NCBI GenBank assembly: GCA_000403335.2
Contig: KE159629.1
Coordinates: 831,838 to 895,837 of the forward strand
Source: Lachnospiraceae bacterium MD335
GTDB lineage: Bacteria > Bacillota > Clostridia > Lachnospirales > Lachnospiraceae
DNA: 64,000 nt
Direction: 5' to 3'
The notes beneath the pieces were generated by a model that saw only the letters and a program-made list of their open reading frames with translations, was not told where the DNA came from and did no database searches. Below, piece by piece: positions 1 through 64,000 of the stretch. Both the position numbers and the translations under genes were made by a program. The number at the start of each line of letters is the position of its first letter. Within the stretch, counting starts at the first letter, position 1.

Positions 1-1068
1 TGCATTGAAATTATGCCGCTTCATCATGGTAAGGTCCTTTATTACCTGCGGCATGGAGACTGCAGCGCCGGTAACGGGATCACAGTCATGACGGTTTACA
101 CCGTGAAATTTTATCTTTTGCCCGTTCAGATAAATAACCTTATCCCGTATCTCAATGGTCCGAAAACCTGTATAGTCCGTAATCGTCTCGTCTTGTGTTT
201 CTATTACGACCGTATACAGGTTCGGACTTTCCGCACTCCACAAATCAGGCTGTATAACTTCCAGCGAAATCCGGTCAGCCTGTACCTTGCCGGATGCCAC
301 CATATTGTTCTTCCCGTCGTAAACTGAAACCGTCGTATCAACAGGCTGCTCCATATAGGAAAAACTGCACTGAATCCTTCCTCTTTTATCTTTTGTCAGT
401 GTTTCGATGCGATAATCACGTACTGCGTGTTTTGGGCGCCGGAGCAGATAAACGTCCCTGAAAATACTGCTCATGCGCAGCTTATCCTGATCCTCCAAAT
501 AGCTGCCGTCGCACCATTTCAGCACAAGAACCGCAAGCGTGTTTGTTCCCTCAACCAGCGCCTGCGTGACATCAAACTCGCTTGTCGCGTGCGATACCTG
601 ACTATATCCGATGCAGGTACCGTTAAGCCACACATAAAAGCAGGAATCGACACCCTCAAAATTCAAGTATGCCCTCGGCGCCTGTTGATCTGTTTGGTAT
701 TCAAAATCATACACATACGCGCCGCACGGAATATCCTGCGGAACAAACGGCGGGTCAAACGGAAACGGATATTTGATGTTGGTATACTGGTGCGCATCAT
801 ACCCCGCCATTTGCCAAACACCGGGAACATTTAACGTATCAAAATCTGACGTGTCATAACCGGGCTCATAAAATCTGTCTTTTACCGCATAAATGCTTTC
901 GTAATAACAAAATTTCCATAAACCGTTTAAAAACTGCACGCGGTCGGAATGTTCCCTGTGTTCCACCAAATAATCCATTCTTTTGGATGCCGGCATGTAA
1001 TACGCACGTGCCGGCATAGTCCCTTCATGCAGTACCTCAAGATTCTCATAATATCTTGGCACAATCAT
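1..1068 (-). CDS. lacZ: Beta-galactosidase, glycoside hydrolase family 2 (N-terminal part, runs off the window)
   Basis: Hydrolyses terminal beta-galactosides, probably in the cytosol since no signal peptide is visible. The 356 codons inside the window match the LacZ start: the sugar-binding jelly-roll (residues about 40-215, with NVPGVWQMAGYD-type and YVWLNGTCIGYSQ-type motifs), the immunoglobulin-like domain, and the opening of the TIM barrel (IYLNGQKIKFHGVNRHD, near residue 330). The catalytic glutamates lie beyond the window edge. The start is ATG with a GGAGGC ribosome site seven bases upstream. It is divergent from an AraC-type gene 166 bp away, the usual layout for a sugar-induced glycosidase and its activator. 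Family assignment is firm; exact substrate (lactose or plant galactoside) is not shown. Confidence 0.93.
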   Translation of the reverse strand, partial: MIVPRYYENLEVLHEGTMPARAYYMPASKRMDYLVEHREHSDRVQFLNGLWKFCYYESIYAVKDRFYEPGYDTSDFDTLNVPGVWQMAGYDAHQYTNIKYPFPFDPPFVPQDIPCGAYVYDFEYQTDQQAPRAYLNFEGVDSCFYVWLNGTCIGYSQVSHATSEFDVTQALVEGTNTLAVLVLKWCDGSYLEDQDKLRMSSIFRDVYLLRRPKHAVRDYRIETLTKDKRGRIQCSFSYMEQPVDTTVSVYDGKNNMVASGKVQADRISLEVIQPDLWSAESPNLYTVVIETQDETITDYTGFRTIEIRDKVIYLNGQKIKFHGVNRHDCDPVTGAAVSMPQVIKDLTMMKRHNFNA

Positions 1069-1130
1069 GCTAATGCCTCCTTTCAAACATGTGTTTTGTT
1101 ACATTTGTCGTTCCTCTCATTTCTTTTGTG

Positions 1131-1159
1131 CTTATATTCTACGATTTTACACAAATCAA
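1131..1159 (-). promoter_or_regulatory. Predicted promoter of the beta-galactosidase gene
   Basis: On the minus strand a TTGATT -35 and a TATAAG -10 are separated by exactly 17 bp, 63 bp upstream of the ATG. AraC-type control is inferred from the divergent neighbour. Confidence 0.55.
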
Positions 1160-1174
1160 GTCCATAAACAGGAT

Positions 1175-1203
1175 TAGACAAAACATGCACAAAATGATAC
1201 AAT
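1175..1203 (+). promoter_or_regulatory. Predicted promoter of the AraC-type gene
   Basis: TAGACA and TACAAT separated by 17 bp, 31 bp upstream of the ATG. It lies back to back with the beta-galactosidase promoter, so one regulator bound between them could act on both. Confidence 0.6.
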
Positions 1204-1234
1204 AAAAAGGCAAATTATTTTGAAGGAGGCATTT

Positions 1235-2104
1235 ATGTATTTAAACTCGGGATATTTGAACAATTCACATATTGATTTCAAAGACAAGTCAAGACCTTTG
1301 ATTGTCGGAAGCTGCGGAACGTATCGTCTTTATGCGCATCCGAAGCTGCCGACCCTGCGCCCGCGCGGAAGATTGGACTTTCAGATTATCTACGTTTGCG
1401 CCGGAGCTGCACATTTTCACTTTGACCATGCAGAAAATGATACAGTCGTCACCGCCGGCAACATAGTGGTATACAGACCGAAAGAATTTCAGAAATATGA
1501 ATATTATGCTGACGACAAAACCGAGGTATACTGGGTCCACTTTACCGGCGGCAATGTCAAGAATATCTTGAGAAGCTACGGCATTTCGGATGACATGCGC
1601 GTATTTTATGTAGGAACTTCTTTGGAATACGAACGAATTTTCAAAAGAATGATAACGGAGCTTCAACGCTGCCAGGCAGACTATGAAGAAATGCTGACGA
1701 TGCTTCTGCGGCATCTTTTGATTTTAATACACAGGCAGCTGACAAAGCAGCATGTGCTGAAAAATGAATACTTAGACAGTGAAATGGACTTGGCGGCACA
1801 GTATTTTAACGACAATTATAATACCGACATCCGCGTTGAGGATTATGCAGCGTCCCGCAGTATGAGCGTCAGTTGGTTTATACGCAATTTCAAGGCTTAC
1901 ACGGGCAGTACCCCGCTGCAATATCTTGTGTCCATCCGCATTGCGAACGCACAGGCGCTGCTGGAGACAACCACCTACACGGTAACAGAAATCGGGCGCA
2001 TTGTAGGGTATGATAATCCGCTGTATTTCAGCCGTATCTTTCACAAACAGAACGGGGTTTCGCCGTCGGAATACCGCAAACGGGTGCTAAGAAATGATTC
2101 GTAG
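1235..2104 (+). CDS. AraC-family transcriptional regulator with N-terminal cupin sensor
   Basis: A 289-residue regulator. Residues about 20-150 have the AraC-type cupin pattern for ligand sensing (RGRLDFQIIYVCAG, VYRPKEFQKY). The C-terminal 100 residues carry the two helix-turn-helix units, with AASRSMSVSWFIRNFKAYTG and the signature VGYDNPLYFSRIFHKQNGVSP. The start is the ATG after AAGGAGGC; an in-frame TTG 15 bases earlier lies upstream of that ribosome site. It is divergent from the GH2 beta-galactosidase, which makes it the likely sugar-responsive activator of that gene. The inducer cannot be read from the sequence. Confidence 0.92.
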   Translation: MYLNSGYLNNSHIDFKDKSRPLIVGSCGTYRLYAHPKLPTLRPRGRLDFQIIYVCAGAAHFHFDHAENDTVVTAGNIVVYRPKEFQKYEYYADDKTEVYWVHFTGGNVKNILRSYGISDDMRVFYVGTSLEYERIFKRMITELQRCQADYEEMLTMLLRHLLILIHRQLTKQHVLKNEYLDSEMDLAAQYFNDNYNTDIRVEDYAASRSMSVSWFIRNFKAYTGSTPLQYLVSIRIANAQALLETTTYTVTEIGRIVGYDNPLYFSRIFHKQNGVSPSEYRKRVLRNDS

Positions 2105-2114
2105 TTCATACGAA

Positions 2115-3536
2115 TCATTTCGCCAAAGTCAGCTTACAGACTGTCTCAATCCCCGTCGTATAAGGAAACATATCCACACAGCAGGCGCGCTCCACCTCAT
2201 ACCCGCAATCAAGCAGCGCCGCAAGATCACGCGCCAGGCTTGTGGGCTTGCAGGAAATATAAATCATCTGCTTTGCCCGAATCTGCTCGCCAATCTTTAA
2301 AAGCGCTTTGGGATGAACCCCGTCACGCGGAGGGTCGAGCACAATAACGTCCGGCTTTTCATGAAGCTCGTCAATCACCTTGAGCACGTCTCCCGCGATA
2401 AATGTACAGTTGTCCAAACCGTTTTGTTTGGCATTCTGCCGCGCTGCCTCAACTGCTTCCTCCACGATTTCCACACCAATCACGTTCTTCGCCACAGGCG
2501 CCAAAAGCTGGGCGATGGTTCCCGTACCGCTGTACAGGTCAAACACGGTCTTATCACACGCCCCGCCGCCCGAAATATCGCCGAGAAAATCGCGCGCCGT
2601 CTCATACAATACCTCCGCGCCCAATGTATTTGTCTGAAAAAACGAGAACTGGGAAATTTTGAATTTGAGTCCTAACAGTTCCTCGTAAAAATAATCCTTT
2701 CCATACAAAATAACCGTTTCATCACTTTTCACAACATCTGCTATCGAATCGTTTTTCGTGTGAAGCACACCTGTTATTTTTCCTTTTAGCGGTAATGTCA
2801 ACAGCGCCTCAACCAGCGGCGCAAGGTCATGTGTCTCCTGTGTGGTTGTAACAAGCGCAACAAGAATCTCGCCTGTCTTTTGTGCCTTTCTGACAAGCAA
2901 GTGCCTCAAGTACCCCTCATGGCGCATGCGGTGAAAATAACTGCTGTTTTTTTGTTTGAAATAGTCCAGCACGCAGGAAAGAATCGCCCTGTAATCCCCA
3001 TCTGCAATACGGCAGTCCCGAACAGACACAATGTCATAAAAGCTTCCCCGTTTATGCATTCCCAATGCAAGCGGTCCATCCTTATATTCATCTCCAAAGG
3101 AAAATTCCATTTTATTCCGGTAATCCGCCTGAACGGGACTGGGCTTGATCCCCTCAAAAATATTGCCGATATATGCATCCAAATCTCCGTTCTGCCCTTT
3201 TAATAACATCTGTTTTTCAAATATTGGGCGCAGCAGCCGCAAGACCTGCGTCTCTTTGAGTTCAAGCTGCTTTTCATAGGGAACGCTTTGGTAGCTGCAC
3301 CCGCCGCAGGAACCAAAATGCGGACAAGGGCTTTTGATTTCGTATGCCGCAGGCTCAAGGACCTCCAAAAGCCTCCCCTCCGCCTTTCCTTTGCGCTTTT
3401 TATTCACCATAAAAGATACCTTCTGCCCCAAAAGCGTGTTCTTAACCACCGCAGCCTCGTCCTCACAACGCACAATTCCTTTATTCGGAAAATCAATCCG
3501 CTCCACATATCCTTCGTAAATCTGTCCCTTTTTCAT
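2115..3536 (-). CDS. rlmD: 23S rRNA (uracil-5-)-methyltransferase, RlmD/RumA family
   Basis: SAM-dependent methylation of a uracil in 23S rRNA (or tRNA in close paralogues). The 473 residues show an N-terminal TRAM RNA-binding domain (1-60), a 4Fe-4S cysteine cluster (C71, C77, C80 in the CPHFGSCGGC stretch, with a likely fourth cysteine near RDCRIAD), and a Rossmann methyltransferase with SAM loop LYSGTGTIAQ, LDPPRDG motif and the catalytic-cysteine motif SCKPTSLARDL. The chosen start follows GGAGG by five bases; an ATG four codons upstream overlaps that ribosome site and is unlikely. The family has paralogues (RlmCD, TrmA-like), so the target uridine is not certain. Confidence 0.93.
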   Translation of the reverse strand: MKKGQIYEGYVERIDFPNKGIVRCEDEAAVVKNTLLGQKVSFMVNKKRKGKAEGRLLEVLEPAAYEIKSPCPHFGSCGGCSYQSVPYEKQLELKETQVLRLLRPIFEKQMLLKGQNGDLDAYIGNIFEGIKPSPVQADYRNKMEFSFGDEYKDGPLALGMHKRGSFYDIVSVRDCRIADGDYRAILSCVLDYFKQKNSSYFHRMRHEGYLRHLLVRKAQKTGEILVALVTTTQETHDLAPLVEALLTLPLKGKITGVLHTKNDSIADVVKSDETVILYGKDYFYEELLGLKFKISQFSFFQTNTLGAEVLYETARDFLGDISGGGACDKTVFDLYSGTGTIAQLLAPVAKNVIGVEIVEEAVEAARQNAKQNGLDNCTFIAGDVLKVIDELHEKPDVIVLDPPRDGVHPKALLKIGEQIRAKQMIYISCKPTSLARDLAALLDCGYEVERACCVDMFPYTTGIETVCKLTLAK

Positions 3537-3560
3537 TGTAACCTCCATATCCGTTAAACG

Positions 3561-3590
3561 AAAAACGGGGTGCCTTTTCTCAGCACCCCC
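3561..3590 (-). terminator. Rho-independent terminator
   Basis: GGGGTGC/GCACCCC stem with a 9-base loop and a T-run on the minus strand. It ends the transcript of the small membrane protein at 3604-3936 just before the methyltransferase gene. Confidence 0.75.
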
Positions 3591-3603
3591 TACTGTCCGT
3601 CTC

Positions 3604-3936
3604 TTATTTTACAGTTGTATAATCGTTTTCTTTTTCCGCATCCTGCTCTGTTTCTGCCTCATCCTCTTCGTCGTCGAAAAAGTCATCTTCAAAATCGTCA
3701 TCAAACTCATCATCGAAATCGTCAAGATAGTCCGGTGTCATATAACGATATACAGCATACGCGATTGCGGCTACCGCTGCAACGGCACCAATAATCGCAA
3801 GTACCCACAACACGGTATTTGCCTTCTTCTCATTCTCCGTTTTCAGCTCGTTTTTTGCACAATATTTACTCAGTATATCGCTGCTTACCAAGTTCTTATC
3901 CTGCAAATAATCTACTAAATCGTCCCATTTTTTCAT
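3604..3936 (-). CDS. Small single-pass membrane protein with acidic tail, unknown function
   Basis: Not recognised as a characterised family. The 110 residues read as a soluble head (1-40, with KKWDDLVDYLQDKNL), one strongly hydrophobic segment (about residues 43-62, rich in Val, Ala and Ile) and a C-terminal tail made almost entirely of Asp, Glu and Phe, such as DDFDDEFDDDFEDDFF. The start is the ATG after an AAAGGGG ribosome site; an upstream in-frame ATG adds 13 residues without a better site. Its own terminator follows, so it may be a one-gene unit between pcrA and the methyltransferase. A role at the membrane is all that can be inferred. Confidence 0.7.
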   Translation of the reverse strand: MKKWDDLVDYLQDKNLVSSDILSKYCAKNELKTENEKKANTVLWVLAIIGAVAAVAAIAYAVYRYMTPDYLDDFDDEFDDDFEDDFFDDEEDEAETEQDAEKENDYTTVK

Positions 3937-4037
3937 CTCAAAAGCCCCTTTCTGATTTTGTTTCACGCCCGGCAAAGCTCCGTTGTATATATCATATCAT
4001 CTTTCATTCATTTTTACTACCATTTTCAAACAATTTA

Positions 4038-6530
4038 TCAGATTTTTTTAAGCCTTGCAAATGCCGCATACATAATTTTGTTTCCGTATGCGTCAAATGA
4101 CACCGTCACCTTAAAATCCCTTGTATCCTTGACAATATCAAGCACCGTTCCCTCCCCGTATTTCACATGCTGCACACGGTCTCCCTTCTCATAGCCGAGC
4201 GCTCCGGACGATATTACGGATGCGCCCTTTGTCAGCCCGTCCAAAGATTTTGCAATATAAGGCTTATTGGCGGCAGGTGTCTCCTTTTTGCGCACCACTG
4301 CCTTTGGCTTGGAGGCAAGAATCTCCGAAATATTTTTTCTTGCCGGTGCAGCGCTTGGTGCGCTTGGTGCACTCACCGTCCCGGATTTCTTCTGTTGCGT
4401 CTGCGGCAGGTCAAAAACCGTATCACTCAGCTTATCTGCCAAAGCGCTGTCCTGTGCTTTTAAGTAAGCGGCTGCCTCAAGCCAGTTATTTTGTCCTGCC
4501 GAAAACGGCTTTGTCTTGAAAATGTTCTTTTGGTAAGAGTCCTCCTCATATCCGTAATCCGTTTCGCGGTACTTTAAGGAGGAGGGTCTGTTATCCATAA
4601 GCCCCGCAGGAATCTCCGTGACAAAACGGCTCACGCGGTTATACTGCGTCTGTCCTCTGATCATGCGCGATTTCGCACAGGATATTGTCAGGTCCTCCTT
4701 TGCCCGCGTAATCCCCACATAGGCAAGCCGGCGCTCCTCCTCCACCTCTGAAGGATCATCGCCCATAATTGTCATATAGCTTGGAAAAACACCGTCCTCA
4801 AGCCCGGAAAGATACACGAAGGGAAATTCAAGCCCCTTCGCGCTGTGAACTGTCATCAGAAGCACCTTATTGTCATCCTTGCTCACACTGTCAATGTCCG
4901 CCACCAGGGCAATCTCCTCAAGAAAAGCAGAAAGTGTCACTTCCTCACCGTTCTTTTCTTTTTCCAGTTCAAAACTCACAAGCTTCGTAATCAGCTCGTC
5001 AATATTTTCAATTCGGTCCTTCGCATCTTCCTCATCCGAAGCTTCAAGCTCCCGAACATATCCTGTTGTTTCGATTACATCCGTTATTAAATCTTCAAGC
5101 CCTCCTAAAGAAAGCTTTGTCCGAAACATCCGTATCATCAGCGCAAAGCTTTTCAGTTTTTCCGCCGCCTTACCTTTTGCAAATGTAGGAATTTCCTCCA
5201 CCTGTTCTAGCGCCTCAAAAAAACTGATGCCCAGATCATCCGCATACTCCTGAACCTTCGTAATGCTCGCCGCGCCAATTCCGCGCCGCGGTACATTGAT
5301 AATCCGCTTAACCGCCAAATCGTCCTTCCCGTTATCAATCGTTTTTAGGTACGCAAGAATATCCTTGATTTCCCTTCTCGCGTAAAAGTTCACGCCCCCG
5401 ACAATTCTGTACGGAATGTTGAGCGCCACAAAATTCTCTTCCAGGATACGGGACTGTGCATTCGTTCTGTAAAGCACCGCACAATCGCGGTAATCCCCAA
5501 AACGCTCCCGTATTTTCTTTTTAATATCACCTGCTATGTATTCCCCTTCCTCGTAAGCGTTGTCAAATTCCCGAAAATGAATCCGGTTTCCTGCACCCTT
5601 ATCCGTCCAAAGCGCTTTGTCCTTGCGCTCCGTATTATGTTTAATCACCGCATTCGCAGCATCAAGAATATTTTGCGTCGAGCGGTAATTCTGTTCCAGC
5701 TTAATCACTGCCGCTTCGGGATACGTTTCCTCAAAATCCAAAATATTGCGGATATTGGCTCCCCGGAATTTATAGATCGACTGGTCATCGTCTCCCACCA
5801 CGCACAAATTCCTGTCTCTTGACGCAAGCAGCCTGATCAGCTCAAACTGTGCCGTGTTGGTATCCTGATACTCGTCCACCATAAGATACCGAAAGCGGTT
5901 CTGATAATTTTCCAACACCTCAGGGCAGCTTTGGAAAAGCTCCACCGTCTTGACAATCAAATCGTCAAAATCAAGGGCGTTATTTTTTTTCAGTGCAAGC
6001 TGGTACTCTGCATACGCTGCGGAAATGCGCTTTTTTGTGTAATCACCCGCTGCTGCCTGCTCATATTCCGTAGTGGAAATCAGACAGTCCTTCGCGTGCG
6101 AAATGGCAGATAAAATCGTACGCTCCTTGAGCATTTTCGTATCGATATTCAGCCTTTTACACACATCCTTCATCACACTTTTGGAATCGTCCGTATCGTA
6201 GATTGTGAAATGATTATCAAATCCAAGACGGTCAATGTAACGCCTTAAAATCCGCAAACAGGTTGAGTGAAAGGTGGACACCCAAACACTTTCGGAGCCA
6301 TGCCCTACAATCGCATCCACCCTGTCGCGCATCTCTCCCGCCGCCTTATTCGTAAACGTAATCGCCATAATATTCCACGGATTTACGCCCTGATCCCGAA
6401 TCAGATACGCAATGCGGTTTGTCAGCACGCTCGTCTTTCCGCTGCCGGCGCCCGCAAGAAGCAGTACAGGACCTTTTGTCGTAAAAACGCCCCTTTTCTG
6501 TTGTTCGTTCAATGTATCATAGAGTCCCAT
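4038..6530 (-). CDS. pcrA: ATP-dependent DNA helicase PcrA (UvrD/Rep family)
   Basis: A 3'-5' superfamily 1A helicase for nucleotide-excision repair and clearing of replication blocks. At 830 residues it is somewhat longer than typical PcrA. It has Walker A GAGSGKTSVLTNR near residue 25, the Walker B/Q region VDEYQDTN, motif III GDDDQSIYKFRGAN, motif IV QNYRST, and motif VI VGITRAKEDL. A low-complexity Ala/Ser/Pro linker precedes the C-terminal Tudor-like domain (GDRVQHVKYGEGTVL), which in PcrA binds RNA polymerase. The start MGLYDTLN is preceded by AGAGAGGA; the frame extends 16 codons upstream without a better site. No operon partner is evident. Confidence 0.96.
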   Translation of the reverse strand: MGLYDTLNEQQKRGVFTTKGPVLLLAGAGSGKTSVLTNRIAYLIRDQGVNPWNIMAITFTNKAAGEMRDRVDAIVGHGSESVWVSTFHSTCLRILRRYIDRLGFDNHFTIYDTDDSKSVMKDVCKRLNIDTKMLKERTILSAISHAKDCLISTTEYEQAAAGDYTKKRISAAYAEYQLALKKNNALDFDDLIVKTVELFQSCPEVLENYQNRFRYLMVDEYQDTNTAQFELIRLLASRDRNLCVVGDDDQSIYKFRGANIRNILDFEETYPEAAVIKLEQNYRSTQNILDAANAVIKHNTERKDKALWTDKGAGNRIHFREFDNAYEEGEYIAGDIKKKIRERFGDYRDCAVLYRTNAQSRILEENFVALNIPYRIVGGVNFYARREIKDILAYLKTIDNGKDDLAVKRIINVPRRGIGAASITKVQEYADDLGISFFEALEQVEEIPTFAKGKAAEKLKSFALMIRMFRTKLSLGGLEDLITDVIETTGYVRELEASDEEDAKDRIENIDELITKLVSFELEKEKNGEEVTLSAFLEEIALVADIDSVSKDDNKVLLMTVHSAKGLEFPFVYLSGLEDGVFPSYMTIMGDDPSEVEEERRLAYVGITRAKEDLTISCAKSRMIRGQTQYNRVSRFVTEIPAGLMDNRPSSLKYRETDYGYEEDSYQKNIFKTKPFSAGQNNWLEAAAYLKAQDSALADKLSDTVFDLPQTQQKKSGTVSAPSAPSAAPARKNISEILASKPKAVVRKKETPAANKPYIAKSLDGLTKGASVISSGALGYEKGDRVQHVKYGEGTVLDIVKDTRDFKVTVSFDAYGNKIMYAAFARLKKI

Positions 6531-6680
6531 AATCCTATCCTCTCTCTTCCCGTTTTCCAATCCGTTTTTTCCCGACATGGGAAATTATATCATTTAAAGC
6601 GCAGCGTTTCAATGCCTTTCTCCAATCACCTTATTGGTTTTGGCGCATATGATAATCAAAACAATATTCGGAGAATCCGC

Positions 6681-7715
6681 ATGAAACAACGAAAACCACT
6701 ATCCATACTCCTTGCGGCAGCGCTCCTTGTTTCCGCGCTTGTCGGCGGATGCGGCAGCAAAGATACTTCCGACGTTTCAGGGCTTACAAAAGTAACGCTG
6801 AACGAAGTCGCACACTCTATTTTTTATGCGCCGATGTATGTTGCGATTGAAGAAGGGTATTTTGCCGAAGAGGGCATCGACCTTGAACTTGTGACAGGCT
6901 ATGGCGCCGACAAGACCATGACTGCGCTTCTTACAGGCGAAGCGGACATCGGGTTTATGGGAAGCGAAGCGTCCGTCTACACCTACCTTCAGGGCGCCGG
7001 GGATTATGCCGTAAATTTTGCGCAGCTCACACAGCGCGCGGGCAATTTCCTCGTGAGCCGTACCCCCATCGACGACTTTAACTGGGATATGATAAAAGGA
7101 ACTTATGTTCTCGGAGGCAGAAAGGGCGGAATGCCGCAGATGGTATTTGAATACATTCTGAAAATGAACCAAATTGATCCTGACAGTGACCTTACCATCG
7201 ACACAAGCATCGACTTTGGCTCTACCGCGGCAGCATTTGCAGGCGCGAAAGAAGGTGACGCCGGCTATGCCGACTTTACCGTAGAGTTTGAGCCGCATGC
7301 CACATCACTTGAAACGCAGGGTAAAGGCTATATTGTCGCCTCACTCGGCGTAGACTCCGGCTATGTGCCATACACTGCATTCAGCGCAAAAAAGAGCTAT
7401 CTTGAGAAAAATCCCGAAATTCTTCTCTCGTTTACAAAGGCGCTGCAAAAAGGTATGGACTACGTCGCAAGCCATTCTGCCGATGAAATAGCATCTGTTA
7501 TTCAGCCACAGTTCCCGGAAACGGAGCTTTCCACCATCACCACGATTGTGGAGCGCTACCGGTCCCAGGACACATGGAAAAACGATCTCGTCTATTCCGA
7601 GGACAGCTTTATGCTTTTGCAGAATATCTTAATGGAAGCCGGCGAACTGGAAAACTATGTCCCTTATGAAACACTTGTAAACAATACCTTCGCAGAACAG
7701 GCAAAATCCAAATAG
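6681..7715 (+). CDS. ABC transporter substrate-binding lipoprotein, NMT1/SsuA-like
   Basis: Extracellular solute-binding lipoprotein. The signal peptide ends in a VGGC lipobox (lipidated C24). The mature part has the NMT1/ThiY/SsuA fold signs: the opening LNEVAHSIFYAPMYVAIEEGYFAEEGIDLEL region, then LTGEADIGFMGSEA and a later TAFSAKKSYLEKNPEILLSFTKAL stretch. Known relatives bind thiamine precursors, sulfonates, nitrate or riboflavin-type ligands. The frame is open far upstream, but the ATG after GGAGA gives a perfect signal peptide. No permease or ATPase gene lies beside it, so this is an orphan binding protein in this window. A strong terminator follows. Confidence 0.9.
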   Translation: MKQRKPLSILLAAALLVSALVGGCGSKDTSDVSGLTKVTLNEVAHSIFYAPMYVAIEEGYFAEEGIDLELVTGYGADKTMTALLTGEADIGFMGSEASVYTYLQGAGDYAVNFAQLTQRAGNFLVSRTPIDDFNWDMIKGTYVLGGRKGGMPQMVFEYILKMNQIDPDSDLTIDTSIDFGSTAAAFAGAKEGDAGYADFTVEFEPHATSLETQGKGYIVASLGVDSGYVPYTAFSAKKSYLEKNPEILLSFTKALQKGMDYVASHSADEIASVIQPQFPETELSTITTIVERYRSQDTWKNDLVYSEDSFMLLQNILMEAGELENYVPYETLVNNTFAEQAKSK

Positions 7716-7726
7716 CCGGGACACAG

Positions 7727-7757
7727 CAAGGCGCCGCTGCTAAACGGCGCCTTGTTT
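7727..7757 (+). terminator. Rho-independent terminator of the orphan binding protein gene
   Basis: Ten-bp GC-rich stem (CAAGGCGCCG/CGGCGCCTTG) around an 8-base loop, with a short T-tract, 12 bases after the stop. Confidence 0.75.
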
Positions 7758-7786
7758 GCATACAGTGCTTTACCGCGTGCAGTTTC

Positions 7787-8659
7787 TCACTGCACGCACA
7801 TAATCATATCCCGTTCCGTCCTCACGCCAAGCGTATCGGTTCCGCACACATGTACGGTATAATTTCCCGCACTGTTCAAATCATAACGCCCTGACATATT
7901 GAGACGGTATTCTCCCAGCTCACAGACCTCCCCCTGTGCCGTCCGCACTGCCAACGCGGCATAAATATCGGCAACGGTTGCCCCCACAGGCAGATACATC
8001 ACGCCGTCTCCCATCTCGTTGGTAAGATGAAGCGCAGGTCTGATCCCATTCCACGGATTGTTTGCGTCCATATCCGTAGGGTCCCATGTCTTATACGGAT
8101 TCTCCGCCGCAAGCTTTATTTCCTCAGGTTTCCCAAGCGGTCCCGGATTATTTGCGTCATCGTAAACAACCACCTCCGTACCCGCCTTGCAGTTGTCGTA
8201 AATCCACTTTGCGTCCGCACAGGTTAAGCGCACACAGCCAAGCGACGCCGGCTGTCCCAGCAGATTGTACTGATCCCATTCCATATCGCCCGGATTTTTT
8301 GTGTAATAAGGTATGGAATGGAACATAATCCCCCGGTTGAACCGCACGGCATAATGACCGTAGGTACCGTCCACCATAAGCCGCCACTCATAAGCGCTGC
8401 TCGTTTTGTATGTGCCAAGCGGCGTCTCATGACCTTCCCTCCCGCACGAACAGATAAATGCCCGCACCGGAATGCTGTATGTGCCCTGTGCATCCTTCTC
8501 ATACACTGTCACACAGTTGGCGGCGCGGTTTACCATAATCCGATAATCCTTTTTTGCCTCTGTCTCCTGCGCCCGTACTGTAGTGTTTCCTCCCCAAACA
8601 CCGACAGCCATGCAAAAGACAAGGCAAAGCGCCAAAACGTTTTTGAAACTCTTTTTCAT
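7787..8659 (-). CDS. Secreted L,D-transpeptidase (YkuD domain) with C-terminal beta domain
   Basis: Cell-wall enzyme that makes 3-3 peptidoglycan crosslinks or attaches proteins to meso-diaminopimelate. The 290 residues have a signal peptide (1-31, AQA/RAQ-like cleavage region), then the YkuD catalytic domain (about 40-175). Its two hallmarks are present: H114 in MFHSIPYY and the nucleophile C142 in SLGCVRL. The tail (about 200-290) looks like a bacterial immunoglobulin-like domain (LNMSGRYDLNSAGNYTV). The start follows GGAGGTTTAGAAG. Isolated gene; no operon partner. Attachment to the wall through the C-terminal domain is inferred. Confidence 0.93.
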   Translation of the reverse strand: MKKSFKNVLALCLVFCMAVGVWGGNTTVRAQETEAKKDYRIMVNRAANCVTVYEKDAQGTYSIPVRAFICSCGREGHETPLGTYKTSSAYEWRLMVDGTYGHYAVRFNRGIMFHSIPYYTKNPGDMEWDQYNLLGQPASLGCVRLTCADAKWIYDNCKAGTEVVVYDDANNPGPLGKPEEIKLAAENPYKTWDPTDMDANNPWNGIRPALHLTNEMGDGVMYLPVGATVADIYAALAVRTAQGEVCELGEYRLNMSGRYDLNSAGNYTVHVCGTDTLGVRTERDMIMCVQ

Positions 8660-8738
8660 CTTCTAAACCTCCGTCCGTTTGTTGTATGCGTTGTCACACA
8701 TACGCTATATCTTACACCATTTTCCTTTTTTTGACAAG

Positions 8739-8770
8739 CAAAAAGGACCATTCCCCAATGGTCCTTTTGC
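8739..8770. terminator. Bidirectional-looking terminator hairpin
   Basis: Perfect 12-bp stem (AAAAGGACCATT/AATGGTCCTTTT) with a 4-base loop; A and T tracts on both sides let it work on either strand. It probably ends the unknown gene at 8918-9304. Confidence 0.65.
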
Positions 8771-8917
8771 ATTTCCCTTTTACACAAATCATCAATTATT
8801 TGACTCCCCAGTCAAGATAACATAATCTCTTTGCAAGAATTATATTATCACATTTACATAATTTTGTAAATAGTCTGACAATAACTTTTTTTATTTTTTT
8901 TAATAAAATTATTCAGA

Positions 8918-9304
8918 CTATTCAAACAATGTAAATCCTGTGTTGCCAAGCTTCTCCCGCAGACCGTTCTGAAAGCCCATCATACCGATTGTGTCCTTTA
9001 AATAAGACGCATAGTCCGATGTGCCCGTATCGGCATCCCGGTCTGACAGCGCATTCTTTTGAATGTCAAGCAGTTCGGCAAAATCACCCGTCGCCGTGCT
9101 GCCCGTTTTGGGAAGTGTTCCGTAATCCTTTACATACAACTCTTCTTCGGGCTTTTCCTGTCCGATTACAAATGCCCGTCCGCGCTGGTTATCCATATTC
9201 CTGCCAATCTTCTGAATGGCATACGTGCTGTATGGATTGCCGTGTACCGACGATATTCTGTAATCACGAAGTCCGGAAAAACCTGCAATTGCTGATATTG
9301 ACAT
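8918..9304 (-). CDS. Hypothetical protein, 128 residues
   Basis: Not recognised. No signal peptide or membrane segment; the sequence is soluble and polar, with an N-terminal MSISAIAGFSGLRDY, a central Gly/Thr-rich stretch (TLPKTGSTATGD) and helices DFAELLDIQKNAL and LKDTIGMMGFQNGLREKLG. The ATG at residue 1 follows GGAGGGACTTT; an ATG six codons upstream overlaps that site. It is separated from the DUF1836 gene by 53 bp and may be transcribed with it. The N-terminus is reminiscent of small flagellum- or motility-associated proteins, but that is only a resemblance. Confidence 0.65.
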   Translation of the reverse strand: MSISAIAGFSGLRDYRISSVHGNPYSTYAIQKIGRNMDNQRGRAFVIGQEKPEEELYVKDYGTLPKTGSTATGDFAELLDIQKNALSDRDADTGTSDYASYLKDTIGMMGFQNGLREKLGNTGFTLFE

Positions 9305-9357
9305 AAAGTCCCTCCATTCCAAAAATTTAATGCTTCAATTAAATTATCGGCTGATTT

Positions 9358-9987
9358 TTATTTTTCTTCACTTTTTTTCTTTGCATTCCCGTCCTTTTCC
9401 TGCGTGTTTCTCATGCCGTCGATAAGCCGCTCTATAATCATTTTCTTCATGTAAACGTCAAAGCTCAGGGCACAGATAAACGAGAACAGTTTCAAAAACT
9501 CCTGATCTTCCTTTGGCGCGTCCTCAAAGGTACGCATGGCACAGTCATACTTTTCAATGACATCCTCCTTTAGGCGTCCCATCTGCTCCGCCTTCATGCT
9601 AAAGACCTCCTCGTAAACCGCCTCGATGTCAAAACCTCCGTCCTTTTGAAAAAAGTTTTCCGTCACGGGCGCCAAAAGCGTCTGAATATCGCTAATTGAC
9701 AGAATGCCTTTATAATAGTAAATAAATATCAGAACCAGTACATGCTCCCGGGAATATTTCTTCTTCACCGGAGGAGGCAGCAAATCATTCTTGGCGTAAT
9801 TATTAATCATCGTCTTTGTCATCACCTTATCCGCGTCGGGATAACGTGAACCCCGGCGGAGATTCTTGTCCATAAAAGTTGTCACCTGATCCATATACAA
9901 ATCAATATTCGGAATATCCGCCGCACTGATATGCCCAATGCTGTCCACGTTTTCCATAATTTTATTCAATAAGTCCTTTGTATCCAT
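9358..9987 (-). CDS. DUF1836 domain-containing protein, probable regulator
   Basis: Matches the DUF1836 family of Firmicutes, whose members start with a MerR-like winged helix. Diagnostic stretches are DADKVMTKTMINNYAKNDLLPPPVKKKYSREHV and the following LIFIYYYKGILSISDIQTLL (about residues 60-110). The rest (110-209) is helical and of unknown role. DNA binding is inferred from the MTKTMINNYxK helix-turn pattern; no target is known. The start MDTKDLLNKI is chosen for its GAGAG-rich upstream region, but 14 more in-frame codons with an ATG lie upstream, so the start is not settled. Confidence 0.8.
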   Translation of the reverse strand: MDTKDLLNKIMENVDSIGHISAADIPNIDLYMDQVTTFMDKNLRRGSRYPDADKVMTKTMINNYAKNDLLPPPVKKKYSREHVLVLIFIYYYKGILSISDIQTLLAPVTENFFQKDGGFDIEAVYEEVFSMKAEQMGRLKEDVIEKYDCAMRTFEDAPKEDQEFLKLFSFICALSFDVYMKKMIIERLIDGMRNTQEKDGNAKKKSEEK

Positions 9988-10113
9988 ATTTTCTCTCCAT
10001 CTGCCGTTTTCACGGCTCCGCCAACGCATCTGCTTTTCTACTGATAAGCTACATTATATAGTATTAAAAACTACTTATCAAGACCTTTGAAATATTTTTC
10101 TCTAAAAATGTCG

Positions 10114-10142
10114 TTTACATCCACAGCTTTATATGTTACAAT
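10114..10142 (+). promoter_or_regulatory. Predicted promoter of yerC
   Basis: TTTACA and TACAAT separated by 17 bp, 66 bp upstream of the ATG. Confidence 0.65.
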
Positions 10143-10208
10143 ATTTAAAGTTGTAAAACTTCACAGTAATAAAGTCATAAAAAGCTTACTTGCAAAGGAG
10201 ATGGACGG

Positions 10209-10502
10209 ATGAATAAAAAGATTAAAACAGAGGCTGTCGATCATCTTATCGACGCACTGCTGTGCCTTGAAACCAAAGAGGAAAGCTACAACTTCCTTGA
10301 AGATTTATGCACGGTGAACGAACTGCTCTCCCTCGCACAGCGCTTTGAGGTTGCAACCATGCTGCGCGAACATAGGACCTATATGGAAATTGCAGAAAAA
10401 ACAGGCGCTTCCACCGCGACAATCAGCCGTGTAAACCGCTCGTTAAATTACGGAAGCGACGGCTATGAACTGATATTTGAAAGACTGGGAAAAACTCCCT
10501 AA
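10209..10502 (+). CDS. yerC: YerC/YecD family TrpR-related DNA-binding protein
   Basis: A 97-residue TrpR-superfamily protein. It has the Trp-repressor helical layout, with the turn LSLAQRFEVATML and the DNA-reading helix YMEIAEKTGASTATISRVNRSL. The TrpR-like YerC/YecD family is widespread in Firmicutes and has no established effector; tryptophan binding should not be assumed. The start follows AAAGGAGATGGACGG. It is a single-gene unit with its own promoter and a very strong terminator directly after the stop. Confidence 0.9.
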   Translation: MNKKIKTEAVDHLIDALLCLETKEESYNFLEDLCTVNELLSLAQRFEVATMLREHRTYMEIAEKTGASTATISRVNRSLNYGSDGYELIFERLGKTP

Positions 10503-10548
10503 AATACCGGCACATTCATTTTCATTTTATGAATGTGCCGGTATTTTA
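10501..10548. terminator. Bidirectional terminator between convergent genes
   Basis: Nearly perfect 19-bp stem (AAAATACCGGCACATTCAT and its complement) flanked by A and T tracts, directly between the stop codons of yerC and the convergent M23-like gene. Confidence 0.88.
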
Positions 10549-11277
10549 TCCATACGTTTCCATAAATTCCAACGGATTAATATATTGATTGTTTTCGATA
10601 ATCTGATAGCCAAGCTGCCCATGCCCTATCTCAATTACAAACAATTCCGTAGCTCTTGTGACCTCGTCTCCCTCGTCCACTTTCGGCTTAGAGCCATTTC
10701 TGTAAACGGAATAATATCCGTTGCCGTGATCCACCATAATAATATAACCGCTGCCGCTGTTTCCGGCAATCGACGATACCCTGCCGTTTGCCGTTGCGAC
10801 CACGCCCGTTCCCGGCGCTACCTGAAAATAGGCAATCGGCTGTCCGTCCAACTCATTCTCGCTCTCACTGTACGATGCAGTCCCCTTTAACGGGAATCCT
10901 GACGGCATACAGCTTCGCGCCTGCTGTGCTTCGCGCTCTTCCTCCTTTTGTACCTTATCCTTCACGGTATCGCTTAAAATCGTTACTTTCTCCTGAAGCT
11001 CCGCGTTATATGCCATAGCCTGATTGTATTCTTCCGTGATCTCCTCTATCTGTATTTTCTGCTGGATAATCGTTTTGTTCGCATCTCCCAGCTCTCCTAT
11101 CAAAATAAAACTGTACGTGAACGCTGCTATCAACAGAAATGCAATTGCAGCAAAAAATGCAATAAACACATCCATTTTGACGGAAAGTCTTTTTTCTGTC
11201 ATTGTATCGTCATCCGGCATAAAAAGAACGTTATAACGGACTCTTTTGTGTTCCTGTTTTTTTATGGTATCTTCCAT
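10546..11277 (-). CDS. Membrane-anchored coiled-coil protein with degenerate M23/LytM domain
   Basis: The 243 residues have a cytosolic basic start, one membrane segment (about 37-60), a coiled coil (65-120) and a C-terminal LytM/M23 fold (about 135-240). The fold is recognisable from VAPGTGVVATANGRVSSIAG, GYIIMVDHGNGYYSVY and IEIGHGQLGYQI. The zinc-binding residues are altered: no HxxxD pair sits before the VAPGTGV strand, and the usual HLHFE motif reads HGQLGYQ. Such proteins (SpoIIQ, EnvC types) act as scaffolds or activators of other wall enzymes, so an inactive structural role is inferred. The start follows AGGAGGTGGACAAGG. Confidence 0.85.
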   Translation of the reverse strand: MEDTIKKQEHKRVRYNVLFMPDDDTMTEKRLSVKMDVFIAFFAAIAFLLIAAFTYSFILIGELGDANKTIIQQKIQIEEITEEYNQAMAYNAELQEKVTILSDTVKDKVQKEEEREAQQARSCMPSGFPLKGTASYSESENELDGQPIAYFQVAPGTGVVATANGRVSSIAGNSGSGYIIMVDHGNGYYSVYRNGSKPKVDEGDEVTRATELFVIEIGHGQLGYQIIENNQYINPLEFMETYG

Positions 11278-11425
11278 CCTTGTCCACCTCCTGTTTATTT
11301 GTCGGTCTATTCAATCGTCACAACACCATTTTACCATAAACAAAAAGAAATGAACAACTATTTTTGTATAATTTTTTCAAAAAATTTTAATTTTTCATTA
11401 AATTCGAACATCTTTTTTATTAAGA

Positions 11426-12223
11426 CTATTCTGCGTGTTGGTGACTTCCCGCAATCAGCTCCATAATCCTGTCAACCTCAAGCGTACCGCCGAATAAATC
11501 AAGCGCGCTGCCGACCGTAACGTGAATTCTCCCGCCGCCAAGCGCTTTTATCTTTTTGATGTCCTCATAGCTGTGCACACCGCCCGCATACGTAACAGGC
11601 GTATCCCCGCTCCAGCAGCCAAGCGATTGTACAAGCTGTTCCTCAATACCCTGGTTTTGTCCTTCCACATCCACCGCATGAATCAGAAATTCACCGCAAT
11701 AAGCGCCAAGCATGTCAAGCGTGCGCTCCTCCACCGCCACCTGCGTAAACTTCTGCCACCGGTCCGTTACAATATAATACTTCCCGTCCCTCATACGGCA
11801 GCTCAAATCAAGCACAAGATGTTCCCTGCCTACTGCTGCCCGCATACGCTCAAGATTTTCCATATGGATATGACCGTCCCGAAAGACAAACGAAGTCACG
11901 ATAACATGGGAAGCCCCAGCCGCAAGGTACGCCTCAGCGTTTGTGTCATTGATGCCCCCGCCAATCTGCATCCCCTGCGGGTAGGCGCGAAGTGCGCAAA
12001 GCGCCTGCGCCTTTGTCGCCTCATAATAATCGCTGGAAACAGGATTAAGGAGGATGATATGTCCCCCCTTAATCCCTTTTTCCCGATATAATCCGGCATA
12101 ATAACCGGCATCCTTTGGCGCCACAAAATTTTCCTTCGCACTGTCATTTTTATCTGCAAGAGAAGAACCGACAATCTGCTTTACCTTTCCGTTATGAATG
12201 TCAATGCATGGCCGAAATTCCAT
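11426..12223 (-). CDS. hisA: HisA-type ribotide isomerase, eukaryotic-like form
   Basis: Phosphoribosylformimino-AICAR-phosphate isomerase, histidine step 4. The 265 residues form a single TIM barrel starting FRPCIDIHNGKVKQIVGSS, with the catalytic Asp in CIDIH, the phosphate loop GGGI (IGGGINDTNAEAYL) and AGGVHSYEDI. The insertions place it with the HIS6-like eukaryotic form rather than the usual bacterial HisA. Its ATG lies one base after the dapB stop (TGATATG), so translation is probably coupled. No other histidine gene is in the window. Being co-transcribed with the riboswitch-controlled lysine genes is unusual, so its expression may follow lysine instead of histidine. Confidence 0.85.
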   Translation of the reverse strand: MEFRPCIDIHNGKVKQIVGSSLADKNDSAKENFVAPKDAGYYAGLYREKGIKGGHIILLNPVSSDYYEATKAQALCALRAYPQGMQIGGGINDTNAEAYLAAGASHVIVTSFVFRDGHIHMENLERMRAAVGREHLVLDLSCRMRDGKYYIVTDRWQKFTQVAVEERTLDMLGAYCGEFLIHAVDVEGQNQGIEEQLVQSLGCWSGDTPVTYAGGVHSYEDIKKIKALGGGRIHVTVGSALDLFGGTLEVDRIMELIAGSHQHAE

Positions 12224-12224
12224 A

Positions 12225-12986
12225 TCAGACCTCGCCGATGACATCTTTCATGTCATATTTTCCTGCCGGTTTTCCCTTGAGAAACTTCGCCGCCTGAACC
12301 GCTCCCTTTCCGAAGAGCGCCTTCGAATATGCCCTGTGCGAGAACGTAATGACCTCGTCCTCCCCCGCAAAAATAATGTCATGATCACCGACGATGGTTC
12401 CGCCTCTCACAGCGCTGATTCCGATTTCCTTATCCGTGCGCCGCTCCCGCTTCCCGCTTCTGTCATATACGTATTCGAACTGATTGTCAAACTCCTCGTT
12501 GATTGAATCGGCAAGGGCAAGCGCCGTTCCGCTGGGCGCATCCACCTTGAGGTTGTGATGCTTCTCCACAATTTCAATATCAAAGCCTGCGGGAACAAGC
12601 ACCTGGGCGGCATTCTTTAACAGCTTCAGCAGCATGTTTACGCCGAGCGACATATTCGCGGACTTTAACACCGCAACCTTTTTCGCCGCCTCGTCAACAT
12701 GTGCAAGCTGTGCCTCCGAAAGCCCTGTCGTGCACAATACACAGGGAATCTGTTTTTCCGCGCAGTAATCCAACAGCGCATCGACTGCTGCTGCCGAACA
12801 GAAATCAATCACCACGTCCGCTGCCGCGTCACACTGTGCAATGTTTGTGAACACAGGATATGTATTTTTGATATGGTCAGAGGCATCAATTCCCGCCACG
12901 ATTTCAATATCCTCCTCGGCAGCGATGATATTCGTAATCATCTGTCCCATCTTTCCGTTGCAGCCGTGCATTATTACTTTTGTCAT
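12225..12986 (-). CDS. dapB: 4-hydroxy-tetrahydrodipicolinate reductase
   Basis: Second step of the diaminopimelate/lysine branch; reduces hydroxy-tetrahydrodipicolinate with NAD(P)H. At 253 residues it is the usual family length. The N-terminal Rossmann motif is MHGCNGKMGQ. Diagnostic catalytic motifs are EKHHNLKVDAPSGTA (His-His plus Lys) near residue 145 and the later VRGGTIVGDH with the ISHRAYSR-like FSHRAYSKALF. It lies 32 bp downstream of dapA in the same direction, and its stop is followed after one base by the HisA-like start, forming a three-gene operon. Confidence 0.97.
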   Translation of the reverse strand: MTKVIMHGCNGKMGQMITNIIAAEEDIEIVAGIDASDHIKNTYPVFTNIAQCDAAADVVIDFCSAAAVDALLDYCAEKQIPCVLCTTGLSEAQLAHVDEAAKKVAVLKSANMSLGVNMLLKLLKNAAQVLVPAGFDIEIVEKHHNLKVDAPSGTALALADSINEEFDNQFEYVYDRSGKRERRTDKEIGISAVRGGTIVGDHDIIFAGEDEVITFSHRAYSKALFGKGAVQAAKFLKGKPAGKYDMKDVIGEV

Positions 12987-13018
12987 TTTGTCCTTTATCC
13001 TTTCCCCTTTTCGGTTTA

Positions 13019-13903
13019 TTATAAAATCCCGTATTCTCTCATCGCCTTTTCCAATTTTGCGGCATTCTCCGGCTCCATCTCAGTTAAAGGACGCCTTAAT
13101 ACCCCTGCATTCATTCCCATAAGATTTAACGCTTTCTTGACAGGGATTGGATTAACCTCACAGAACAGCGCATCACAAAGGTCTATCATCCTAAGCTGCT
13201 CCTTACAGCTCTCCTCCACCTTTCCATCAAAATAAAGCTGACAGATGTCATGTGTCTGCTGCGGTACAATATTGGAAGTCACGGAAATAACGCCTTTTCC
13301 GCCAAGCGAAAGAATCGGCACAATCTGATTATCATTTCCGGAATATAAATCCACACAGCCGTCCGCAAGCGCCATCAGTTTTGCAATCTGTGAAATATCG
13401 CCGCTTGCTTCCTTCACGCCCTTAATGTTCTCCACGTCCTTACAAAGGCGCACCACCGTCACCGGCGCGATATTGCAGCCTGTTCTGCTCGGCACATTAT
13501 ATAAAATAATTGGCAGCTTTACGGAATCCGCAATCATCTTATAATGTTCATACAGACCGTTCTGCGTCGCCTTATTGTAGTAAGGCGTCACTAACAAAAG
13601 TCCGTCCACGCCTGCCTTTTGGGCCTCCTGCGAGAGGTAAACCGCCGTTTCGGTACAATTTGAACCGGTACCAGCAATCACGGGCAGTCTGCCGTTTACC
13701 TGCTTCACGCAGAACCGGATAACATCGATATGTTCCTCATGCGTCAGCGTCGATGACTCTCCTGTCGTACCGCACACGATAATCGCATCCGTACCGTTCT
13801 CCACCTGAAAGTCAATCAGCTTCGCAAATGCCTCATAGTCCACTTCTTTGTTTTCTTTCATCGGTGTGACGATTGCCACGCCCGCTCCTGTAAAAATTGC
13901 CAT
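13019..13903 (-). CDS. dapA: 4-hydroxy-tetrahydrodipicolinate synthase
   Basis: Condenses pyruvate with aspartate semialdehyde at the head of lysine and diaminopimelate synthesis. The 294-residue TIM barrel has all key residues: CGTTGESSTL (T46, T47), the catalytic Tyr135 in LYNVPSRTG with Arg140, and the Schiff-base Lys164 in GVKEASGD. The start follows AAAAGGAGGACATACAA. It is the first gene of dapA-dapB-hisA. The leader carries a lysine riboswitch and terminator, so synthesis is expected to stop when lysine is plentiful. Confidence 0.98.
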   Translation of the reverse strand: MAIFTGAGVAIVTPMKENKEVDYEAFAKLIDFQVENGTDAIIVCGTTGESSTLTHEEHIDVIRFCVKQVNGRLPVIAGTGSNCTETAVYLSQEAQKAGVDGLLLVTPYYNKATQNGLYEHYKMIADSVKLPIILYNVPSRTGCNIAPVTVVRLCKDVENIKGVKEASGDISQIAKLMALADGCVDLYSGNDNQIVPILSLGGKGVISVTSNIVPQQTHDICQLYFDGKVEESCKEQLRMIDLCDALFCEVNPIPVKKALNLMGMNAGVLRRPLTEMEPENAAKLEKAMREYGIL

Positions 13904-13938
13904 TTGTATGTCCTCCTTTTTGAATAATCCTAAATATG

Positions 13939-13971
13939 AAAAAAACCGAACATCTTATCTCAGATGACCGG
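13939..13971 (-). terminator. Expression-platform terminator of the lysine riboswitch
   Basis: A hairpin (CATCT/AGATG core extended by a CCGG-side stem) followed by seven Ts on the minus strand, between the aptamer and dapA. This is where a lysine-bound aptamer would stop transcription. Confidence 0.8.
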
Positions 13972-14021
13972 CGTCCCATACTTTAAAATACCATGCGCCG
14001 CATATGCCGGCTTTGGTAAAA

Positions 14022-14184
14022 CGATAGCGCTCCATCTGACGATGACAGTCATACGGCTCTTAACCGCATGCCCAAGACAAGAACCCCCAGGCAGTCCCCG
14101 CTTTCGGCGTCCTTTCCTTTCCCCTCTCCTCATCAGTGCCTGACACCTCCTAAAAGGTACTTTTAAAAAACGCGACCTCTATCC
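14022..14184 (-). promoter_or_regulatory. Lysine riboswitch (L-box) upstream of dapA
   Basis: On the minus strand the leader shows the conserved L-box landmarks in order: GATAGAGGTCGCG at the 5' side of P1, AAAAGTACC, a GGACGCCGAAAGCGG region, CTGGGGGTTCTTG with CTTGGGCAT, GACTGTCATC, and the closing GGAGCGCTATC, whose CTATC pairs with the opening GATAG. The length (about 163 nt) and position between a strong promoter and dapA fit the family, which binds lysine and terminates transcription. Pairing was done by eye. Confidence 0.9.
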
Positions 14185-14207
14185 CCGTATTTTCTTTTCG
14201 TTTCTTT

Positions 14208-14236
14208 ATTATATAGCCTGCAGCGCATACTGTCAA
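14208..14236 (-). promoter_or_regulatory. Promoter of the lysine operon
   Basis: Consensus TTGACA and TATAAT with exactly 17 bp between them, 24 bp upstream of the riboswitch aptamer. Confidence 0.88.
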
Positions 14237-14257
14237 CGGATTGCACAAAAATCCATT

Positions 14258-14308
14258 AAAAAATCCGAAAATATACCGCATCCAAGCCCGTATCTTTTCG
14301 GATTTTTG
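14258..14308. terminator. Terminator after the adenosyltransferase gene
   Basis: Long stem (AAAATCCGAAAAtaTAC with its complement) with A/T tracts on both sides, 30 bp past the stop of the cobalamin adenosyltransferase gene. Confidence 0.75.
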
Positions 14309-14337
14309 TTTCAATTAATTATTTGTTTCCCGCAGTC

Positions 14338-14829
14338 TCAATCTGTCTTACAATCGACCGCCTCAATTTGAAAAATTTCATCTGCAAGCCGGCACACCGC
14401 ATCGTTTAGCCGGATGCCCGTAAGGATGATGCCCACATCCTCTCCCTTTGCCTCGAGAATATGACGCAGGTCCTCAATATCAATTATGCCGTTGTCAATC
14501 AACCCCAACACCTCATCCAAAATCAGAAGGTCGCACTCTCCTGTCGTGAGGACTTTTTTTGCAAAGTTCAAGCCGTTTCGGATGTTGTGGATTTCCTCCT
14601 GCTTACGCTCCTCGGAAAGCTGTGAAAATTCCTCGGCGCTCTTCTCAAAACGGAAAATCTTAATTTCAGGCTCCATCCGCTTTAGAAATTCATCGCTCTG
14701 ATTGCCTTTCAGGAAATTAATGATGACCACATCTTCGCCCATGCCTGCCGTCTGTATGGCTCTGCCAAGCGCAGTGGCAGATTTTCCGTGCCCCTCTCCG
14801 CTGTATACCTGTATTAATCCATCTCCCAT
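14338..14829 (-). CDS. cobA: Cob(I)alamin adenosyltransferase, CobA/BtuR family
   Basis: Transfers the adenosyl group of ATP to cob(I)alamin or corrinoid precursors to make the coenzyme B12 form. The 163 residues show the modified P-loop GEGHGKSATA (11-20) at the N-terminus, VIINFLKGN, and the Walker B-like LLILDEVLGLID. This is the CobA/CobO/BtuR class, not PduO. No other cobalamin gene is near, so salvage or maintenance of the cofactor is the likely job. The ribosome site is weak (AAAGGG about nine bases upstream). Confidence 0.9.
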   Translation of the reverse strand: MGDGLIQVYSGEGHGKSATALGRAIQTAGMGEDVVIINFLKGNQSDEFLKRMEPEIKIFRFEKSAEEFSQLSEERKQEEIHNIRNGLNFAKKVLTTGECDLLILDEVLGLIDNGIIDIEDLRHILEAKGEDVGIILTGIRLNDAVCRLADEIFQIEAVDCKTD

Positions 14830-14917
14830 TTATTAATACCCTTTATCCTTTCCTCGCAGTATAACACCTCACGGCATTATATCATATAAGACCGGATTTG
14901 GCAAGTCTTCAGAACAT

Positions 14918-15589
14918 CTATTCGTCATCTTCATCATCGGGGATTTCAAGCTTGCTGACAGAAACTTCATAAGCAATCCTCTTTTCAAGCTCATCCTCCG
15001 ACAGTTTCTTCATATATTCTCTCGACTGAATGCGTCCCCACACAAGACATCGCTCTCCAACCGCAAAGTTTGCGGCATACCGCGCATTTCTGCCCCAGCA
15101 GATGCAGGGAATATAGTCGGATTTTCCATAAGGACGGTTTACGGCTAAAAGCAAATCTGCAATCTCGCGTCCAAGCGGCGTTTTCCTGTAAATCGGTTCC
15201 TTGCACACATAGCCGTCCAAAAAAATCTGATTCGTCTTAATATTCTCGCTAAGCTCATCTACAAACTCCAGTTCTCTTGCAAATACGGAAAGAACCAGTT
15301 TGTTTTTGTGCTCCTCATGCCTGTTGTATGAGCGGAACTGTCCGTTAATCACTACCATCATCCCCTTATAGTCTCCGCTCACATCGAGAAGTCGTTCCGA
15401 AACCATGACAGGTATAATATCCATTGACTCCGAAAGCCGCGCCACCTGAATATCTACCATATAAAAGCCTTCCGAAAAAATCTCGTGACTAAAGGTGAAA
15501 TCACTGACGATTTCCCCCATAACCGTCACCTGATTGTTTTCAATTACCTGTTCATGATAACCATTTTTTGTCTTCATTGTTTCTTGCAT
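14918..15589 (-). CDS. Single-stranded DNA-binding protein with two OB folds
   Basis: A 223-residue protein with two SSB-like OB-fold units: residues about 18-112 (NNQVTVMGEIVSDFTFSHE to VFARELEFV) and 117-215 (NQIFLDGYVCKEPIYRKTPLGREIADLLLAVNR, CICWGRNAR, VWGRIQSREY). The second half is the closest to PriB/SSB. There is no acidic DDDIPF-like SSB tail; it ends in DDEDDE, which is acidic but lacks the terminal Phe. The start follows GGGAG by ten bases. It is a divergent neighbour of typA. A replication accessory role is inferred from family only. Confidence 0.82.
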   Translation of the reverse strand: MQETMKTKNGYHEQVIENNQVTVMGEIVSDFTFSHEIFSEGFYMVDIQVARLSESMDIIPVMVSERLLDVSGDYKGMMVVINGQFRSYNRHEEHKNKLVLSVFARELEFVDELSENIKTNQIFLDGYVCKEPIYRKTPLGREIADLLLAVNRPYGKSDYIPCICWGRNARYAANFAVGERCLVWGRIQSREYMKKLSEDELEKRIAYEVSVSKLEIPDDEDDE

Positions 15590-15805
15590 TGATTTTAATC
15601 TCCCTTCGTCTTTCTGTTACCATCATATGCCATTTTATACGAAAAATAAAGTTGTAAATATCGCGCAAACCGCCGGAATTCGGGCATTTTCCGCAGCGTA
15701 TGACAAGATAATCCACAGCGGCAGGCTCTTTTTCCTATTATTTTGCAAATCGCTGTAGAAATTTTCAAAAAAGTTTTTGTCACCTTTGTTTTTGCGCAAT
15801 TCGTG

Positions 15806-15834
15806 TTGCAAAATGGCTTTAACGGTGCTATACT
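15806..15834 (+). promoter_or_regulatory. Promoter of typA
   Basis: TTGCAA and TATACT separated by 17 bp, 37 bp upstream of the ATG. The rest of the 15590-15871 gap shows no gene. Confidence 0.75.
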
Positions 15835-15871
15835 ATTACAGTTTTGAAAACGTAAGGAAGGATAGGAATTT

Positions 15872-17701
15872 ATGATACAGAAAAGAGAAGATGTCAGAAA
15901 CATCGCAATCATTGCCCATGTAGATCACGGCAAAACAACGCTGGTGGACGAGCTTTTAAAACAGAGCGGCGTCTTTCGGGAAAATCAGGAGGTCGCGGAA
16001 CGCGTCATGGATTCTAATGATATAGAACGCGAACGCGGTATCACGATTTTGTCAAAAAATACAGCTGTTATGTATAAAGATACCAAAATCAATATCATTG
16101 ACACGCCGGGACATGCCGATTTCGGCGGTGAAGTTGAGCGTGTGCTCAAAATGGTAAACGGCGTTATTCTTGTAGTCGATGCTTTTGAGGGCGCCATGCC
16201 GCAGACAAAATTCGTTCTCAAAAAAGCATTGGAGCTTAAACTGCCCGTGATTGTATGCATCAATAAAATAGACCGCCCTGAAGCGCGCGCCGCAGAAGTT
16301 GTCGACGAAGTGCTCGAGCTGTTTTTGGAGCTTGACGCCGACGATTCACAGCTTGACTGTCCTTTTGTATTCGCATCCGCAAAGTCCGGTGTCGCTTCCC
16401 TTGAGGAGGATGCGCAGGGTTCCGACATGACGCCGCTGTTTGAAACCATTTTGGACTACATTCCCGCTCCCGAAGGTGATCCCGATGCAGGCACACAGGT
16501 ACTTATCAGCACCATTGACTATAATGACTATGTCGGGCGTATCGGTGTCGGTAAAGTAGACAACGGCACAATCAGGGTCAATCAGGAGGTTATCATCTGC
16601 AACCACCATGAACCGGACAAACAGCAAAAAGTCAAGGTCAGCAAACTCTATGAATTTGACGGTTTAAATAAAGTAGACGTAAAGGAAGCAGGCATCGGTT
16701 CCATCGTTGCAATCTCCGGAATTTCCGACATTCACATCGGAGATACGCTCTGTGCAACAGACAATGTCGTTCCCATTCCGTTCCAAAAAATCAGCGAGCC
16801 GACGATTGCCATGCAGTTTATCGTCAATGACTCTCCGCTTGCCGGGCAGGAAGGCAAATATGTCACAAGCCGTCATTTAAGAGACCGGCTTTTCAAGGAA
16901 CTGAACACGGATGTGTCGCTTCGTGTTGAGGAGATGGACAGCCCCGATTCATTCAAGGTTTCCGGACGCGGCGAGCTGCATTTGTCCGTTTTAATTGAAA
17001 ATATGCGCCGTGAGGGTTATGAGTTTGCCGTCAGCAAAGCAGAAGTTCTATATAAAAAAGACGAAAACGGCAAGACGCTTGAACCTATGGAACTGGCATA
17101 CATTGATGTTCCCGAAGAATTTTCTGGAACGGTCATCGAAAAACTCAGTCAAAGAAAAGGTGAGCTGCAAAACATGGGAAAAGCAAGCGGCGGCTATGCG
17201 AGACTGGAATTTTCCATTCCGTCGCGCGGTCTGATTGGCTACCGCGGTGAATTTATGACCGACACGAAGGGCAACGGCATTCTCAATACCATTTTTGACG
17301 GTTATGGTCCTTACAAGGGCGATATACAGTACCGCAAGCAGGGCTCATTGATTGCGTTTGAGGCGGGCGAAGCGATCACATACGGATTATTCAATGCACA
17401 GGAGCGCGGTACACTCTTTATCGGACCGGGCGAAAAGGTATACTCCGGAATGGTTGTCGGACAAAACGGCAAAAGTGAGGACATTGAGCTGAATGTCTGC
17501 AAGAAAAAACAGCTTACAAACACACGTTCTTCCAGCGCCGACGAAGCACTGCGTCTCACGCCGCCCAGGATTTTAAGCCTTGAGCAGGCGCTCGACTTTA
17601 TCGACACGGACGAACTTCTTGAGGTGACGCCGGAAAACCTTAGAATCCGCAAGAAAATTCTTGATCCGACACTGCGCAAACGTGCTGGTTATAAAAAATA
17701 A
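15872..17701 (+). CDS. typA: Ribosome-associated translational GTPase TypA/BipA
   Basis: A GTPase of the EF-G/LepA class that helps ribosome assembly and stress growth. At 609 residues it is the usual size. G1 is AHVDHGKTTLVDELL, the switch I region is DSNDIERERGITILSKN, G3 is DTPGHADFGGEVERVL, and G4 is NKIDRPEARAAEVVDE. Domain III and V features and the BipA-specific C-terminal domain (GLFNAQERGTLFIGPG, NVCKKKQLTNTRSSSADEA) follow. The start follows GGAAGGATAGGAATTT. It is transcribed alone. Confidence 0.98.
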   Translation: MIQKREDVRNIAIIAHVDHGKTTLVDELLKQSGVFRENQEVAERVMDSNDIERERGITILSKNTAVMYKDTKINIIDTPGHADFGGEVERVLKMVNGVILVVDAFEGAMPQTKFVLKKALELKLPVIVCINKIDRPEARAAEVVDEVLELFLELDADDSQLDCPFVFASAKSGVASLEEDAQGSDMTPLFETILDYIPAPEGDPDAGTQVLISTIDYNDYVGRIGVGKVDNGTIRVNQEVIICNHHEPDKQQKVKVSKLYEFDGLNKVDVKEAGIGSIVAISGISDIHIGDTLCATDNVVPIPFQKISEPTIAMQFIVNDSPLAGQEGKYVTSRHLRDRLFKELNTDVSLRVEEMDSPDSFKVSGRGELHLSVLIENMRREGYEFAVSKAEVLYKKDENGKTLEPMELAYIDVPEEFSGTVIEKLSQRKGELQNMGKASGGYARLEFSIPSRGLIGYRGEFMTDTKGNGILNTIFDGYGPYKGDIQYRKQGSLIAFEAGEAITYGLFNAQERGTLFIGPGEKVYSGMVVGQNGKSEDIELNVCKKKQLTNTRSSSADEALRLTPPRILSLEQALDFIDTDELLEVTPENLRIRKKILDPTLRKRAGYKK

Positions 17702-17753
17702 CATGCTATATTTTATCATGCACAAACATACCATAAAAGATATGAAAAAAGAT

Positions 17754-17782
17754 TTGCCATTTTCTACCTTTTATGTTAAGAT
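17754..17782 (+). promoter_or_regulatory. Predicted promoter of the Ser/Thr-rich repeat protein gene
   Basis: TTGCCA and TAAGAT separated by 17 bp, giving a leader of about 155 bases before the ATG at 17945. Confidence 0.5.
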
Positions 17783-17944
17783 AATGGCATAAAAAGCGTA
17801 CTGATGCCGCAAAACACGTTTGTCGTTTGAAGAAAAATTTTGAAACAATATCAATATTTTTCATAAAACAGCCGATAACATAATAAAGAATATAAGAACG
17901 GCATGGACGCAATAGGATTATTTTAAATCAAAGGAGTGATATTT

Positions 17945-18508
17945 ATGGCAGGAGTTTCATGGAATTCATCATCAATGAACAGTTTTTTTAATAATTCATT
18001 AAACTTAAAGACTTCCGGCATGAACAGCATTTTCGGCACGGTTGGTGATTCGAGAATGATTAAGTCAGGCTCATATAAAAAGCTTATGAAGTCTTACTTT
18101 GATACAGTTGACACAGATGACTACCAAAAGAAAACCTCTACAAGCGGTTCAAGACATGCAAACAGCTACACTTATGATCCGAAGGAAGGCTCCTCTTCTA
18201 CAGACAAGAGCAGCAGCTCCTCATCAACAAGCACAAGTAAATCAAGACATGCATGTACCTATACTTACGATCCGCAGAGAAGTACAATCTCTACTGTCAG
18301 AAACAAGGTGCTTGACAAGCTTCTTGATAAGTCGGAGAAAAAGCCGACCACAAGTTCAAACAAATTTTTAAACGAGCTTTTGCAGAAAGATAAGGACAAA
18401 GCGGAAGCTTCCGGCGACGGCACGGTTACGGACAAAACAGATACCACAACAAACACCGGTACGGTAACCGAAGCAACTGCTGGTACTGTTATCGACGAGT
18501 CCGTTTAA
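17945..18508 (+). CDS. Ser/Thr-rich protein with a duplicated SRHA-YTYDP motif, unknown
   Basis: Not recognised. The 187 residues have no signal peptide or membrane segment and are mostly Ser, Thr, Asp and Lys. A striking internal duplication is seen: SRHANSYTYDP near residue 70 and SRHACTYTYDP near residue 102, separated by a poly-Ser stretch. The C-terminal 60 residues are a Lys-rich helix (LDKLLDKSEKK, FLNELLQKDKDK) followed by a Thr-rich tail. The start follows AAGGAGTGATATTT. It precedes the SpoIID-like gene but is separated from it by a strong hairpin, so the two may still share a leader. A structural or surface-associated role is only a guess. Confidence 0.68.
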   Translation: MAGVSWNSSSMNSFFNNSLNLKTSGMNSIFGTVGDSRMIKSGSYKKLMKSYFDTVDTDDYQKKTSTSGSRHANSYTYDPKEGSSSTDKSSSSSSTSTSKSRHACTYTYDPQRSTISTVRNKVLDKLLDKSEKKPTTSSNKFLNELLQKDKDKAEASGDGTVTDKTDTTTNTGTVTEATAGTVIDESV

Positions 18509-18530
18509 GCAGATTATTCACAACAGCACT

Positions 18531-18574
18531 ATCCCCTGCATATACTATCAACAAAACGTATGCAGGGGATTTTT
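18531..18574 (+). terminator. Terminator hairpin that also contains the next gene's ribosome site
   Basis: A 12-bp perfect stem (ATCCCCTGCATA and its complement TATGCAGGGGAT) with a 16-base loop, followed by TTTT and then ATG. The GCAGGGGA on the 3' arm is the only ribosome site for the gene at 18575, so folding both ends transcription and hides the site. Confidence 0.8.
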
Positions 18575-19837
18575 ATGTCTAATATTGTCAAAACCGAAGC
18601 TCCCGCTTACTCGGGAAATCTCACCATAAACGTTACCTCATCACAGGGACTGATTCCCATTCAGAATGCAACTATCACCATTTCCTATACAAGAGAGCCC
18701 GATGCCGTGGTGACCACTCTCACCACAAACGAATCGGGACAGACCGAAACAATCGCGCTGCCCGCTCCCAGTATAAACTACAGCACGGAACCGAGCGAAG
18801 TGCAGCCTTACTCCGAGTACAACATTACCGTCACGGCGTCAGGCTATGAACCGGTGTTTATTTCAGGTACGGAAATCCTTCCCGACGTTACGGCAGTCCA
18901 GCCGGTGTCAATGACACCCTTGGAACTGGAAGGTCCTGATGCTCCTGCGGAAGAAGATATTATCATTCCCGACCATACCCTGTATGGCGAATATCCGCCC
19001 AAAATCCCAGAGGACGAAATCAAGCCGATGGACGAGAGCGGAGAAATTGTTCTAAGCCGTGTTGTCATTCCGGAATTTATCATTGTTCACGACGGCGTAC
19101 CGCAGGATTCAAGCGCGCCGAATTATTATGTGCGTTATACGGATTATATTAAAAATGTTGTTTCTTCCGAGATTTATGCCACATGGACGGAAAATGCCAT
19201 TTATGCGAATACACTGGTAATTATGTCTTTTACATTGAATCGCGTTTACACGGAGTGGTACCGGAATCAAGGCTACAACTTCACCATTACCTCCTCCACC
19301 GCCTACGATCAAAAATGGATACACGGCAGAAATATTTATGAGAACGTAAGCCGTATTGTAGATTCCATTTTTTCAAACTACCTCTCCCGCCCGGGTGTGC
19401 GTCAGCCGATTTTCACTTCTTACTGTGACGGCAACCGCACCACGTGCAAGGGACTCTCACAATGGGGCAGCAAATATCTTGGCGACCAAGGCTATACGCC
19501 GATTGAAATTATACGCTATTATTACGGAAGCGATATGTATATCAACTCTACCTCCTATATTTCAGGCGTGCCCTCCTCATGGCCTGGATACGACCTGACC
19601 ATCGGCTCTTCAGGGCAGAAAGTACTGCAAATGCAGCAGCAGCTTAACCGCATTGCACAAAACTACCCGGCACTTCCGATTATCGCAGAAGACGGCGTCT
19701 TTGGCAGCGGCACTGCCAACTCCGTACGTACGTTCCAACGCGTTTTTGGTTTACCTGCCAACGGCATTGTGGATTATCCGACATGGTATAAAATATCCGA
19801 AATCTTTGTCGGTGTAAGCCGCATTTCGGAACCATAA
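18575..19837 (+). CDS. SpoIID-like and peptidoglycan-binding domain protein
   Basis: A 420-residue protein that likely acts on peptidoglycan. Residues about 15-120 look like a carboxypeptidase-regulatory or Ig-like beta domain (GLIPIQNATITISYT, VTASGYEPVFISGTEI). The middle (about 170-345) resembles the SpoIID/LytB amidase-enhancer domain, with NVVSSEIYATW and GLSQWGSKYLGDQGYTPIEIIRYYYG. The C-terminal 75 residues are a PG_binding_1 repeat (IGSSGQKVLQMQQQLNRI, DGVFGSGTANSVRTFQRVFGL). No signal peptide is seen. The ATG follows GCAGGGGATTTTT, held in a terminator-like hairpin. Sporulation or spore-wall use is inferred, not shown. Confidence 0.85.
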   Translation: MSNIVKTEAPAYSGNLTINVTSSQGLIPIQNATITISYTREPDAVVTTLTTNESGQTETIALPAPSINYSTEPSEVQPYSEYNITVTASGYEPVFISGTEILPDVTAVQPVSMTPLELEGPDAPAEEDIIIPDHTLYGEYPPKIPEDEIKPMDESGEIVLSRVVIPEFIIVHDGVPQDSSAPNYYVRYTDYIKNVVSSEIYATWTENAIYANTLVIMSFTLNRVYTEWYRNQGYNFTITSSTAYDQKWIHGRNIYENVSRIVDSIFSNYLSRPGVRQPIFTSYCDGNRTTCKGLSQWGSKYLGDQGYTPIEIIRYYYGSDMYINSTSYISGVPSSWPGYDLTIGSSGQKVLQMQQQLNRIAQNYPALPIIAEDGVFGSGTANSVRTFQRVFGLPANGIVDYPTWYKISEIFVGVSRISEP

Positions 19838-19943
19838 TTATCTTGTGACAGTAATAGCATACCCTGCGCTTTCCAAGCTTATAAAATACAAATCGGAACA
19901 AAAAATATGATTTACACCATACCCTTTGCCAAGTTAACGGATG

Positions 19944-19979
19944 AATGCCTGCCTTTCATTTGAAAGCGCAGGCATTTTC
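19944..19979 (+). terminator. Terminator of the SpoIID-like gene
   Basis: AATGCCTGC/GCAGGCATT stem extended by CTTTC/GAAAG, with a TTTT tract. The rest of the 19838-20083 gap holds only a possible promoter. Confidence 0.78.
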
Positions 19980-20011
19980 CCATGTATACGTCTTTTATAT
20001 TTGTTAACACC

Positions 20012-20043
20012 TTGTTTTTCTTTCCAAGTTATTGTACTATAAT
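20012..20043 (+). promoter_or_regulatory. Possible promoter of the ABC-F gene
   Basis: A TATAAT -10 at 20038-20043 lies 41 bp upstream of the ATG; the -35 is poor (TTGTTT at 20 bp, or TTTTTC at 17 bp). Confidence 0.4.
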
Positions 20044-20083
20044 AGAGATTACGATTTACAGACAGGAAAAACGGAGGACCACC

Positions 20084-21985
20084 ATGATTTTATCATGCAG
20101 CAACATCGACAAAACATTTACGGACAATCACGTTATCAAAAACGCGTCCTTTCATATAGAAGATTACGAAAAAGCAGCCATCGTCGGCATCAACGGCGCA
20201 GGGAAATCGACCCTGCTTAAAATCATTGTCGGCGAACTGCCTGCGGATACAGGACTTGTAACTTTTGCAAAAGACAAAAGCTTCGGCTACCTTGCGCAGC
20301 ATCAGGCGGTAGACAGCGAAAACACCCTGTTTGACGAGCTTCTGACCGTCAAACAGGAAGTACTGGATTTGGAATCCGCAATGCGCCAGTGTGAGCTTGA
20401 CATGAAAAACGCCGACGGGAATGCGCTTGAACTTCTGCTCAAAAAATACACCAACCTGACGCACCGCTTTGAGGACATCAACGGATACGCTTACAAAAGC
20501 GAAATTACGGGCATCTTAAAAGGACTCGGATTCGGAGAGGACGAATTTGACAAGAAAGTCGCAACCCTCTCCGGCGGTCAGAAAACGCGCATTGCACTCG
20601 GAAAGCTGCTGCTGCAAAAGCCTGATTTGATTATGCTCGACGAGCCGACAAACCACTTGGATTTAAACTCCATTGCATGGCTTGAAACGTATCTCCTGAA
20701 TTACAAGGGCGCCGTCATTATCGTGTCACACGACCGCTATTTTTTGGACAGGATTGCCACGAAAATCATTGAGCTTGACAACGGCGTTGTATCTTCTTTC
20801 AAAGGAAACTACTCCGATTACGCACTGCAAAAAGAGCATCTGCGCACAGAGCAGATGAACGCCTATTTAAACCAACAGCGAGAAATCAAGCATCAGGAAG
20901 CGGTCATCGACAAGCTCAGGCAGTTTAACCGCGAAAAATCCATACGGCGCGCGGAAAGCCGCGAAAAAATGCTCGATAAAATCGAACGGCTTGAAAAGCC
21001 CGTCGAAGTCAATGCCGACATGAAATTAAAGCTCACCCCGCACCAAACAAGCGGAAACGACGTCATACAGATACAGGAGCTGTCCAAAAGCTTTGGGCAA
21101 AATAAGCTTTTTTCACATGTTTCTTTTGAACTCAAACGCGGCGAGCATGTCGCCATTATCGGCGACAACGGCACCGGAAAGACGACACTGTTAAAAATTA
21201 TCAACGAACTCATTCCTGCCGACACAGGCGAAATTAAACTTGGCGCAAATGTGGAAATCGGCTACTATGACCAGGAACATCACGTACTCCACATGGACAA
21301 GACATTGTTTGAGGAAATCAGCGACGACTACCCGTACCTGACCAACACCCAAATCCGAAACACCCTTGCGGCATTTTTGTTTACGGGAGAAGATGTTTTC
21401 AAGAAAATCAGCGCACTCAGCGGCGGAGAGCGCGGGCGCGTGTCCCTTGCAAAGCTGATGCTCTCCGAGGCAAATTTCCTAATCCTCGACGAGCCGACAA
21501 ACCACCTGGATATTACCTCAAAGGAAATCCTCGAATCGGCGCTCAACGCCTATGAAGGCACCGTCCTCTACGTTTCGCACGACCGCTATTTTATCAATAA
21601 AACCGCGTCGCGCATCTTAGAGCTTACGCATCAGGAATTTGTAAACTATATCGGAAACTACGACTACTATTTGGAAAAGCGCGAAATTCTGACACCCGTG
21701 TCAGTTTTGGAAGCAGCTGCCGCAGAGGAGGTATCCACACAAAAACTGGATTGGAAACAGCAGAAAGAAACACAGGCACAGGCGCGCAAAAAAGAAAACG
21801 ACTTAAAAAAATGCGAAGCGCGCATAGAGGAATTGGAACAAAAATCCGCATCGCTTGACACGGAAATGGCAAAGCCCGAGAATGCCACCAACTCCGCCAA
21901 ATTGCAGGAATTGTCTAAAGAAAAAGAAACGGTTTGTAACGAACTGGAAGAGTTATACGAAAAATGGGAGGCGCTTTCCGAGTAA
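20084..21985 (+). CDS. ABC-F family ATPase (ribosome-associated, YdiF/Uup-like)
   Basis: A 633-residue protein with two ABC domains and no membrane segment, typical of ABC-F. First unit: Walker A GINGAGKSTLLKI, signature LSGGQKTRIALGKLL, Walker B LIMLDEPTNHLD. Second unit: GDNGTGKTTLLKI, LSGGERGRVSLAKLM, LILDEPTNHLD. The linker (ABCt; YLNQQREIKHQEAVIDKLRQFNREKS) and a C-terminal coiled coil (about 570-633) are present. ABC-F proteins act on the ribosome E site; some members give antibiotic protection, others are housekeeping. The family placement is secure; a resistance role is not shown. The start follows CGGAGGACCACC. Confidence 0.93.
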   Translation: MILSCSNIDKTFTDNHVIKNASFHIEDYEKAAIVGINGAGKSTLLKIIVGELPADTGLVTFAKDKSFGYLAQHQAVDSENTLFDELLTVKQEVLDLESAMRQCELDMKNADGNALELLLKKYTNLTHRFEDINGYAYKSEITGILKGLGFGEDEFDKKVATLSGGQKTRIALGKLLLQKPDLIMLDEPTNHLDLNSIAWLETYLLNYKGAVIIVSHDRYFLDRIATKIIELDNGVVSSFKGNYSDYALQKEHLRTEQMNAYLNQQREIKHQEAVIDKLRQFNREKSIRRAESREKMLDKIERLEKPVEVNADMKLKLTPHQTSGNDVIQIQELSKSFGQNKLFSHVSFELKRGEHVAIIGDNGTGKTTLLKIINELIPADTGEIKLGANVEIGYYDQEHHVLHMDKTLFEEISDDYPYLTNTQIRNTLAAFLFTGEDVFKKISALSGGERGRVSLAKLMLSEANFLILDEPTNHLDITSKEILESALNAYEGTVLYVSHDRYFINKTASRILELTHQEFVNYIGNYDYYLEKREILTPVSVLEAAAAEEVSTQKLDWKQQKETQAQARKKENDLKKCEARIEELEQKSASLDTEMAKPENATNSAKLQELSKEKETVCNELEELYEKWEALSE

Positions 21986-21999
21986 AGCCCTCCCTTTTC
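21966..21999 (+). terminator. Terminator overlapping the ABC-F stop codon
   Basis: GGGAGG/CCTCCC stem with an AAAGC/GCTTT extension and one bulge, followed by TTTT; it includes the stop codon. Confidence 0.72.
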
Positions 22000-22019
22000 C
22001 GATTTCATTTGATAAACGC

Positions 22020-23225
22020 CTAGACTGCATCAAACGTCGCTCTGACTGCCTTGATAAAGTCCCCGCTGCTTAGCGCTGTAACATCTTTTAACGATGTAAT
22101 GAGCGCCAAATCCTTTGTCATTTTTCCGTCCTCTATCGTCTTGATTGTCGCCTTTTCCAATTTGTCCGCAAACTCCACAAGCTCTGAAATCTTGTCAAGC
22201 TCACCGCGTTTTCTCAGTGCGCCTGTCCATGCAAAGATTGTCGCAACGGAGTTTGTAGAGGTTTCCTCCCCTTTCAGGTGCTTATAATAATGCCGCTGCA
22301 CCGTACCGTGCGCCGCCTCATACTCATACACGCCCGTCGGTGAAACAAGCACGGACGTCATCATCGCAAGAGAACCGAATGCCGAACTTACCATATCGCT
22401 CATGACATCTCCGTCATAATTCTTGCATGCCCAAATAAATCCGCCCTTCGCCTTCATCACGCGCGCTACCGCATCATCAATCAAGGTATAAAAATACTCA
22501 ATGTCCGCCGCCTCAAACTGCTTTGCATACTCTGCATCGTAAATCTCCTGAAAAATATCCTTAAAGTTATGGTCATACTTCTTGGAAATCGTATCCTTCG
22601 TCGCAAACCACAAATCCTGCTTCGTATCTAAGGCATATTTAAAACATGCATGCGCAAAGCTTGCAATGGACTTGTCCGTATTGTGGATTCCCTGAAGAAT
22701 TCCCGGAGCGTCGAAATTGTGAATCAGTTCCCTGATTTGTGTTCCATCCTCACCCGTAAATACAAGCTCCGCTTTCCCTGCGCCCGGAACCTTGATTTCC
22801 GTATTCTTATAGACATCACCGTACGCATGTCTTGCAAGCGTAATCGGTTTTTCCCAATTCTTCACGCAAGGCTCAATCCCCTTTACGACAATCGGGGTTC
22901 TGAAAACCGTACCGTCAAGGATTGCCCTGATGGTGCCGTTGGGACTTTTCCACATTTCTTTCAGATTATATTCCGTCATACGCGCCGCATTGGGGGTGAT
23001 TGTCGCGCACTTTACGGCAACGCCGTACTTCTTTGTCGCCTCCGCAGAGTCCACAGTCACCTGATCGTTCGTCTCGTTTCTGTACTCAAGTCCTAAATCA
23101 TAATACTCCGTCTTTAAGTCAATGTAGGGAAGCAGCAGCTCATCCTTTATCATTTTCCAAAGAATGCGCGTCATTTCGTCCCCGTCCATCTCCACAAGCG
23201 GTGTCGTCATTTGAATTTTTGCCAT
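22020..23225 (-). CDS. icd: NADP-dependent isocitrate dehydrogenase, eukaryote-like dimeric type
   Basis: Oxidises isocitrate to 2-oxoglutarate. The 401 residues start [28 protein letters not shown], typical of the type II dimeric NADP-IDH family (eukaryote cytosolic and many bacteria), followed by [14 protein letters not shown], the isocitrate loop and [21 protein letters not shown]. The start follows AGGAGGAGTAAACG. It is the third gene of a citrate synthase, GntR and IDH cluster, so together they make 2-oxoglutarate for glutamate in an organism that runs only the oxidative branch of the citrate cycle. Aconitase is not seen here. Confidence 0.95.
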
Positions 23226-23278
23226 CGTTTACTCCTCCTGTTTTCATATAATCACGAAGAACGCTGTCCTTCGTGTTC

Positions 23279-23959
23279 TTAATGTTTTTCGCTTAACCCA
23301 CATTTTACCATATTTTTATACGCATTACAAATATGTTCGTCCGCAAGCCGTTCCGCAAGCTGCGCATTGCCATCGCGGATTGCCTCCATGATACTCTTAT
23401 GCTCCGCCACCGCCGCTTTGCTGCGCTCCTTGTCCGAAAGCGTCTTTTGCCGCTCTTTTTGGACATACTGGTGAAAATCCTTGAGCAGGTGAATTAACAT
23501 CTTGCTCTCGCACGCCTCGTATAGCTGCATATGAAAGCGGTTGTCAAGCTCGGTCAGCTGCTCAAAGTGCCCTTTCGACAAATGAAACTCACTCAAAAGA
23601 ATGGTTTCCTCCATCTCCTCAATCGCGTCCTTTGATATTTTTTTCGTTGCCCATTTCGCGCACAGCCCCTCAAGGAGCGAGCGGATTTCATAGATGTCCG
23701 CCACATCGCAGGCAGATATGCCCGTCACATACGCGCCCTTGTTTGGCACGATACGGATTAATCCCTCCAGCTCAAGCTGCCGGAACGCCTCGCGAACAGG
23801 AGTTCTGCTCACGCCAAGTTCCTCCGCGACCGCCGCCTCTTTCAGCTCGTCCTTCTCGTTATATCTGCCGTTTAAAATGTCTTCGCGCAGCTTGTTAAAC
23901 ACTCTGCTCCCCAACGAATATTTGTCCGGCGCATCATAATTGACATCATACTCACTCAT
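23279..23959 (-). CDS. GntR-family regulator of the FadR/FCD subclass
   Basis: The 226 residues have an N-terminal winged helix-turn-helix (about 12-80; KLREDILNGRYNEKDELKEAAVAEELGVSRTPVREAFRQLELEGLIRIVPNKGAYV) and an all-helical FCD ligand-binding domain (about 85-215, with RSLLEGLCAKWA and RFHMQLYEAC). FCD members bind carboxylic acids. It lies 15 bp after the citrate synthase gene and 53 bp before icd, so the ligand may be a citrate-pathway acid. A 22-bp palindrome on the operon promoter is a likely binding site. The start follows GAGAGGGCGC. Confidence 0.92.
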   Translation of the reverse strand: MSEYDVNYDAPDKYSLGSRVFNKLREDILNGRYNEKDELKEAAVAEELGVSRTPVREAFRQLELEGLIRIVPNKGAYVTGISACDVADIYEIRSLLEGLCAKWATKKISKDAIEEMEETILLSEFHLSKGHFEQLTELDNRFHMQLYEACESKMLIHLLKDFHQYVQKERQKTLSDKERSKAAVAEHKSIMEAIRDGNAQLAERLADEHICNAYKNMVKCGLSEKH

Positions 23960-23974
23960 GTACTTTGCGCCCTC

Positions 23975-25393
23975 TCAATCTGTCCCAAGTGTTATGCCAA
24001 GTGTTTTGCAGCCCTCGTCAATCACCGCCAAAAGCTCATTGTCCGTAAGCACCGTGACACGGCCGCTCTCATACTCTGCATCAACCCATGTCTTAACATA
24101 TGCCACCAGCTCGGAACTCTTTTCAATCTTCGCATCCCCGCCAAGCTTAAAGTACGTGTTAATCCAGTGCGCGATGCCCGCAAGTCCCGATGTATTGGAA
24201 ACAGCGCAAAGCACAGGTCTTTTCAGGAACTTTTCGGTGTCAAATATATTGTAAATCTCTTCGTTTTTCAACAGTCCGTCCGCGTGAATCCCCGCTCTTG
24301 TAATATTAAAGTTTTTTCCGACAAACGGGGTTCTCGGCGGTATCTGATAACCGATTTCCTTCTCGTAATACTCCGCAAGCTCCGTAATTACGGTTGTGTC
24401 CATGCCGTTCAGCGTTCCGCGAAGCTGCGCGTACTCAAACACCATCGCCTCAAGCGGCGTATTGCCCGTGCGCTCCCCGATGCCGAAAAGCGACGTATTG
24501 ACGCCCGCACAGCCGTAAAGCCATGCCGTTGTCGAATTGGAAACCGCTTTATAAAAGTCGTTATGTCCGTGCCACTCAATCCATTCCTCCGGTACGCCCG
24601 CATGCGTATGCAGCGCATAAATAATTCCCTGAACGCTTCTTGGAATAACCGCGCCGGGAAAGTTCACGCCATAACCCATTGTATCGCAGGCACGCACGAT
24701 AATCGGCAGTTTGTACTGCTCCGCCAGCTGCATCAGCGCCTGACAAAACGGCACGACATAACCGTAAATATCCGCTCTTGTAATATCCTCCAGATGGCAT
24801 CTGACACTGATTCCCTCGTCAAGACACTCTTTTACGACCGAAAGATAATGCTCCATTGCCTGTCTTCTTGTCATTTTCAGTTTCATAAAAATATGATAGT
24901 CGGAGCAGCTCACAAGAATCCCCGTCTGCTTCATGCCAATCTCTTTTACCAGCTTAAAATCTTCCTTGCTCGCCCGAATCCACGAGGTAACCTCGGGAAA
25001 CTGATAACCGCGCTCCATACATTTGTACACGGCGTCCCTGTCTTTTTTACTGTATAAGAAAAACTCGCTTTGGCGTATCATGCCGTTTGGTCCGCCGAGC
25101 TTGTGCAGATAATCATAGATTGTTACAATCTGCTCCGTGCTGTACGGCGCTCTCGACTGCTGCCCGTCGCGAAACGTCGTGTCCGTTATCCAAATTTCCT
25201 TCGGCATATTATGCGGAACCATCCGGTCGTTAAACGGTATTTTGGGTATCTCATCATAAGGGAACATGTTCCGAAACGCATTCGGTTTTTCCACATCCTG
25301 CAATTGGTACATATGCTCCTCAATCTGCAGAAGGTTGTTATGCTCGTTCATGGTAACCGGGCGGTTTTCAAAATATCCGGTACTGTTTTCCAT
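23975..25393 (-). CDS. Re-type citrate synthase (homocitrate/isopropylmalate synthase family)
   Basis: A DRE-TIM enzyme of 472 residues that condenses acetyl-CoA with a 2-oxo acid. The motif DTTFRDGQQSR sits near residue 70, and a second metal motif reads EWHGHNDFYKAVSN. The first 60 residues, NRPVTM then MFPYDEIPKIPFNDR, resemble the Re-citrate synthase described in Clostridium kluyveri rather than true homocitrate synthases, and the linked icd and GntR genes support citrate. Homocitrate synthase cannot be excluded from the sequence alone. The start is the ATG after GAGGCAGACA; earlier in-frame starts lack a site. Confidence 0.82.
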   Translation of the reverse strand: MENSTGYFENRPVTMNEHNNLLQIEEHMYQLQDVEKPNAFRNMFPYDEIPKIPFNDRMVPHNMPKEIWITDTTFRDGQQSRAPYSTEQIVTIYDYLHKLGGPNGMIRQSEFFLYSKKDRDAVYKCMERGYQFPEVTSWIRASKEDFKLVKEIGMKQTGILVSCSDYHIFMKLKMTRRQAMEHYLSVVKECLDEGISVRCHLEDITRADIYGYVVPFCQALMQLAEQYKLPIIVRACDTMGYGVNFPGAVIPRSVQGIIYALHTHAGVPEEWIEWHGHNDFYKAVSNSTTAWLYGCAGVNTSLFGIGERTGNTPLEAMVFEYAQLRGTLNGMDTTVITELAEYYEKEIGYQIPPRTPFVGKNFNITRAGIHADGLLKNEEIYNIFDTEKFLKRPVLCAVSNTSGLAGIAHWINTYFKLGGDAKIEKSSELVAYVKTWVDAEYESGRVTVLTDNELLAVIDEGCKTLGITLGTD

Positions 25394-25449
25394 TGTCTGC
25401 CTCATCTCCTTTGTTGTTTGCCGTGTTTTTACTGCATTTTTGCATTCTC

Positions 25450-25471
25450 GTATTATTGTATACGATAATAC
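25450..25471. promoter_or_regulatory. Palindromic candidate operator of the citrate/IDH operon
   Basis: A 22-bp near-perfect palindrome centred on GTATAC, with arms GTATTAT and ATAATAC and one mismatch pair. It covers the -10 of the promoter. The TTGTATAC-like centre fits GntR-FCD operators, and the second gene of the operon codes for such a protein. Confidence 0.75.
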
Positions 25472-25483
25472 AGTTAATGTCAA
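25455..25483 (-). promoter_or_regulatory. Promoter of the citrate synthase operon
   Basis: TTGACA and TACAAT with a 17-bp spacer on the minus strand, 62 bp upstream of the start. The palindrome overlaps its -10 and half of the spacer. Confidence 0.82.
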
Positions 25484-25522
25484 TAAGCAATCCCATTAGT
25501 TTCTTCTGCTGCTTACGGAAAT

Positions 25523-25566
25523 AAAAAAGATGCATCGTCCCGACAATTTCCTCAGACGCCGCATCC
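25523..25566 (-). terminator. Terminator after the EAL-domain gene
   Basis: GATGC/GCATC and CGTC/GACG paired arms with an interrupted stem, followed by a TTTTTT run on the minus strand. Confidence 0.6.
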
Positions 25567-25580
25567 TTTCCCTAAAACAT

Positions 25581-27644
25581 TTACTGCTTATACTCACTAA
25601 TCTCACAAAACGTAACCATAATAATCATTGTATCCGCCCGCCTGCCAATCGGCTTTATGGATAAACGGTACCACAAATCCGAGACGACCTCATACTCCAC
25701 CGGTTCAAAAAATTCGCCTCTGACAAGCTTCCCGAATTCTTCCAGCAAAATATTGCACTCATTTCTAACCCTGCGGTTATGCTCGTTCTCGTCAATGCCT
25801 TTCTCAAACGAAATGTCATTATCGTATTTTTTATTCGCACGCAAAAGCTCAATTTTGTTGTTGCGATACTCATAAATGGCAATCGGAATATCAAGCATAT
25901 CAAAGAAAATGCCCGTATTAGAACGTGTGTTCCAAATTTCACCGATAATATCCGCATTTTCATCCGTAAAGCTTCCTGTCACCCTCATATTTTCCTGCTC
26001 AAGAAACGCTTCATACTCTTCAATGGGCATCGGTTTTGCATAGAAAAAGCCCTGCGCATACTCACAGCCGATGCATTTTAAGAAATCGACCTGTTCCAGT
26101 GTTTCCACACCCTCCACAATTGAGGGAAGATGCAGCCATTTTGCCATACGGATAACGGAGGTAATCACTTTCTCTCCCTTGCTGTTAAACTTTTGGCTCT
26201 GCTGGAGAAACTTCATATCCACCTTGAGATAATCCACTTCCATATCTTTAAGCACGTTAAGGGACGAATAACCGCTTCCGAAATCATCCATCATAATCTT
26301 AAAACCGATGTCATGAAGCCTGCTCATGGTCTTCATGACAAGCGCCTGATCCTCCATAAACGCACTCTCTGTCAGCTCTAAATTCAAAAGTCCCGCCGGT
26401 ATGCGGTACTCCGTAATCAACTTCTTTAAGATTTCCACCAAATGCGGATTGTAAATGTTTACCCGCGACACATTGACGGAAATCGGGTTTGGATTTTTGC
26501 CTTCATCAAGCCATCTGCGAAGCAGCATACAGACATGGCGCCACATATACTGGTCCAGCCGTCCGATAATACCGTTTCGTTCATACACAGGAATAAACTC
26601 TCCCGGAGAAATCATCCCCCTGTCCGGGTGCTTCCACCGTACAAGCGCCTCCGCACCATAGGATTTATCGGTGACAAGATTGATTTTGGGCTGCAAAAAA
26701 ACCTCAAACTGCTCCTCATCAATCGCCTTATTGACCTCATTGATAATAAACTGCTCCTGCCGCATGTTTTCTATCATGCTGTCGTCATAATACGCCACGC
26801 TCTCCACAAATTTTCCCTTACAGTTCTTTGCCGCAAGAAACGCCCTGTCGTACATCTCAGACACGTCCATCGTCCGATCCTTAATCACGTAAACACCGCA
26901 GGACATCTTAATATTGTAATCCTTATTGACTTTCTTCAAATTAATTTGGAGCGCTTTTACAAGCAGGTCGATATTTTCCTCCTGATAGGGCATACACACG
27001 GCAAACACGTCATTTTCAAGTCTGCCGTACGCAAACTTGTCAAACACCAGTGCAACGCGGTCAAGCTCCTTTGCCACGCTCGAGAGTACTTTATCGCCTT
27101 CCTTGATACCATAAAAATTATTTATCATCTTAAACCGGTCAATGTCAATCCGCACAAACGCAAAATCACCGTCATGCGCATCCGCAAGCAGCATACGGAC
27201 CTCTTGATAAAACTTAAACTTCGTATACAATCCTGTCACCGCATCACGCTCCGACATAATCATGCGGCTTTTATCAATTGCATTCTTTATTCGAAACTGC
27301 AGCAGCACCGGATTGTACGGCTTCATTACAAAGTCCCAGACACCGGCTTCCAAACACTTTTTCTCGGAATGCCAGTCCTCGTTTGAGGTAGCTACAATCA
27401 CAGGAATATTATCATACTCTTTATGGCGGCGGAACTCTTCCATAAACTGAAATCCGTCCATTACAGGCATAATCAAATCGAGCACAATCACGGCAATTTT
27501 ATTGATATTCCGCTCCAAAATCTCAAGCGCTTCCTTACCGTTCCATGCACCGATAACTTCAAACTCATCAACCAGCACATCCGTAAGTGATTTTTTAACA
27601 AATTCCTCATCATCAACTACGAGTATGGTATTTTTTATCTCCAT
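25581..27644 (-). CDS. Response regulator with degenerate GGDEF and intact EAL domain
   Basis: A 687-residue c-di-GMP signalling protein. REC domain (1-125): acidic pair DD11-12 and phospho-Asp56 in VLDLIMP. GGDEF domain (about 135-290) begins RDAVTGLYTKFKFYQEV, but the active motif reads RLEND instead of GGDEF, so it is probably inactive. EAL domain (about 300-550): GAEALVRWKHP, LNLELTESAF, MDDFGSGYSSLNVL and DYLKVDMKFL, with key acidic residues intact, which predicts c-di-GMP hydrolysis. The last 120 residues look PAS-like (IPIAIYEYRNNKIELLRANKKY). The start follows AAAGGAGCGGTTGTC. No histidine kinase is adjacent. Confidence 0.93.
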   Translation of the reverse strand: MEIKNTILVVDDEEFVKKSLTDVLVDEFEVIGAWNGKEALEILERNINKIAVIVLDLIMPVMDGFQFMEEFRRHKEYDNIPVIVATSNEDWHSEKKCLEAGVWDFVMKPYNPVLLQFRIKNAIDKSRMIMSERDAVTGLYTKFKFYQEVRMLLADAHDGDFAFVRIDIDRFKMINNFYGIKEGDKVLSSVAKELDRVALVFDKFAYGRLENDVFAVCMPYQEENIDLLVKALQINLKKVNKDYNIKMSCGVYVIKDRTMDVSEMYDRAFLAAKNCKGKFVESVAYYDDSMIENMRQEQFIINEVNKAIDEEQFEVFLQPKINLVTDKSYGAEALVRWKHPDRGMISPGEFIPVYERNGIIGRLDQYMWRHVCMLLRRWLDEGKNPNPISVNVSRVNIYNPHLVEILKKLITEYRIPAGLLNLELTESAFMEDQALVMKTMSRLHDIGFKIMMDDFGSGYSSLNVLKDMEVDYLKVDMKFLQQSQKFNSKGEKVITSVIRMAKWLHLPSIVEGVETLEQVDFLKCIGCEYAQGFFYAKPMPIEEYEAFLEQENMRVTGSFTDENADIIGEIWNTRSNTGIFFDMLDIPIAIYEYRNNKIELLRANKKYDNDISFEKGIDENEHNRRVRNECNILLEEFGKLVRGEFFEPVEYEVVSDLWYRLSIKPIGRRADTMIIMVTFCEISEYKQ

Positions 27645-27730
27645 GACAACCGCTCCTTTTGTATAAAATACCCAATTTCACTGGTATATTTTTAATATTA
27701 CTGTGAAAACAGTACAGTTGTCAATACTTT

Positions 27731-27765
27731 GCACAAAAAGGAACCGTTTTTGGTTCCTTTTTGTG
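27731..27765. terminator. Terminator after the transglutaminase-like gene
   Basis: Perfect 15-bp stem (GCACAAAAAGGAACC and its complement) with a 5-6 base loop and T-rich flank, 25 bp past the stop. Confidence 0.82.
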
Positions 27766-27789
27766 CAATATTACTAAATTTTATATGGA

Positions 27790-30700
27790 TTATTTTGTTT
27801 TAAAGCTCTTTACGATTGGCTTGTTTTTAAGATCTGTAAGATTTGCACCTGCTGCCTCTACTTTTACGAAATATTGGGTTTTTGCAGCAAGAATGTCTTT
27901 ATTGACCTGCGTCTTGCATTCCTTATCTTTGTAGAACGTCATCTTATAATCCGTCTCAGGCAACATATTCTTACCGATTGCAACCGTAACGACAGGAGTT
28001 GTGCCATTTACTTTTACGGTCACTTTTACCTTCTTAATATCATTTGGCTCTATCTTCCATGTTGCACCTTCAATCGCTACAGGTTTATTATCCCCACCGG
28101 AATAATTTCCCTTGCCCACAATTTCCATTGTGTACTCTCCTGCCTCTGTAGGATTAGTGGTTGTTTCCTTTGTTACTTTATTTGTATACTTAATATCATA
28201 GTCTTTGCCAGCCTTTAATCCCACTTTCTTAGGCTTCTTTCCGCTGTTATCAATATGCTTCACCGTGCTCTTTGTTTGATTCACACCGCCATTATATAAA
28301 TTCTTCGGTGATACCTTGATTGCACTAGTATCGACCTTGAGTTCAAGCGGACTGATAATAAACTCTTTTTTCAATTCTCCGCCAAATGTTCCTGTGCCCG
28401 CAATAACAACCGATGCAGTTCCCGCATCTTTATTATTAAAATAACTTACCTTAAACTTCACCTTCTTGGCTTTTCCCTCACTTGACAGTACAACCTTGGG
28501 CTTATATGCTTTACCTGTGTACATCAGTTTACCCTCTTTTCCATCTTTCACAAGCGCATCAACTTCCTTGAGGTCAAACCAATTTTCATCCAGCATTTCG
28601 CCCACAGAGTAATTCAGTGTTGCCTTCTTTGTACCAAAAGTAACCGTAACCTTTGTTTTTCCTACTGCCGCAGGTGTTATGGCAAGATCTATTTTGTTTC
28701 CTGTAACTGTAGTTGAAATCTCAGCCACACTTGTATTTGAAGAAACAATTGCAAAATCATCAAAAATTCCCTTTTGATACAGCTCTTCGGCAGTATATAC
28801 CGGATTCTCTGCCTTCTGCTTTACTGTAAGATAAACATGCTGCGTTTCCTTTTTACTGCTTCCGCTTACAATTCCGCCGGAAGTTGTAAGGCTGGCCTTT
28901 CCGCTATCTTCAAAAAGGAGCGAATTGATTTGATGTACATTGACAACACATGTCTCCGTCATTCCCGCTGCCGTAAGCGTGATTTTAGCCTGCCCCGGAG
29001 CCACTGCCGTAATCTTACCGTTTTTATCTACCTTTGCTACTTTTTCATCACTGCTTAACCATGTCTTTGTAACATTTTCATTTGATATGTACGCATTATC
29101 ATAAGTAAGTTCCGCTGTCTTTTTCGGAAGAAGGTTAATCTCTGTCTGAGAAAGTTTGATGCTCTCAACCGCAGGCTTATACCCGGTAGCCGAAGGTGTT
29201 ACAAAATCAAATATCTCTGTAAAACTATTATATCTGTTTCCAACAGGAAAGTGATAGCCGTCATCCGCACACAGAAGATAATCTTCTGTTGATCCCCCCA
29301 GTTTCTCATCATCATTCCATGTCGAATCATGCAGGTACCAATTTCTATCCGGCATTTGAACATAATTCCATGCATGTCCGCCGAATCCGCTCTCTGTGTC
29401 TGCAGGCACTAAGCCTGTTGCATACATGTTAGGAATACCGATTGAATCAAGAAGTCTTGTCATGGAGAGCGCGTAACTTTCACATACACCATATCCTTTT
29501 AGTAAAATACCATAGGATGAATGGGAATAATAATAAATTTCCCGTGTACTCTTATCCGATGAGCTGCCGCCAGTTACTCCTACCATGTTGTAATAATTAT
29601 TTTCACAAATCCACTTGTCAAAATATTTTACAATTCCATATACCGGCGCGTTAGGATAATTTTGAATTGCATATTCCTGTGCCTGTGCCGCAAGCTCTAA
29701 AATCTTAGCCTCCGCGGCTTTATTAAGTGACGCATTGTAAAATTCGGACTTTCCAATATTTACTTCCCACTCATATGTTGGATCAGACTTTGAATAATAG
29801 TAATATACGATGTCAAGTTTACCTTGCGATGACAAGTCCATCCAATCACATTTATACGGTTCTGTCAAAATATATGCCGAAATGGCCTGCTTAAAATCAT
29901 CCAAAGTTAATTTACTTGTGGCATTAAATTTAAATTTGTTGGTTCCTTTTCCCATTGCCCCGCAAGCTTTGTAAATCGTTTGCTGGTTTTTCGTAAGCTG
30001 CGAACTAAACCAGTCTTTCGAGGGCAAAATAGATTTTATCTCCTGTATTTCAGCGCTATCATATCCTAAATCTACAATAATATCTGCTTTTACGTTCTCA
30101 ATTACAGGAAAATATTCTTCCTCAAGTTCGGGAATCAACTCCATATTTTCTTCTGACAACAACGTATCTTCTGTTTCAGACTCTGACTCTTCCTCCATAT
30201 CAGTCTGCGTTTCTTCTGCTGAAGTCTCGTCTATCACTGTTTCATCACTCGATTGTGACTCCATTTCACTCTCAACGGCGCTCTCTTGTGCATCCGTATC
30301 TGATACAGTTTCTTCTACCGTTGTTTCTTCCTGCGTTGCGGTATCTTCTTCCGTGCTGTCATCTGCTGTCGTTTCCTCTGTTAAGGTTTCTTCTATAGTC
30401 TCTTCCAAAGACTCTTCTGCGGAAGCCTTTTCTATTGAATCTTCTACATCAACGGTTTCTTCAGCCTCACTCTTATCCTCCAAAGCTTCAGCCTGTGATG
30501 CTGCAGTTTCCTCTCCTTGTGTCTCTTGGGCAATTTCCTCGGTCTGTACACTCTCTATAAAGTCTTCTGCAAGTTTACCCATACCTGTCTCGAGCGCTTT
30601 TACGGGAATAGAGTAATGAAAAGCAAGCGTACCATCTTCATCCACGGCTGCTACGACATCCTCTAAAATATCCCCTTCTCTGAATGCAGATGCAATCTCG

Positions 30701-31041
30701 TCACAAAATGCAAAATACGCATCCCGTGCATCCGCATTCAATGCTTTTACATTTTCTGCCGAAAGGTATACCACATCCTCGTAGACAACTCCGTCGGAGC
30801 CAACCGCTTTCCCGCTCTCCGAAACATTGAAAGTATACAAATCACCTGCCGCAGAGTGAAGCGTTTCCTGTTCTTCCTCACTACTTTCTGCCACATCGTC
30901 CGCTTCTTTCGTTTCCTCAGTAATCACAGCGCTCTCTTCCGAAAGCTCCGCCGCATTCACGGTTCTCACCGTCATACCAGAAGGGATGCCAGTCACTACA
31001 AGCGTCAATGCAAGCAACATTGAAACAATTTTCTTTTTCAC
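27790..31041 (-). CDS. Large secreted transglutaminase-like cysteine protein with Ig-like domains
   Basis: A 1083-residue extracellular protein. A signal peptide (1-31) is followed by a very acidic, Glu/Ser/Thr-rich stretch (about 40-300). The central domain is transglutaminase-like, with the full triad C520 (GYGVCESYALSM), H556 (GGHAWNYV) and D572 (LHDSTW). It continues into a Big_2 type Ig-like domain (VESIKLSQTEINLLPKKTAEL, KVDKNGKITAVAPGQAKITL) and further beta domains with repeated Ig-like segments to the end. No LPXTG or S-layer anchor is seen. Family members act as proteases or transpeptidases on surface proteins; the substrate is unknown. The start follows AGGAGGAAAAGCTGTG. Confidence 0.9.
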   Translation of the reverse strand: MKKKIVSMLLALTLVVTGIPSGMTVRTVNAAELSEESAVITEETKEADDVAESSEEEQETLHSAAGDLYTFNVSESGKAVGSDGVVYEDVVYLSAENVKALNADARDAYFAFCDEIASAFREGDILEDVVAAVDEDGTLAFHYSIPVKALETGMGKLAEDFIESVQTEEIAQETQGEETAASQAEALEDKSEAEETVDVEDSIEKASAEESLEETIEETLTEETTADDSTEEDTATQEETTVEETVSDTDAQESAVESEMESQSSDETVIDETSAEETQTDMEEESESETEDTLLSEENMELIPELEEEYFPVIENVKADIIVDLGYDSAEIQEIKSILPSKDWFSSQLTKNQQTIYKACGAMGKGTNKFKFNATSKLTLDDFKQAISAYILTEPYKCDWMDLSSQGKLDIVYYYYSKSDPTYEWEVNIGKSEFYNASLNKAAEAKILELAAQAQEYAIQNYPNAPVYGIVKYFDKWICENNYYNMVGVTGGSSSDKSTREIYYYSHSSYGILLKGYGVCESYALSMTRLLDSIGIPNMYATGLVPADTESGFGGHAWNYVQMPDRNWYLHDSTWNDDEKLGGSTEDYLLCADDGYHFPVGNRYNSFTEIFDFVTPSATGYKPAVESIKLSQTEINLLPKKTAELTYDNAYISNENVTKTWLSSDEKVAKVDKNGKITAVAPGQAKITLTAAGMTETCVVNVHQINSLLFEDSGKASLTTSGGIVSGSSKKETQHVYLTVKQKAENPVYTAEELYQKGIFDDFAIVSSNTSVAEISTTVTGNKIDLAITPAAVGKTKVTVTFGTKKATLNYSVGEMLDENWFDLKEVDALVKDGKEGKLMYTGKAYKPKVVLSSEGKAKKVKFKVSYFNNKDAGTASVVIAGTGTFGGELKKEFIISPLELKVDTSAIKVSPKNLYNGGVNQTKSTVKHIDNSGKKPKKVGLKAGKDYDIKYTNKVTKETTTNPTEAGEYTMEIVGKGNYSGGDNKPVAIEGATWKIEPNDIKKVKVTVKVNGTTPVVTVAIGKNMLPETDYKMTFYKDKECKTQVNKDILAAKTQYFVKVEAAGANLTDLKNKPIVKSFKTK

Positions 31042-31217
31042 AGCTTTTCCTCCTAAAAATTAATTTACTAAACTGCAAAATACCTCTTTATAAACTTTTG
31101 TTTGTAAATACTGGTAAATTATTTGCATGTTTAAAATTAATTATAGCGCATTTTTTCAATATAACAAGCTTCATTTTGCATAAATTTTATAAAAATTAAC
31201 CAAACATTTATATCGAA

Positions 31218-31246
31218 TTGACAACAACATCCTATTTTGCTAATAT
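31218..31246 (+). promoter_or_regulatory. Promoter of the small lipoprotein gene
   Basis: TTGACA and TAATAT with 17 bp between them, 78 bp upstream of the ATG. The remaining 31042-31324 gap is AT-rich with no gene. Confidence 0.82.
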
Positions 31247-31324
31247 TGGTTTTAAGTTATCCCGCTGTCAAATCAAATGCAAGCAAAACGCTAACCCACA
31301 ATACTGTAAACCGGAGGATACCAC

Positions 31325-31741
31325 ATGAAAAATCAGCATATATTACAACTTTCCACTTTGCTCATCGGCACTGTACTTTTTTTAACGGGATGCAGTTTTT
31401 TCAAAAGCTCCCATTCATTAAACACAGACAGTCCCATTAATGAGTTGGTCCCGAATACAGAAGTAACTTTGGAAACTAAAATCGAAAGCGCCGCCGACAT
31501 GTGCAGCTTTCTTAAAACCTCTTACGCTAAAATGCAGGAGCTTGCCGCCGCACAAGACGCTTCGCCTGACGGCGTAAAAGCGGCAAAAGCAGTCGAAGAG
31601 CAACACGACGACCGCTTACAAGAACTTTTTGCCCTTGATTTTTCCACAATGGACGAAACACAAATCGATTCGTATCTTGTGGAAATGACAGACCTCATCA
31701 CGGTAATCCGTGAAGCAAGAGACGCGCTGACCTTCAACTAA
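31325..31741 (+). CDS. Small lipoprotein, unknown function
   Basis: The 138 residues start with a lipoprotein signal (LLIGTVLFLTGC, lipidated C23), so it is anchored outside the membrane. The rest is an acidic, mostly helical domain (ETKIESAADMCSFLKTSYAKMQEL and DETQIDSYLVEMTDLITVIREARDAL). A family could not be recognised. The start follows CGGAGGATACCAC. It has its own promoter and terminator, so it is a one-gene unit. Its stop codon lies inside the terminator stem. Confidence 0.82.
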   Translation: MKNQHILQLSTLLIGTVLFLTGCSFFKSSHSLNTDSPINELVPNTEVTLETKIESAADMCSFLKTSYAKMQELAAAQDASPDGVKAAKAVEEQHDDRLQELFALDFSTMDETQIDSYLVEMTDLITVIREARDALTFN

Positions 31742-31765
31742 ACGACGGTCAGCGCGCTTTTTTTT
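31724..31765 (+). terminator. Terminator overlapping the lipoprotein stop
   Basis: GCGCTGACC/GGTCAGCGC stem followed by a run of eight Ts; the 5' arm is coding sequence. Confidence 0.85.
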
Positions 31766-31773
31766 GATGCTTT

Positions 31774-31983
31774 TTACTCGATGGAAACCACCTTATAATC
31801 CTGCTCCTCCACAGCCTTCGTAAGCGCCTCGTCAGACACCTCGCCGCTGCACGTTACCACTGCGGTTCCCTTTTCGTGGCTTACCGCCGCCTCTGTGACC
31901 CCCGCAAGCGCCTCTAAGCATTTCTTGACCCGTGCCTCGCAGTGTCCGCACATCATTCCTTCGATTTTCATTGTCTTTGTCAT
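31774..31983 (-). CDS. copZ: Probable CopZ copper chaperone made by internal initiation within copA
   Basis: The last 69 codons of copA form a complete HMA domain of standard CopZ size, beginning at an ATG that follows AAAGGAGGA by seven bases. The metal motif is MMCGHCEARVKKCL, and the fold has the usual beta-alpha-beta-beta-alpha-beta spacing (TKTMKIEG, VTEAAVSHEKGTAVV, ALTKAVEEQDYKVV). In the long protein it is a fused C-terminal domain. Whether free CopZ is made from this start is inferred from the ribosome site alone; the E. coli copA gene makes a free metal-binding domain by frameshifting, which gives a precedent. Confidence 0.68.
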   Translation of the reverse strand: MTKTMKIEGMMCGHCEARVKKCLEALAGVTEAAVSHEKGTAVVTCSGEVSDEALTKAVEEQDYKVVSIE

Positions 31984-34356
31984 GTTGAAATCCTCCTTTT
32001 TCAGTTCTGCTTCCTGATTTTCCTTTATCATATGGCGCGCCTTTTTGTCCCTTGACGCGTCATGAATATTGGCAAAATTTAAGCGCAGCGCGTTTGTCAC
32101 CACGCAAAAGCTTGAAAGGCTCATCGCCGCCGCCGCAAACATCGGATTGAGCTGAATGTGAAAGAGCGGAATCAGCAGTCCTGCCGCAAGCGGGATACCG
32201 ATAATGTTGTAGATAAACGCCCAAAATAAGTTTTCGTGAATGTTGCGCAGCGTCCGCCGGCTCAGGCGGATTGCCGCAGGCACGTCACTAAGCCTGCTCT
32301 TCATCAGCACCACGTCCGCCGCGTCGATTGCGACGTCCGTTCCCGCGCCGATTGCAATGCCGATGTCCGCTCTTGTAAGCGCGGGAGCGTCGTTGATGCC
32401 GTCGCCGACCATTGCCACCTTGCCTTTTTCTTTTAACTTGCGAATGACGCTCTCCTTGCCGTCGGGGAGAACGCCTGCAATCACCTCCGTCACGCCTGCC
32501 TGCGCGCCGATTGCCTGCGCGGTCTGCTCGTTATCGCCCGTGAGCATCACCACATGAAGCCCCATGTTTTTCAGAGCCTGCACTGCCTGCGCGCTGTCCT
32601 CCTTGATAACGTCCGCCACCGCAATCATTCCTACAAGCGCATCGTTTCCCGCTGTGTCCTCACGTGTAAAAAAGAGCGGTGTCTTGCCCTGCCGTGAGAG
32701 TTCCTTGGACTGTTTTTGCAGTGCATTGGGAATCCCCGTCTTTTTTCCGATAAAGCTTCCGCTGCCGCCAAAAAGCCGTTTTCCGTCGCACAGTGCCGTA
32801 ACGCCGTTTCCCGAAAGCGCCTCAAACTCCGTAATCGTACCAATCTGCTTCTGACTGTTTTTGTCCGCGTTTTTTGCCAATTCATTCTGCGCATACTCGC
32901 ACACGGCGCGCGCAAGCGGATGCTCGCTTTTTTCCTCCAGCGCATATGCCATTGCAATCAATGTCTTTGCATCAATACCCTCTATGGGTATAATATCCGT
33001 AACCTTCGGCATACCGCTTGTAATCGTGCCTGTCTTGTCAAGTGCGACAATCTGCACCTTTCCCGCCTCTTCCAATGATACGGCGGTTTTGAATAAAATG
33101 CCTTTTTTGGCGCCGACACCGTTTCCGACCATAATCGCAACGGGGGTTGCAAGCCCGAGCGCGCAAGGGCAGCTGATGACAAGAACGGAGATGCCCCTTG
33201 CAAGCGCAAATCCCACGCCTGCGCCGGTCAACAGCCACACAAACGCCGTGACCAGTGCGATTGCGATAACCGCAGGCACAAACACGCCCGATACGCGGTC
33301 CGCGACCTTGGCAATCGGCGCTTTGGTTGCCGCCGCGTCGCTCACCATCTTGATAATCTGCGAAAGCGTCGTATCCTCGCCGACGCGCACCGCCTCACAT
33401 TTGATAAATCCGGAGCGGTTTATGGTTGCTGCCGACACGCTGTCGCCCGCCGCCTTGTCGACCGGAATGCTCTCACCCGTAAGCGCCGCCTCGTCAACTG
33501 CGCTCGTTCCCTCAAGCACAATGCCGTCAACCGGAATGCTCTCGCCCGGTCTTACCACGAACACGTCGCCTTTGACGACTTCTTCAATACCAACCGTGCG
33601 CTCGCTGCCGTCTTGCACGACGACCGCTGTCTTCGGGGATATGCGCATCAGCCCTTTCAGTGCATCGGTTGTTCTGCCCTTTGAGCGCGCCTCCAACATT
33701 TTTCCTACAGTGATAAGCGTCAGAATCATCGCCGCAGACTCAAAATAAAATTCATGCATGTAGTCCATGACTGCCTGCATATCGCCGTTTAGCTGTGCAT
33801 CCGTCATCGCAAAAAGCGCGTACGCGCTGTACACAAATGCAGCCGTAGAACCAAGCGCCACCAGTGTGTCCATGTTTGGCGACTTATGAAACAGGCTTTT
33901 AAAACCGCTGATAAAAAACTTTTGGTTGATGACCATGACTGATATGGTCAATAAAAGCTGTATCAGCCCCATTGCGACATGATTGCCTTCCAGTATGGAC
34001 GGCACGGGAAAGCCCCACATCATATGTCCCATTGAAAGATACATCAGGACAATCAGAAATCCCAAAGAATAAATCAGACGCTGCTTTAAGACCGGCGTTT
34101 CCTTATCTGCAAGCAGGTCTTCCTGCGATGCGTCCAAAGCGTTTTTCTGCACCGCGTTGTTTTTTGGCATCGCTCCGTAGCCTGCCTCTTCCACTGCCTT
34201 GATAATGTCTTCTGGCTTTGCCGTGCCTTCTACGCCCATTGCGTTTGTCAAAAGACTGACGGAACACGCATTTACGCCCGCTACCTTCGACACTGCCTTC
34301 TCCACCCTGCTGCTGCAGGCGGCGCAGCTCATTCCCGTCACCGTATACTGCTCCAT
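31774..34356 (-). CDS. copA: Copper-exporting P1B-type ATPase with N- and C-terminal metal-binding domains
   Basis: Pumps Cu(I) out of the cytosol. The 860 residues show an N-terminal HMA domain (MSCAACSSRVEKAV, CAAC), transmembrane helices, the actuator TGES motif (LTGESIPVDKAAGD), CPC in SCPCALGLATP, phosphorylation DKTGTITSG, HP motif (EHPLARAVCEYA) and hinge VGDGINDAPALTRAD. Unusually, a complete second HMA domain (MTKTMKIEGMMCGHCEARVKKCL, CGHC) is fused at the C-terminus (last 69 residues). An internal ribosome site and ATG precede it. csoR lies 36 bp upstream in the same operon. Confidence 0.96.
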   Translation of the reverse strand: MEQYTVTGMSCAACSSRVEKAVSKVAGVNACSVSLLTNAMGVEGTAKPEDIIKAVEEAGYGAMPKNNAVQKNALDASQEDLLADKETPVLKQRLIYSLGFLIVLMYLSMGHMMWGFPVPSILEGNHVAMGLIQLLLTISVMVINQKFFISGFKSLFHKSPNMDTLVALGSTAAFVYSAYALFAMTDAQLNGDMQAVMDYMHEFYFESAAMILTLITVGKMLEARSKGRTTDALKGLMRISPKTAVVVQDGSERTVGIEEVVKGDVFVVRPGESIPVDGIVLEGTSAVDEAALTGESIPVDKAAGDSVSAATINRSGFIKCEAVRVGEDTTLSQIIKMVSDAAATKAPIAKVADRVSGVFVPAVIAIALVTAFVWLLTGAGVGFALARGISVLVISCPCALGLATPVAIMVGNGVGAKKGILFKTAVSLEEAGKVQIVALDKTGTITSGMPKVTDIIPIEGIDAKTLIAMAYALEEKSEHPLARAVCEYAQNELAKNADKNSQKQIGTITEFEALSGNGVTALCDGKRLFGGSGSFIGKKTGIPNALQKQSKELSRQGKTPLFFTREDTAGNDALVGMIAVADVIKEDSAQAVQALKNMGLHVVMLTGDNEQTAQAIGAQAGVTEVIAGVLPDGKESVIRKLKEKGKVAMVGDGINDAPALTRADIGIAIGAGTDVAIDAADVVLMKSRLSDVPAAIRLSRRTLRNIHENLFWAFIYNIIGIPLAAGLLIPLFHIQLNPMFAAAAMSLSSFCVVTNALRLNFANIHDASRDKKARHMIKENQEAELKKEDFNMTKTMKIEGMMCGHCEARVKKCLEALAGVTEAAVSHEKGTAVVTCSGEVSDEALTKAVEEQDYKVVSIE
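31991..31999 (-). promoter_or_regulatory. Internal ribosome-binding site for embedded CopZ
   Basis: AAAGGAGGA lies in frame inside copA, seven bases before an in-frame ATG. It is as good as any gene-start site in the window, and chance within a coding region is unlikely. Confidence 0.7.
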
Positions 34357-34392
34357 CTCCCATTACCCCCTCTCGTATCTGTTTATTCATGC

Positions 34393-34734
34393 TTATTTCA
34401 TTAATTTTTTAACCGTCTCAACCAGCTCATCGACCGTTTCTTCCTTGCCGTCCAAAATATCTTGTGTCACGCATGTTTTGATATGGTCGGAAAGCAGCAC
34501 CCTGCTAAAGCTGTTGAGCGCCGCGTTGACTGCCGCTACCTGAACCAAAATGTCAATACAGTACGCCTCTTTCTCCACCATTCCTTTAATTCCGCGCACC
34601 TGCCCCTCAATACGGCTCAGGCGGTTTACCAAATCCCGCTGTTCTTTTGGCGTGCGCTCCTTTTTTTTGTGGGTACATCCTTCACATGGTATTTCCGTGT
34701 TCTGATTTTCGTCGTTCTCACGATTTTTTTCCAT
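34393..34734 (-). CDS. csoR: CsoR-type copper-sensing repressor
   Basis: A 113-residue helical repressor that releases DNA on Cu(I) binding. The core is VNRLSRIEGQVRGIKGMVEKEAYCIDILVQ. The copper ligands C59, H84 and C88 have exactly the CsoR spacing (25 and 4 residues). An added N-terminal tail carries CEGCTH (C17, C20), which might bind a further metal ion; this is less common. It precedes copA in the same operon and so likely represses its own operon. The start follows AAAGGAGAAACTGTTT. Confidence 0.93.
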   Translation of the reverse strand: MEKNRENDENQNTEIPCEGCTHKKKERTPKEQRDLVNRLSRIEGQVRGIKGMVEKEAYCIDILVQVAAVNAALNSFSRVLLSDHIKTCVTQDILDGKEETVDELVETVKKLMK

Positions 34735-34772
34735 AAACAGTTTCTCCTTTTTTTCTTATTTTATTATATACT

Positions 34773-34796
34773 ATACCTTGGTACGGTATTTGTCAA
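34773..34796 (-). promoter_or_regulatory. csoR-copA promoter with candidate CsoR operator
   Basis: A TTGACA -35 (34791-34796) is next to an inverted repeat ATACC-7-GGTAT (34773-34789) lying in the spacer. The 5-7-5 layout matches the CsoR operator pattern as I recall it from Bacillus copZA. The -10 is unclear (TAGTAT at 17 bp). Confidence 0.62.
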
Positions 34797-34885
34797 TACC
34801 TTCCGCATAATATTTTTCAAAACAGGAAACACTTTTAGAAATGATTGTAAAGTTGATTCAGAAAAAACAGGAAAGGCATATCCGT

Positions 34886-36745
34886 ATGAGCAAAGAACAT
34901 CACTCGAAACAGCAAAAAGAGCTGACCCCTGTCTCCATTATCACCGGCGTTCTCCTCGCCATTGTATTTGGCGCGGCAAACGCATATCTTGGGCTGCGGG
35001 TGGGCATGACCATATCCGCCTCCATTCCCGCGGCGGTCGTTTCAATGGGCGTAATCCGCGTTATTCTGCGGCGCGACTCTCTTTTGGAAAGCAACATGGT
35101 GCAGACAATCGGTTCCGCAGGCGAATCGCTTGCGGCAGGCGCGATTTTCACACTTCCCGTCCTCTTTTTATGGTCTATGGAGGGCGTTATGGATACGCCA
35201 AGCCTGATTACGATTGCCCTAATCTCGCTTTGCGGCGGCATTTTGGGCGTACTGTTTATGGTACCTCTAAGAAGCTCCCTGATTGTCAAAGAAGAAGATA
35301 CGCTGCCCTACCCTGAAGGCAAAGCCTGCGCCGAGGTGCTGCGGGCAGGCGAAAACGGCGGGGCAGGCGCGCTTTTTGTCTTTGGCGGCATGGGTTTTTC
35401 CGCGCTGATAAAATTAATTACGGACGGATTGAAACTCATTCCCGCGGCGGTTACCTTGAAAATAAATGCCTTAAAAACAGAGGTTTCCACCCAAATTTAT
35501 CCTGCCCTTTTGGGTGTGGGCTATCTGTGCGGTGCAAAAATTGCCTCGTACATGTTTGCTGGCGGCATAATTGGCTGGCTTGTGCTCATTCCCATGATTA
35601 ACACATTCGGAGCTTCCCTCACGCTCTATCCTGCCGAAAAGCCGATTGCACAGCTCTATGCAGAGGGCGGCGCCTCCGCCATATGGAGCGCTTATATCCG
35701 CTATATCGGAGCAGGCGCCGTGGCTTGCGGCGGTATTCTCAGCCTTTTAAAATCCATTCCGCTGATAGCGTCGACCTTTGCCGCGTCCATAAAAGGACTT
35801 TCCGAAAAAACACCAAACGAAAACCGCACGCAGCGCGATTTGTCCATGCGCACCATTCTGATTGGCATTGCGCTTATGACTGTTCTGATATGGCTTCTTC
35901 CGCCGATTCCCGTCACACTGCTTGGCGCGGTTTTGATTGTGCTGTTCGGTTTTTTCTTTGCCACGGTTTCCTCGCGCATGGTCGGTCTTGTCGGCAGCAG
36001 CAACAATCCGGTGTCAGGCATGGCAATCGCAACGCTTTTATTCACCACGCTGATTTTAAAGGCAACGGGTGATAACGGTGCACACGGCATGAAAGGCGCT
36101 ATTGCAATCGGCTCCGTAATCTGCATTGTCGCCGCAATGGCGGGCGATACCTCGCAGGACTTGAAAACAGGGTATCTTTTGGGCGCGACGCCAAAGAAAC
36201 AGCAGATTGGAGAGCTGATTGGCACATTTTTTTCCTCGCTTACCATCGGTATTGTGCTCATCTTGCTGAACCGGGCATGGGGCTTTGGCTCACAGGAGCT
36301 TTCCGCACCGCAGGCGACGCTGATGAAGCTGATTATCGAAGGAATTATGGACGGCAGCCTGCCGTGGACGCTCGTCTTTATCGGTGTGTTTATCGCGCTT
36401 TCCATAGAAGTGCTTGGCGTGCCTGTTCTTCCCGTGGCAATCGGTCTTTATCTTCCGCTTGAACTCAGCTTTGCCATACTGTTTGGCGGCATCATACGGT
36501 ATCTTGCTGACCGCAGCAAAACACAGGCAAAGGCGTCCGAGGGTATTCTCTTTTGCTCCGGGCTGATTGCAGGAGAAGGGATTGTCGGAATTTTGCTTGC
36601 CGTGCTCACCATTTTGGGCGTTGCCGATCTTCTTGACCTTTCAAAACGGTTTCCGCCGCAGTTATGGGGCGCGGGCGCTGTTTTGATTTGCTCTATATTG
36701 ATGATTTATATTGTGGCGGTGCACAAAAAACAGGAGAGACGCTGA
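34886..36745 (+). CDS. OPT-family oligopeptide transporter
   Basis: A 619-residue, strongly hydrophobic membrane protein with about 14 to 16 membrane segments. Features of the OPT/YSL family: NAYLGLRVGMTISASIPAAVVSMGV near residue 30, TIGSAGESLAAGAIFTLP, and EEDTLPYPEGKACAEVL near residue 135. Bacterial members of this family move small peptides or metal chelates. The start is the ATG after GGAAAGG, preceded by a short leader that begins 46 bp after the csoR promoter on the other strand. Proximity to the copper genes is suggestive, but the two are divergent. Confidence 0.9.
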   Translation: MSKEHHSKQQKELTPVSIITGVLLAIVFGAANAYLGLRVGMTISASIPAAVVSMGVIRVILRRDSLLESNMVQTIGSAGESLAAGAIFTLPVLFLWSMEGVMDTPSLITIALISLCGGILGVLFMVPLRSSLIVKEEDTLPYPEGKACAEVLRAGENGGAGALFVFGGMGFSALIKLITDGLKLIPAAVTLKINALKTEVSTQIYPALLGVGYLCGAKIASYMFAGGIIGWLVLIPMINTFGASLTLYPAEKPIAQLYAEGGASAIWSAYIRYIGAGAVACGGILSLLKSIPLIASTFAASIKGLSEKTPNENRTQRDLSMRTILIGIALMTVLIWLLPPIPVTLLGAVLIVLFGFFFATVSSRMVGLVGSSNNPVSGMAIATLLFTTLILKATGDNGAHGMKGAIAIGSVICIVAAMAGDTSQDLKTGYLLGATPKKQQIGELIGTFFSSLTIGIVLILLNRAWGFGSQELSAPQATLMKLIIEGIMDGSLPWTLVFIGVFIALSIEVLGVPVLPVAIGLYLPLELSFAILFGGIIRYLADRSKTQAKASEGILFCSGLIAGEGIVGILLAVLTILGVADLLDLSKRFPPQLWGAGAVLICSILMIYIVAVHKKQERR

Positions 36746-36765
36746 TAATAAGCACCTCTCTCCTG
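36725..36765 (-). terminator. Terminator of the flavodiiron gene, inside the OPT 3' end
   Basis: CAGGAGAGA/TCTCTCCTG stem with TTTTTT after it on the minus strand. On the plus strand no T-tract follows, so it belongs to the convergent flavodiiron gene. Confidence 0.65.
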
Positions 36766-36786
36766 TGAAAATTGAATTGTTAAATT

Positions 36787-37944
36787 TTAAGCAAGCAGTT
36801 CTTCCGCGAGCGCTTCAAGCTGCGAAATATCGCTTGGCTTAAGCGCAGACTTAATCGTCACCATTTGCTCCGCAATGCTGAGCTCCTTCATTCCCTCAAG
36901 CGCTGCTTTCATGCTTTTGCCTGCGGTGGGCGCCCAAGTGCCGTTTTCCATCAGTCCGACCGTGCGCTTTTGATAGTTTTTCGCCTTTAGCTTATTCAGA
37001 AAGCTTTCCATCGCTGGAAATATTCCGGCGTCATATGTAATCGCGGCAAGTACCAAATGGCTGTAGCGGAACGCGTCCTCAACCGCCTCATGCATATCGT
37101 CGCGGCACAAATCCGCAAGCACTACCTTTTTCGCCCCCTTTGCCTCAAGGATTTCTTTCAGCTTTAACGCCGCCGTCATCGTATTTCCGTGAACCGACGC
37201 GCACGCAATCAATATGCCCTCGTCCTCCGGCTCATAGCTACTCCATGTCTGATATTTTCCGATATAATAGTCCAAATCCTCTGTGAGCACCGGTCCGTGC
37301 AGCGGGCAAATCGCCGCTATATCAAGACCCGCCGCCTTTTTGAGCAGCGCCTGAACCTGTGCGCCGTACTTTCCGCAGATGTTCATGTAATACCGTCTCG
37401 CCTCGCAGGTCCATGCTTCGTCGGCATCGCGTGTGCCAAACTTTCCGAATCCGTCCGCGCTGAACAGCACTTTGTCCGTGCTCTCATAGCTGACCATAAC
37501 CTCCGGCCAGTGCACCATCGGCGCCATGAAAAACCGCAACGCGTGCGCTCCAAGTGACAGTGTATCGCCTTCCTTGACCTCAACGGTTTTACCCTCAATA
37601 TCGACCTCATAAAACTGCTTGAGCATGGTAAAGGTCTTCGCATTTCCCACCAGCTTCATTTCAGGGAACTTTGCAATCAGCTCTAAAATGCTGCCGCCGT
37701 GGTCCGGCTCCATATGCTGTATTACAAGATAATCAACGCATCTTCCGCCAAGCGCCTCCTCAAGATTGGAAAGCCATTCTTTTGTTGCACGCTTGTCAAC
37801 CGTATCCATTACGGCGGTTTTTTCGTCCATAATCAGGTAAGAGTTATATGCCATGCCGTGTTCCACTTCATACTGCCCCTCAAATAATGTGATGTCCCTG
37901 TCGTTTACGCCAATATTTACAATATCTTTCGTTACGTTTTCCAT
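36787..37944 (-). CDS. FprA-type flavodiiron protein
   Basis: Reduces oxygen (or nitric oxide) to water in anaerobes, with electrons from ferredoxin or rubredoxin. The 385 residues have a metallo-beta-lactamase-like diiron domain (1-250) with ligands in HMEPDHGG (H77, E79, D81, H82), then HWPEVMVSY and CPLHGPVL. A flavodoxin domain (about 250-385) has the FMN loop IACASVHGNTMTAALKL and the GLMENGTWAPTAGK stretch. No rubredoxin or ferredoxin gene is adjacent. The start follows GAGGAGCAGATTTGAAAAA. Likely protective against oxygen. Confidence 0.95.
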   Translation of the reverse strand: MENVTKDIVNIGVNDRDITLFEGQYEVEHGMAYNSYLIMDEKTAVMDTVDKRATKEWLSNLEEALGGRCVDYLVIQHMEPDHGGSILELIAKFPEMKLVGNAKTFTMLKQFYEVDIEGKTVEVKEGDTLSLGAHALRFFMAPMVHWPEVMVSYESTDKVLFSADGFGKFGTRDADEAWTCEARRYYMNICGKYGAQVQALLKKAAGLDIAAICPLHGPVLTEDLDYYIGKYQTWSSYEPEDEGILIACASVHGNTMTAALKLKEILEAKGAKKVVLADLCRDDMHEAVEDAFRYSHLVLAAITYDAGIFPAMESFLNKLKAKNYQKRTVGLMENGTWAPTAGKSMKAALEGMKELSIAEQMVTIKSALKPSDISQLEALAEELLA

Positions 37945-38000
37945 TTTTTCAAATCTGCTCCTCTCTCATTTGTTTTTCCATAGTTCCTTAGTTCGTTAAT

Positions 38001-38029
38001 AGTTTAGCACACTCCTTTTGTCCATGCAA
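38001..38029 (-). promoter_or_regulatory. Predicted promoter of the flavodiiron gene
   Basis: TTGCAT and TAAACT with a 17-bp spacer, 57 bp upstream of the start. Confidence 0.55.
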
Positions 38030-38083
38030 CATTATCCGAAGGGGATACATCAAAAAACTTCAATATATATATTGAAAAAAAGA

Positions 38084-38112
38084 TTGATTTTAATACCATA
38101 AAGTGCGATACT
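38084..38112 (+). promoter_or_regulatory. Predicted promoter of asnA
   Basis: TTGATT and GATACT with 17 bp between them, 47 bp upstream of the ATG. A perfect palindrome CAATATATATATTG sits just upstream at 38061-38074. Confidence 0.55.
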
Positions 38113-38158
38113 TGATATGTTGAATTTAAGATAGAATCAATGGAGGCTAATAGGAACA

Positions 38159-39169
38159 ATGAAAAATCTGATTATTCCAAATGAGTATCATTCCCAGTTG
38201 AATCTGCATGATACGCAGATTGCAATTAAGACGGTCAAGGATTTCTTTCAGAACCAGCTTGCGCAGCACCTGCACCTGACGCGTGTTTCCGCACCGCTCT
38301 TTGTGGACCCTGCATCAGGACTAAACGACAACTTAAACGGTGTTGAGCGCCCCGTTGCCTTTGATATTAAGGAACAGGACGGACGCATTGCGGAGGTTGT
38401 GCAGTCGCTTGCAAAATGGAAACGCTATGCGCTGAAAAAATACGGCTTTACATTCGGCGAAGGCATTTACACGGACATGAACGCAATCCGCCGCGATGAG
38501 GAAACCGATAATATCCATTCAATCTTTGTGGACCAGTGGGATTGGGAAAAGGTGATCAAGCTTGAGGACCGCAATACATATACTTTAAAGGAAACCGTAC
38601 GAAACGTATACAAGTGCCTGAAACACACTGAGAAATTCATGGCAATCCAGTATGATTACATCGAGGAAATCCTTCCTGACGACATCTATTTTGTCACGAC
38701 AGAAGAACTTGCGCAGATTTTCCCCGACTATACGCCAAAGGAGCGCGAATACTATATCGCAAAGGCAAAGGGAGCTGTCTGCATTATGAAAATCGGCGAC
38801 AAGCTTGAGAACGGGAAACCGCACGACGGACGTTCGCCGGATTACGACGACTGGCAGTTAAACTGCGATATTGTAGTTTATTATCCGGTGCTTGATATTG
38901 GACTGGAGCTTTCCTCAATGGGTATCCGCGTTGACAAGGACGCGCTGCTCTCACAGCTTGACAAGGCAGGCTGCCCCGAACGAGCGAAGCTGCCGTATCA
39001 AAAGTCGATTATTGACGGCGAACTTCCGTTCACCATTGGCGGCGGTATCGGTCAGTCGCGTATCTGCATGTTCTTTTTGCGAAAGGCACACATTGGCGAG
39101 GTACAGTCGTCTCTGTGGCCGGAGGACATGGTTGCGGAATGTGCCGCAAAACAGGTTCATTTATTGTAA
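38159..39169 (+). CDS. asnA: Aspartate-ammonia ligase (asparagine synthetase A)
   Basis: Makes asparagine from aspartate, ammonia and ATP. The 336 residues match AsnA throughout: LNLHDTQIAIKTVKDFFQ, VSAPLFVDPASGLNDNLNGVERPV, NAIRRDEETDNIHSIFVDQWDWEK and the closing GGGIGQSRICMFFLRKAHIGEVQ class II synthetase motif. The start follows GGAGGCTAATAGGAACA. It is a one-gene unit. No T-box leader was seen upstream. An elaborate non-coding stretch with three hairpins and a terminator follows it. Confidence 0.97.
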   Translation: MKNLIIPNEYHSQLNLHDTQIAIKTVKDFFQNQLAQHLHLTRVSAPLFVDPASGLNDNLNGVERPVAFDIKEQDGRIAEVVQSLAKWKRYALKKYGFTFGEGIYTDMNAIRRDEETDNIHSIFVDQWDWEKVIKLEDRNTYTLKETVRNVYKCLKHTEKFMAIQYDYIEEILPDDIYFVTTEELAQIFPDYTPKEREYYIAKAKGAVCIMKIGDKLENGKPHDGRSPDYDDWQLNCDIVVYYPVLDIGLELSSMGIRVDKDALLSQLDKAGCPERAKLPYQKSIIDGELPFTIGGGIGQSRICMFFLRKAHIGEVQSSLWPEDMVAECAAKQVHLL

Positions 39170-39176
39170 CATATAA

Positions 39177-39330
39177 ATAGGCTTTGGGTGTTCGTCAGCT
39201 CGATGACGCATCTCATTTTAAAACCTATGTATAATCGAGTAGAGAAGATTCATCTTCCCCTACTCGTCGCGCCGGGCACCCGTCAGCGAACCGATTTATC
39301 GGTTTGATGACATATTTCCTTTGGGTGCCC
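39177..39330 (+). other. Structured non-coding stretch downstream of asnA
   Basis: Three folded units in a row. Unit I (39177-39228): outer ATAGG/CCTAT pair enclosing CGTCAGC-GATGACG. A middle hairpin (39236-39266): CGAGTAG/CTACTCG with an inner GAAGAT/ATCTTC. Unit II (39274-39330): GGGCACCC/GGGTGCCC enclosing CGTCAGC, an AACCGAT/ATCGGTT hairpin and GATGAC. Units I and II share CGTCAGC...GATGAC and a following CAT-TC-TTT stretch. There is no ORF. This could be a small RNA, a 3' UTR structure or a paired mobile repeat. Confidence 0.6.
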
Positions 39331-39338
39331 GTGTGCAT

Positions 39339-39386
39339 AAAAAACGCGCTTACGCAAAACAATCCGTTTGCATAAGCGCGTTTTTC
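39339..39386. terminator. Bidirectional terminator
   Basis: Long stem (AAAACGCGCTTACGCAAA and near-complement) with A and T tracts on both sides, between asnA and the convergent DUF2264 gene; it ends at that gene's stop. Confidence 0.83.
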
Positions 39387-41458
39387 TATAACATCAGTTT
39401 CCCTTCTATCTTATCAAAGTCAATCCGTTTTTCCTCACCTGTTTTCAGCGTCACTTTCACCGGGCCATACCCGCCGCACGCCTCTTTATCTGTATAGACA
39501 ATCTCCTTAATTGGAAACAGCTCCTCCTCGGAAAAGTCCGCAAGCTCCTCCTTCGTAATCACCTGCGAAATCAAAATCCCCTGCTCATAATGGTTCTGCG
39601 CCGCTCTCTTCATGGACGCAAAAACAATAATGGATTGTTCTGAGTCGGGATTGGTGCCGATGCTGTGTACCACGTCAAGCGACTCCCACCCGTCATAGAT
39701 TGTCATCGCAAGCTGTTTTTCCCTTCCCGTAAAATCATGTCCCTTTAAAATAATTGCCGTTGCCGTATGCGCCCCATACTGCGCCGTCTTTCTGATAACC
39801 TCCGTCCCGTTATCCGGAAACCCATACGCACCGAGCGTCAGCGCAATCGGCTTTTTGAAAAACCGCGTCCTGTCCACGCGCATAATCCCGTACGGCACCG
39901 TAAAATCCGCCAAGTTCATTGCCTGTATCCAGTGGCATTCTGTTTCTAAATGATAGTTAAAAAACTGCCTGCGGTAAAGTACGCCGTCCCGTTCCCCGTG
40001 CCAAAACGTCACATTTGCATATTCATAGGTATCCGATGTAATGTCATGAAGCACGTACTGCTGCGATTCCATATAGGAAATCTCGTTTCCGTCCACAATC
40101 GGCGCCGCCTCCCACGGATATTTCGTGTTAAAGCAAAGCTTGGAATAATTCCACATGCCATGACGGTCCGTTTTTTCCTTTAGCACCTTGCCCGTGCGCA
40201 AAATCGTCTCGCCGTTTGCCGCATGATTGGTAAAGCACAGTGCAGGTCCGTCCAGTGTTGTCACCTTAACCTCGTTTTTCGCAAGCGTTTCCCATGTGCC
40301 GTTATTCTCCTTCTGCGTCCAAAACGGGTGGTCCTTTGGAAGATGCAGGCACAAAAACGCCTTTCCAAGCCAAAACGGCGACTCCGCGCAGGAATATCCC
40401 TGTACCAGCGGCATAAACTGCCCGTAAAAGCCAAGCGTCGGGACGCCCTCAAATAAAAAGTCCTCCCGCGTTAAAAACTGCAACAAAGAACCCGAGCAAA
40501 TACGGCGCGCAAGCCCCGCGTCCACCGAAGCGTTTTTCAGCATCAAATTGCCGTCAAACGCACTTGTTGCGGCATTACGGTAAATATTACTTCTGCCCCA
40601 CATATTCGTAAATCCGTCGCGGTCAAAAAAGTCCCCGTATGTTTCCATCAGCGCATTGGAGTTTTTCTCAAACTGCGCCGCAAGATACGGCTCCTCCTCA
40701 TACCCATACCACACGTTCCAAAGCGGCGCATACATGTTAAATGCCCAGCAGGAATAATAATCAAAAGAATGCCCGTCACGATACCACCCGGAACCGGTAT
40801 AATAATTCAAAATATGCGCGGCGTGCTCCCGCATAATGCTCTTGTCAATCTCATAGCCTTCCATAGATAAGAACGCAAGGACAAGCATATTAAACAAACG
40901 CCAGTTCTGAGGAACGGTATTTCCCTCGGCATACGCTCTCAAAAATGCGGCAATGCGGTCTTTTTCCTCCTTTGTATAAGTATCCCATATCTCAGGTTTA
41001 CATAACCATAAGCAGATAACCAGTGCGCACGTTTCCACCGTCTGCTGAAACGTGCGGAACGGGTCGCCGCCCTCAGACAATTGGCGTACCTCCTCGTAAG
41101 TTCCCACACACAAAGGATCTTCAGGCGTACAGGAGCGCAGCACATGACTTTTATAATAGTCGCGCAGCTTATAGCCTGCAATCTCCAGCGCGGGATTGTC
41201 ATGGATTAGCGGCGCCGCGATGAAAAAGGAACGGGCAAGCCCCTCAAAATACTCCGCCTTTTTTTCCCGAACCGCGTCCGCGCTGTGCGGATACGTAATC
41301 TTCGTCTCCTTTCGCGGCATGACAACCGGATCCGTAAACTGTTTAATATTTTGGAACACTCCCTGCAGCAGGTACTCCCCTGCCTCAATCCAGCTTTCAC
41401 GCGTCAGTCCCGTGTATGGGCTTAATGTATAATCTACTGTTTTCGGTTTAAAAATCAT
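39386..41458 (-). CDS. DUF2264 domain-containing protein
   Basis: A 690-residue protein of the DUF2264 family, which occurs in polysaccharide-utilisation loci of gut and plant-associated bacteria. The family is seen in ARSFFIAAPLIHDNP, the alpha/alpha-barrel-like stretch RLFNMLVLAFLSMEGYEID, and SGWYRDGHSFDYYSCWAFNMYAPLWN. The later beta-rich half (about 440-690) follows. No signal peptide, so it is cytosolic. Its ATG overlaps the stop of the heparinase-like gene by four bases (ATGA), which implies coupled translation. A role in breaking down unsaturated uronide oligosaccharides with its neighbours is inferred; no activity can be read from the sequence. Confidence 0.9.
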   Translation of the reverse strand: MIFKPKTVDYTLSPYTGLTRESWIEAGEYLLQGVFQNIKQFTDPVVMPRKETKITYPHSADAVREKKAEYFEGLARSFFIAAPLIHDNPALEIAGYKLRDYYKSHVLRSCTPEDPLCVGTYEEVRQLSEGGDPFRTFQQTVETCALVICLWLCKPEIWDTYTKEEKDRIAAFLRAYAEGNTVPQNWRLFNMLVLAFLSMEGYEIDKSIMREHAAHILNYYTGSGWYRDGHSFDYYSCWAFNMYAPLWNVWYGYEEEPYLAAQFEKNSNALMETYGDFFDRDGFTNMWGRSNIYRNAATSAFDGNLMLKNASVDAGLARRICSGSLLQFLTREDFLFEGVPTLGFYGQFMPLVQGYSCAESPFWLGKAFLCLHLPKDHPFWTQKENNGTWETLAKNEVKVTTLDGPALCFTNHAANGETILRTGKVLKEKTDRHGMWNYSKLCFNTKYPWEAAPIVDGNEISYMESQQYVLHDITSDTYEYANVTFWHGERDGVLYRRQFFNYHLETECHWIQAMNLADFTVPYGIMRVDRTRFFKKPIALTLGAYGFPDNGTEVIRKTAQYGAHTATAIILKGHDFTGREKQLAMTIYDGWESLDVVHSIGTNPDSEQSIIVFASMKRAAQNHYEQGILISQVITKEELADFSEEELFPIKEIVYTDKEACGGYGPVKVTLKTGEEKRIDFDKIEGKLML

Positions 41459-43251
41459 CTTATTTTTCCTCCCAATCCATTCTTTTCGGTAAGCGCAAAT
41501 CCCGAAACATCACTGTAACAGGAAATCTGCATTCTGCACTCCGCCAAAGTCTCCCACTGTATCAGATACACCGTCGTTTTGCTGCCGTCATGGCGTGCGT
41601 GCTCCTTTGGCACTATCCGCAAATCCTTTGCCTGCTGCCACGGTTCGTCCTCATTCTCTCGGCATGCAGCCGTAATGCTGCATCCGCCCCGCTCCCCTGT
41701 TATCACAACCGTGTGTGCATCACAGATTACAGGCGCAAACGGCGTCACCAAATTTTCCGTAATCTTCTTCGTGTCCTTAGTGCGCACAAAGCAATCCGTC
41801 ACGCAAAGCCGCAAATCGCTTTCATTCTCCATACGGATTATTCGACTGATACGGTCAATACACCCGCAAGGATACGCCGCCGCAAAGGAAATTTCCAATT
41901 CCCGCCGCTCTTTGTCCCAAACAAACGCATCCGCGCGGTACTGTTTCCCCTGACACTGCTCAAGGTCATTGACAAGCGGTACCGAATGCCCCAGCGAGCG
42001 GTTGCACAAAATCCCATAGCGTCCCTCGCCAAAATAGTCCTTCGTGTACTCTCCCGCCCCCAAATCCGTCAGCAGCAGCTCCCCGTTATAAACACACAAA
42101 AAATGACCGACGTCATTGTGATTGTGGTTTTCGTCATTGTGACCGCCCTTTGCGGCAAAGCCGTTTCCCTGTTTATTTTTGCAAATCATCCACTGCGCCG
42201 CAGGGAGTATATCGCAGGACGAAAAATCCGTCCCGGCACACACTGCCGCTCCGCCGTATGCCAAAAGCCACCGGATATTGCGTTCATTTGGCAGCCATCG
42301 GTAACAGGCGTCGTCGCAAAACCGCCGCGCCGCCGTAAAGGGCGGTGTTTTTACCTTGGCAAAGCAGTGTGATAAATATGCCGTCAGTCCCGGCAAAAAC
42401 CGCTCCGTGTCACTCCCGTCCGAAAAGCTTAGCGATACCCCCTGCCCGAAATAACACATTTCCTGAAAGGCGGCAATACGCGCACATTTTGGATGGTCCA
42501 TTAAATTGACCTTTTTCCCCGTTTCCTCATATAAAAGCTCCGCAAACGCCGTATAGTAGCTCATTCCGTACGAAAAATAGCCAAGCCCTTCCGTACACGC
42601 GCCGTCCTCCTCCATGCCGTCAAGATAACAGCCAAGCGCATCGCACACACGTTTGATGCAAGCATTCTTCCACGCAGGCTCGAGTGCCCCCATACGGTCC
42701 ATATAAACCGCCGCCATGCCAATTGAGCCTGCGCATACGGCAGACCAGTTGCAGCGGTCTGTCTCCCACCAACTGTATGGAACCGTTGACTCACAAAACG
42801 GCGCAAGCACCCGGCGCGTAATCTCCTGCTTTGCAAGCGCCGCAACAAAAGGACTTAACCGCTCCCCCAAAACCACAAGCAGCTCCGCCAGCGTCTGCGC
42901 CGTTTCCGCGGCAAATAAATCAATTGTGTTCTCGTCCAAATGCGCAAAATCAACATGTGCAGGAAGCGCCCAAAACCGTTCCGCACACACCTCCACGATG
43001 ACGTTCTCCAGCTTCGCCAAATCCTCCCTGCGGTTTCCAAACTCCGAAAGGATGCCGAATACGGTCAGAAACTTCCTGCGCGCAAAATAAACGTTCTCAT
43101 AAACCAAACGGTTTCCTGTTTTCTCAAAAAGAAAAAAATCCTTCTCCAAAAGAGGAGGGAGCGCACGTTCCCTTAAAAGCGCTCCCTCCTGCTCAATCTC
43201 CTTCCAAAATGCCGCAAGATACGCGGTTTGATGTTTCCCAGCCTGCATCAT
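41455..43251 (-). CDS. Heparinase II/III family protein
   Basis: A 598-residue member of the heparinase II/III-like (PL12/15/17/21) lyase group. An alpha/alpha toroid occupies the first 350 residues, followed by a beta-sandwich. The hallmark HNHNDVGHF, in GGHNDENHNHNDVGHFLCVYNG near residue 370, is present. These lyases cleave uronic-acid polysaccharides such as heparan sulfate or alginate. The start chosen (MMQAGKHQT) follows GGGAGGG; the frame continues upstream into the repeat element at 43285, which would add 27 unrelated residues. No signal peptide: the substrate is probably an imported oligosaccharide. Its stop overlaps the DUF2264 start. Confidence 0.88.
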   Translation of the reverse strand: MMQAGKHQTAYLAAFWKEIEQEGALLRERALPPLLEKDFFLFEKTGNRLVYENVYFARRKFLTVFGILSEFGNRREDLAKLENVIVEVCAERFWALPAHVDFAHLDENTIDLFAAETAQTLAELLVVLGERLSPFVAALAKQEITRRVLAPFCESTVPYSWWETDRCNWSAVCAGSIGMAAVYMDRMGALEPAWKNACIKRVCDALGCYLDGMEEDGACTEGLGYFSYGMSYYTAFAELLYEETGKKVNLMDHPKCARIAAFQEMCYFGQGVSLSFSDGSDTERFLPGLTAYLSHCFAKVKTPPFTAARRFCDDACYRWLPNERNIRWLLAYGGAAVCAGTDFSSCDILPAAQWMICKNKQGNGFAAKGGHNDENHNHNDVGHFLCVYNGELLLTDLGAGEYTKDYFGEGRYGILCNRSLGHSVPLVNDLEQCQGKQYRADAFVWDKERRELEISFAAAYPCGCIDRISRIIRMENESDLRLCVTDCFVRTKDTKKITENLVTPFAPVICDAHTVVITGERGGCSITAACRENEDEPWQQAKDLRIVPKEHARHDGSKTTVYLIQWETLAECRMQISCYSDVSGFALTEKNGLGGKIR

Positions 43252-43284
43252 CGCATTCCCTCCCGTCAGTCCTGCACAACCGTA

Positions 43285-43444
43285 GTAACAGTTCAGCCTT
43301 TGGCTTCCTGTTACAGGCATCAAGCCATGCAAAAATCATAAAATGATTTTTTTACCACTTTCGTGGTGGCTTGATGCATCTCAGCCACTACGTTAATTCA
43401 CGGACTTTGCAGCGCAGTGCAAAGTCCTGAGTTCAACTGTTAAC
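43285..43444 (+). repeat. MITE-like element, copy A
   Basis: About 160 bp with near-inverted ends (GTAACAGTTCA at the left; the right end carries AACTGTTAAC, with one extra A). It holds three hairpins: GTAACAG/CTGTTAC with an inner AGCC-GGCT; GCATCAAGCCA/TGGCTTGATGC; and GGACTTTGCA/TGCAAAGTCC. It is an insertion-sized copy of the element at 51393-51529, with about 20 extra bases in its middle. It sits between the heparinase-like and discoidin-like genes, and its right end supplies the latter's stop codon. Confidence 0.88.
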
Positions 43445-44221
43445 AACCGTGCCGTAAACTGCAATCTGCGTCAGCGCAGGAAACGGCGACTCCTGCTCCG
43501 CTTTTATCAGATTCCTTAATTCAATCCATGTGACAACGCGCTTTTCAAAGCAGATTTCCTGACCGTCGGCACGTTTGTCAAGCGGCGCCGTAAGCGTACT
43601 GCCGTCCGAAAACGCAATCGTTATTTCTTTCCACCAGTTATCATGCGGAAAGTCCGCCCGAAGATAGATCACTGCCTTATCAAGTTCCACGGGATGACCG
43701 AACTCCAGTTTGAATACCGCGTCGGGATTGCGGTTGATTCCCCATGAAGTGTAAGGCCATTGCCCGTGTGCACTGTTTGCACAAACGCCGTCAATCGCAT
43801 TGCGCGCCGCAAAAACAGCCTCGTTTCTTGTTTCCACATTGGCGGATGCATGCGGATAGGAATTGGTATTTTCATGGTTGTCATACACATTGAGCGCCTG
43901 GTTGCGGTATCCGTATATCTCCTGTGCTGACGCGATGCACGCATAAATATAATGGCAGTCCCCCGAAAACGCCTTCGGAGAATATCCGGTTTTGCGCTCT
44001 CCAAAAGGAACGTGAAACTCCACATTTCCCGTAACGTAAAGTAATGCAGCGCCGAGCGCGTCATCCGCCTGAAATCGAAAATACTGCGGCGCACCTGCGT
44101 ATTCCAGCACAATCCGGTCTCCCTCCTCATACGCGCTTGTCACCACAAGACAGACCTCACGTTCTCCCCGCGCCACAAATTTTGTTTCTCCGTCATTCTT
44201 CAACACCTTTATCGAAAACAC
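43433..44221 (-). CDS. Discoidin-like domain protein of the polysaccharide locus, unknown
   Basis: Not recognised as a named family. The 262 residues are beta-rich. The C-terminal half resembles an F5/8 type C (discoidin) carbohydrate-binding fold (ASANVETRNEAVFAARNAIDG, WGINRNPDAVFKLEFGHPVELDKAVIYLRAD, WWKEITIAFSDGST). No signal peptide. The preferred start is GTG at 44221, nine bases after AAGGAG; upstream ATG codons in frame lack a site and would overlap the YesL gene further. The gene already overlaps the end of the YesL gene by 29 bp. Its stop codon (VVNS then TGA) lies inside the repeat element. Confidence 0.72.
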   Translation of the reverse strand: MFSIKVLKNDGETKFVARGEREVCLVVTSAYEEGDRIVLEYAGAPQYFRFQADDALGAALLYVTGNVEFHVPFGERKTGYSPKAFSGDCHYIYACIASAQEIYGYRNQALNVYDNHENTNSYPHASANVETRNEAVFAARNAIDGVCANSAHGQWPYTSWGINRNPDAVFKLEFGHPVELDKAVIYLRADFPHDNWWKEITIAFSDGSTLTAPLDKRADGQEICFEKRVVTWIELRNLIKAEQESPFPALTQIAVYGTVVNS

Positions 44222-44849
44222 AATTATCCGCTCCTTTCTCACATGCCAACTGCTCCTCATGCTGAAAAATCTGATGAAAAACAAGCGACTGCAAATATGC
44301 CGTCAGTCCCACCACAATTAACAGCAAGCCCCAAAACACAAACACACCAAGCGCCAAAAGACAGATACCCGTCACAAGAATAAGCACCGTCCAGCCAAAG
44401 TAGCGCAGCGACAGATAAAAAGCAGCCTTGAAATAGCGGGAAATCCCTGCGTCTAGCCACGTCATAACAGGAAACAGATATACCGCCGTCATCAAAAACA
44501 CTGCTGTTATCAAAAGCGTCGCCGAAAGAAGCACTGACGCCGCAGGCGTATGGCTTTGCAGACAAAAAGCAATATCCCCAAAAAGTACCGCCCCCGCCGC
44601 AAACAAAATCAGCCACGCCTTTGTCGCCTGCACAAACATTTTTGCAAACGTCTTAAAATACATCGGCACCAAATATCCCTCTTGGTCCTGCGTCATTTTT
44701 AACGTAATATCATAAACCGCTGCCGTCGCGGCTCCCATTGTAATGATTGGCAAAGACGTCACAACCCACAATCCTGTCAAAACAAGAAAATCCAACAGAC
44801 GCCCCATAAATTTCCAAACAGGGCTGTCATAAGAAAACACTGCCTTCAT
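44193..44849 (-). CDS. yesL: YesL-family (DUF624) membrane protein
   Basis: A 218-residue protein with five or six membrane segments of the DUF624/YesL family: LVLTGLWVVTSLPIITMGAATAAVYDITLKM, AVYLFPVMTWLDAGISRYFKAAFYLSLRYF. YesL-type genes occur in sugar-transport loci (the yes locus of B. subtilis, beside YesM/YesN and YesOPQ), and the family is thought to influence sugar ABC transport, though its mechanism is unknown. The start follows AAAGGAGCAAGCAGACG. It lies downstream of the GH88 gene in the same operon. Confidence 0.9.
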   Translation of the reverse strand: MKAVFSYDSPVWKFMGRLLDFLVLTGLWVVTSLPIITMGAATAAVYDITLKMTQDQEGYLVPMYFKTFAKMFVQATKAWLILFAAGAVLFGDIAFCLQSHTPAASVLLSATLLITAVFLMTAVYLFPVMTWLDAGISRYFKAAFYLSLRYFGWTVLILVTGICLLALGVFVFWGLLLIVVGLTAYLQSLVFHQIFQHEEQLACEKGADNCVFDKGVEE

Positions 44850-44867
44850 CGTCTGCTTGCTCCTTTC

Positions 44868-44920
44868 CTATTACCAATAAGAAACCTTACCAGTAAGGAA
44901 GCCTTACCAATAAGGCTCCC
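44868..44920 (-). repeat. Three tandem copies of the GH88 gene's 3' tip
   Basis: On the minus strand CCTTATTGGTAAGG, CCTTACTGGTAAGG and CTTATTGGTAATAGG follow each other with a period of about 17 bp. The first copy codes for the final Pro-Tyr-Trp and stop of the GH88 protein; the other two lie after the stop. Confidence 0.7.
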
Positions 44921-46097
44921 ATTTTGTCATAAGCCTTGTCAGCGCCTCCATGTAAAAATAATCGCCCCACGAATTGCACTCGTCCACACCGTAATGATTG
45001 CACGTATTGTACGGTGAATGGTTCGAGTACGTGCTATGCAGCACAAGACCGTTTGACTGACTGGAATCCTTCACGGCACACTTATCATACACTGCCTTCA
45101 TCAACTGTTTTGCCGCCGTAACATAATAGCCTCTCTCCTGCTCAGGAAGATACTTGACCATTTCCAGCATTCCGCACGCCGCAATTGACGCGCTTGAGGA
45201 ATCTCTTGGCTGCTCGTCGCCCGAGGTAAATTCCAAATCCCAGTAAGGCACCAAATCCGTTGGCATATGCGAAAGAAAATACTCCGTCACATGCTGAAAA
45301 ATATTAATATATTCCGCGCGTTTCGTATACCGGTATGCAAGCGCCATACCGTAAATTCCCCACGCCTGCCCTCTCGTCCACGCGGAGCCGTCGCGGTAGC
45401 CCTGACACGTCGCACCGTGGTCAGGCGCTCCCGTCTTCATGTCAAAGAAAAACGTATGCCACGTCGAATAGTCCTCACGAATGACATTTGCAACCGCCGT
45501 ATGAATATGCTTTTCCGCAATATCGCGGTATTTTTGGTCGCCCGTTTCCTCCGATGCCCAATAAAGCAGCGGAAGATTGAGCAGGCAGTCAATAATCAGT
45601 CTGTAATTTTCGGGCGCGTCCATCGTCCCCCATGCCTGAATAAACTCCCCAATGGGGTGAAAACGTGTAATCAACTGGTCTGCCGCTTTGATTGCCGCCT
45701 CGCGTCCCGTTTTGGATCCAGTCAGCTTGTAGCCTGCAACGCAGGAGGGCGTATACAAAAATCCCATATCGTGGTGGTCCACTTCTATTTTATTGACAAT
45801 CCGGTTCATGAACGAATCAATCTGTACCTCGCCTGCATGACGCAGCGCATCAGCCGCCTGCGCCATATCATGCGCGCAGGCGTACTCATACGCAAGCCAT
45901 ATCTCCCCCGTCCAAAAGCCCGTAGTCCAATAATTGTTTTCAATTGGCTGGTAAAATCCGTTCTCACTGTATGCCTTTTGAAATTTGTCTGTAAAGGTTT
46001 TCAGGTTTTCGGTCACACTCGCAACCGCAAACCGCATTGCCTCCTCCATTTCCTGAGCGGAAATCTCCGGATAGCCCGTAAATTCTGTTCGTTTCAT
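44904..46097 (-). CDS. Glycoside hydrolase family 88, unsaturated glucuronyl hydrolase
   Basis: Removes the unsaturated uronic acid left by polysaccharide lyases on oligosaccharides. The 397 residues form an alpha6/alpha6 barrel. Family signs: NNYWTTGFWTGEIWLAYEY, HHDMGFLYTPSCV (first catalytic Asp) near residue 105, and IIDCLLNLPLLYWASE (second Asp), then RDGSAWTRGQAWGIYGMAL. No signal peptide, so it acts inside the cell on imported oligosaccharides. The start is an ATG at 46097 after AAAGGAGTAGGGTTATCAAC. It follows the two permease genes in the operon. GH88 rather than GH105 is favoured, though the two are related. Confidence 0.9.
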   Translation of the reverse strand: MKRTEFTGYPEISAQEMEEAMRFAVASVTENLKTFTDKFQKAYSENGFYQPIENNYWTTGFWTGEIWLAYEYACAHDMAQAADALRHAGEVQIDSFMNRIVNKIEVDHHDMGFLYTPSCVAGYKLTGSKTGREAAIKAADQLITRFHPIGEFIQAWGTMDAPENYRLIIDCLLNLPLLYWASEETGDQKYRDIAEKHIHTAVANVIREDYSTWHTFFFDMKTGAPDHGATCQGYRDGSAWTRGQAWGIYGMALAYRYTKRAEYINIFQHVTEYFLSHMPTDLVPYWDLEFTSGDEQPRDSSSASIAACGMLEMVKYLPEQERGYYVTAAKQLMKAVYDKCAVKDSSQSNGLVLHSTYSNHSPYNTCNHYGVDECNSWGDYFYMEALTRLMTKWEPYW

Positions 46098-46119
46098 GTT
46101 GATAACCCTACTCCTTTCA

Positions 46120-46959
46120 TTAACCTTTCAGACCGGTTGAGGCAACGCCCTCCACAAAGTATTTCTGCAGGCACAAAAACACTGCCAAAACAGGAATTAA
46201 GGATAACACGGAGCCTGCCATAATCAGTCCGTAATCAGACGAATACTGGCTGATAAACATCTTTAATCCCAACTGAATCGTCTTTTTCTGTTCGCTCTTT
46301 AAATAAATCAACGGTCCCAAATAGTCGTTCCACGTGTTGACAAACGTAAAAATCGTCAACGTGGAGAGCGCAGGCTTTGAGAGCGGCAGCATAATTTTCG
46401 CATAAATCCTGTACTCGCTCATTCCGTCAATCCGCGCTGCCTCACACAGCTCATTCGGAATATCCTCATAAAACTGTTTCATCATAAAGACGCCAAATGC
46501 CGAAAACGCCTGTAAACAGATAATTGCAAGCAGCTTATCATTTAACCCGAATTTACGCATCATAATAAACTGCGGCACCATGTAAACCTGCCAAGGCATC
46601 GCAATCGTCGCGATGTAGGCAAAAAACAAGGTGTTTTTATGCTTAAAGTCAAGCTTTGCAAACGAATATGCGGCAAAGCTGCTTGTCAAAAGCTGCAAAA
46701 TCGTAACGACAATCGTCAAAAAGACGGTATTCTCTGCAAACTTCAACATCGGAATTTTAGTCCAAATATCATGATAATTGCTAAACTTCGGATTTTCCGG
46801 TATCAGGACAAACGGATTCATCTGAAACACTTCCCTGTCACTCTTAATCGACGCCGAGAGCATCCATATAAACGGGATAATCATCAGTACCGCGATGAGA
46901 ATCAAAATCGCGTACACAAGCACCTTGCCCGCAATCGCTTTTTTTCTTGCTGATTTCAT
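46120..46959 (-). CDS. Carbohydrate ABC transporter permease, MsmG/YesQ-like
   Basis: A 279-residue inner-membrane subunit with six membrane segments. The EAA loop that contacts the ATPase is ELCEAARIDGMSEYRIYAKIMLPLSKPAL near residue 180. It starts KKAIAGKVLVYAILILIAVLMIIPFIWMLSASIK. The gene is 17 bp downstream of the other permease, and together they form the channel for the binding protein at 47930. No ATPase gene lies in the operon; a shared MsmK/MsmX-type ATPase elsewhere in the genome is the usual arrangement. The start follows AGGAGAGGAGAAAAAGCCT. Confidence 0.94.
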   Translation of the reverse strand: MKSARKKAIAGKVLVYAILILIAVLMIIPFIWMLSASIKSDREVFQMNPFVLIPENPKFSNYHDIWTKIPMLKFAENTVFLTIVVTILQLLTSSFAAYSFAKLDFKHKNTLFFAYIATIAMPWQVYMVPQFIMMRKFGLNDKLLAIICLQAFSAFGVFMMKQFYEDIPNELCEAARIDGMSEYRIYAKIMLPLSKPALSTLTIFTFVNTWNDYLGPLIYLKSEQKKTIQLGLKMFISQYSSDYGLIMAGSVLSLIPVLAVFLCLQKYFVEGVASTGLKG

Positions 46960-46976
46960 AGGCTTTTTCTCCTCTC

Positions 46977-47873
46977 CTACTGATATTTTTTCTGTCCCCG
47001 AAACTGAATCATCGTCACCACGAAGACCATCAGAAACAGCACCATCGCAACCGCGCTCGAATACCCGAGCTTCCAGTCAATAAACGCTTTTTGGTAGATA
47101 TAATATACCAATACTGTCGAGGAAGTCGTCAGCTCTCCGCTGCCGCCGCCTGCAAGCATGATTGCAATGTCATACACCTTAAAGCAGTTGATTGTCAGCA
47201 TCACGACCACAAAAAAGGTCGTGGAACGAAGCTGCGGCCATGTAATAAAGCGGAATTTCTGCCATGTGTTTGCACCATCCAAAGACGCCGCCTCATACAG
47301 CTCCGCGGAAATGCCCTGAAGTCCTGCAAGATAGATGACCATATAATATCCCATGTACTTCCACACACTAAATAAAATCATGCTCAGCAACACCAAACCG
47401 CCGGTAAACCACTGCGGAAGCTGCTCCATCGGCACGTGGAAATACGTGTATAAAATATTGTTAATCGGTCCCTTTGAGGGGTGAAACAACATTTTCCATA
47501 CGGAAGTCACCGCCACAAGCGACGCGACATAGGGAAAGAACGATAACGTTCTGAAAATGCCGCGTCCGACAACCTTTTGGTTTAAGATAATCGCAAGCGC
47601 CAAGGAAGCAATCATGGTCAGCGGCACGGTTCCGATACAGTAAATAATCGTGTTTTTGAGCGCTGCCTTAAAAAAGACATCTCCTGCAAGCTGCTTAAAA
47701 TTCTCAAGTCCCGCAAACGTAATCGGATTGCTGCCGTCCCAGTTCAAAAAGGCAAGCGCAAACGCGAACACGATGGGAATTAAGGTAAACACGGCAAAGC
47801 CGATAAAGTTTGGCGCGATAAAAGAATATGCGACCAAATCCCGTTTTTTCTGACGGCTTAGTCCTTTCGTCAT
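46977..47873 (-). CDS. Carbohydrate ABC transporter permease, MsmF/YesP-like
   Basis: A 298-residue permease with six membrane segments and the CUT1 signs: an N-terminal basic RQKKRDLVAYSFIAPNFIGFAVFTLIPI and the EAA motif AELYEAASLDGANTWQKFRFITWPQL near residue 200. The ATG at 47873 follows AAGGAGGGTTGGTT; a TTG two codons upstream is not needed. A terminator-like hairpin between this gene and the binding-protein gene should give more binding protein than permease. Confidence 0.94.
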   Translation of the reverse strand: MTKGLSRQKKRDLVAYSFIAPNFIGFAVFTLIPIVFAFALAFLNWDGSNPITFAGLENFKQLAGDVFFKAALKNTIIYCIGTVPLTMIASLALAIILNQKVVGRGIFRTLSFFPYVASLVAVTSVWKMLFHPSKGPINNILYTYFHVPMEQLPQWFTGGLVLLSMILFSVWKYMGYYMVIYLAGLQGISAELYEAASLDGANTWQKFRFITWPQLRSTTFFVVVMLTINCFKVYDIAIMLAGGGSGELTTSSTVLVYYIYQKAFIDWKLGYSSAVAMVLFLMVFVVTMIQFRGQKKYQ

Positions 47874-47885
47874 AACCAACCCTCC

Positions 47886-47916
47886 TTAAAAAAGAAGCCG
47901 ACCCTACAGTCGGCCT
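47886..47916 (-). terminator. Intra-operon terminator after the binding-protein gene
   Basis: GCCGAC/GTCGGC stem with a 6-base loop and a TTCTTTTTT tract on the minus strand, between the stop of the binding-protein gene and the ribosome site of the first permease. It likely gives partial read-through. Confidence 0.65.
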
Positions 47917-47929
47917 CGTTCTTTTTTCT

Positions 47930-49312
47930 TTAATTTGTAATGCCTTTCACAGCCTCGTTCATTGCCGCGATACCTTCGTCGATTGACATCTCGCCGCTCA
48001 TGATAGAACCGTGATAAGAGTCGAGTGCGCTGTTGATTTCAGATACATTCTCCGCATAAGGCACTTCCAAATACAGGTTCGATACATTCAAAGCTTCCTT
48101 GGACGCATCGTCAGTCGGAAATCCTTCCAAACCTGTAATCAGGCTCATCGCCTCTTCCGTCATAATTGCAGGGAAGTTTCCGGTTTCTGCCATAACTGCC
48201 GCGCCTTCCTCGCCGCTGACCCACTTTACAAACTCCCATGCCGCGTCAGGCGTATCAGACGCTGTCGTTACGGAAAGACCTGTAATCGTGCCCAGTGTGG
48301 AACCCGGCTCAACGCCTTCTGCATGCGGATACTTTACAATACCCCAGTTTCCGCAAAGGTCTGCATCATACTCGCCGCTCTCAAGGCTTGCAATCATCGT
48401 TGCAACATACCAGGAACCCATGTTCAGCATTGCCACGTCGCCGCCGGAAAATGCTGCAGAGTAGTGAAGCCCTTCAGCCTTTAAATCCGTATACTTGCGG
48501 CAAACACCGTCTTTTTCCTGATTCAAAACCATCTCATAATACGGTTTCATAAACGCATAATCACCGTCGAGAATGGTATGCTTTCCGTCAAGCACTGCAA
48601 ACAGCTGCACTGCGGAACGCCATGTATGGTAATGTGTACCGTAAATCTGCGCACCAAAGCTTGTGTCCGTCATTTCCCTTGCAAGCGCATCATACTCGTC
48701 AAACGTCATATCATTTGTCGGATACGCAACGCCCTTATCGTCGAATAAATCCTTATTGTAGAACAATACCCAAAAGTCATTTCTAAAAGGCAGCTCATAC
48801 AGGCTTCCGTTTACCGTAACCTGATCGGTTGTTCCCGCATATTTGCTCAAATCAATGCCGTCTGCCGATATGTAATCGTCGAGTGAAAGGATTGCGTTCT
48901 TTTGTACAAGCGTCGCATAACCCGGAACATCCTTAATCGTAACCACGTCAAAGTCCGAACCTTCGCCGGAAAGCTCCGTCGCAAGGACAGTCATATAATC
49001 CGTTGAGCCAAGATCAACCATCTCAATCGTTACATCAGGCGCAACGCTCTTATAAGCGTCTACCAATGCCTGCCAGTACGGTGTGGACTCCTTATCCCAA
49101 ATCGCCCACTTTAATGTGACTGCATCACCGCCTGCGGTGTCTGCGGCAGCGTTCTGATTGTCCGCCGTCTGCGTCTCGGGCGCTGCCTGTGCAGGCGCCT
49201 GCTGTGTTTCGGGTGCCGCAGGCGCCTGTGTCTGCGTTTCGGAACTGCCGCAGCCTGCAAGGGATACTACCATGCCTGCTGCCAGTATCAGACTTAATAC
49301 TTTTCTTTTCAT
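47930..49312 (-). CDS. Sugar-binding lipoprotein of the ABC transporter
   Basis: An extracellular sugar-binding protein of 460 residues. The signal peptide ends LAGC (lipidated C21), followed by a Gln/Ala/Pro-rich linker (residues 25-60) and the bilobal CUT1 binding fold (VTLKWAIWDKESTPYWQALVDAYK onward, with DVVTIKDVPGYATL and ELPFRNDFWVLFYNKDLFDDKG). It is the first gene of the minus-strand polysaccharide operon and divergent from the kinase. The start follows AGAAGGGAAGAG. The substrate is likely a uronic-acid oligosaccharide, judging from the enzymes downstream. Confidence 0.95.
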   Translation of the reverse strand: MKRKVLSLILAAGMVVSLAGCGSSETQTQAPAAPETQQAPAQAAPETQTADNQNAAADTAGGDAVTLKWAIWDKESTPYWQALVDAYKSVAPDVTIEMVDLGSTDYMTVLATELSGEGSDFDVVTIKDVPGYATLVQKNAILSLDDYISADGIDLSKYAGTTDQVTVNGSLYELPFRNDFWVLFYNKDLFDDKGVAYPTNDMTFDEYDALAREMTDTSFGAQIYGTHYHTWRSAVQLFAVLDGKHTILDGDYAFMKPYYEMVLNQEKDGVCRKYTDLKAEGLHYSAAFSGGDVAMLNMGSWYVATMIASLESGEYDADLCGNWGIVKYPHAEGVEPGSTLGTITGLSVTTASDTPDAAWEFVKWVSGEEGAAVMAETGNFPAIMTEEAMSLITGLEGFPTDDASKEALNVSNLYLEVPYAENVSEINSALDSYHGSIMSGEMSIDEGIAAMNEAVKGITN

Positions 49313-49549
49313 AAAATCTCTTCCCTTCTTTATTTTTTTGTAATTTTTTGTGTCAAGAAAAGTATACCGATTTTCCCTGTAAAAAAGAATGGTTTAATTG
49401 TTCATTTGATGTATTTTTTTATGCATTTTTTATCAAAAGGATATACTTTTTTAAGAAAATATGTAATATTTTACAAAACGCTTTATGTACATCTGATTTT
49501 TTTGTATACTTATTGATATAAGACATGATTTTTATTGCGGAGGACAACA

Positions 49550-51409
49550 ATGCACAAACGATTTCCAAAAGAAACTTCCTATAAACTGCAGCGGCACATC
49601 ATTGTGTTCACCCTGTTTGTCACTTTAAGCGTGGGCATTTTATTCAGCATGGTATTTACGGGGCTCTACCGCAATTACCTTTCCGAATCCCTTGCCACGT
49701 CGACCGCCATTAATATGAAGTTTCTTGCCGACTCCATAGACAGCAATCTCGAATCGGTCAACCATCTAATCCGTTGGGCACAGGGAAACACGACCATCGG
49801 AAAATACATACAGGCTCCTGACAACGAAGCCTACGGCATCATCGCACTGCAGGCGCACACCCGGTTGACCGAGGAATATCAAAACAATCCCGTAAGCTCC
49901 ATGCTGCACCGCGTCGTCATCGGGAACAAAAACCAGCGGTTTATTCAGATTGTCGCCGCACAGTACTCCTCCACGCACAATTTAAGCGTGGACATTCCCG
50001 CGCTTCCTTATTTTGCGGATTTATATGACAACTCCGCGGGCAGACTTTCCACAGGCTTTCTTTCTGATCCGTTCTGCGCCTCTTTGGAAAAACAGGTGAT
50101 ACCGATTGTCGCGCCAATCTATGCACAATATTACTCCGACAAGGCTGGCTGGATTTTCGTGGAAGTGACGCAGGACTTGTTTACCGCACCGCTGGAATAT
50201 TACAGCTGCGCAGAGGACTCACGTCTGTATCTTGTTTTAAATGACCACACGTACGAACTGTCAGGCGACGATGCTGCTCTCTCCAATTTTTCCTATGAAA
50301 TCAAAGACGAGCTTACCCATTTTGATGCCAACGCATCGCTTGCCCAAAGCGGCTGTCACGCCTATGCGGTACATGAACAGCCTGCCGATAAGGACTCCGT
50401 GATCGTCATTCGCCCACTCTCACAGAAAGGCTGCTATCTGATACAGACACTCTCCAATCAGGAAATCCGCAAACAAAATCAGATGCTTGCACTGATTTGG
50501 GCGGTTATTCTGATTTTGATGCTGTTTGTAGCGCTTCTGCTAACGGTCTTTCTTCATCGTTTTATTGCCGTTCCTGTTCAAAGAATACGGCATCAGATTG
50601 ATCTGGTCGCCGAAGGACATTTTAAGCCGGATGTTTCGCTGGAATGGAACCATGAGCTGGGAGACATCGGACGCGGCGTCAACAAGCTTGCCTGCGATAT
50701 GGAGCAGTTGATTGAAAAACGAATTTCCGACGAAAAAGAGAAAAAAGATTTGGAATACAAGATGCTGCAAAATCAGATTAACCCGCACTTTTTATACAAT
50801 ACGCTAAACTCTATCAAGTGGATGGCGTCTGTTCAGGGCGCGGACGGCATTGCGGACATGACAACCTCCCTCTCAAGACTGCTGCGCAGTATTGCAAAAG
50901 GGACACAGCTTTTAATCCCGCTGTCGGAGGAAATCGCGCTGGTAAAGGATTATTTTAACATTCAGAATTACCGCTACGGCGGAACCATTGCGTTTACGGT
51001 GGAATGCCGGGACGATACGCTTTTACAGGTCCCGATTATCAAATTTACGCTCCAGCCGCTTGTAGAAAACGCGATTTTTCACGGGCTGGAGCCGCGCGGA
51101 AACAGAGGTACCATCCGCATTATCATTCAGGAGGATCCAAATTTTTCAGGTCAGAATGTCGAAGTGATTGTGTGGGATAACGGCATTGGGATTGCGCCCG
51201 AAAAAGCACAGCAGATTTTGACGGACAACTCTTCGGAATTTTTTAAGGAGGTCGGCATTGCCAATGTACAAAAGCGCCTGCAATATGAATTTGGCGCACA
51301 GTACGGCATCCATGTCGAAAGCGAATTAAACCAATACACGAAAATGCATCTTATTATACCAAAGACAATATCTGCGGATGTGGATGTGGATAGTAACAGT
51401 TCAATCTAG
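49550..51409 (+). CDS. YesM-type sensor histidine kinase
   Basis: A 619-residue membrane sensor kinase. It has two membrane segments (about 20-40 and 315-335), an extracellular sensor between them, a HAMP segment (about 340-395), the phosphoacceptor helix NPHFLYNTLNSIKWMA, and an HATPase domain (IIKFTLQPLVENAIFHGLEPRG, WDNGIGI). These kinases sense sugars and pair with AraC-type response regulators. The final residues, SNSSI, and the stop codon come from the repeat element at 51393, so the native C-terminus may differ. The response regulator gene follows the repeat. The start follows GGAGGACAACA. Confidence 0.94.
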   Translation: MHKRFPKETSYKLQRHIIVFTLFVTLSVGILFSMVFTGLYRNYLSESLATSTAINMKFLADSIDSNLESVNHLIRWAQGNTTIGKYIQAPDNEAYGIIALQAHTRLTEEYQNNPVSSMLHRVVIGNKNQRFIQIVAAQYSSTHNLSVDIPALPYFADLYDNSAGRLSTGFLSDPFCASLEKQVIPIVAPIYAQYYSDKAGWIFVEVTQDLFTAPLEYYSCAEDSRLYLVLNDHTYELSGDDAALSNFSYEIKDELTHFDANASLAQSGCHAYAVHEQPADKDSVIVIRPLSQKGCYLIQTLSNQEIRKQNQMLALIWAVILILMLFVALLLTVFLHRFIAVPVQRIRHQIDLVAEGHFKPDVSLEWNHELGDIGRGVNKLACDMEQLIEKRISDEKEKKDLEYKMLQNQINPHFLYNTLNSIKWMASVQGADGIADMTTSLSRLLRSIAKGTQLLIPLSEEIALVKDYFNIQNYRYGGTIAFTVECRDDTLLQVPIIKFTLQPLVENAIFHGLEPRGNRGTIRIIIQEDPNFSGQNVEVIVWDNGIGIAPEKAQQILTDNSSEFFKEVGIANVQKRLQYEFGAQYGIHVESELNQYTKMHLIIPKTISADVDVDSNSSI

Positions 51410-51529
51410 GACTTTGCATTTACTGCAAAGTCCGTAAAACAACGTAGTGGAAGAGACGCATCAAGCCACCGCGAAGCGGTTTTGCATGGCTTGATGCCTG
51501 TAACAGGAAGCCGAAGGCTGAACTGTTAC
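51393..51529 (-). repeat. MITE-like element, copy B (inverted relative to copy A)
   Basis: About 137 bp. Read on the minus strand it matches copy A: same ends (GTAACAGTTCAG, TTGAACTGTTAC), the GTAACAG/CTGTTAC hairpin with UUCG-like loop, the GCATCAAGCCA/TGGCTTGATGC hairpin and the GGACTTTGCA/TGCAAAGTCC hairpin. It is about 20 bases shorter in the middle. It lies between the kinase and response regulator genes and supplies the kinase stop codon. Confidence 0.88.
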
Positions 51530-51547
51530 GGGAAACGGAGGTAACTG

Positions 51548-53167
51548 ATGTACAAATTATTGATTATTGACGACGAACCTTTGGTTCAGGCTGGAATACG
51601 CTCCATGCTTTCATGGGAGGAGCTTGGCATCAGTGTGTGCGGTATCGCCGCAAACGGACAGGCTGGCTGGGAGCTGATGGAGCTGGAACAGCCCGATATT
51701 ATTATTACGGACGTCAAAATGCCGATTATGTCGGGACTGGAACTCTTGAAAAAGACACGTGACAATTATCCGCAGAAGGATTATCCCGCCTTTATTATTC
51801 TGACAAGCTATGAGGAATTTCAGATGGCAAAGGAGGCGCTGACATATCATGCCGCCGATTATCTTGTCAAAATCGAGCTTACGCCGGAGCTGTTAAAGGC
51901 GTCCGTCCTGCGCGCAATTGAGCACATGGATAAAACATCAGTTCTCTCCATTCAGAAAAACGAACTGTCCTCCGCCGACCTGCAGATGCTGCGTGAAAAG
52001 TTTTTCATTCGCCTGCTGCACAATCTCTACGACTCCGCGGAGCAGTTTACGCTCTTGATGCAGGACTTGGACATTCCGTTTTCCTATGCGGCTTATCAGT
52101 GCTGCTATTTTGAAATGCGCAATCCTAGTGTGGACGCGATGGACATTCAGCGGCAAATTGTCCTGTACACCAACTCGTATCAGCTTTTGCAAAAGCTTGC
52201 CGAAAAATATCTCGCCGAACAGCAGATGAGCGCCTACTTTGTGACGCTTGACCGAAAGCACGGCAGCATCATTTTACTGTACGATACTGCTCCAAACGAC
52301 GGCAATGACGCGCGGATTGCCTCTTATCTGCAGCAAATCTGCACGTCGCTTGTAAGCTACTATCAGACCTCCATGAAAATCGGCATCGGAACCGTTGTGA
52401 ACGAACCGCTCTCCATTTCCGACTCATATCAGAACGCCCGCGCCGCGTTTGCAAGCATTACAACGCCGGCAGGCATTGCCTGCAGTTGTGACATTGCACC
52501 CGATAGCTGCATGATTTTCAACCTTTCCGTTATCAAGGACGATTTGAGCCGCGCCTTTTCCGAATACGACGAAGCGCTGCTGCAAACAGTTCTCAATCAG
52601 GTCATCGCACTGTTTGAGGAGCACCCGACCCACTATGTGCAGGCGCTTGACGCGGCGTGCAACCTGCTCTTTTTATCCATTTCGCTGATGCCAAACGGCG
52701 AGGAATTATTGTCCGCACTCTTTGCGGATTATCCTGACGGATACCGCTCCATTTACCGTCAGAACACGACAGAGCAGGTGATTTGCTGGCTTCGCCAGTT
52801 TGGCGACAGGCTCTGCCAAAGCTTTGTGGCACATAAAAAAGAGCATCGTCATCATATTGTGGACAATGTCAAAAAATATATTGAAATGCATGTGACGCAG
52901 AAACTCAACTTAAACGACGTCGCGGCAATCTACGGCATTTCACCCAATTATCTAAGCTCTTTATTTAAAAAATATAATTCCTGCGGATACTCCGAATATA
53001 TTACGGAGCGCAAGATTGCGGAAGCGAAACGCATGATGCAGGAGGGAAACGTGAAAATCTATGAAGTTGCAGATGCATTGGGATTTGAGAGTGCTTTTTA
53101 TTTCAGCAAGGTATTTAAAAAGGTGGAAGGAATTACGCCTACGGAATATTTAAACAGATTGGAGTGA
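51548..53167 (+). CDS. YesN-type AraC-family response regulator
   Basis: A 539-residue regulator with an N-terminal receiver domain (1-120; acidic pair DDE at 8-10, phospho-Asp55 in IITDVKMPIM, Lys near 110), a middle region of unknown function, and a C-terminal AraC DNA-binding pair of helix-turn-helices (LNLNDVAAIYGISPNYLSSLFKKYN and KIYEVADALGFESAFYFSKVFKKVEGITPTEYLNRLE). It is the partner of the kinase and divergent from the sugar operon, which it likely activates on sensing the substrate. The start follows CGGAGGTAACTG. Confidence 0.95.
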   Translation: MYKLLIIDDEPLVQAGIRSMLSWEELGISVCGIAANGQAGWELMELEQPDIIITDVKMPIMSGLELLKKTRDNYPQKDYPAFIILTSYEEFQMAKEALTYHAADYLVKIELTPELLKASVLRAIEHMDKTSVLSIQKNELSSADLQMLREKFFIRLLHNLYDSAEQFTLLMQDLDIPFSYAAYQCCYFEMRNPSVDAMDIQRQIVLYTNSYQLLQKLAEKYLAEQQMSAYFVTLDRKHGSIILLYDTAPNDGNDARIASYLQQICTSLVSYYQTSMKIGIGTVVNEPLSISDSYQNARAAFASITTPAGIACSCDIAPDSCMIFNLSVIKDDLSRAFSEYDEALLQTVLNQVIALFEEHPTHYVQALDAACNLLFLSISLMPNGEELLSALFADYPDGYRSIYRQNTTEQVICWLRQFGDRLCQSFVAHKKEHRHHIVDNVKKYIEMHVTQKLNLNDVAAIYGISPNYLSSLFKKYNSCGYSEYITERKIAEAKRMMQEGNVKIYEVADALGFESAFYFSKVFKKVEGITPTEYLNRLE

Positions 53168-53190
53168 CCGCTTTGCGCTGTCACTCCTTT
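53161..53190 (+). terminator. Terminator of the kinase/regulator operon
   Basis: GGAGTGAC/GTCACTCC stem with an 11-base loop and a short T-tract; it includes the stop codon. Confidence 0.65.
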
Positions 53191-53211
53191 GCTTATTCCG
53201 TGATTCGTGAT

Positions 53212-53679
53212 TTATTCTTCGTCCTTTAATCCGACATAAATATGAATTTCCGCATCGTCCATGCGATCATCCTGGTATTCCTCAAAGTCACATTGAAATG
53301 TTCTTGGCAAGTTCATGTTCCAAATCTCCTGCCATGCCGCGGCGACTGCCTGTACCATATCGCCGTGAATGACAAACTTCGCGTATCTGCCTGCTGGGAT
53401 TTTGCAGACAGTGTATTCGCCTGTTTTCGGTGCACTGTTTGTTTCACAGGCAACCACTGCCGTGTAATCCGCCTTTTCGTCGGCTGCAAAATCGGTATAA
53501 ATGCCGAGTGCTTTCTGGTTTGCTTTGTCTGCGATTGCGGTATAAATTCCCTCATTGAAAAAGCGCTGCCAAAGACCTCCGATAACGGCTCCCATGTCGG
53601 GAGAAGCATTGTTTGTGCGCGCCGAAACGCCTACCGCAATTTTTTCGTTTAATGTTACAATTTCGTATTCCATATTCAT
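53212..53679 (-). CDS. GyrI-like/AraC effector-binding domain protein
   Basis: A stand-alone effector-binding domain of 155 residues with the Bac_rhamnosid/GyrI-like pattern: an N-terminal EYEIVTLNEKIAVGVSARTNN, the middle GLWQRFFNEGIYTAIADK, and the closing GDMVQAVAAAWQEIWNMNLPRTF with EIHIYVGL. Members bind small molecules and may act with a separate regulator or as gyrase inhibitors. The start is uncertain by two codons (ATG at 53679 or 53673), both near AAGGAAGG. It converges toward the polysaccharide locus but is independent of it. Confidence 0.85.
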   Translation of the reverse strand: MNMEYEIVTLNEKIAVGVSARTNNASPDMGAVIGGLWQRFFNEGIYTAIADKANQKALGIYTDFAADEKADYTAVVACETNSAPKTGEYTVCKIPAGRYAKFVIHGDMVQAVAAAWQEIWNMNLPRTFQCDFEEYQDDRMDDAEIHIYVGLKDEE

Positions 53680-53763
53680 GACCTTCCTTTCATTTGATGG
53701 GTTCATTCTATCAGGTGAATGACGACATCTATGTGTCATGATTCGGAAAAATTCATGTGGTAT

Positions 53764-54528
53764 TTATAAAAATAAGGTATTCTTTTTATAGCCGCTGCAA
53801 GCTTTCTTCAATTTCATACTGCCCGCCATAAGAAGCGCCTTATTGACGCTGCGGGCATTCTGCGGACAGACGGCGATACAGCGCATACAGGAAATACAGC
53901 TTTTTGTGTCCGTCTTACACGGATTGTTGGCGGGAATTGCTCCGACCGGACATTGTTTTGCACAAAGACCGCACCCGACGCAGCCTTTTTGCGCCTGAGG
54001 CTTCATCGGAACACCGCCGTACTCCCGATAAGGACGGTCTCCCGAAAGCGTTAACGGTTCCGATAATTTCCCTGTTTCGATTTTCGCACGGATTTCCTGC
54101 GCAAAACCGGCAAGCTGTGTTTTGTCCTGCGCGTCGGGACGTCCGGCGGCAAACTGGCGCATTATGGAGTGCTCCGCGATGGCGGTAACCGCAGCGATGC
54201 AGGAAAATCCCACATCTGTCAGGGTATCCTGCAGTTCCACAAGCGTATCCTCATATTCCCGGTTTCCGTAGACTGCAATCAGGACTGCACGCGCCCCGTT
54301 TCCTTTCATTTGGCGAAGACGCGACACGGCAATATACGGAACGCGCCCGCCATAGGAAGGAACAGACACAATGCAGATGTCCTGCGCGTCAAATGCATAT
54401 GCAGAAAAATCCGTTTCGCGTTCGCATAAATCAATCTCCGTGCTTTCCGCACAAAATGCGTTTGTAAATATCGCGGATACTTTTTTTGTTCCCCCTGTGG
54501 GGCTGAATAGGATTTGATAAACAGACAT
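53764..54528 (-). CDS. EFR1-type ferredoxin with flavodoxin-like domain
   Basis: A 254-residue electron carrier. The N-terminal half has a flavodoxin-like fold with loop SPTGGTKKVSAIF near residue 10 and VPSYGGRVPYIAVSRL. The C-terminal 70 residues hold two 4Fe-4S clusters: CVGCGLCAKQCPVGAIP and CISCMRCIAVCPQNAR. The ATG follows GGAGCACTATA; in-frame sequence upstream lacks a site. Its redox partner is not shown. A lone gene between the GyrI-like and WYL genes. Confidence 0.9.
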   Translation of the reverse strand: MSVYQILFSPTGGTKKVSAIFTNAFCAESTEIDLCERETDFSAYAFDAQDICIVSVPSYGGRVPYIAVSRLRQMKGNGARAVLIAVYGNREYEDTLVELQDTLTDVGFSCIAAVTAIAEHSIMRQFAAGRPDAQDKTQLAGFAQEIRAKIETGKLSEPLTLSGDRPYREYGGVPMKPQAQKGCVGCGLCAKQCPVGAIPANNPCKTDTKSCISCMRCIAVCPQNARSVNKALLMAGSMKLKKACSGYKKNTLFL

Positions 54529-54587
54529 TATAGTGCTCCTTTTCTCTCTTATTGTTGTGATTTTCAGAAAACCTATTCCAAAATCAG

Positions 54588-55508
54588 TTATGATTCCTCG
54601 TCCGTAAACTGATATTTCCTGCAAATCTCTTTTGCAAACGTGAAAACATCTTCCCGCAGCTGTGCAGGCTCCAACAACTGCGCGCCGTCCCCGAACGACA
54701 CAATCCAATGGACAATACTTTCTTTATCCGCAAAGCCAAACGAAAACAGCAGACTCCCGTCAGACTGCTGCGTAAAACATTCCGCTCCGAATTCATCCAT
54801 TAACCGCCAGCGGTACTGCGGCTCTATCTTCGCCTTCACCTGATACATATCGGGAAGTACCTGCATCCGCGATAAGTCCGGCAACGGCACAGACCGCTTT
54901 TCAAAAGCCGCCCCCACCTGCAAATCCATCATGCGGTTTAGCTTGAACAGGCGAAAATCCCTGCGCTTGGCGCACCACCCCCACACATACCAGCTTGACC
55001 ACTGAAACAGCAGATTGTACGGCTCTATCGTACGATGCGTTTCGCCGCTTGGCGCAAAATAAGAAAACGAAACCGTTCGCGCCGAGAGAATTGCACCGTG
55101 CAGCAATTCGATTTTGGGCGATAATGCTTCCTTGTTCCATGTGGACAGGTCAATCAAAAGATGTGCGTCACCCGGCATCAGACTGGATGCGCCTGCCGAG
55201 AGCTTTTCCATTAACTGCGCGTAGCGGTTTGTGCCGCTCACACTGTCCAGGCTGCGCAGCCCTGCCAAAATCGCCTGCATATCCGATATGCTCAGCAGCG
55301 TTTTGTCAATTTTATAATCTTCCATAATGGAAATGCCGCCGTTTTTCCCCTGCTGCGTCACAAGCGGAATACCCGCCATGCAAAGCGCTTCAATATCCCT
55401 GTTAATCGTGCGGCGCGATACCTCAAACTTTTCCGCAAGATACGGCGCAGTCACTTTTTCTTTCTGTAACAGGATGAATAAAATCCCGATCATTCTGTCA
55501 AGCTTCAT
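54588..55508 (-). CDS. WYL-domain transcriptional regulator (YafY-type)
   Basis: The 306 residues have an N-terminal winged helix-turn-helix (1-60; APYLAEKFEVSRRTINRDIEALCMAGIPL) and a WYL ligand domain (about 130-230, with PYNLLFQWSSWYVWGWCAKRRDFRLFKLNRM) plus a C-terminal WCX region. The WYL family responds to small molecules or nucleic acids. Targets are not known; the neighbouring ferredoxin gene is a candidate. The start follows GGGGGAATCCAAAA. A repeat fragment and a large hairpin lie just upstream of it. Confidence 0.92.
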   Translation of the reverse strand: MKLDRMIGILFILLQKEKVTAPYLAEKFEVSRRTINRDIEALCMAGIPLVTQQGKNGGISIMEDYKIDKTLLSISDMQAILAGLRSLDSVSGTNRYAQLMEKLSAGASSLMPGDAHLLIDLSTWNKEALSPKIELLHGAILSARTVSFSYFAPSGETHRTIEPYNLLFQWSSWYVWGWCAKRRDFRLFKLNRMMDLQVGAAFEKRSVPLPDLSRMQVLPDMYQVKAKIEPQYRWRLMDEFGAECFTQQSDGSLLFSFGFADKESIVHWIVSFGDGAQLLEPAQLREDVFTFAKEICRKYQFTDEES

Positions 55509-55530
55509 TTTTGGATTCCCCCATGCTGCC

Positions 55531-55560
55531 GTAACAGTTCAGCCGTCGGCTTCCTGTTAC
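55531..55560 (+). repeat. MITE-like element, partial copy C
   Basis: Thirty bases match the first hairpin of copies A and B (GTAACAGTTCAGCC then GGCTTCCTGTTAC), with one difference. The rest of the element is missing; the neighbouring bases ATGCAGCC may be a trace of it. Confidence 0.78.
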
Positions 55561-55573
55561 ATGCAGCCAAACA

Positions 55574-55637
55574 CTAGTGTACTGACTGTTTCATATCTGG
55601 CGAAACTCCGCAGAATATGAACTGGTCAGTACACTAG
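55574..55637. repeat. Long imperfect hairpin next to bcp
   Basis: Two 23-base arms (CTAGTGTACTGAC ... TTCATAT and the complement) with three central mismatches and an 18-base loop. The 3' arm supplies the stop codon (TAG) of the peroxiredoxin gene. There is no T-tract, so it is not a simple terminator. Confidence 0.75.
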
Positions 55638-56089
55638 GAAAGCTGTTCCAGCATCTGCGCCGGATTTTCCGCCGCTTTGACCTTTCCGAAGGCTTTGACA
55701 ATCACGCCCTCTTCATCAATCAGATACGTTGTCCGCACCACGCCCATACTGACTTTCCCGTAATTTTTCTTCTCCTGCCACACGTCATACGCCTCAATGC
55801 AGGAACGCTCGGGGTCGGAAAGCAGCGTAAACGGAAGTCCGTACTTCTCCTCGAATTTCTTGTGCGACGCCACGCTGTCCTTGCTCACGCCAAGCACCAC
55901 CGCACCCTTTTCTAAAAACTGCGGATACAGTTCTCCAAAGTTACATGCCTGCTTCGTACAGCCGGGCGTGTTATCCCGCGGATAAAAATATAAAATAACT
56001 TTTTTGCCCCGATACTCCTCTAAGGTATGCATCTGCCCGTTTTGATCAGGCAGGGAAAACGCGGGTGCTTTTGTTCCTGTTTGTAACAT
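55634..56089 (-). CDS. bcp: Thioredoxin-dependent peroxiredoxin (Bcp family)
   Basis: Reduces hydroperoxides. The 151 residues have the AhpC/TSA fold and the peroxidatic cysteine C44 in DNTPGCTKQACNF, with C49 as likely resolving cysteine. Length and VILYFYPRDNTPG match the Bcp subgroup. The start follows AAAGGAGGTACACAAA, a perfect site. Its stop comes from the large hairpin just downstream. Confidence 0.95.
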   Translation of the reverse strand: MLQTGTKAPAFSLPDQNGQMHTLEEYRGKKVILYFYPRDNTPGCTKQACNFGELYPQFLEKGAVVLGVSKDSVASHKKFEEKYGLPFTLLSDPERSCIEAYDVWQEKKNYGKVSMGVVRTTYLIDEEGVIVKAFGKVKAAENPAQMLEQLS

Positions 56090-56104
56090 TTTGTGTACCT
56101 CCTT

Positions 56105-56668
56105 TTAAAACTTGTTGTCTTTTTCCAGTGTTCTATCATCTTTGATACCCATCTGTCTTTGCACGTATTCCAGTTCCTTTTGGTAGATTGGATTGCGCAA
56201 ATCGTACGCGTACGATACGCCCGGCTGGCTTTCCCAAAACGGATCGTTGGAATTTCTCCGGATACACTCTTCAACAATTGTCTTATTGATATGAAAGCTA
56301 AAACTGATACCGCTATATCGAAAATTCTTTTTCAAAAGCGTATTGCCTGCAAACGCCTGAATTCCGCCATATCCGAAGCGTCCGTATCCCCAATCCATTT
56401 GTCAGGAAATGTATGCCGCCCGTCCGTATTCATGTACGGCTCTCCTGCAAAGGACGACGAATAATACGTCTGCCGCGTCGTATAATTCGCAATGCAGATA
56501 CCGCCCCGCTTATCTGTTCCGCCGCTAAATATCGCCGTCAAAAAACAAAATATCCCTTCCGGTAGAAAGCCCCGGTTTCTCGCAGTTATTCGGGATTTCG
56601 ACGCGTTCCCAACGCGGTTCTATCAGCTCCAGTCCGAAGTATTTTCGTTGTTCATTTGTTAGTTCCAT
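56105..56668 (-). pseudogene. Frameshifted remnant of a Firmicutes hypothetical protein
   Basis: Three reading frames in a row carry one apparent protein. Frame one (from ATG 56668): MELTNEQRKYFGLELIEPRW to ILFFDGDI then stop. Frame two: GGICIANYTTRQTYYSSSFAGEPYMN to DGRHTFPDKWIGDT then stop. Frame three: YGRFGYGGIQAFAGNTLL to LEYVQRQMGIKDDRTLE. The fragments resemble a family with the Imm26-like YGYGR pattern, which might be an immunity protein; this is a recollection. At least two frame breaks are present, so the gene is probably dead. A ribosome site (AAGAGGA) remains at the start. Confidence 0.7.
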
Positions 56669-57080
56669 GTACAGAATCCTCTTATCTCAAAACAACAATT
56701 ATAATAGATTAACCTATATTTTGAAATTTATTATACAGCATGATGACTGCATTTTCAAGAAAATGCAATTTGAGTTTCCCCATTTTTAAATTCACCACAA
56801 GTACAGTTGTCCAAATCAGTACCACCGGCTTAGCCGGTGGTTTGAATATTTTATCAGAAAATGTCGGACGCCACAAAATGGTTTTCCGGCTTTTTTATTT
56901 TCCACCTGCTATCCCGCCAAAACAGAGTTAAGATACGACACCATGGAAAGGAGGGATTGGAAAAAGATTCTGCATTATACCAATTGATGGATGCCTCAGT
57001 TGAAATATTCGACATTTCATCCGATACCGCATCCATCTGATTTTATCCACTCCTCGCAAACACCCTATTAGAGAAAAGTC
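56669..57080. other. Gene-poor stretch with one hairpin
   Basis: No convincing gene. It holds an inverted repeat ACCACCGGCT/AGCCGGTGGT (56821-56840), followed by TTTGAATATTTT, of the type found at ends of IS200/IS605 elements, but no transposase is nearby. A minus-strand frame at 56854-57036 (60 codons; opening MDAVSDEMSNISTEASIN) has a plausible GAGGAG site but no family and may be a truncated gene. Confidence 0.5.
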
Positions 57081-57656
57081 TTAATCACGGCTGGTAACTA
57101 CTGCATGCTGCCTCCTATATGTGTCATTATCCTTTTGAGCCAGCTCGCTTTCCACTTGGGCTAATTTTTTCTCCAGCTCTTTGGTCTTTTCCTCATCTCC
57201 AGAAGCTTTTCTGATCTGCTGTTCTAACTGCTGTTTCTTCTTTTTTAATTTCTCAATTTCCCTGTCAACCGCATCAGTATTACCAGTGACTTCTTCTGAA
57301 TCGTCTTCCCGGCGACCCGATTTTACTTTAGGCTGTTCAGCTTTTTTATCTTTTTCAGAGCTGTTGACTCTCACACCTGACTCCCCATTTCTATCTGCAC
57401 CACCCACTTTTTTCGGATCATCATACAGCACTTTCGGATTGCCGTTTTCATCCTTCCCCATATGATATAACCCACTTGGTTTGCTGCCGGACTGCTCGCT
57501 GCTGATATATTCGTCTTTTGGAACCGGAATATTCTCGCTTTTTTTTCCTGTATCCTGCCCCTCTCCAACTTCCTTTGCTTTCTCCCTCTCTTCCTGCAGC
57601 CTTTCCAGATAATCATTATTGTAATCCTTATAATTACTGCTTACTTCCATTGACAT
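57081..57656 (-). CDS. FlxA-like coiled-coil protein, unknown
   Basis: The 191 residues are very charged. The last 65 (NTDAVDREIEKLKKKKQQLEQQIRKA and KELEKKLAQVESELAQ) form a two-helix coiled coil like the FlxA family. The first half is Gly/Ser/Asp-rich and unstructured, with GLYHMGKDENGNPKVLYDDP. No signal peptide. The start follows AGGAGGACAAAATT. FlxA-like proteins are common in Lachnospiraceae, but their job is unknown. It may form an operon with the lipoprotein upstream at 57826. Confidence 0.75.
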   Translation of the reverse strand: MSMEVSSNYKDYNNDYLERLQEEREKAKEVGEGQDTGKKSENIPVPKDEYISSEQSGSKPSGLYHMGKDENGNPKVLYDDPKKVGGADRNGESGVRVNSSEKDKKAEQPKVKSGRREDDSEEVTGNTDAVDREIEKLKKKKQQLEQQIRKASGDEEKTKELEKKLAQVESELAQKDNDTYRRQHAVVTSRD

Positions 57657-57825
57657 AATTTTGTCCTCCTAGTTGAAAAATAATTTTAATCAAACATATC
57701 CACATTTATTTCCATGTTTAAACAGAAACTGAAATGCTCGCCTCCTATTCCGCCGAAACTATCTCTCCCGTTTTTATCTCCATGCACACATAATAATGCC
57801 TAGCCTCCCCTGTCAAATGCCATGA

Positions 57826-58050
57826 TTAGCGCCTCCCCCCCTGCACGTTGGCATCATCCGAATCCCCGTCCAGTTCATCTTCGTCAAGCTGCGGCTCCAC
57901 CGCTATCGGGTCATCATCATAGACTGCCGAGCCGCCACCCTCAATCTGATGCACGGCATCCGGGGCGGGGCTTCCCTGTGTGGTGCATCCACTGATTGCG
58001 GGAACTACCATTGCCGTAATAAGTAATGCCGATATTCTTCTGACACGCAT
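57826..58050 (-). CDS. Small lipoprotein of 74 residues
   Basis: A lipoprotein signal with lipobox AISGC (lipidated C22) is followed by a 50-residue acidic tail rich in Asp, Glu, Gly and Val. The start follows GGAGGACATGAAAA. Not recognised. It lies 169 bp upstream of the FlxA-like gene on the same strand. Its small size and lipobox make it a likely surface protein. Confidence 0.7.
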   Translation of the reverse strand: MRVRRISALLITAMVVPAISGCTTQGSPAPDAVHQIEGGGSAVYDDDPIAVEPQLDEDELDGDSDDANVQGGRR

Positions 58051-58242
58051 TTTTCATGTCCTCCGATTTCTTTGTATGAACATCTGCCTTTCCCCCATTA
58101 TTGGTAAGCGGTGATTTACTCCATCACTGCGCTCTGCCCAGACCGTCCAGCAAGGTTTGTTGTGGTTGTTGTGATAAAGTAAAGTTGTTGCAGGAGTGGC
58201 TAATAAGATATAATCAATCCAGAAAGAAAAGAGGTACTTATT

Positions 58243-58446
58243 ATGCCGCAGAATTACACCCCTGAGTTTAAAAAGAAAATTGTCCGCCTCCGTCTGGAGG
58301 AAGGAAGAACAATTAACAGCATTACCACAGAGTATGGTATTTCCAAAGAAACACTCCGCCGCTGGTGCAGGGAAATGAAGGAAGAATGCCGGACAAGGCG
58401 GATTATTATGCCCGGAAAGAAGCACAAAGTGTCATTGCAGGCGTGA
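58243..58446 (+). CDS. IS3-type transposase orfA
   Basis: The 67 residues are the helix-turn-helix component of an IS3-type transposase: YTPEFKKKIVRLRLEEGRTINSITTEYGISKETLRRWC. The family's normal orfA is about 90-100 residues, so this is shortened at its end. It starts at ATG after GAGGTACTTATT. In IS3 elements orfA overlaps orfB for a frameshifted fusion; here the core of orfB is missing, so it cannot transpose on its own. Confidence 0.8.
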   Translation: MPQNYTPEFKKKIVRLRLEEGRTINSITTEYGISKETLRRWCREMKEECRTRRIIMPGKKHKVSLQA

Positions 58447-58826
58447 CAGACCGCCAGATTACGGGCATCCCTGCCATCCAGACTTTGAAGAAAGCGCTGG
58501 AATCACAGCCGCGAACCAGCGGAGAACTGATACTCCACAGCGGCCAGGGCTCCCAGTATACGTCAAAGGCATTTGTAGAATTCTGTGAATCTGTCCATGT
58601 GACACAGAGTATGGGCAAAGCAGGATATCCATATGACAACGCCCCTATGGAAAGGTATTTCAATACATTGAAAAATGAATGCGTGAATCTGTACGATTTC
58701 CAGACAGAGGAGGCGCTGTATCAGGCAGTGGAAGAATTTGCTTATGTCACGTATAATCATAATCACATCCGCCCTCACAGCTATAATGGATACCGCACCC
58801 CTTATCAGGTACGGTTTGCATCCTAA
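58443..58826 (+). pseudogene. IS3-type transposase orfB remnant (C-terminal part of the DDE domain)
   Basis: The remnant keeps ITGIPAIQTLKKALESQPRTSG, HSGQGSQYTSKAFVEFCE and the final catalytic Glu in NAPMERYFNTLKNE, followed by TYNHNHIRPHSYNGYRTPYQVRF. Family members read HSDxGSQYTS; here the second catalytic Asp of the DDE triad is Gly. The first Asp and the N-terminal half of orfB are absent. It is inactive. Confidence 0.85.
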
Positions 58827-59079
58827 ATATAAAAGCTGATTTTTTTAGCCATAAGCGTTACAAAAATGCTTGACCACAACAGATTGCTATCTTCACCGCA
58901 TCAATCTCCTGCCATAAATTATATCGGATTATAGGGCATCCTATCAAATCCCCTTGCACGAAACTCCCATAAATTGCACGAAACGACTATAAGCACAAAC
59001 GCAAACCGCCGTGTAAGCATATTACCTCTTATCCCCTGCTTTTGTGTATTTCCTTTCTTATTGCTTTTTAATTCTATTT

Positions 59080-59271
59080 TTACTTGTCATATACCCAAAT
59101 ACTATTAATCTGCGTTTCAATTTCGCTGAATGCCCATCTCCTGCCGCTCCTTGCTACACAGTTAGGATCGTTTACCATAAATTCCTCGTTATCATACCCA
59201 TATATGACAATATAGTGACCGGATATCGTGAAGTCCCCTTTCTGCCACCTGCTACCATCCATGTTCCTCAC
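59080..59271 (-). pseudogene. C39-peptidase-like C-terminal fragment
   Basis: A 63-residue piece with GHYIVIYGYDNEEFMVNDPN and a closing FSEIETQINSIWVYDK, the catalytic His/Asp end of the peptidase C39 or C39_2 fold. It has no signal or Cys half and only a GTG start, just eight bases after the stop of the ABC ATPase gene, so it looks like the tail of a broken gene. C39 peptidases often process bacteriocins next to ABC genes. Confidence 0.6.
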
Positions 59272-59279
59272 AATCGTAT

Positions 59280-59927
59280 CTAATTTTCCCCGATGTCTGT
59301 GTCATCTGCGATTTTCCCTTTCTTTAACCGCAAAACAACATCCGCCTGCTCTGCCAGTTCCCTGCTGTGGGTAACTACAACCACGCATTTTTCCTGTTCA
59401 TGAGCCAGTTTCTGAAAAATGGATATGATCTCATTCGCGGTATCCTCGTCCAGATTTCCTGTCGGTTCATCCGCTAACAGGATGGGCGCCTTGCTCGCCA
59501 GTGCCCTTGCAATGGCTACCCTCTGCTGCTGACCTCCGGACAACTGCATCACATTTCTTTTCCGCTGCGCCTCATCAATGCCCATCTGCGCCAGCAATTC
59601 TTCCGCATCGGCTTTCCCACCTAACTTTACATTTTCAACCGGCGTTAAATAGTCGATCAGATTATAATTTTGAAAGACCAGTGAAACATGATCCTTTCGA
59701 TGTGCATTTAATCCCCTTTGCAGAATATCCTCTCCTGCAACGCAGACAGTCCCCTCAACCGGCACATCCAGCCCCGCCAGCAAAGATAAAAGCGTTGTTT
59801 TTCCTGAACCGCTGGAACCTAAAATGGCATACATAACACCCTTCTTAAATTGGTAAGTTACATGATTCAGAATCGTCTTATCTTTCTGTGATTTATAATA
59901 ATATGAAACATCCTTTAACTCTAACAT
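59280..59927 (-). CDS. ABC transporter ATP-binding protein (MacB/LolD type)
   Basis: A 215-residue ATPase with Walker A GSSGSGKTTLLSLL (37-50), Q-loop, signature LSGGQQQRVAIARAL, Walker B ILLADEPTGNLDEDT and H-loop VVVVTHSREL. The subgroup is the MacB/LolD/FtsE-like class that works with FtsX-like permeases. It lies 10 bp after the second permease gene. Together these four genes form an efflux or signalling ABC unit, possibly for antimicrobial peptides. The start follows AAAGGAGGCTGT. Confidence 0.93.
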   Translation of the reverse strand: MLELKDVSYYYKSQKDKTILNHVTYQFKKGVMYAILGSSGSGKTTLLSLLAGLDVPVEGTVCVAGEDILQRGLNAHRKDHVSLVFQNYNLIDYLTPVENVKLGGKADAEELLAQMGIDEAQRKRNVMQLSGGQQQRVAIARALASKAPILLADEPTGNLDEDTANEIISIFQKLAHEQEKCVVVVTHSRELAEQADVVLRLKKGKIADDTDIGEN

Positions 59928-59937
59928 ACAGCCTCCT

Positions 59938-61401
59938 TTAGCCCATCTTGCTTAAAATTTCTTTTGGTTTCTGTATTACCACAAATATGCAGGATGATGA
60001 AACCGCAGCCAAAATCACACCCAATACAGAACAGGCAGACAGCAGGACTATTTTTCCTGTCACTTCAGTTTTAACACCCATTACCTTTGTTTCATATTCT
60101 GCCACTCCTGCACCTCCTGTCATGCCTTCTTCCGCTTTCCTCTGTTCCTCCTGTTGCTGAACCTGATAACCCACCAGATAATCTGCAACACTTTTAGATA
60201 ATGAAGGTGCACATACAGTTGCCAGCATAAAAGAAACGCATCCTATCAGGATTCCTTCCAGTATCATTTGTGCTATAATGGCAGCCTTGCTTTTTCCGAT
60301 TGCCAAAAATATACCTATTTCATGTACCCTGCCTTTCAGCCAGAACAGGAATACAAGAAAAATAATGACTGCGCCCGAAACGGCAACTAAGATCAGTATT
60401 ATGGTACTCATTTCATCCAGATCTCCGAAATTCGCTGCCATCGTATCGCTCATCCCGGTATTGTCAAGGAAATCATAGCGTTTCCAGTCAATGTCAGCTT
60501 TCCTGATCCGCTCCTTTACCGTTTCATACTCATCTACATTCTCTACCCAGAATGTCGCATATTGATATAGCGGATCTCCCTCGCATCCCTGCGGCTTTTC
60601 CGGGAAACGCAGGTCTGTCATGATGATGTTCTCACTCCGGTAGCTGTCCCCGTACATGATGGGTGTGATTTTATGGACTGTATCATAAATCCCGACGATC
60701 TCCGCACTGTAAACCTTAGATGTTTCACGCTCTTTCCGGTCATTAAATTCCAGTTTATCCCCAACCGTCAATCCATTTAATTCTGCCAGCTCCCTTGATA
60801 TGACGCATACATCTTTATCCTCTGCTGTGATCATACGTCCCTCATTTACTTCTATATTCCCATTCTGCACATCGAAATCCAGCCGCATTTCCATATTTCC
60901 CCGCAATGACACACCCAACAGGTCTGAATGCTGGTCTACATCCGGGTCTTCAATCCGTACAAAATTTACAGGATTGACCACTATGTTCGCCGTGGTGACA
61001 TTATATTCCGCAATCCCTTCCTGCCCTGCAAGCGTTTCAATATCCTCCATCTGCAGGGTTTCAAAAGAGTTATCATGCCATATCATCCAATCCCCTGATT
61101 CAAGCTGCTCTATATGCGATCCATCCACGCTCCCGTTCTGCCCGCCTAATTTTTCTATTGCCTCTGCCGTCCTGTCATGCCTGTCCGCTTCATTTTCTTC
61201 CATCCTGAAAGATGCCCCAAGCGCCTGTTTACCTTCCGTCTGCGTCTGTACATTTGCGGATTTGCACGCCCACCCGGCATAGATAAAGCAGGCTGTTACA
61301 AAAACAATGCTTAAAAGAAGAATTGTCTTTGCCCGTTTCCGAACCAGACAGCGTATACTTAACTCTAAGATGTTCATGAATGTATGCCCTTCTGCATTCA
61401 T
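59938..61401 (-). CDS. FtsX-like ABC transporter permease
   Basis: A 487-residue MacB/FtsX-type permease. An N-terminal membrane segment (KTILLLSIVFVTACFIYAGWACK) and a large extracellular domain (about 60-330) precede three closely spaced membrane segments at the C-terminus (TIILILVAVSGAVIIFLVFLFW, ILIGCVSFMLATVCAP, VLLSACSVLGVILAAVSSS). The start is an ATG after GGAGGGATAACA; the in-frame sequence upstream overlaps the other permease. It pairs with the permease at 61404 and the ATPase at 59280. Confidence 0.9.
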   Translation of the reverse strand: MNAEGHTFMNILELSIRCLVRKRAKTILLLSIVFVTACFIYAGWACKSANVQTQTEGKQALGASFRMEENEADRHDRTAEAIEKLGGQNGSVDGSHIEQLESGDWMIWHDNSFETLQMEDIETLAGQEGIAEYNVTTANIVVNPVNFVRIEDPDVDQHSDLLGVSLRGNMEMRLDFDVQNGNIEVNEGRMITAEDKDVCVISRELAELNGLTVGDKLEFNDRKERETSKVYSAEIVGIYDTVHKITPIMYGDSYRSENIIMTDLRFPEKPQGCEGDPLYQYATFWVENVDEYETVKERIRKADIDWKRYDFLDNTGMSDTMAANFGDLDEMSTIILILVAVSGAVIIFLVFLFWLKGRVHEIGIFLAIGKSKAAIIAQMILEGILIGCVSFMLATVCAPSLSKSVADYLVGYQVQQQEEQRKAEEGMTGGAGVAEYETKVMGVKTEVTGKIVLLSACSVLGVILAAVSSSCIFVVIQKPKEILSKMG

Positions 61402-61403
61402 TG

Positions 61404-62603
61404 TTATCCCTCCATTTCCGACAAGGTTTCTTTCACAGGCTTTTTCATATATGGAAAAATGGCAATTCCAGTCAATATTACAACACCAGCCAGTCCGATA
61501 CATAAAACTCCTGACTGCCAGCTAAATGATAATTCCAATGCTATGCTGTTCCCCTGCATGATGGCAAGACTATTGCTAATCCGTGGTAATAAGAGCTTTG
61601 TTGCAATTCCCGCTCCCGCGAATGCGACAAAATACAATATCATCTCTTCCAAAATCATTTGAGATAATATATTTCCTTTTGCTATACCCAGACTGATCAG
61701 AACAGCAATCTCCGTTTTCCGGCTGCGCATCCACATGGCAAGCAAAAGACCTGTTATCAAACTGCCGGAAGTTACCGTCAGGACAAAAATCAAAAACGTA
61801 ATTCTGCCTGTCTGTCCGATCATCATTTTTAATTTTTGGAATGTATTATCTGCTATCCCAATCGCAGCCCTGTCCTGGTACATTTTTTCCAATACTTCTT
61901 TTGTATCCGTAAGCTGCTCCGGATCATTTACATACACTGCCACATTTAAAAAACAAGTCCTGCCGGACAGCCTGTTCACAAAATCTGCCGTTCCATAAAT
62001 CTGGTTTTCAATGCGGTTCACTGTCCGCACATTTTCGGTCTGGCTCCGTTCCATTCCCGACAGGAACAATCCGGCAACAACCGCTTCCTGCTCCCTTCCA
62101 TCCACCGTTTCAAACACAATTTTATCGCCTGCCTGAATCCCATTATGTTCTGCCAGAAACTGATTCACTACAATATCTTCACTTCCCTGTGGATAATTCC
62201 CCTCTGTAATCCGATAAACTTTATCCGCAAATGGGCTGTCTTTCTCCAGTTCATCGTACCCGTGAACGGTAAATGTATTTTCAGAACCTTCACTGCCTGC
62301 AACCGGGATACAGGTTGTAGAACCAACCTGCATCTCCGATATCCGGTTGAGCCAGTTTACATTGGGTTCCTCTTCAATTGCCTGCATATCTGTTTCTTCA
62401 AAAGGGTGATCCGCCTCCATGCTCTCCAATATTATTTTGCTCTCTGCATTCTTCCGAAGTTCTTCTGCCAGCCCTAAAGATACTTTCCGTATTCCCAATG
62501 TGCCTAAAACCATGCTGTTAATGACCAGAAACAACAACAGCAATAATACGGACTTCATCTTTTTTCTCCGGATGTAGCAGAGCGCTCTTTCCAAACAGCC
62601 CAT
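61404..62603 (-). CDS. FtsX-like ABC transporter permease, second subunit
   Basis: A 399-residue permease with the same layout: N-terminal membrane segment (MKSVLLLLLFLVINSMVLGTLGI), a periphery-facing domain (about 45-260) and three C-terminal segments. Its stop is followed after two bases by the start of the other permease. Two different FtsX-like permeases with one ATPase resemble peptide-resistance or bacteriocin-export modules, but the substrate is unknown. The start follows GGAGGTCAGG. Confidence 0.9.
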   Translation of the reverse strand: MGCLERALCYIRRKKMKSVLLLLLFLVINSMVLGTLGIRKVSLGLAEELRKNAESKIILESMEADHPFEETDMQAIEEEPNVNWLNRISEMQVGSTTCIPVAGSEGSENTFTVHGYDELEKDSPFADKVYRITEGNYPQGSEDIVVNQFLAEHNGIQAGDKIVFETVDGREQEAVVAGLFLSGMERSQTENVRTVNRIENQIYGTADFVNRLSGRTCFLNVAVYVNDPEQLTDTKEVLEKMYQDRAAIGIADNTFQKLKMMIGQTGRITFLIFVLTVTSGSLITGLLLAMWMRSRKTEIAVLISLGIAKGNILSQMILEEMILYFVAFAGAGIATKLLLPRISNSLAIMQGNSIALELSFSWQSGVLCIGLAGVVILTGIAIFPYMKKPVKETLSEMEG

Positions 62604-62612
62604 CCTGACCTC

Positions 62613-63212
62613 CTACTGCCACCTTGTGATAACAACTTTGTCAGCAATCCAGTGTTTTTCATCCTGACAAGTGCCAAATATATTCACATCAGTGTCTTTC
62701 TTGATACTGCTTTTATCGGTATCCTCCCTCGAAGTTTCCGCCTGCGATCCCATGCTGAAATATATGACTTGAAAAATAACATCCTCCGCATAAGTTATGT
62801 TTATATTCGTTTCATCCGATTCATAACCGGGAGCTGCAATACCTCCTTCCATTGAGCCATCCTCATTTATAATCAATGTCCGGGGAGTTATGGTGAAACC
62901 TGTATCCGTAAAATCAACAACTCGCCCGCTTAGATTTGCCCCGTCATAAAATACATCTTCTTCGTGATTATCTGCAATCTCGCCGCTGTTTTTCGCATCA
63001 GTGTTATTCATATCTTCCTGACCGCCCTCTGCCTCATTGCTGCTGTTTTTTCCATCTGTCGCAATTTCCTCGTTATAGCCGCTCTCATTTGTCATATGCA
63101 CATCTGACGGCTCCGGCTGCTCATTTTCTTTTCCTGCACATCCCGCCATGCCCATACACAAAACCACGGACAAACAAAGAACTCCTGCAGCTTTCAACAT
63201 CTTTTTTCTCAT
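62613..63212 (-). CDS. Lipoprotein of the ABC module, unknown
   Basis: The 199 residues carry a lipoprotein signal (SVVLCMGMAGC, lipidated C25), an acidic linker with Asn, Glu and Asp, and a C-terminal beta domain (GRVVDFTDTGFTITPRTLI, VNIFGTCQDEKHWIADKVVITRW). It is the first gene of the operon, nine bases upstream of the permease. Lipoproteins of this kind may sense or bind the transported ligand, but no family was recognised. The upstream site is weak (AGAGGTATGGAAG). Confidence 0.82.
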   Translation of the reverse strand: MRKKMLKAAGVLCLSVVLCMGMAGCAGKENEQPEPSDVHMTNESGYNEEIATDGKNSSNEAEGGQEDMNNTDAKNSGEIADNHEEDVFYDGANLSGRVVDFTDTGFTITPRTLIINEDGSMEGGIAAPGYESDETNINITYAEDVIFQVIYFSMGSQAETSREDTDKSSIKKDTDVNIFGTCQDEKHWIADKVVITRWQ

Positions 63213-63333
63213 CTTCCATACCTCTTTTCTTTTTATTTGGCTTTTTGCCTGTTCTATGTTTCATTGAACATATTCAAAGAATAACATCCGGCCATCCTAA
63301 AAATCTCCTATTTCATCACCCAATATTAAGTAT

Positions 63334-63352
63334 TTTTTAGAAGATTTTTAGG
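63334..63352 (+). promoter_or_regulatory. Candidate operator of the OmpR-type regulator
   Basis: Direct repeat TTTTTAG at 63334 and 63345 (11-bp period, as OmpR-type dimers bind), 12-18 bp upstream of a TATACT -10 at 63364. An inverted partner CCTAAAAATCT at 63296-63306 faces the divergent operon. Confidence 0.6.
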
Positions 63353-63401
63353 AATTGTTTTGCTATACTTAGTATAGGAATCTGACGGATTGGAGGCCGC
63401 T

Positions 63402-64000
63402 ATGAAAATTCTATTATTAGAAGATGACAAATACCTGTGTGGCAATATAAAACAGCAGCTTACAAAAGAGGGATATATCGTGGATGCCTGCAATGACGGA
63501 GAGGAAGGTTTTCTACTTGCCTTAGACCAGGGAAACAGTTATGACCTAGCTGTTATTGACCGTATGCTCCCCGTTATAGACGGCCTTGCCATCATAAAAG
63601 CAATGCGGAATAAGAAAATACAGATTCCCGTTATTATCATTACCGGGATGTCCGAATTACAGGATAAAATTGAAGGGTTAGACAATGGTGCTGATGATTA
63701 CCTTACAAAACCCTTTCACATCAGCGAATTATCTGCACGAATCAGGGCATTGACCCGCAGGCCGGCTATTATGGCCAGGCAAAACTGTCTTACTTACCAT
63801 GATCTTTCCCTTGACATTTCAAAAAGACAGCTTGAATGCAGAAACAATCATTTGGTACTGACACCGACAGAATTCCATTTAATGGGTATCTTTCTTGAAA
63901 AGCCGGAGATCGTGCTTACGAGGGAGCAACTTATACAAAAGGTTTGGGAAACGGATGCAGACGTGGAATCAAAGAATCTGGATAACTACATCTATTTTTT
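63402..64000 (+). CDS. OmpR/PhoB-family response regulator (partial, runs off the window)
   Basis: About 200 residues inside the window. The receiver domain (1-115) has acidic residues D9-D10, phospho-Asp53 in VIDRMLP, and Lys in LTKPF near residue 101. The winged helix begins near residue 130 (LDISKRQLECRNNHLVLTPTEFHLMGIFLEKPEIVLTREQL), and the last residues visible are the recognition helix region (VWETDADVESKNLDNYI). A kinase gene likely follows. It is divergent from the lipoprotein-permease-ATPase operon, which it probably controls. The start follows GGAGGCCGCT. Confidence 0.93.
   Translation, partial: MKILLLEDDKYLCGNIKQQLTKEGYIVDACNDGEEGFLLALDQGNSYDLAVIDRMLPVIDGLAIIKAMRNKKIQIPVIIITGMSELQDKIEGLDNGADDYLTKPFHISELSARIRALTRRPAIMARQNCLTYHDLSLDISKRQLECRNNHLVLTPTEFHLMGIFLEKPEIVLTREQLIQKVWETDADVESKNLDNYIYF

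Follow-up and report, generated by a model that had tools for sequence, protein, structure and literature searches.

In Escherichia coli, frameshifting in copA releases the N-terminal domain of the copper pump. PMC9548414 describes how this gene gives rise to both a pump and a chaperone by frameshifting, and the copA/CopA(Z) system (Meydan 2017 and Drees 2017, as cited there) resembles what we propose here in that one gene provides a pump and a free HMA chaperone. CopA of Archaeoglobus fulgidus is a pump with a C-terminal metal-binding domain, like the copA product examined in this work. Cas11b is likewise a small product of a longer gene, within which it is translated in frame from an internal site (PMC11899642), as we also propose here; the proteins and the pathway are unrelated to CopA and CopZ. 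Finally, a survey of CsoR in gut Firmicutes/Clostridiales found copZ missing and called this noteworthy (PMC4938975).

Here we describe a copA locus of Lachnospiraceae bacterium MD335, within a stretch of 64,000 nucleotides that was analysed as a whole (the window, to which coordinates refer unless another locus is named). While E. coli releases the N-terminal domain by programmed frameshifting, the locus described here would provide a C-terminal CopZ-type domain through a second initiation of translation. The initial annotation had already set the locus apart from E. coli frameshifting, a contrast that agrees with PMC9548414. Dual-product genes and internal initiation are already known; for a nested copZ start within copA, which is widely kept, we found no report in the open-licence literature.

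The copA locus and its nested CopZ-type domain

Domain searches identify copA (31774..34356, minus strand) as the gene of a copper-translocating P1B-type ATPase of 860 residues with an HMA domain at both ends, and its product scores 583 bits against TIGR01511 (cut-off 397). The N-terminal HMA domain (34177..34347, minus strand) comprises residues 4-60 and carries the motif GMSCAAC. The gene for the copper-sensing repressor, csoR (PF02583; 34393..34734, minus strand), lies 36 bp upstream on the same strand, and a consensus scan places a promoter-like TTGACA-17-TAGTAT ahead of it (34768..34796, minus strand). Between these hexamers sits an inverted repeat, ATACC-7-GGTAT (34773-34789), a candidate CsoR operator, which we take to resemble the operators of this repressor. 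Within copA itself, a simple consensus scan of the minus strand found nothing that resembles a promoter. Both products would likely come from one copper-induced mRNA. Two neighbouring frames were also recorded: a lipoprotein-like frame of 138 residues, convergent with copA and without a Pfam match (31325-31741, plus strand), and a secreted-looking protein of 1083 residues with a long Glu/Ser/Thr-rich stretch and GTG as its listed start (27790-31041, minus strand).

The initial annotation described the last 69 codons of copA as a full-length HMA domain that is preceded by a perfect Shine-Dalgarno (SD) sequence and an in-frame ATG at seven-base spacing, and both parts of this description hold. 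The nested copZ (31774..31983, minus strand) spans codons 792-860 of copA, that is, 69 codons and the stop, and encodes an HMA protein of 69 residues, which by itself scores 50.8 bits against the Pfam HMA model (cut-off 24.8) and covers its positions 1-58 of 62. The metal-binding motif GMMCGHC is located at 31939..31959 (minus strand), and both cysteines of this GMxCxxC site are invariant across 21 aligned rows. A variable linker of 33 codons (31984..32082, minus strand) leads from NALR, a motif in the last membrane helix, to the internal start codon, the in-frame ATG at copA codon 792 (31981..31983, minus strand). The internal SD, AAAAAGGAGGA, occupies 31991..32001 (minus strand); AAAGGAGGA (31999-31991), which is contained in AAAAAGGAGGAT, leaves seven bases to the ATG at 31983, so the earlier description is exact to the base.

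The predicted pairing of this site with the anti-SD amounts to -11.8 kcal/mol, the second best value among the 80 in-frame ATG, GTG and TTG codons of copA and surpassed only by the start of copA itself (-12.5 kcal/mol). Among the 48 ATGs scored in any frame (from base 21 on), the internal ATG pairs best. The 60 nt at the internal start have a predicted folding energy of -2.1 kcal/mol, compared to a copA average of -14.2 kcal/mol, and 99.5% of the copA windows are predicted to be more structured. A second copA paralogue in the same genome, 52% identical (L007, positions 1001-3580, minus strand; contig C12 of genome G000), likewise has a C-terminal HMA domain and carries AAGGAG eight bases ahead of an internal ATG.

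In a tree of HMA domains, which is based on 69 columns and has long branches and an unsettled bootstrap, a branch with support 99/93 places 39 fused C-terminal domains together with operon-encoded, free and GMxCxMC-type HMAs, and 39 N-terminal and 7 Zn-type HMA domains on the other side. In this tree the nested domain groups with the CopZ chaperones and not with the N-terminal HMA domain of copA. The 69 residues are predicted to adopt a beta-alpha-beta-beta-alpha-beta fold, the first strand beginning at residue 2. The prediction shows a CopZ-type fold, which is also common to the HMA domains of pumps, and the fold comparison does not separate the two. Stand-alone CopZ proteins (PDB-codes: 2qif, 6ff2, 1cpz) are likewise HMA domains of 68-69 residues, and the predicted fold matches theirs along almost the entire chain; they are, however, encoded by a separate gene, whereas the reading frame of the nested copZ is continuous with copA. 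Among PDB sequences, the 69 residues match ATP7B (65 bits) and Bacillus subtilis CopA (49 bits) above CopZ (38 bits). The scores against the NCBIfam CopZ models remain below cut-off (NF033795, 51.8 against 91 bits; NF033794, 48.1 against 95; NF047957, 62.8 against 85), and therefore the nested domain is not filed in these subfamilies.

Conservation of the internal start in relatives

The 3' ends of fused copA genes were drawn from same-genus genomes, 35 of 38 of which hold a close copA, from named records (the best 80 of 543, recruited with the nested domain itself as query) and from 119 loci of the host's order. In the order, 238 of 295 genomes matched, and 29 new loci and 90 hand-picked regions were taken from the matches listed. 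The sampling is biased towards fused genes because the copA query contains the C-terminal HMA domain, and the rows are mutually related, so that counts are not independent events. From 235 loci, 13 in which no linker was found and 11 near-identical rows were removed, which left first 222 and then 211 distinct fused genes. Three of the 13 are cut by contig ends (L013, L044, L048); L100, L155 and L188 were missed by the linker motif, yet have the start and the SD; no HMA was found behind copA in L228, L234, L235, L236 and L240, and L233 and L241 are split.

A start codon is present at the site in 205 of the 211 distinct fused genes sampled (203 ATG, 2 GTG), 5-9 codons ahead of the GMxC motif, with ATG at eight codons in 175. 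The initial annotation had made its reading depend on the site being kept in relatives alongside the HMA domain, and in this sample, which includes the best 80 of 543 named records and otherwise matches listed, start and SD are kept together in 202 of 211 genes and also beyond the order. A pairing energy of at least -4 in strength was enough to be counted as an SD here, a permissive threshold that about 60 of 205 codon shuffles pass as well; an energy of -8 or better is reached by 188 of 205 genes, versus 9±2 under codon shuffling. The start is absent in six fused genes (L146, L147, L151, L152, L159, L192) and the SD in three (L148, L191, L201, the last being one of the two with GTG), and with 9 of 211 lacking one or the other the feature must be dispensable in places.

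Among the matches listed for the order, 109 distinct fused genes were scored, and 100 of them have both start and SD, as do L155 and L188, which were read by hand; the two elements are found together in 49 of the 59 genera sampled. Named isolates with the site include Petralouisia muris (L103), Acutalibacter sp. 1XD8-36 (L099) and, with a weaker SD, Butyrivibrio sp. MC2021 (L069). Beyond the order, 302 of 398 genomes matched; 28 loci and 20 hand-picked regions from the matches listed were used, and four rows that proved to be in-order were removed. The other 44 comprise 34 fused genes and 10 that are not fused (L302, L325-L333). All 34 fused genes, from 19 families among the matches listed, have the start and an SD at the -4 threshold, and 24 of them carry AGGAG or GGAGG. 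Many outside-order CopA proteins among these matches stop near residue 760, without a C-terminal domain.

Selection on nucleotides and competing explanations

The linker ahead of the start is highly variable, with 177 different hexapeptides in 205 genes. Even so, AGGAG or GGAGG is found in 178 of 205, compared to 73±7 under synonymous recoding that keeps the amino acids and the codon usage of each gene (200 runs, maximum 90) and to 8±3 when the linker codons are reordered. The GGAG ends 8-9 nt ahead of the start in 160 of the 178 and appears in all three frames (153/23/2), being spelled KE, EE, ME, TE, QE, VE or LE in one frame and KGE or EGE in another. Within the same linkers, the codon for Lys before Glu is AAG rather than AAA at a ratio of 115:14 in the SD zone versus 15:71 elsewhere; in the order set alone, the ratios are 62:4 and 6:33. 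Directly after the start, A-rich codons prevail, with ACA at 73% and GAA at 80% versus 35% and 42% further along the domain, and the start region is predicted to be less structured than its synonymous recodings in 175 of 203 genes.

For 104 full-length loci, the median anti-SD energy is -9.3 at the site and -3.7 at 2973 other Met codons, although in 44 of them another copA Met codon pairs equally well or better, and the predicted 60-nt folding energy at the site is -1.9 compared to -14.9 kcal/mol. We take the conserved SD, the AAG bias, the A-rich codons and the low structure as marks of a working start site. These sequence comparisons show that selection at the site acts on nucleotides rather than on amino acids. 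What was found is an in-frame, conserved SD and start codon under nucleotide-level selection, the pattern by which we recognize internal initiation; translation from the internal start of copA is strongly suggested by it, and it is very probable that copA also yields a free copper chaperone in this way.

Could the site instead be a remnant, the SD and ATG of a former copZ that linger unused after fusion with copA by loss of a stop codon? The existence of split copA-copZ pairs, which makes an old copZ start the probable origin of the site, and the nine of 211 fused genes that have lost it would agree with this, but an unused site should not keep its SD in three frames against the synonymous null despite 177 hexapeptides in 205 genes, nor its post-start codons and low structure, nor should it recur across 49 of the 59 genera sampled within the order and 19 families outside it among the matches listed. 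We therefore regard a mere remnant as very unlikely, even if it is the best placed of the alternatives. The next in rank, likewise with a very small probability, is a free chaperone that is cut from the pump by proteolysis in the linker, or translated from a shorter transcript that begins inside copA. E. coli copA reportedly combines frameshifting with differential transcript formation (Drees 2017). The linker of the fused genes, however, lacks the conservation expected of a protease site, the simple consensus scan found no promoter-like minus-strand site in copA, and an internal transcript would still require the same SD and start.

It has been proposed that SD-like sequences within genes make ribosomes pause, and the site might accordingly slow the ribosome so that the membrane domain is inserted ahead of HMA domain synthesis, without any second product; the ATG here sits 33 codons past the NALR motif, as would suit a pause. 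Yet a pause does not need a start codon at fixed spacing, which 205 of 211 genes keep at the domain edge, with GGAG 8-9 nt away in 160 of 178, while the distance between the NALR and GMxC motifs varies from 21 to 82 residues among the fused genes. This makes a pause less credible still. Lowest of all, and practically negligible, is a cause at the protein level, in which a Lys/Glu-rich linker and a structural Met mimic an SD and start by chance: KKEE-type linkers are common and coding alone would give some 73 of 205 strong SDs, but 178 are observed, AAG prevails in the SD zone and AAA elsewhere, and codons for M, T, Q, V, L and E replace Lys with GGAG preserved.

With internal initiation as the favored explanation, transcription of a single csoR-copA mRNA is predicted once CsoR has been released by copper. 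From this mRNA, ribosomes starting at 34356 would produce the pump with two HMA domains, and those starting at 31983 the 69-residue protein, which would bind Cu(I) via GMMCGHC and pass it to the pump. Initiation at the internal start, the free protein, its copper binding and its regulation, as well as the direction of the fusion, are what we infer from sequence.

Origin of the fusion, other free HMA proteins and implications

Adjacent pairs in which copA ends in a stop codon and is followed by copZ occur in two loci of the order (L233, L241) and in L325-L333 outside it; a clear SD precedes copZ in 8 of these 11 and is weak or unclear in L326, L327 and L333. Because copA and copZ are separate neighbors in these relatives, the nested gene may be traced to the loss of the copA stop codon. 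The simplest reading of the sequences would be that the stop of copA in a copA-copZ operon was lost in frame, while selection probably retained the SD and ATG of copZ. A quick CopA tree (75 rows, SH-aLRT only; L141 and L191, misread by the motif finder, are omitted) requires 11 label changes and fits one or several fusions, and its six rows of start-less fused genes need five changes. In one further locus (L302, genome G640), an in-frame stop lies between pump and HMA domain, and a G-rich stretch and an ATG remain ahead of the latter; its relatives in family f111 are fused.

Does the cell have another source of free chaperone? The HMA search of this genome, which is 97.8% complete, returned six domains. 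Four belong to the two copA genes, each of which has a C-terminal HMA domain and an internal SD-ATG; the remaining two lie in small proteins of the DLDC type, encoded next to other metal ATPases. The search found no further free protein with a GMxCxxC HMA. All 8 genomes that were picked as having a fused gene without start or SD (G263, G151, G165, G307, G252, G132, G067, G131) carry a small free GMxCxxC HMA, directly behind copA in G151, G067 and G307. Of 24 genomes picked as keepers of the start, G089 has a start without SD, leaving 23. In nine of these, the matches include no GMxCxxC HMA in free form (G048, G093, G124, G133, G158, G163, G217, G231, G303), four have a free HMA of the GMxCGMC type (G078, G190, G195, G206), seven a frame of about 110-135 residues with another GM/DMxCxxC HMA (G065, G120, G147, G171, G210, G306, G317), and three have weak matches (G042, G155, G110). 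Seven further keepers come from two genera that also hold genomes without the site (G156, G164, G140, G180, G189, G181, G219); six of them carry a GMxC(G/S)MC-type HMA as well, which in G156 lies directly behind copA. Small free HMA proteins are thus found in keepers as in losers, frequently in the same genome as the nested start, and with so many carriers having other such proteins a need for the free product is possible rather than certain.

A separate family consists of frames of about 90-130 residues whose HMA domains are of the DGMMCGMCEAHVNDAIRK type and some of which follow copA directly (L261, L264, L390; also L260, L265, L276, L283, L285, L360, L383, L387, L388, L389, L392). Elsewhere, an HMA is joined in the same frame to a short hydrophobic Cys-rich segment (L255, L352) or lies beside one in a neighboring frame (L353, L355). 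These segments resemble FeoB-associated Cys-rich proteins, and the combination would possibly make membrane-tethered metal-binding proteins.

Internal initiation in copA would, if true, be a second route besides E. coli frameshifting by which one gene provides both pump and chaperone, and the retained ribosome site shows how a fused gene may keep both of its products. Such nested proteins would escape gene callers that assign a single start to each frame. It is likely that across much of the Clostridia copZ has been swallowed rather than lost, its ribosome site being kept alive inside copA in many families. The nested start, if it works as proposed, would resolve why copZ is missing from gut Clostridiales: the chaperone would reside inside copA, under the control of CsoR.
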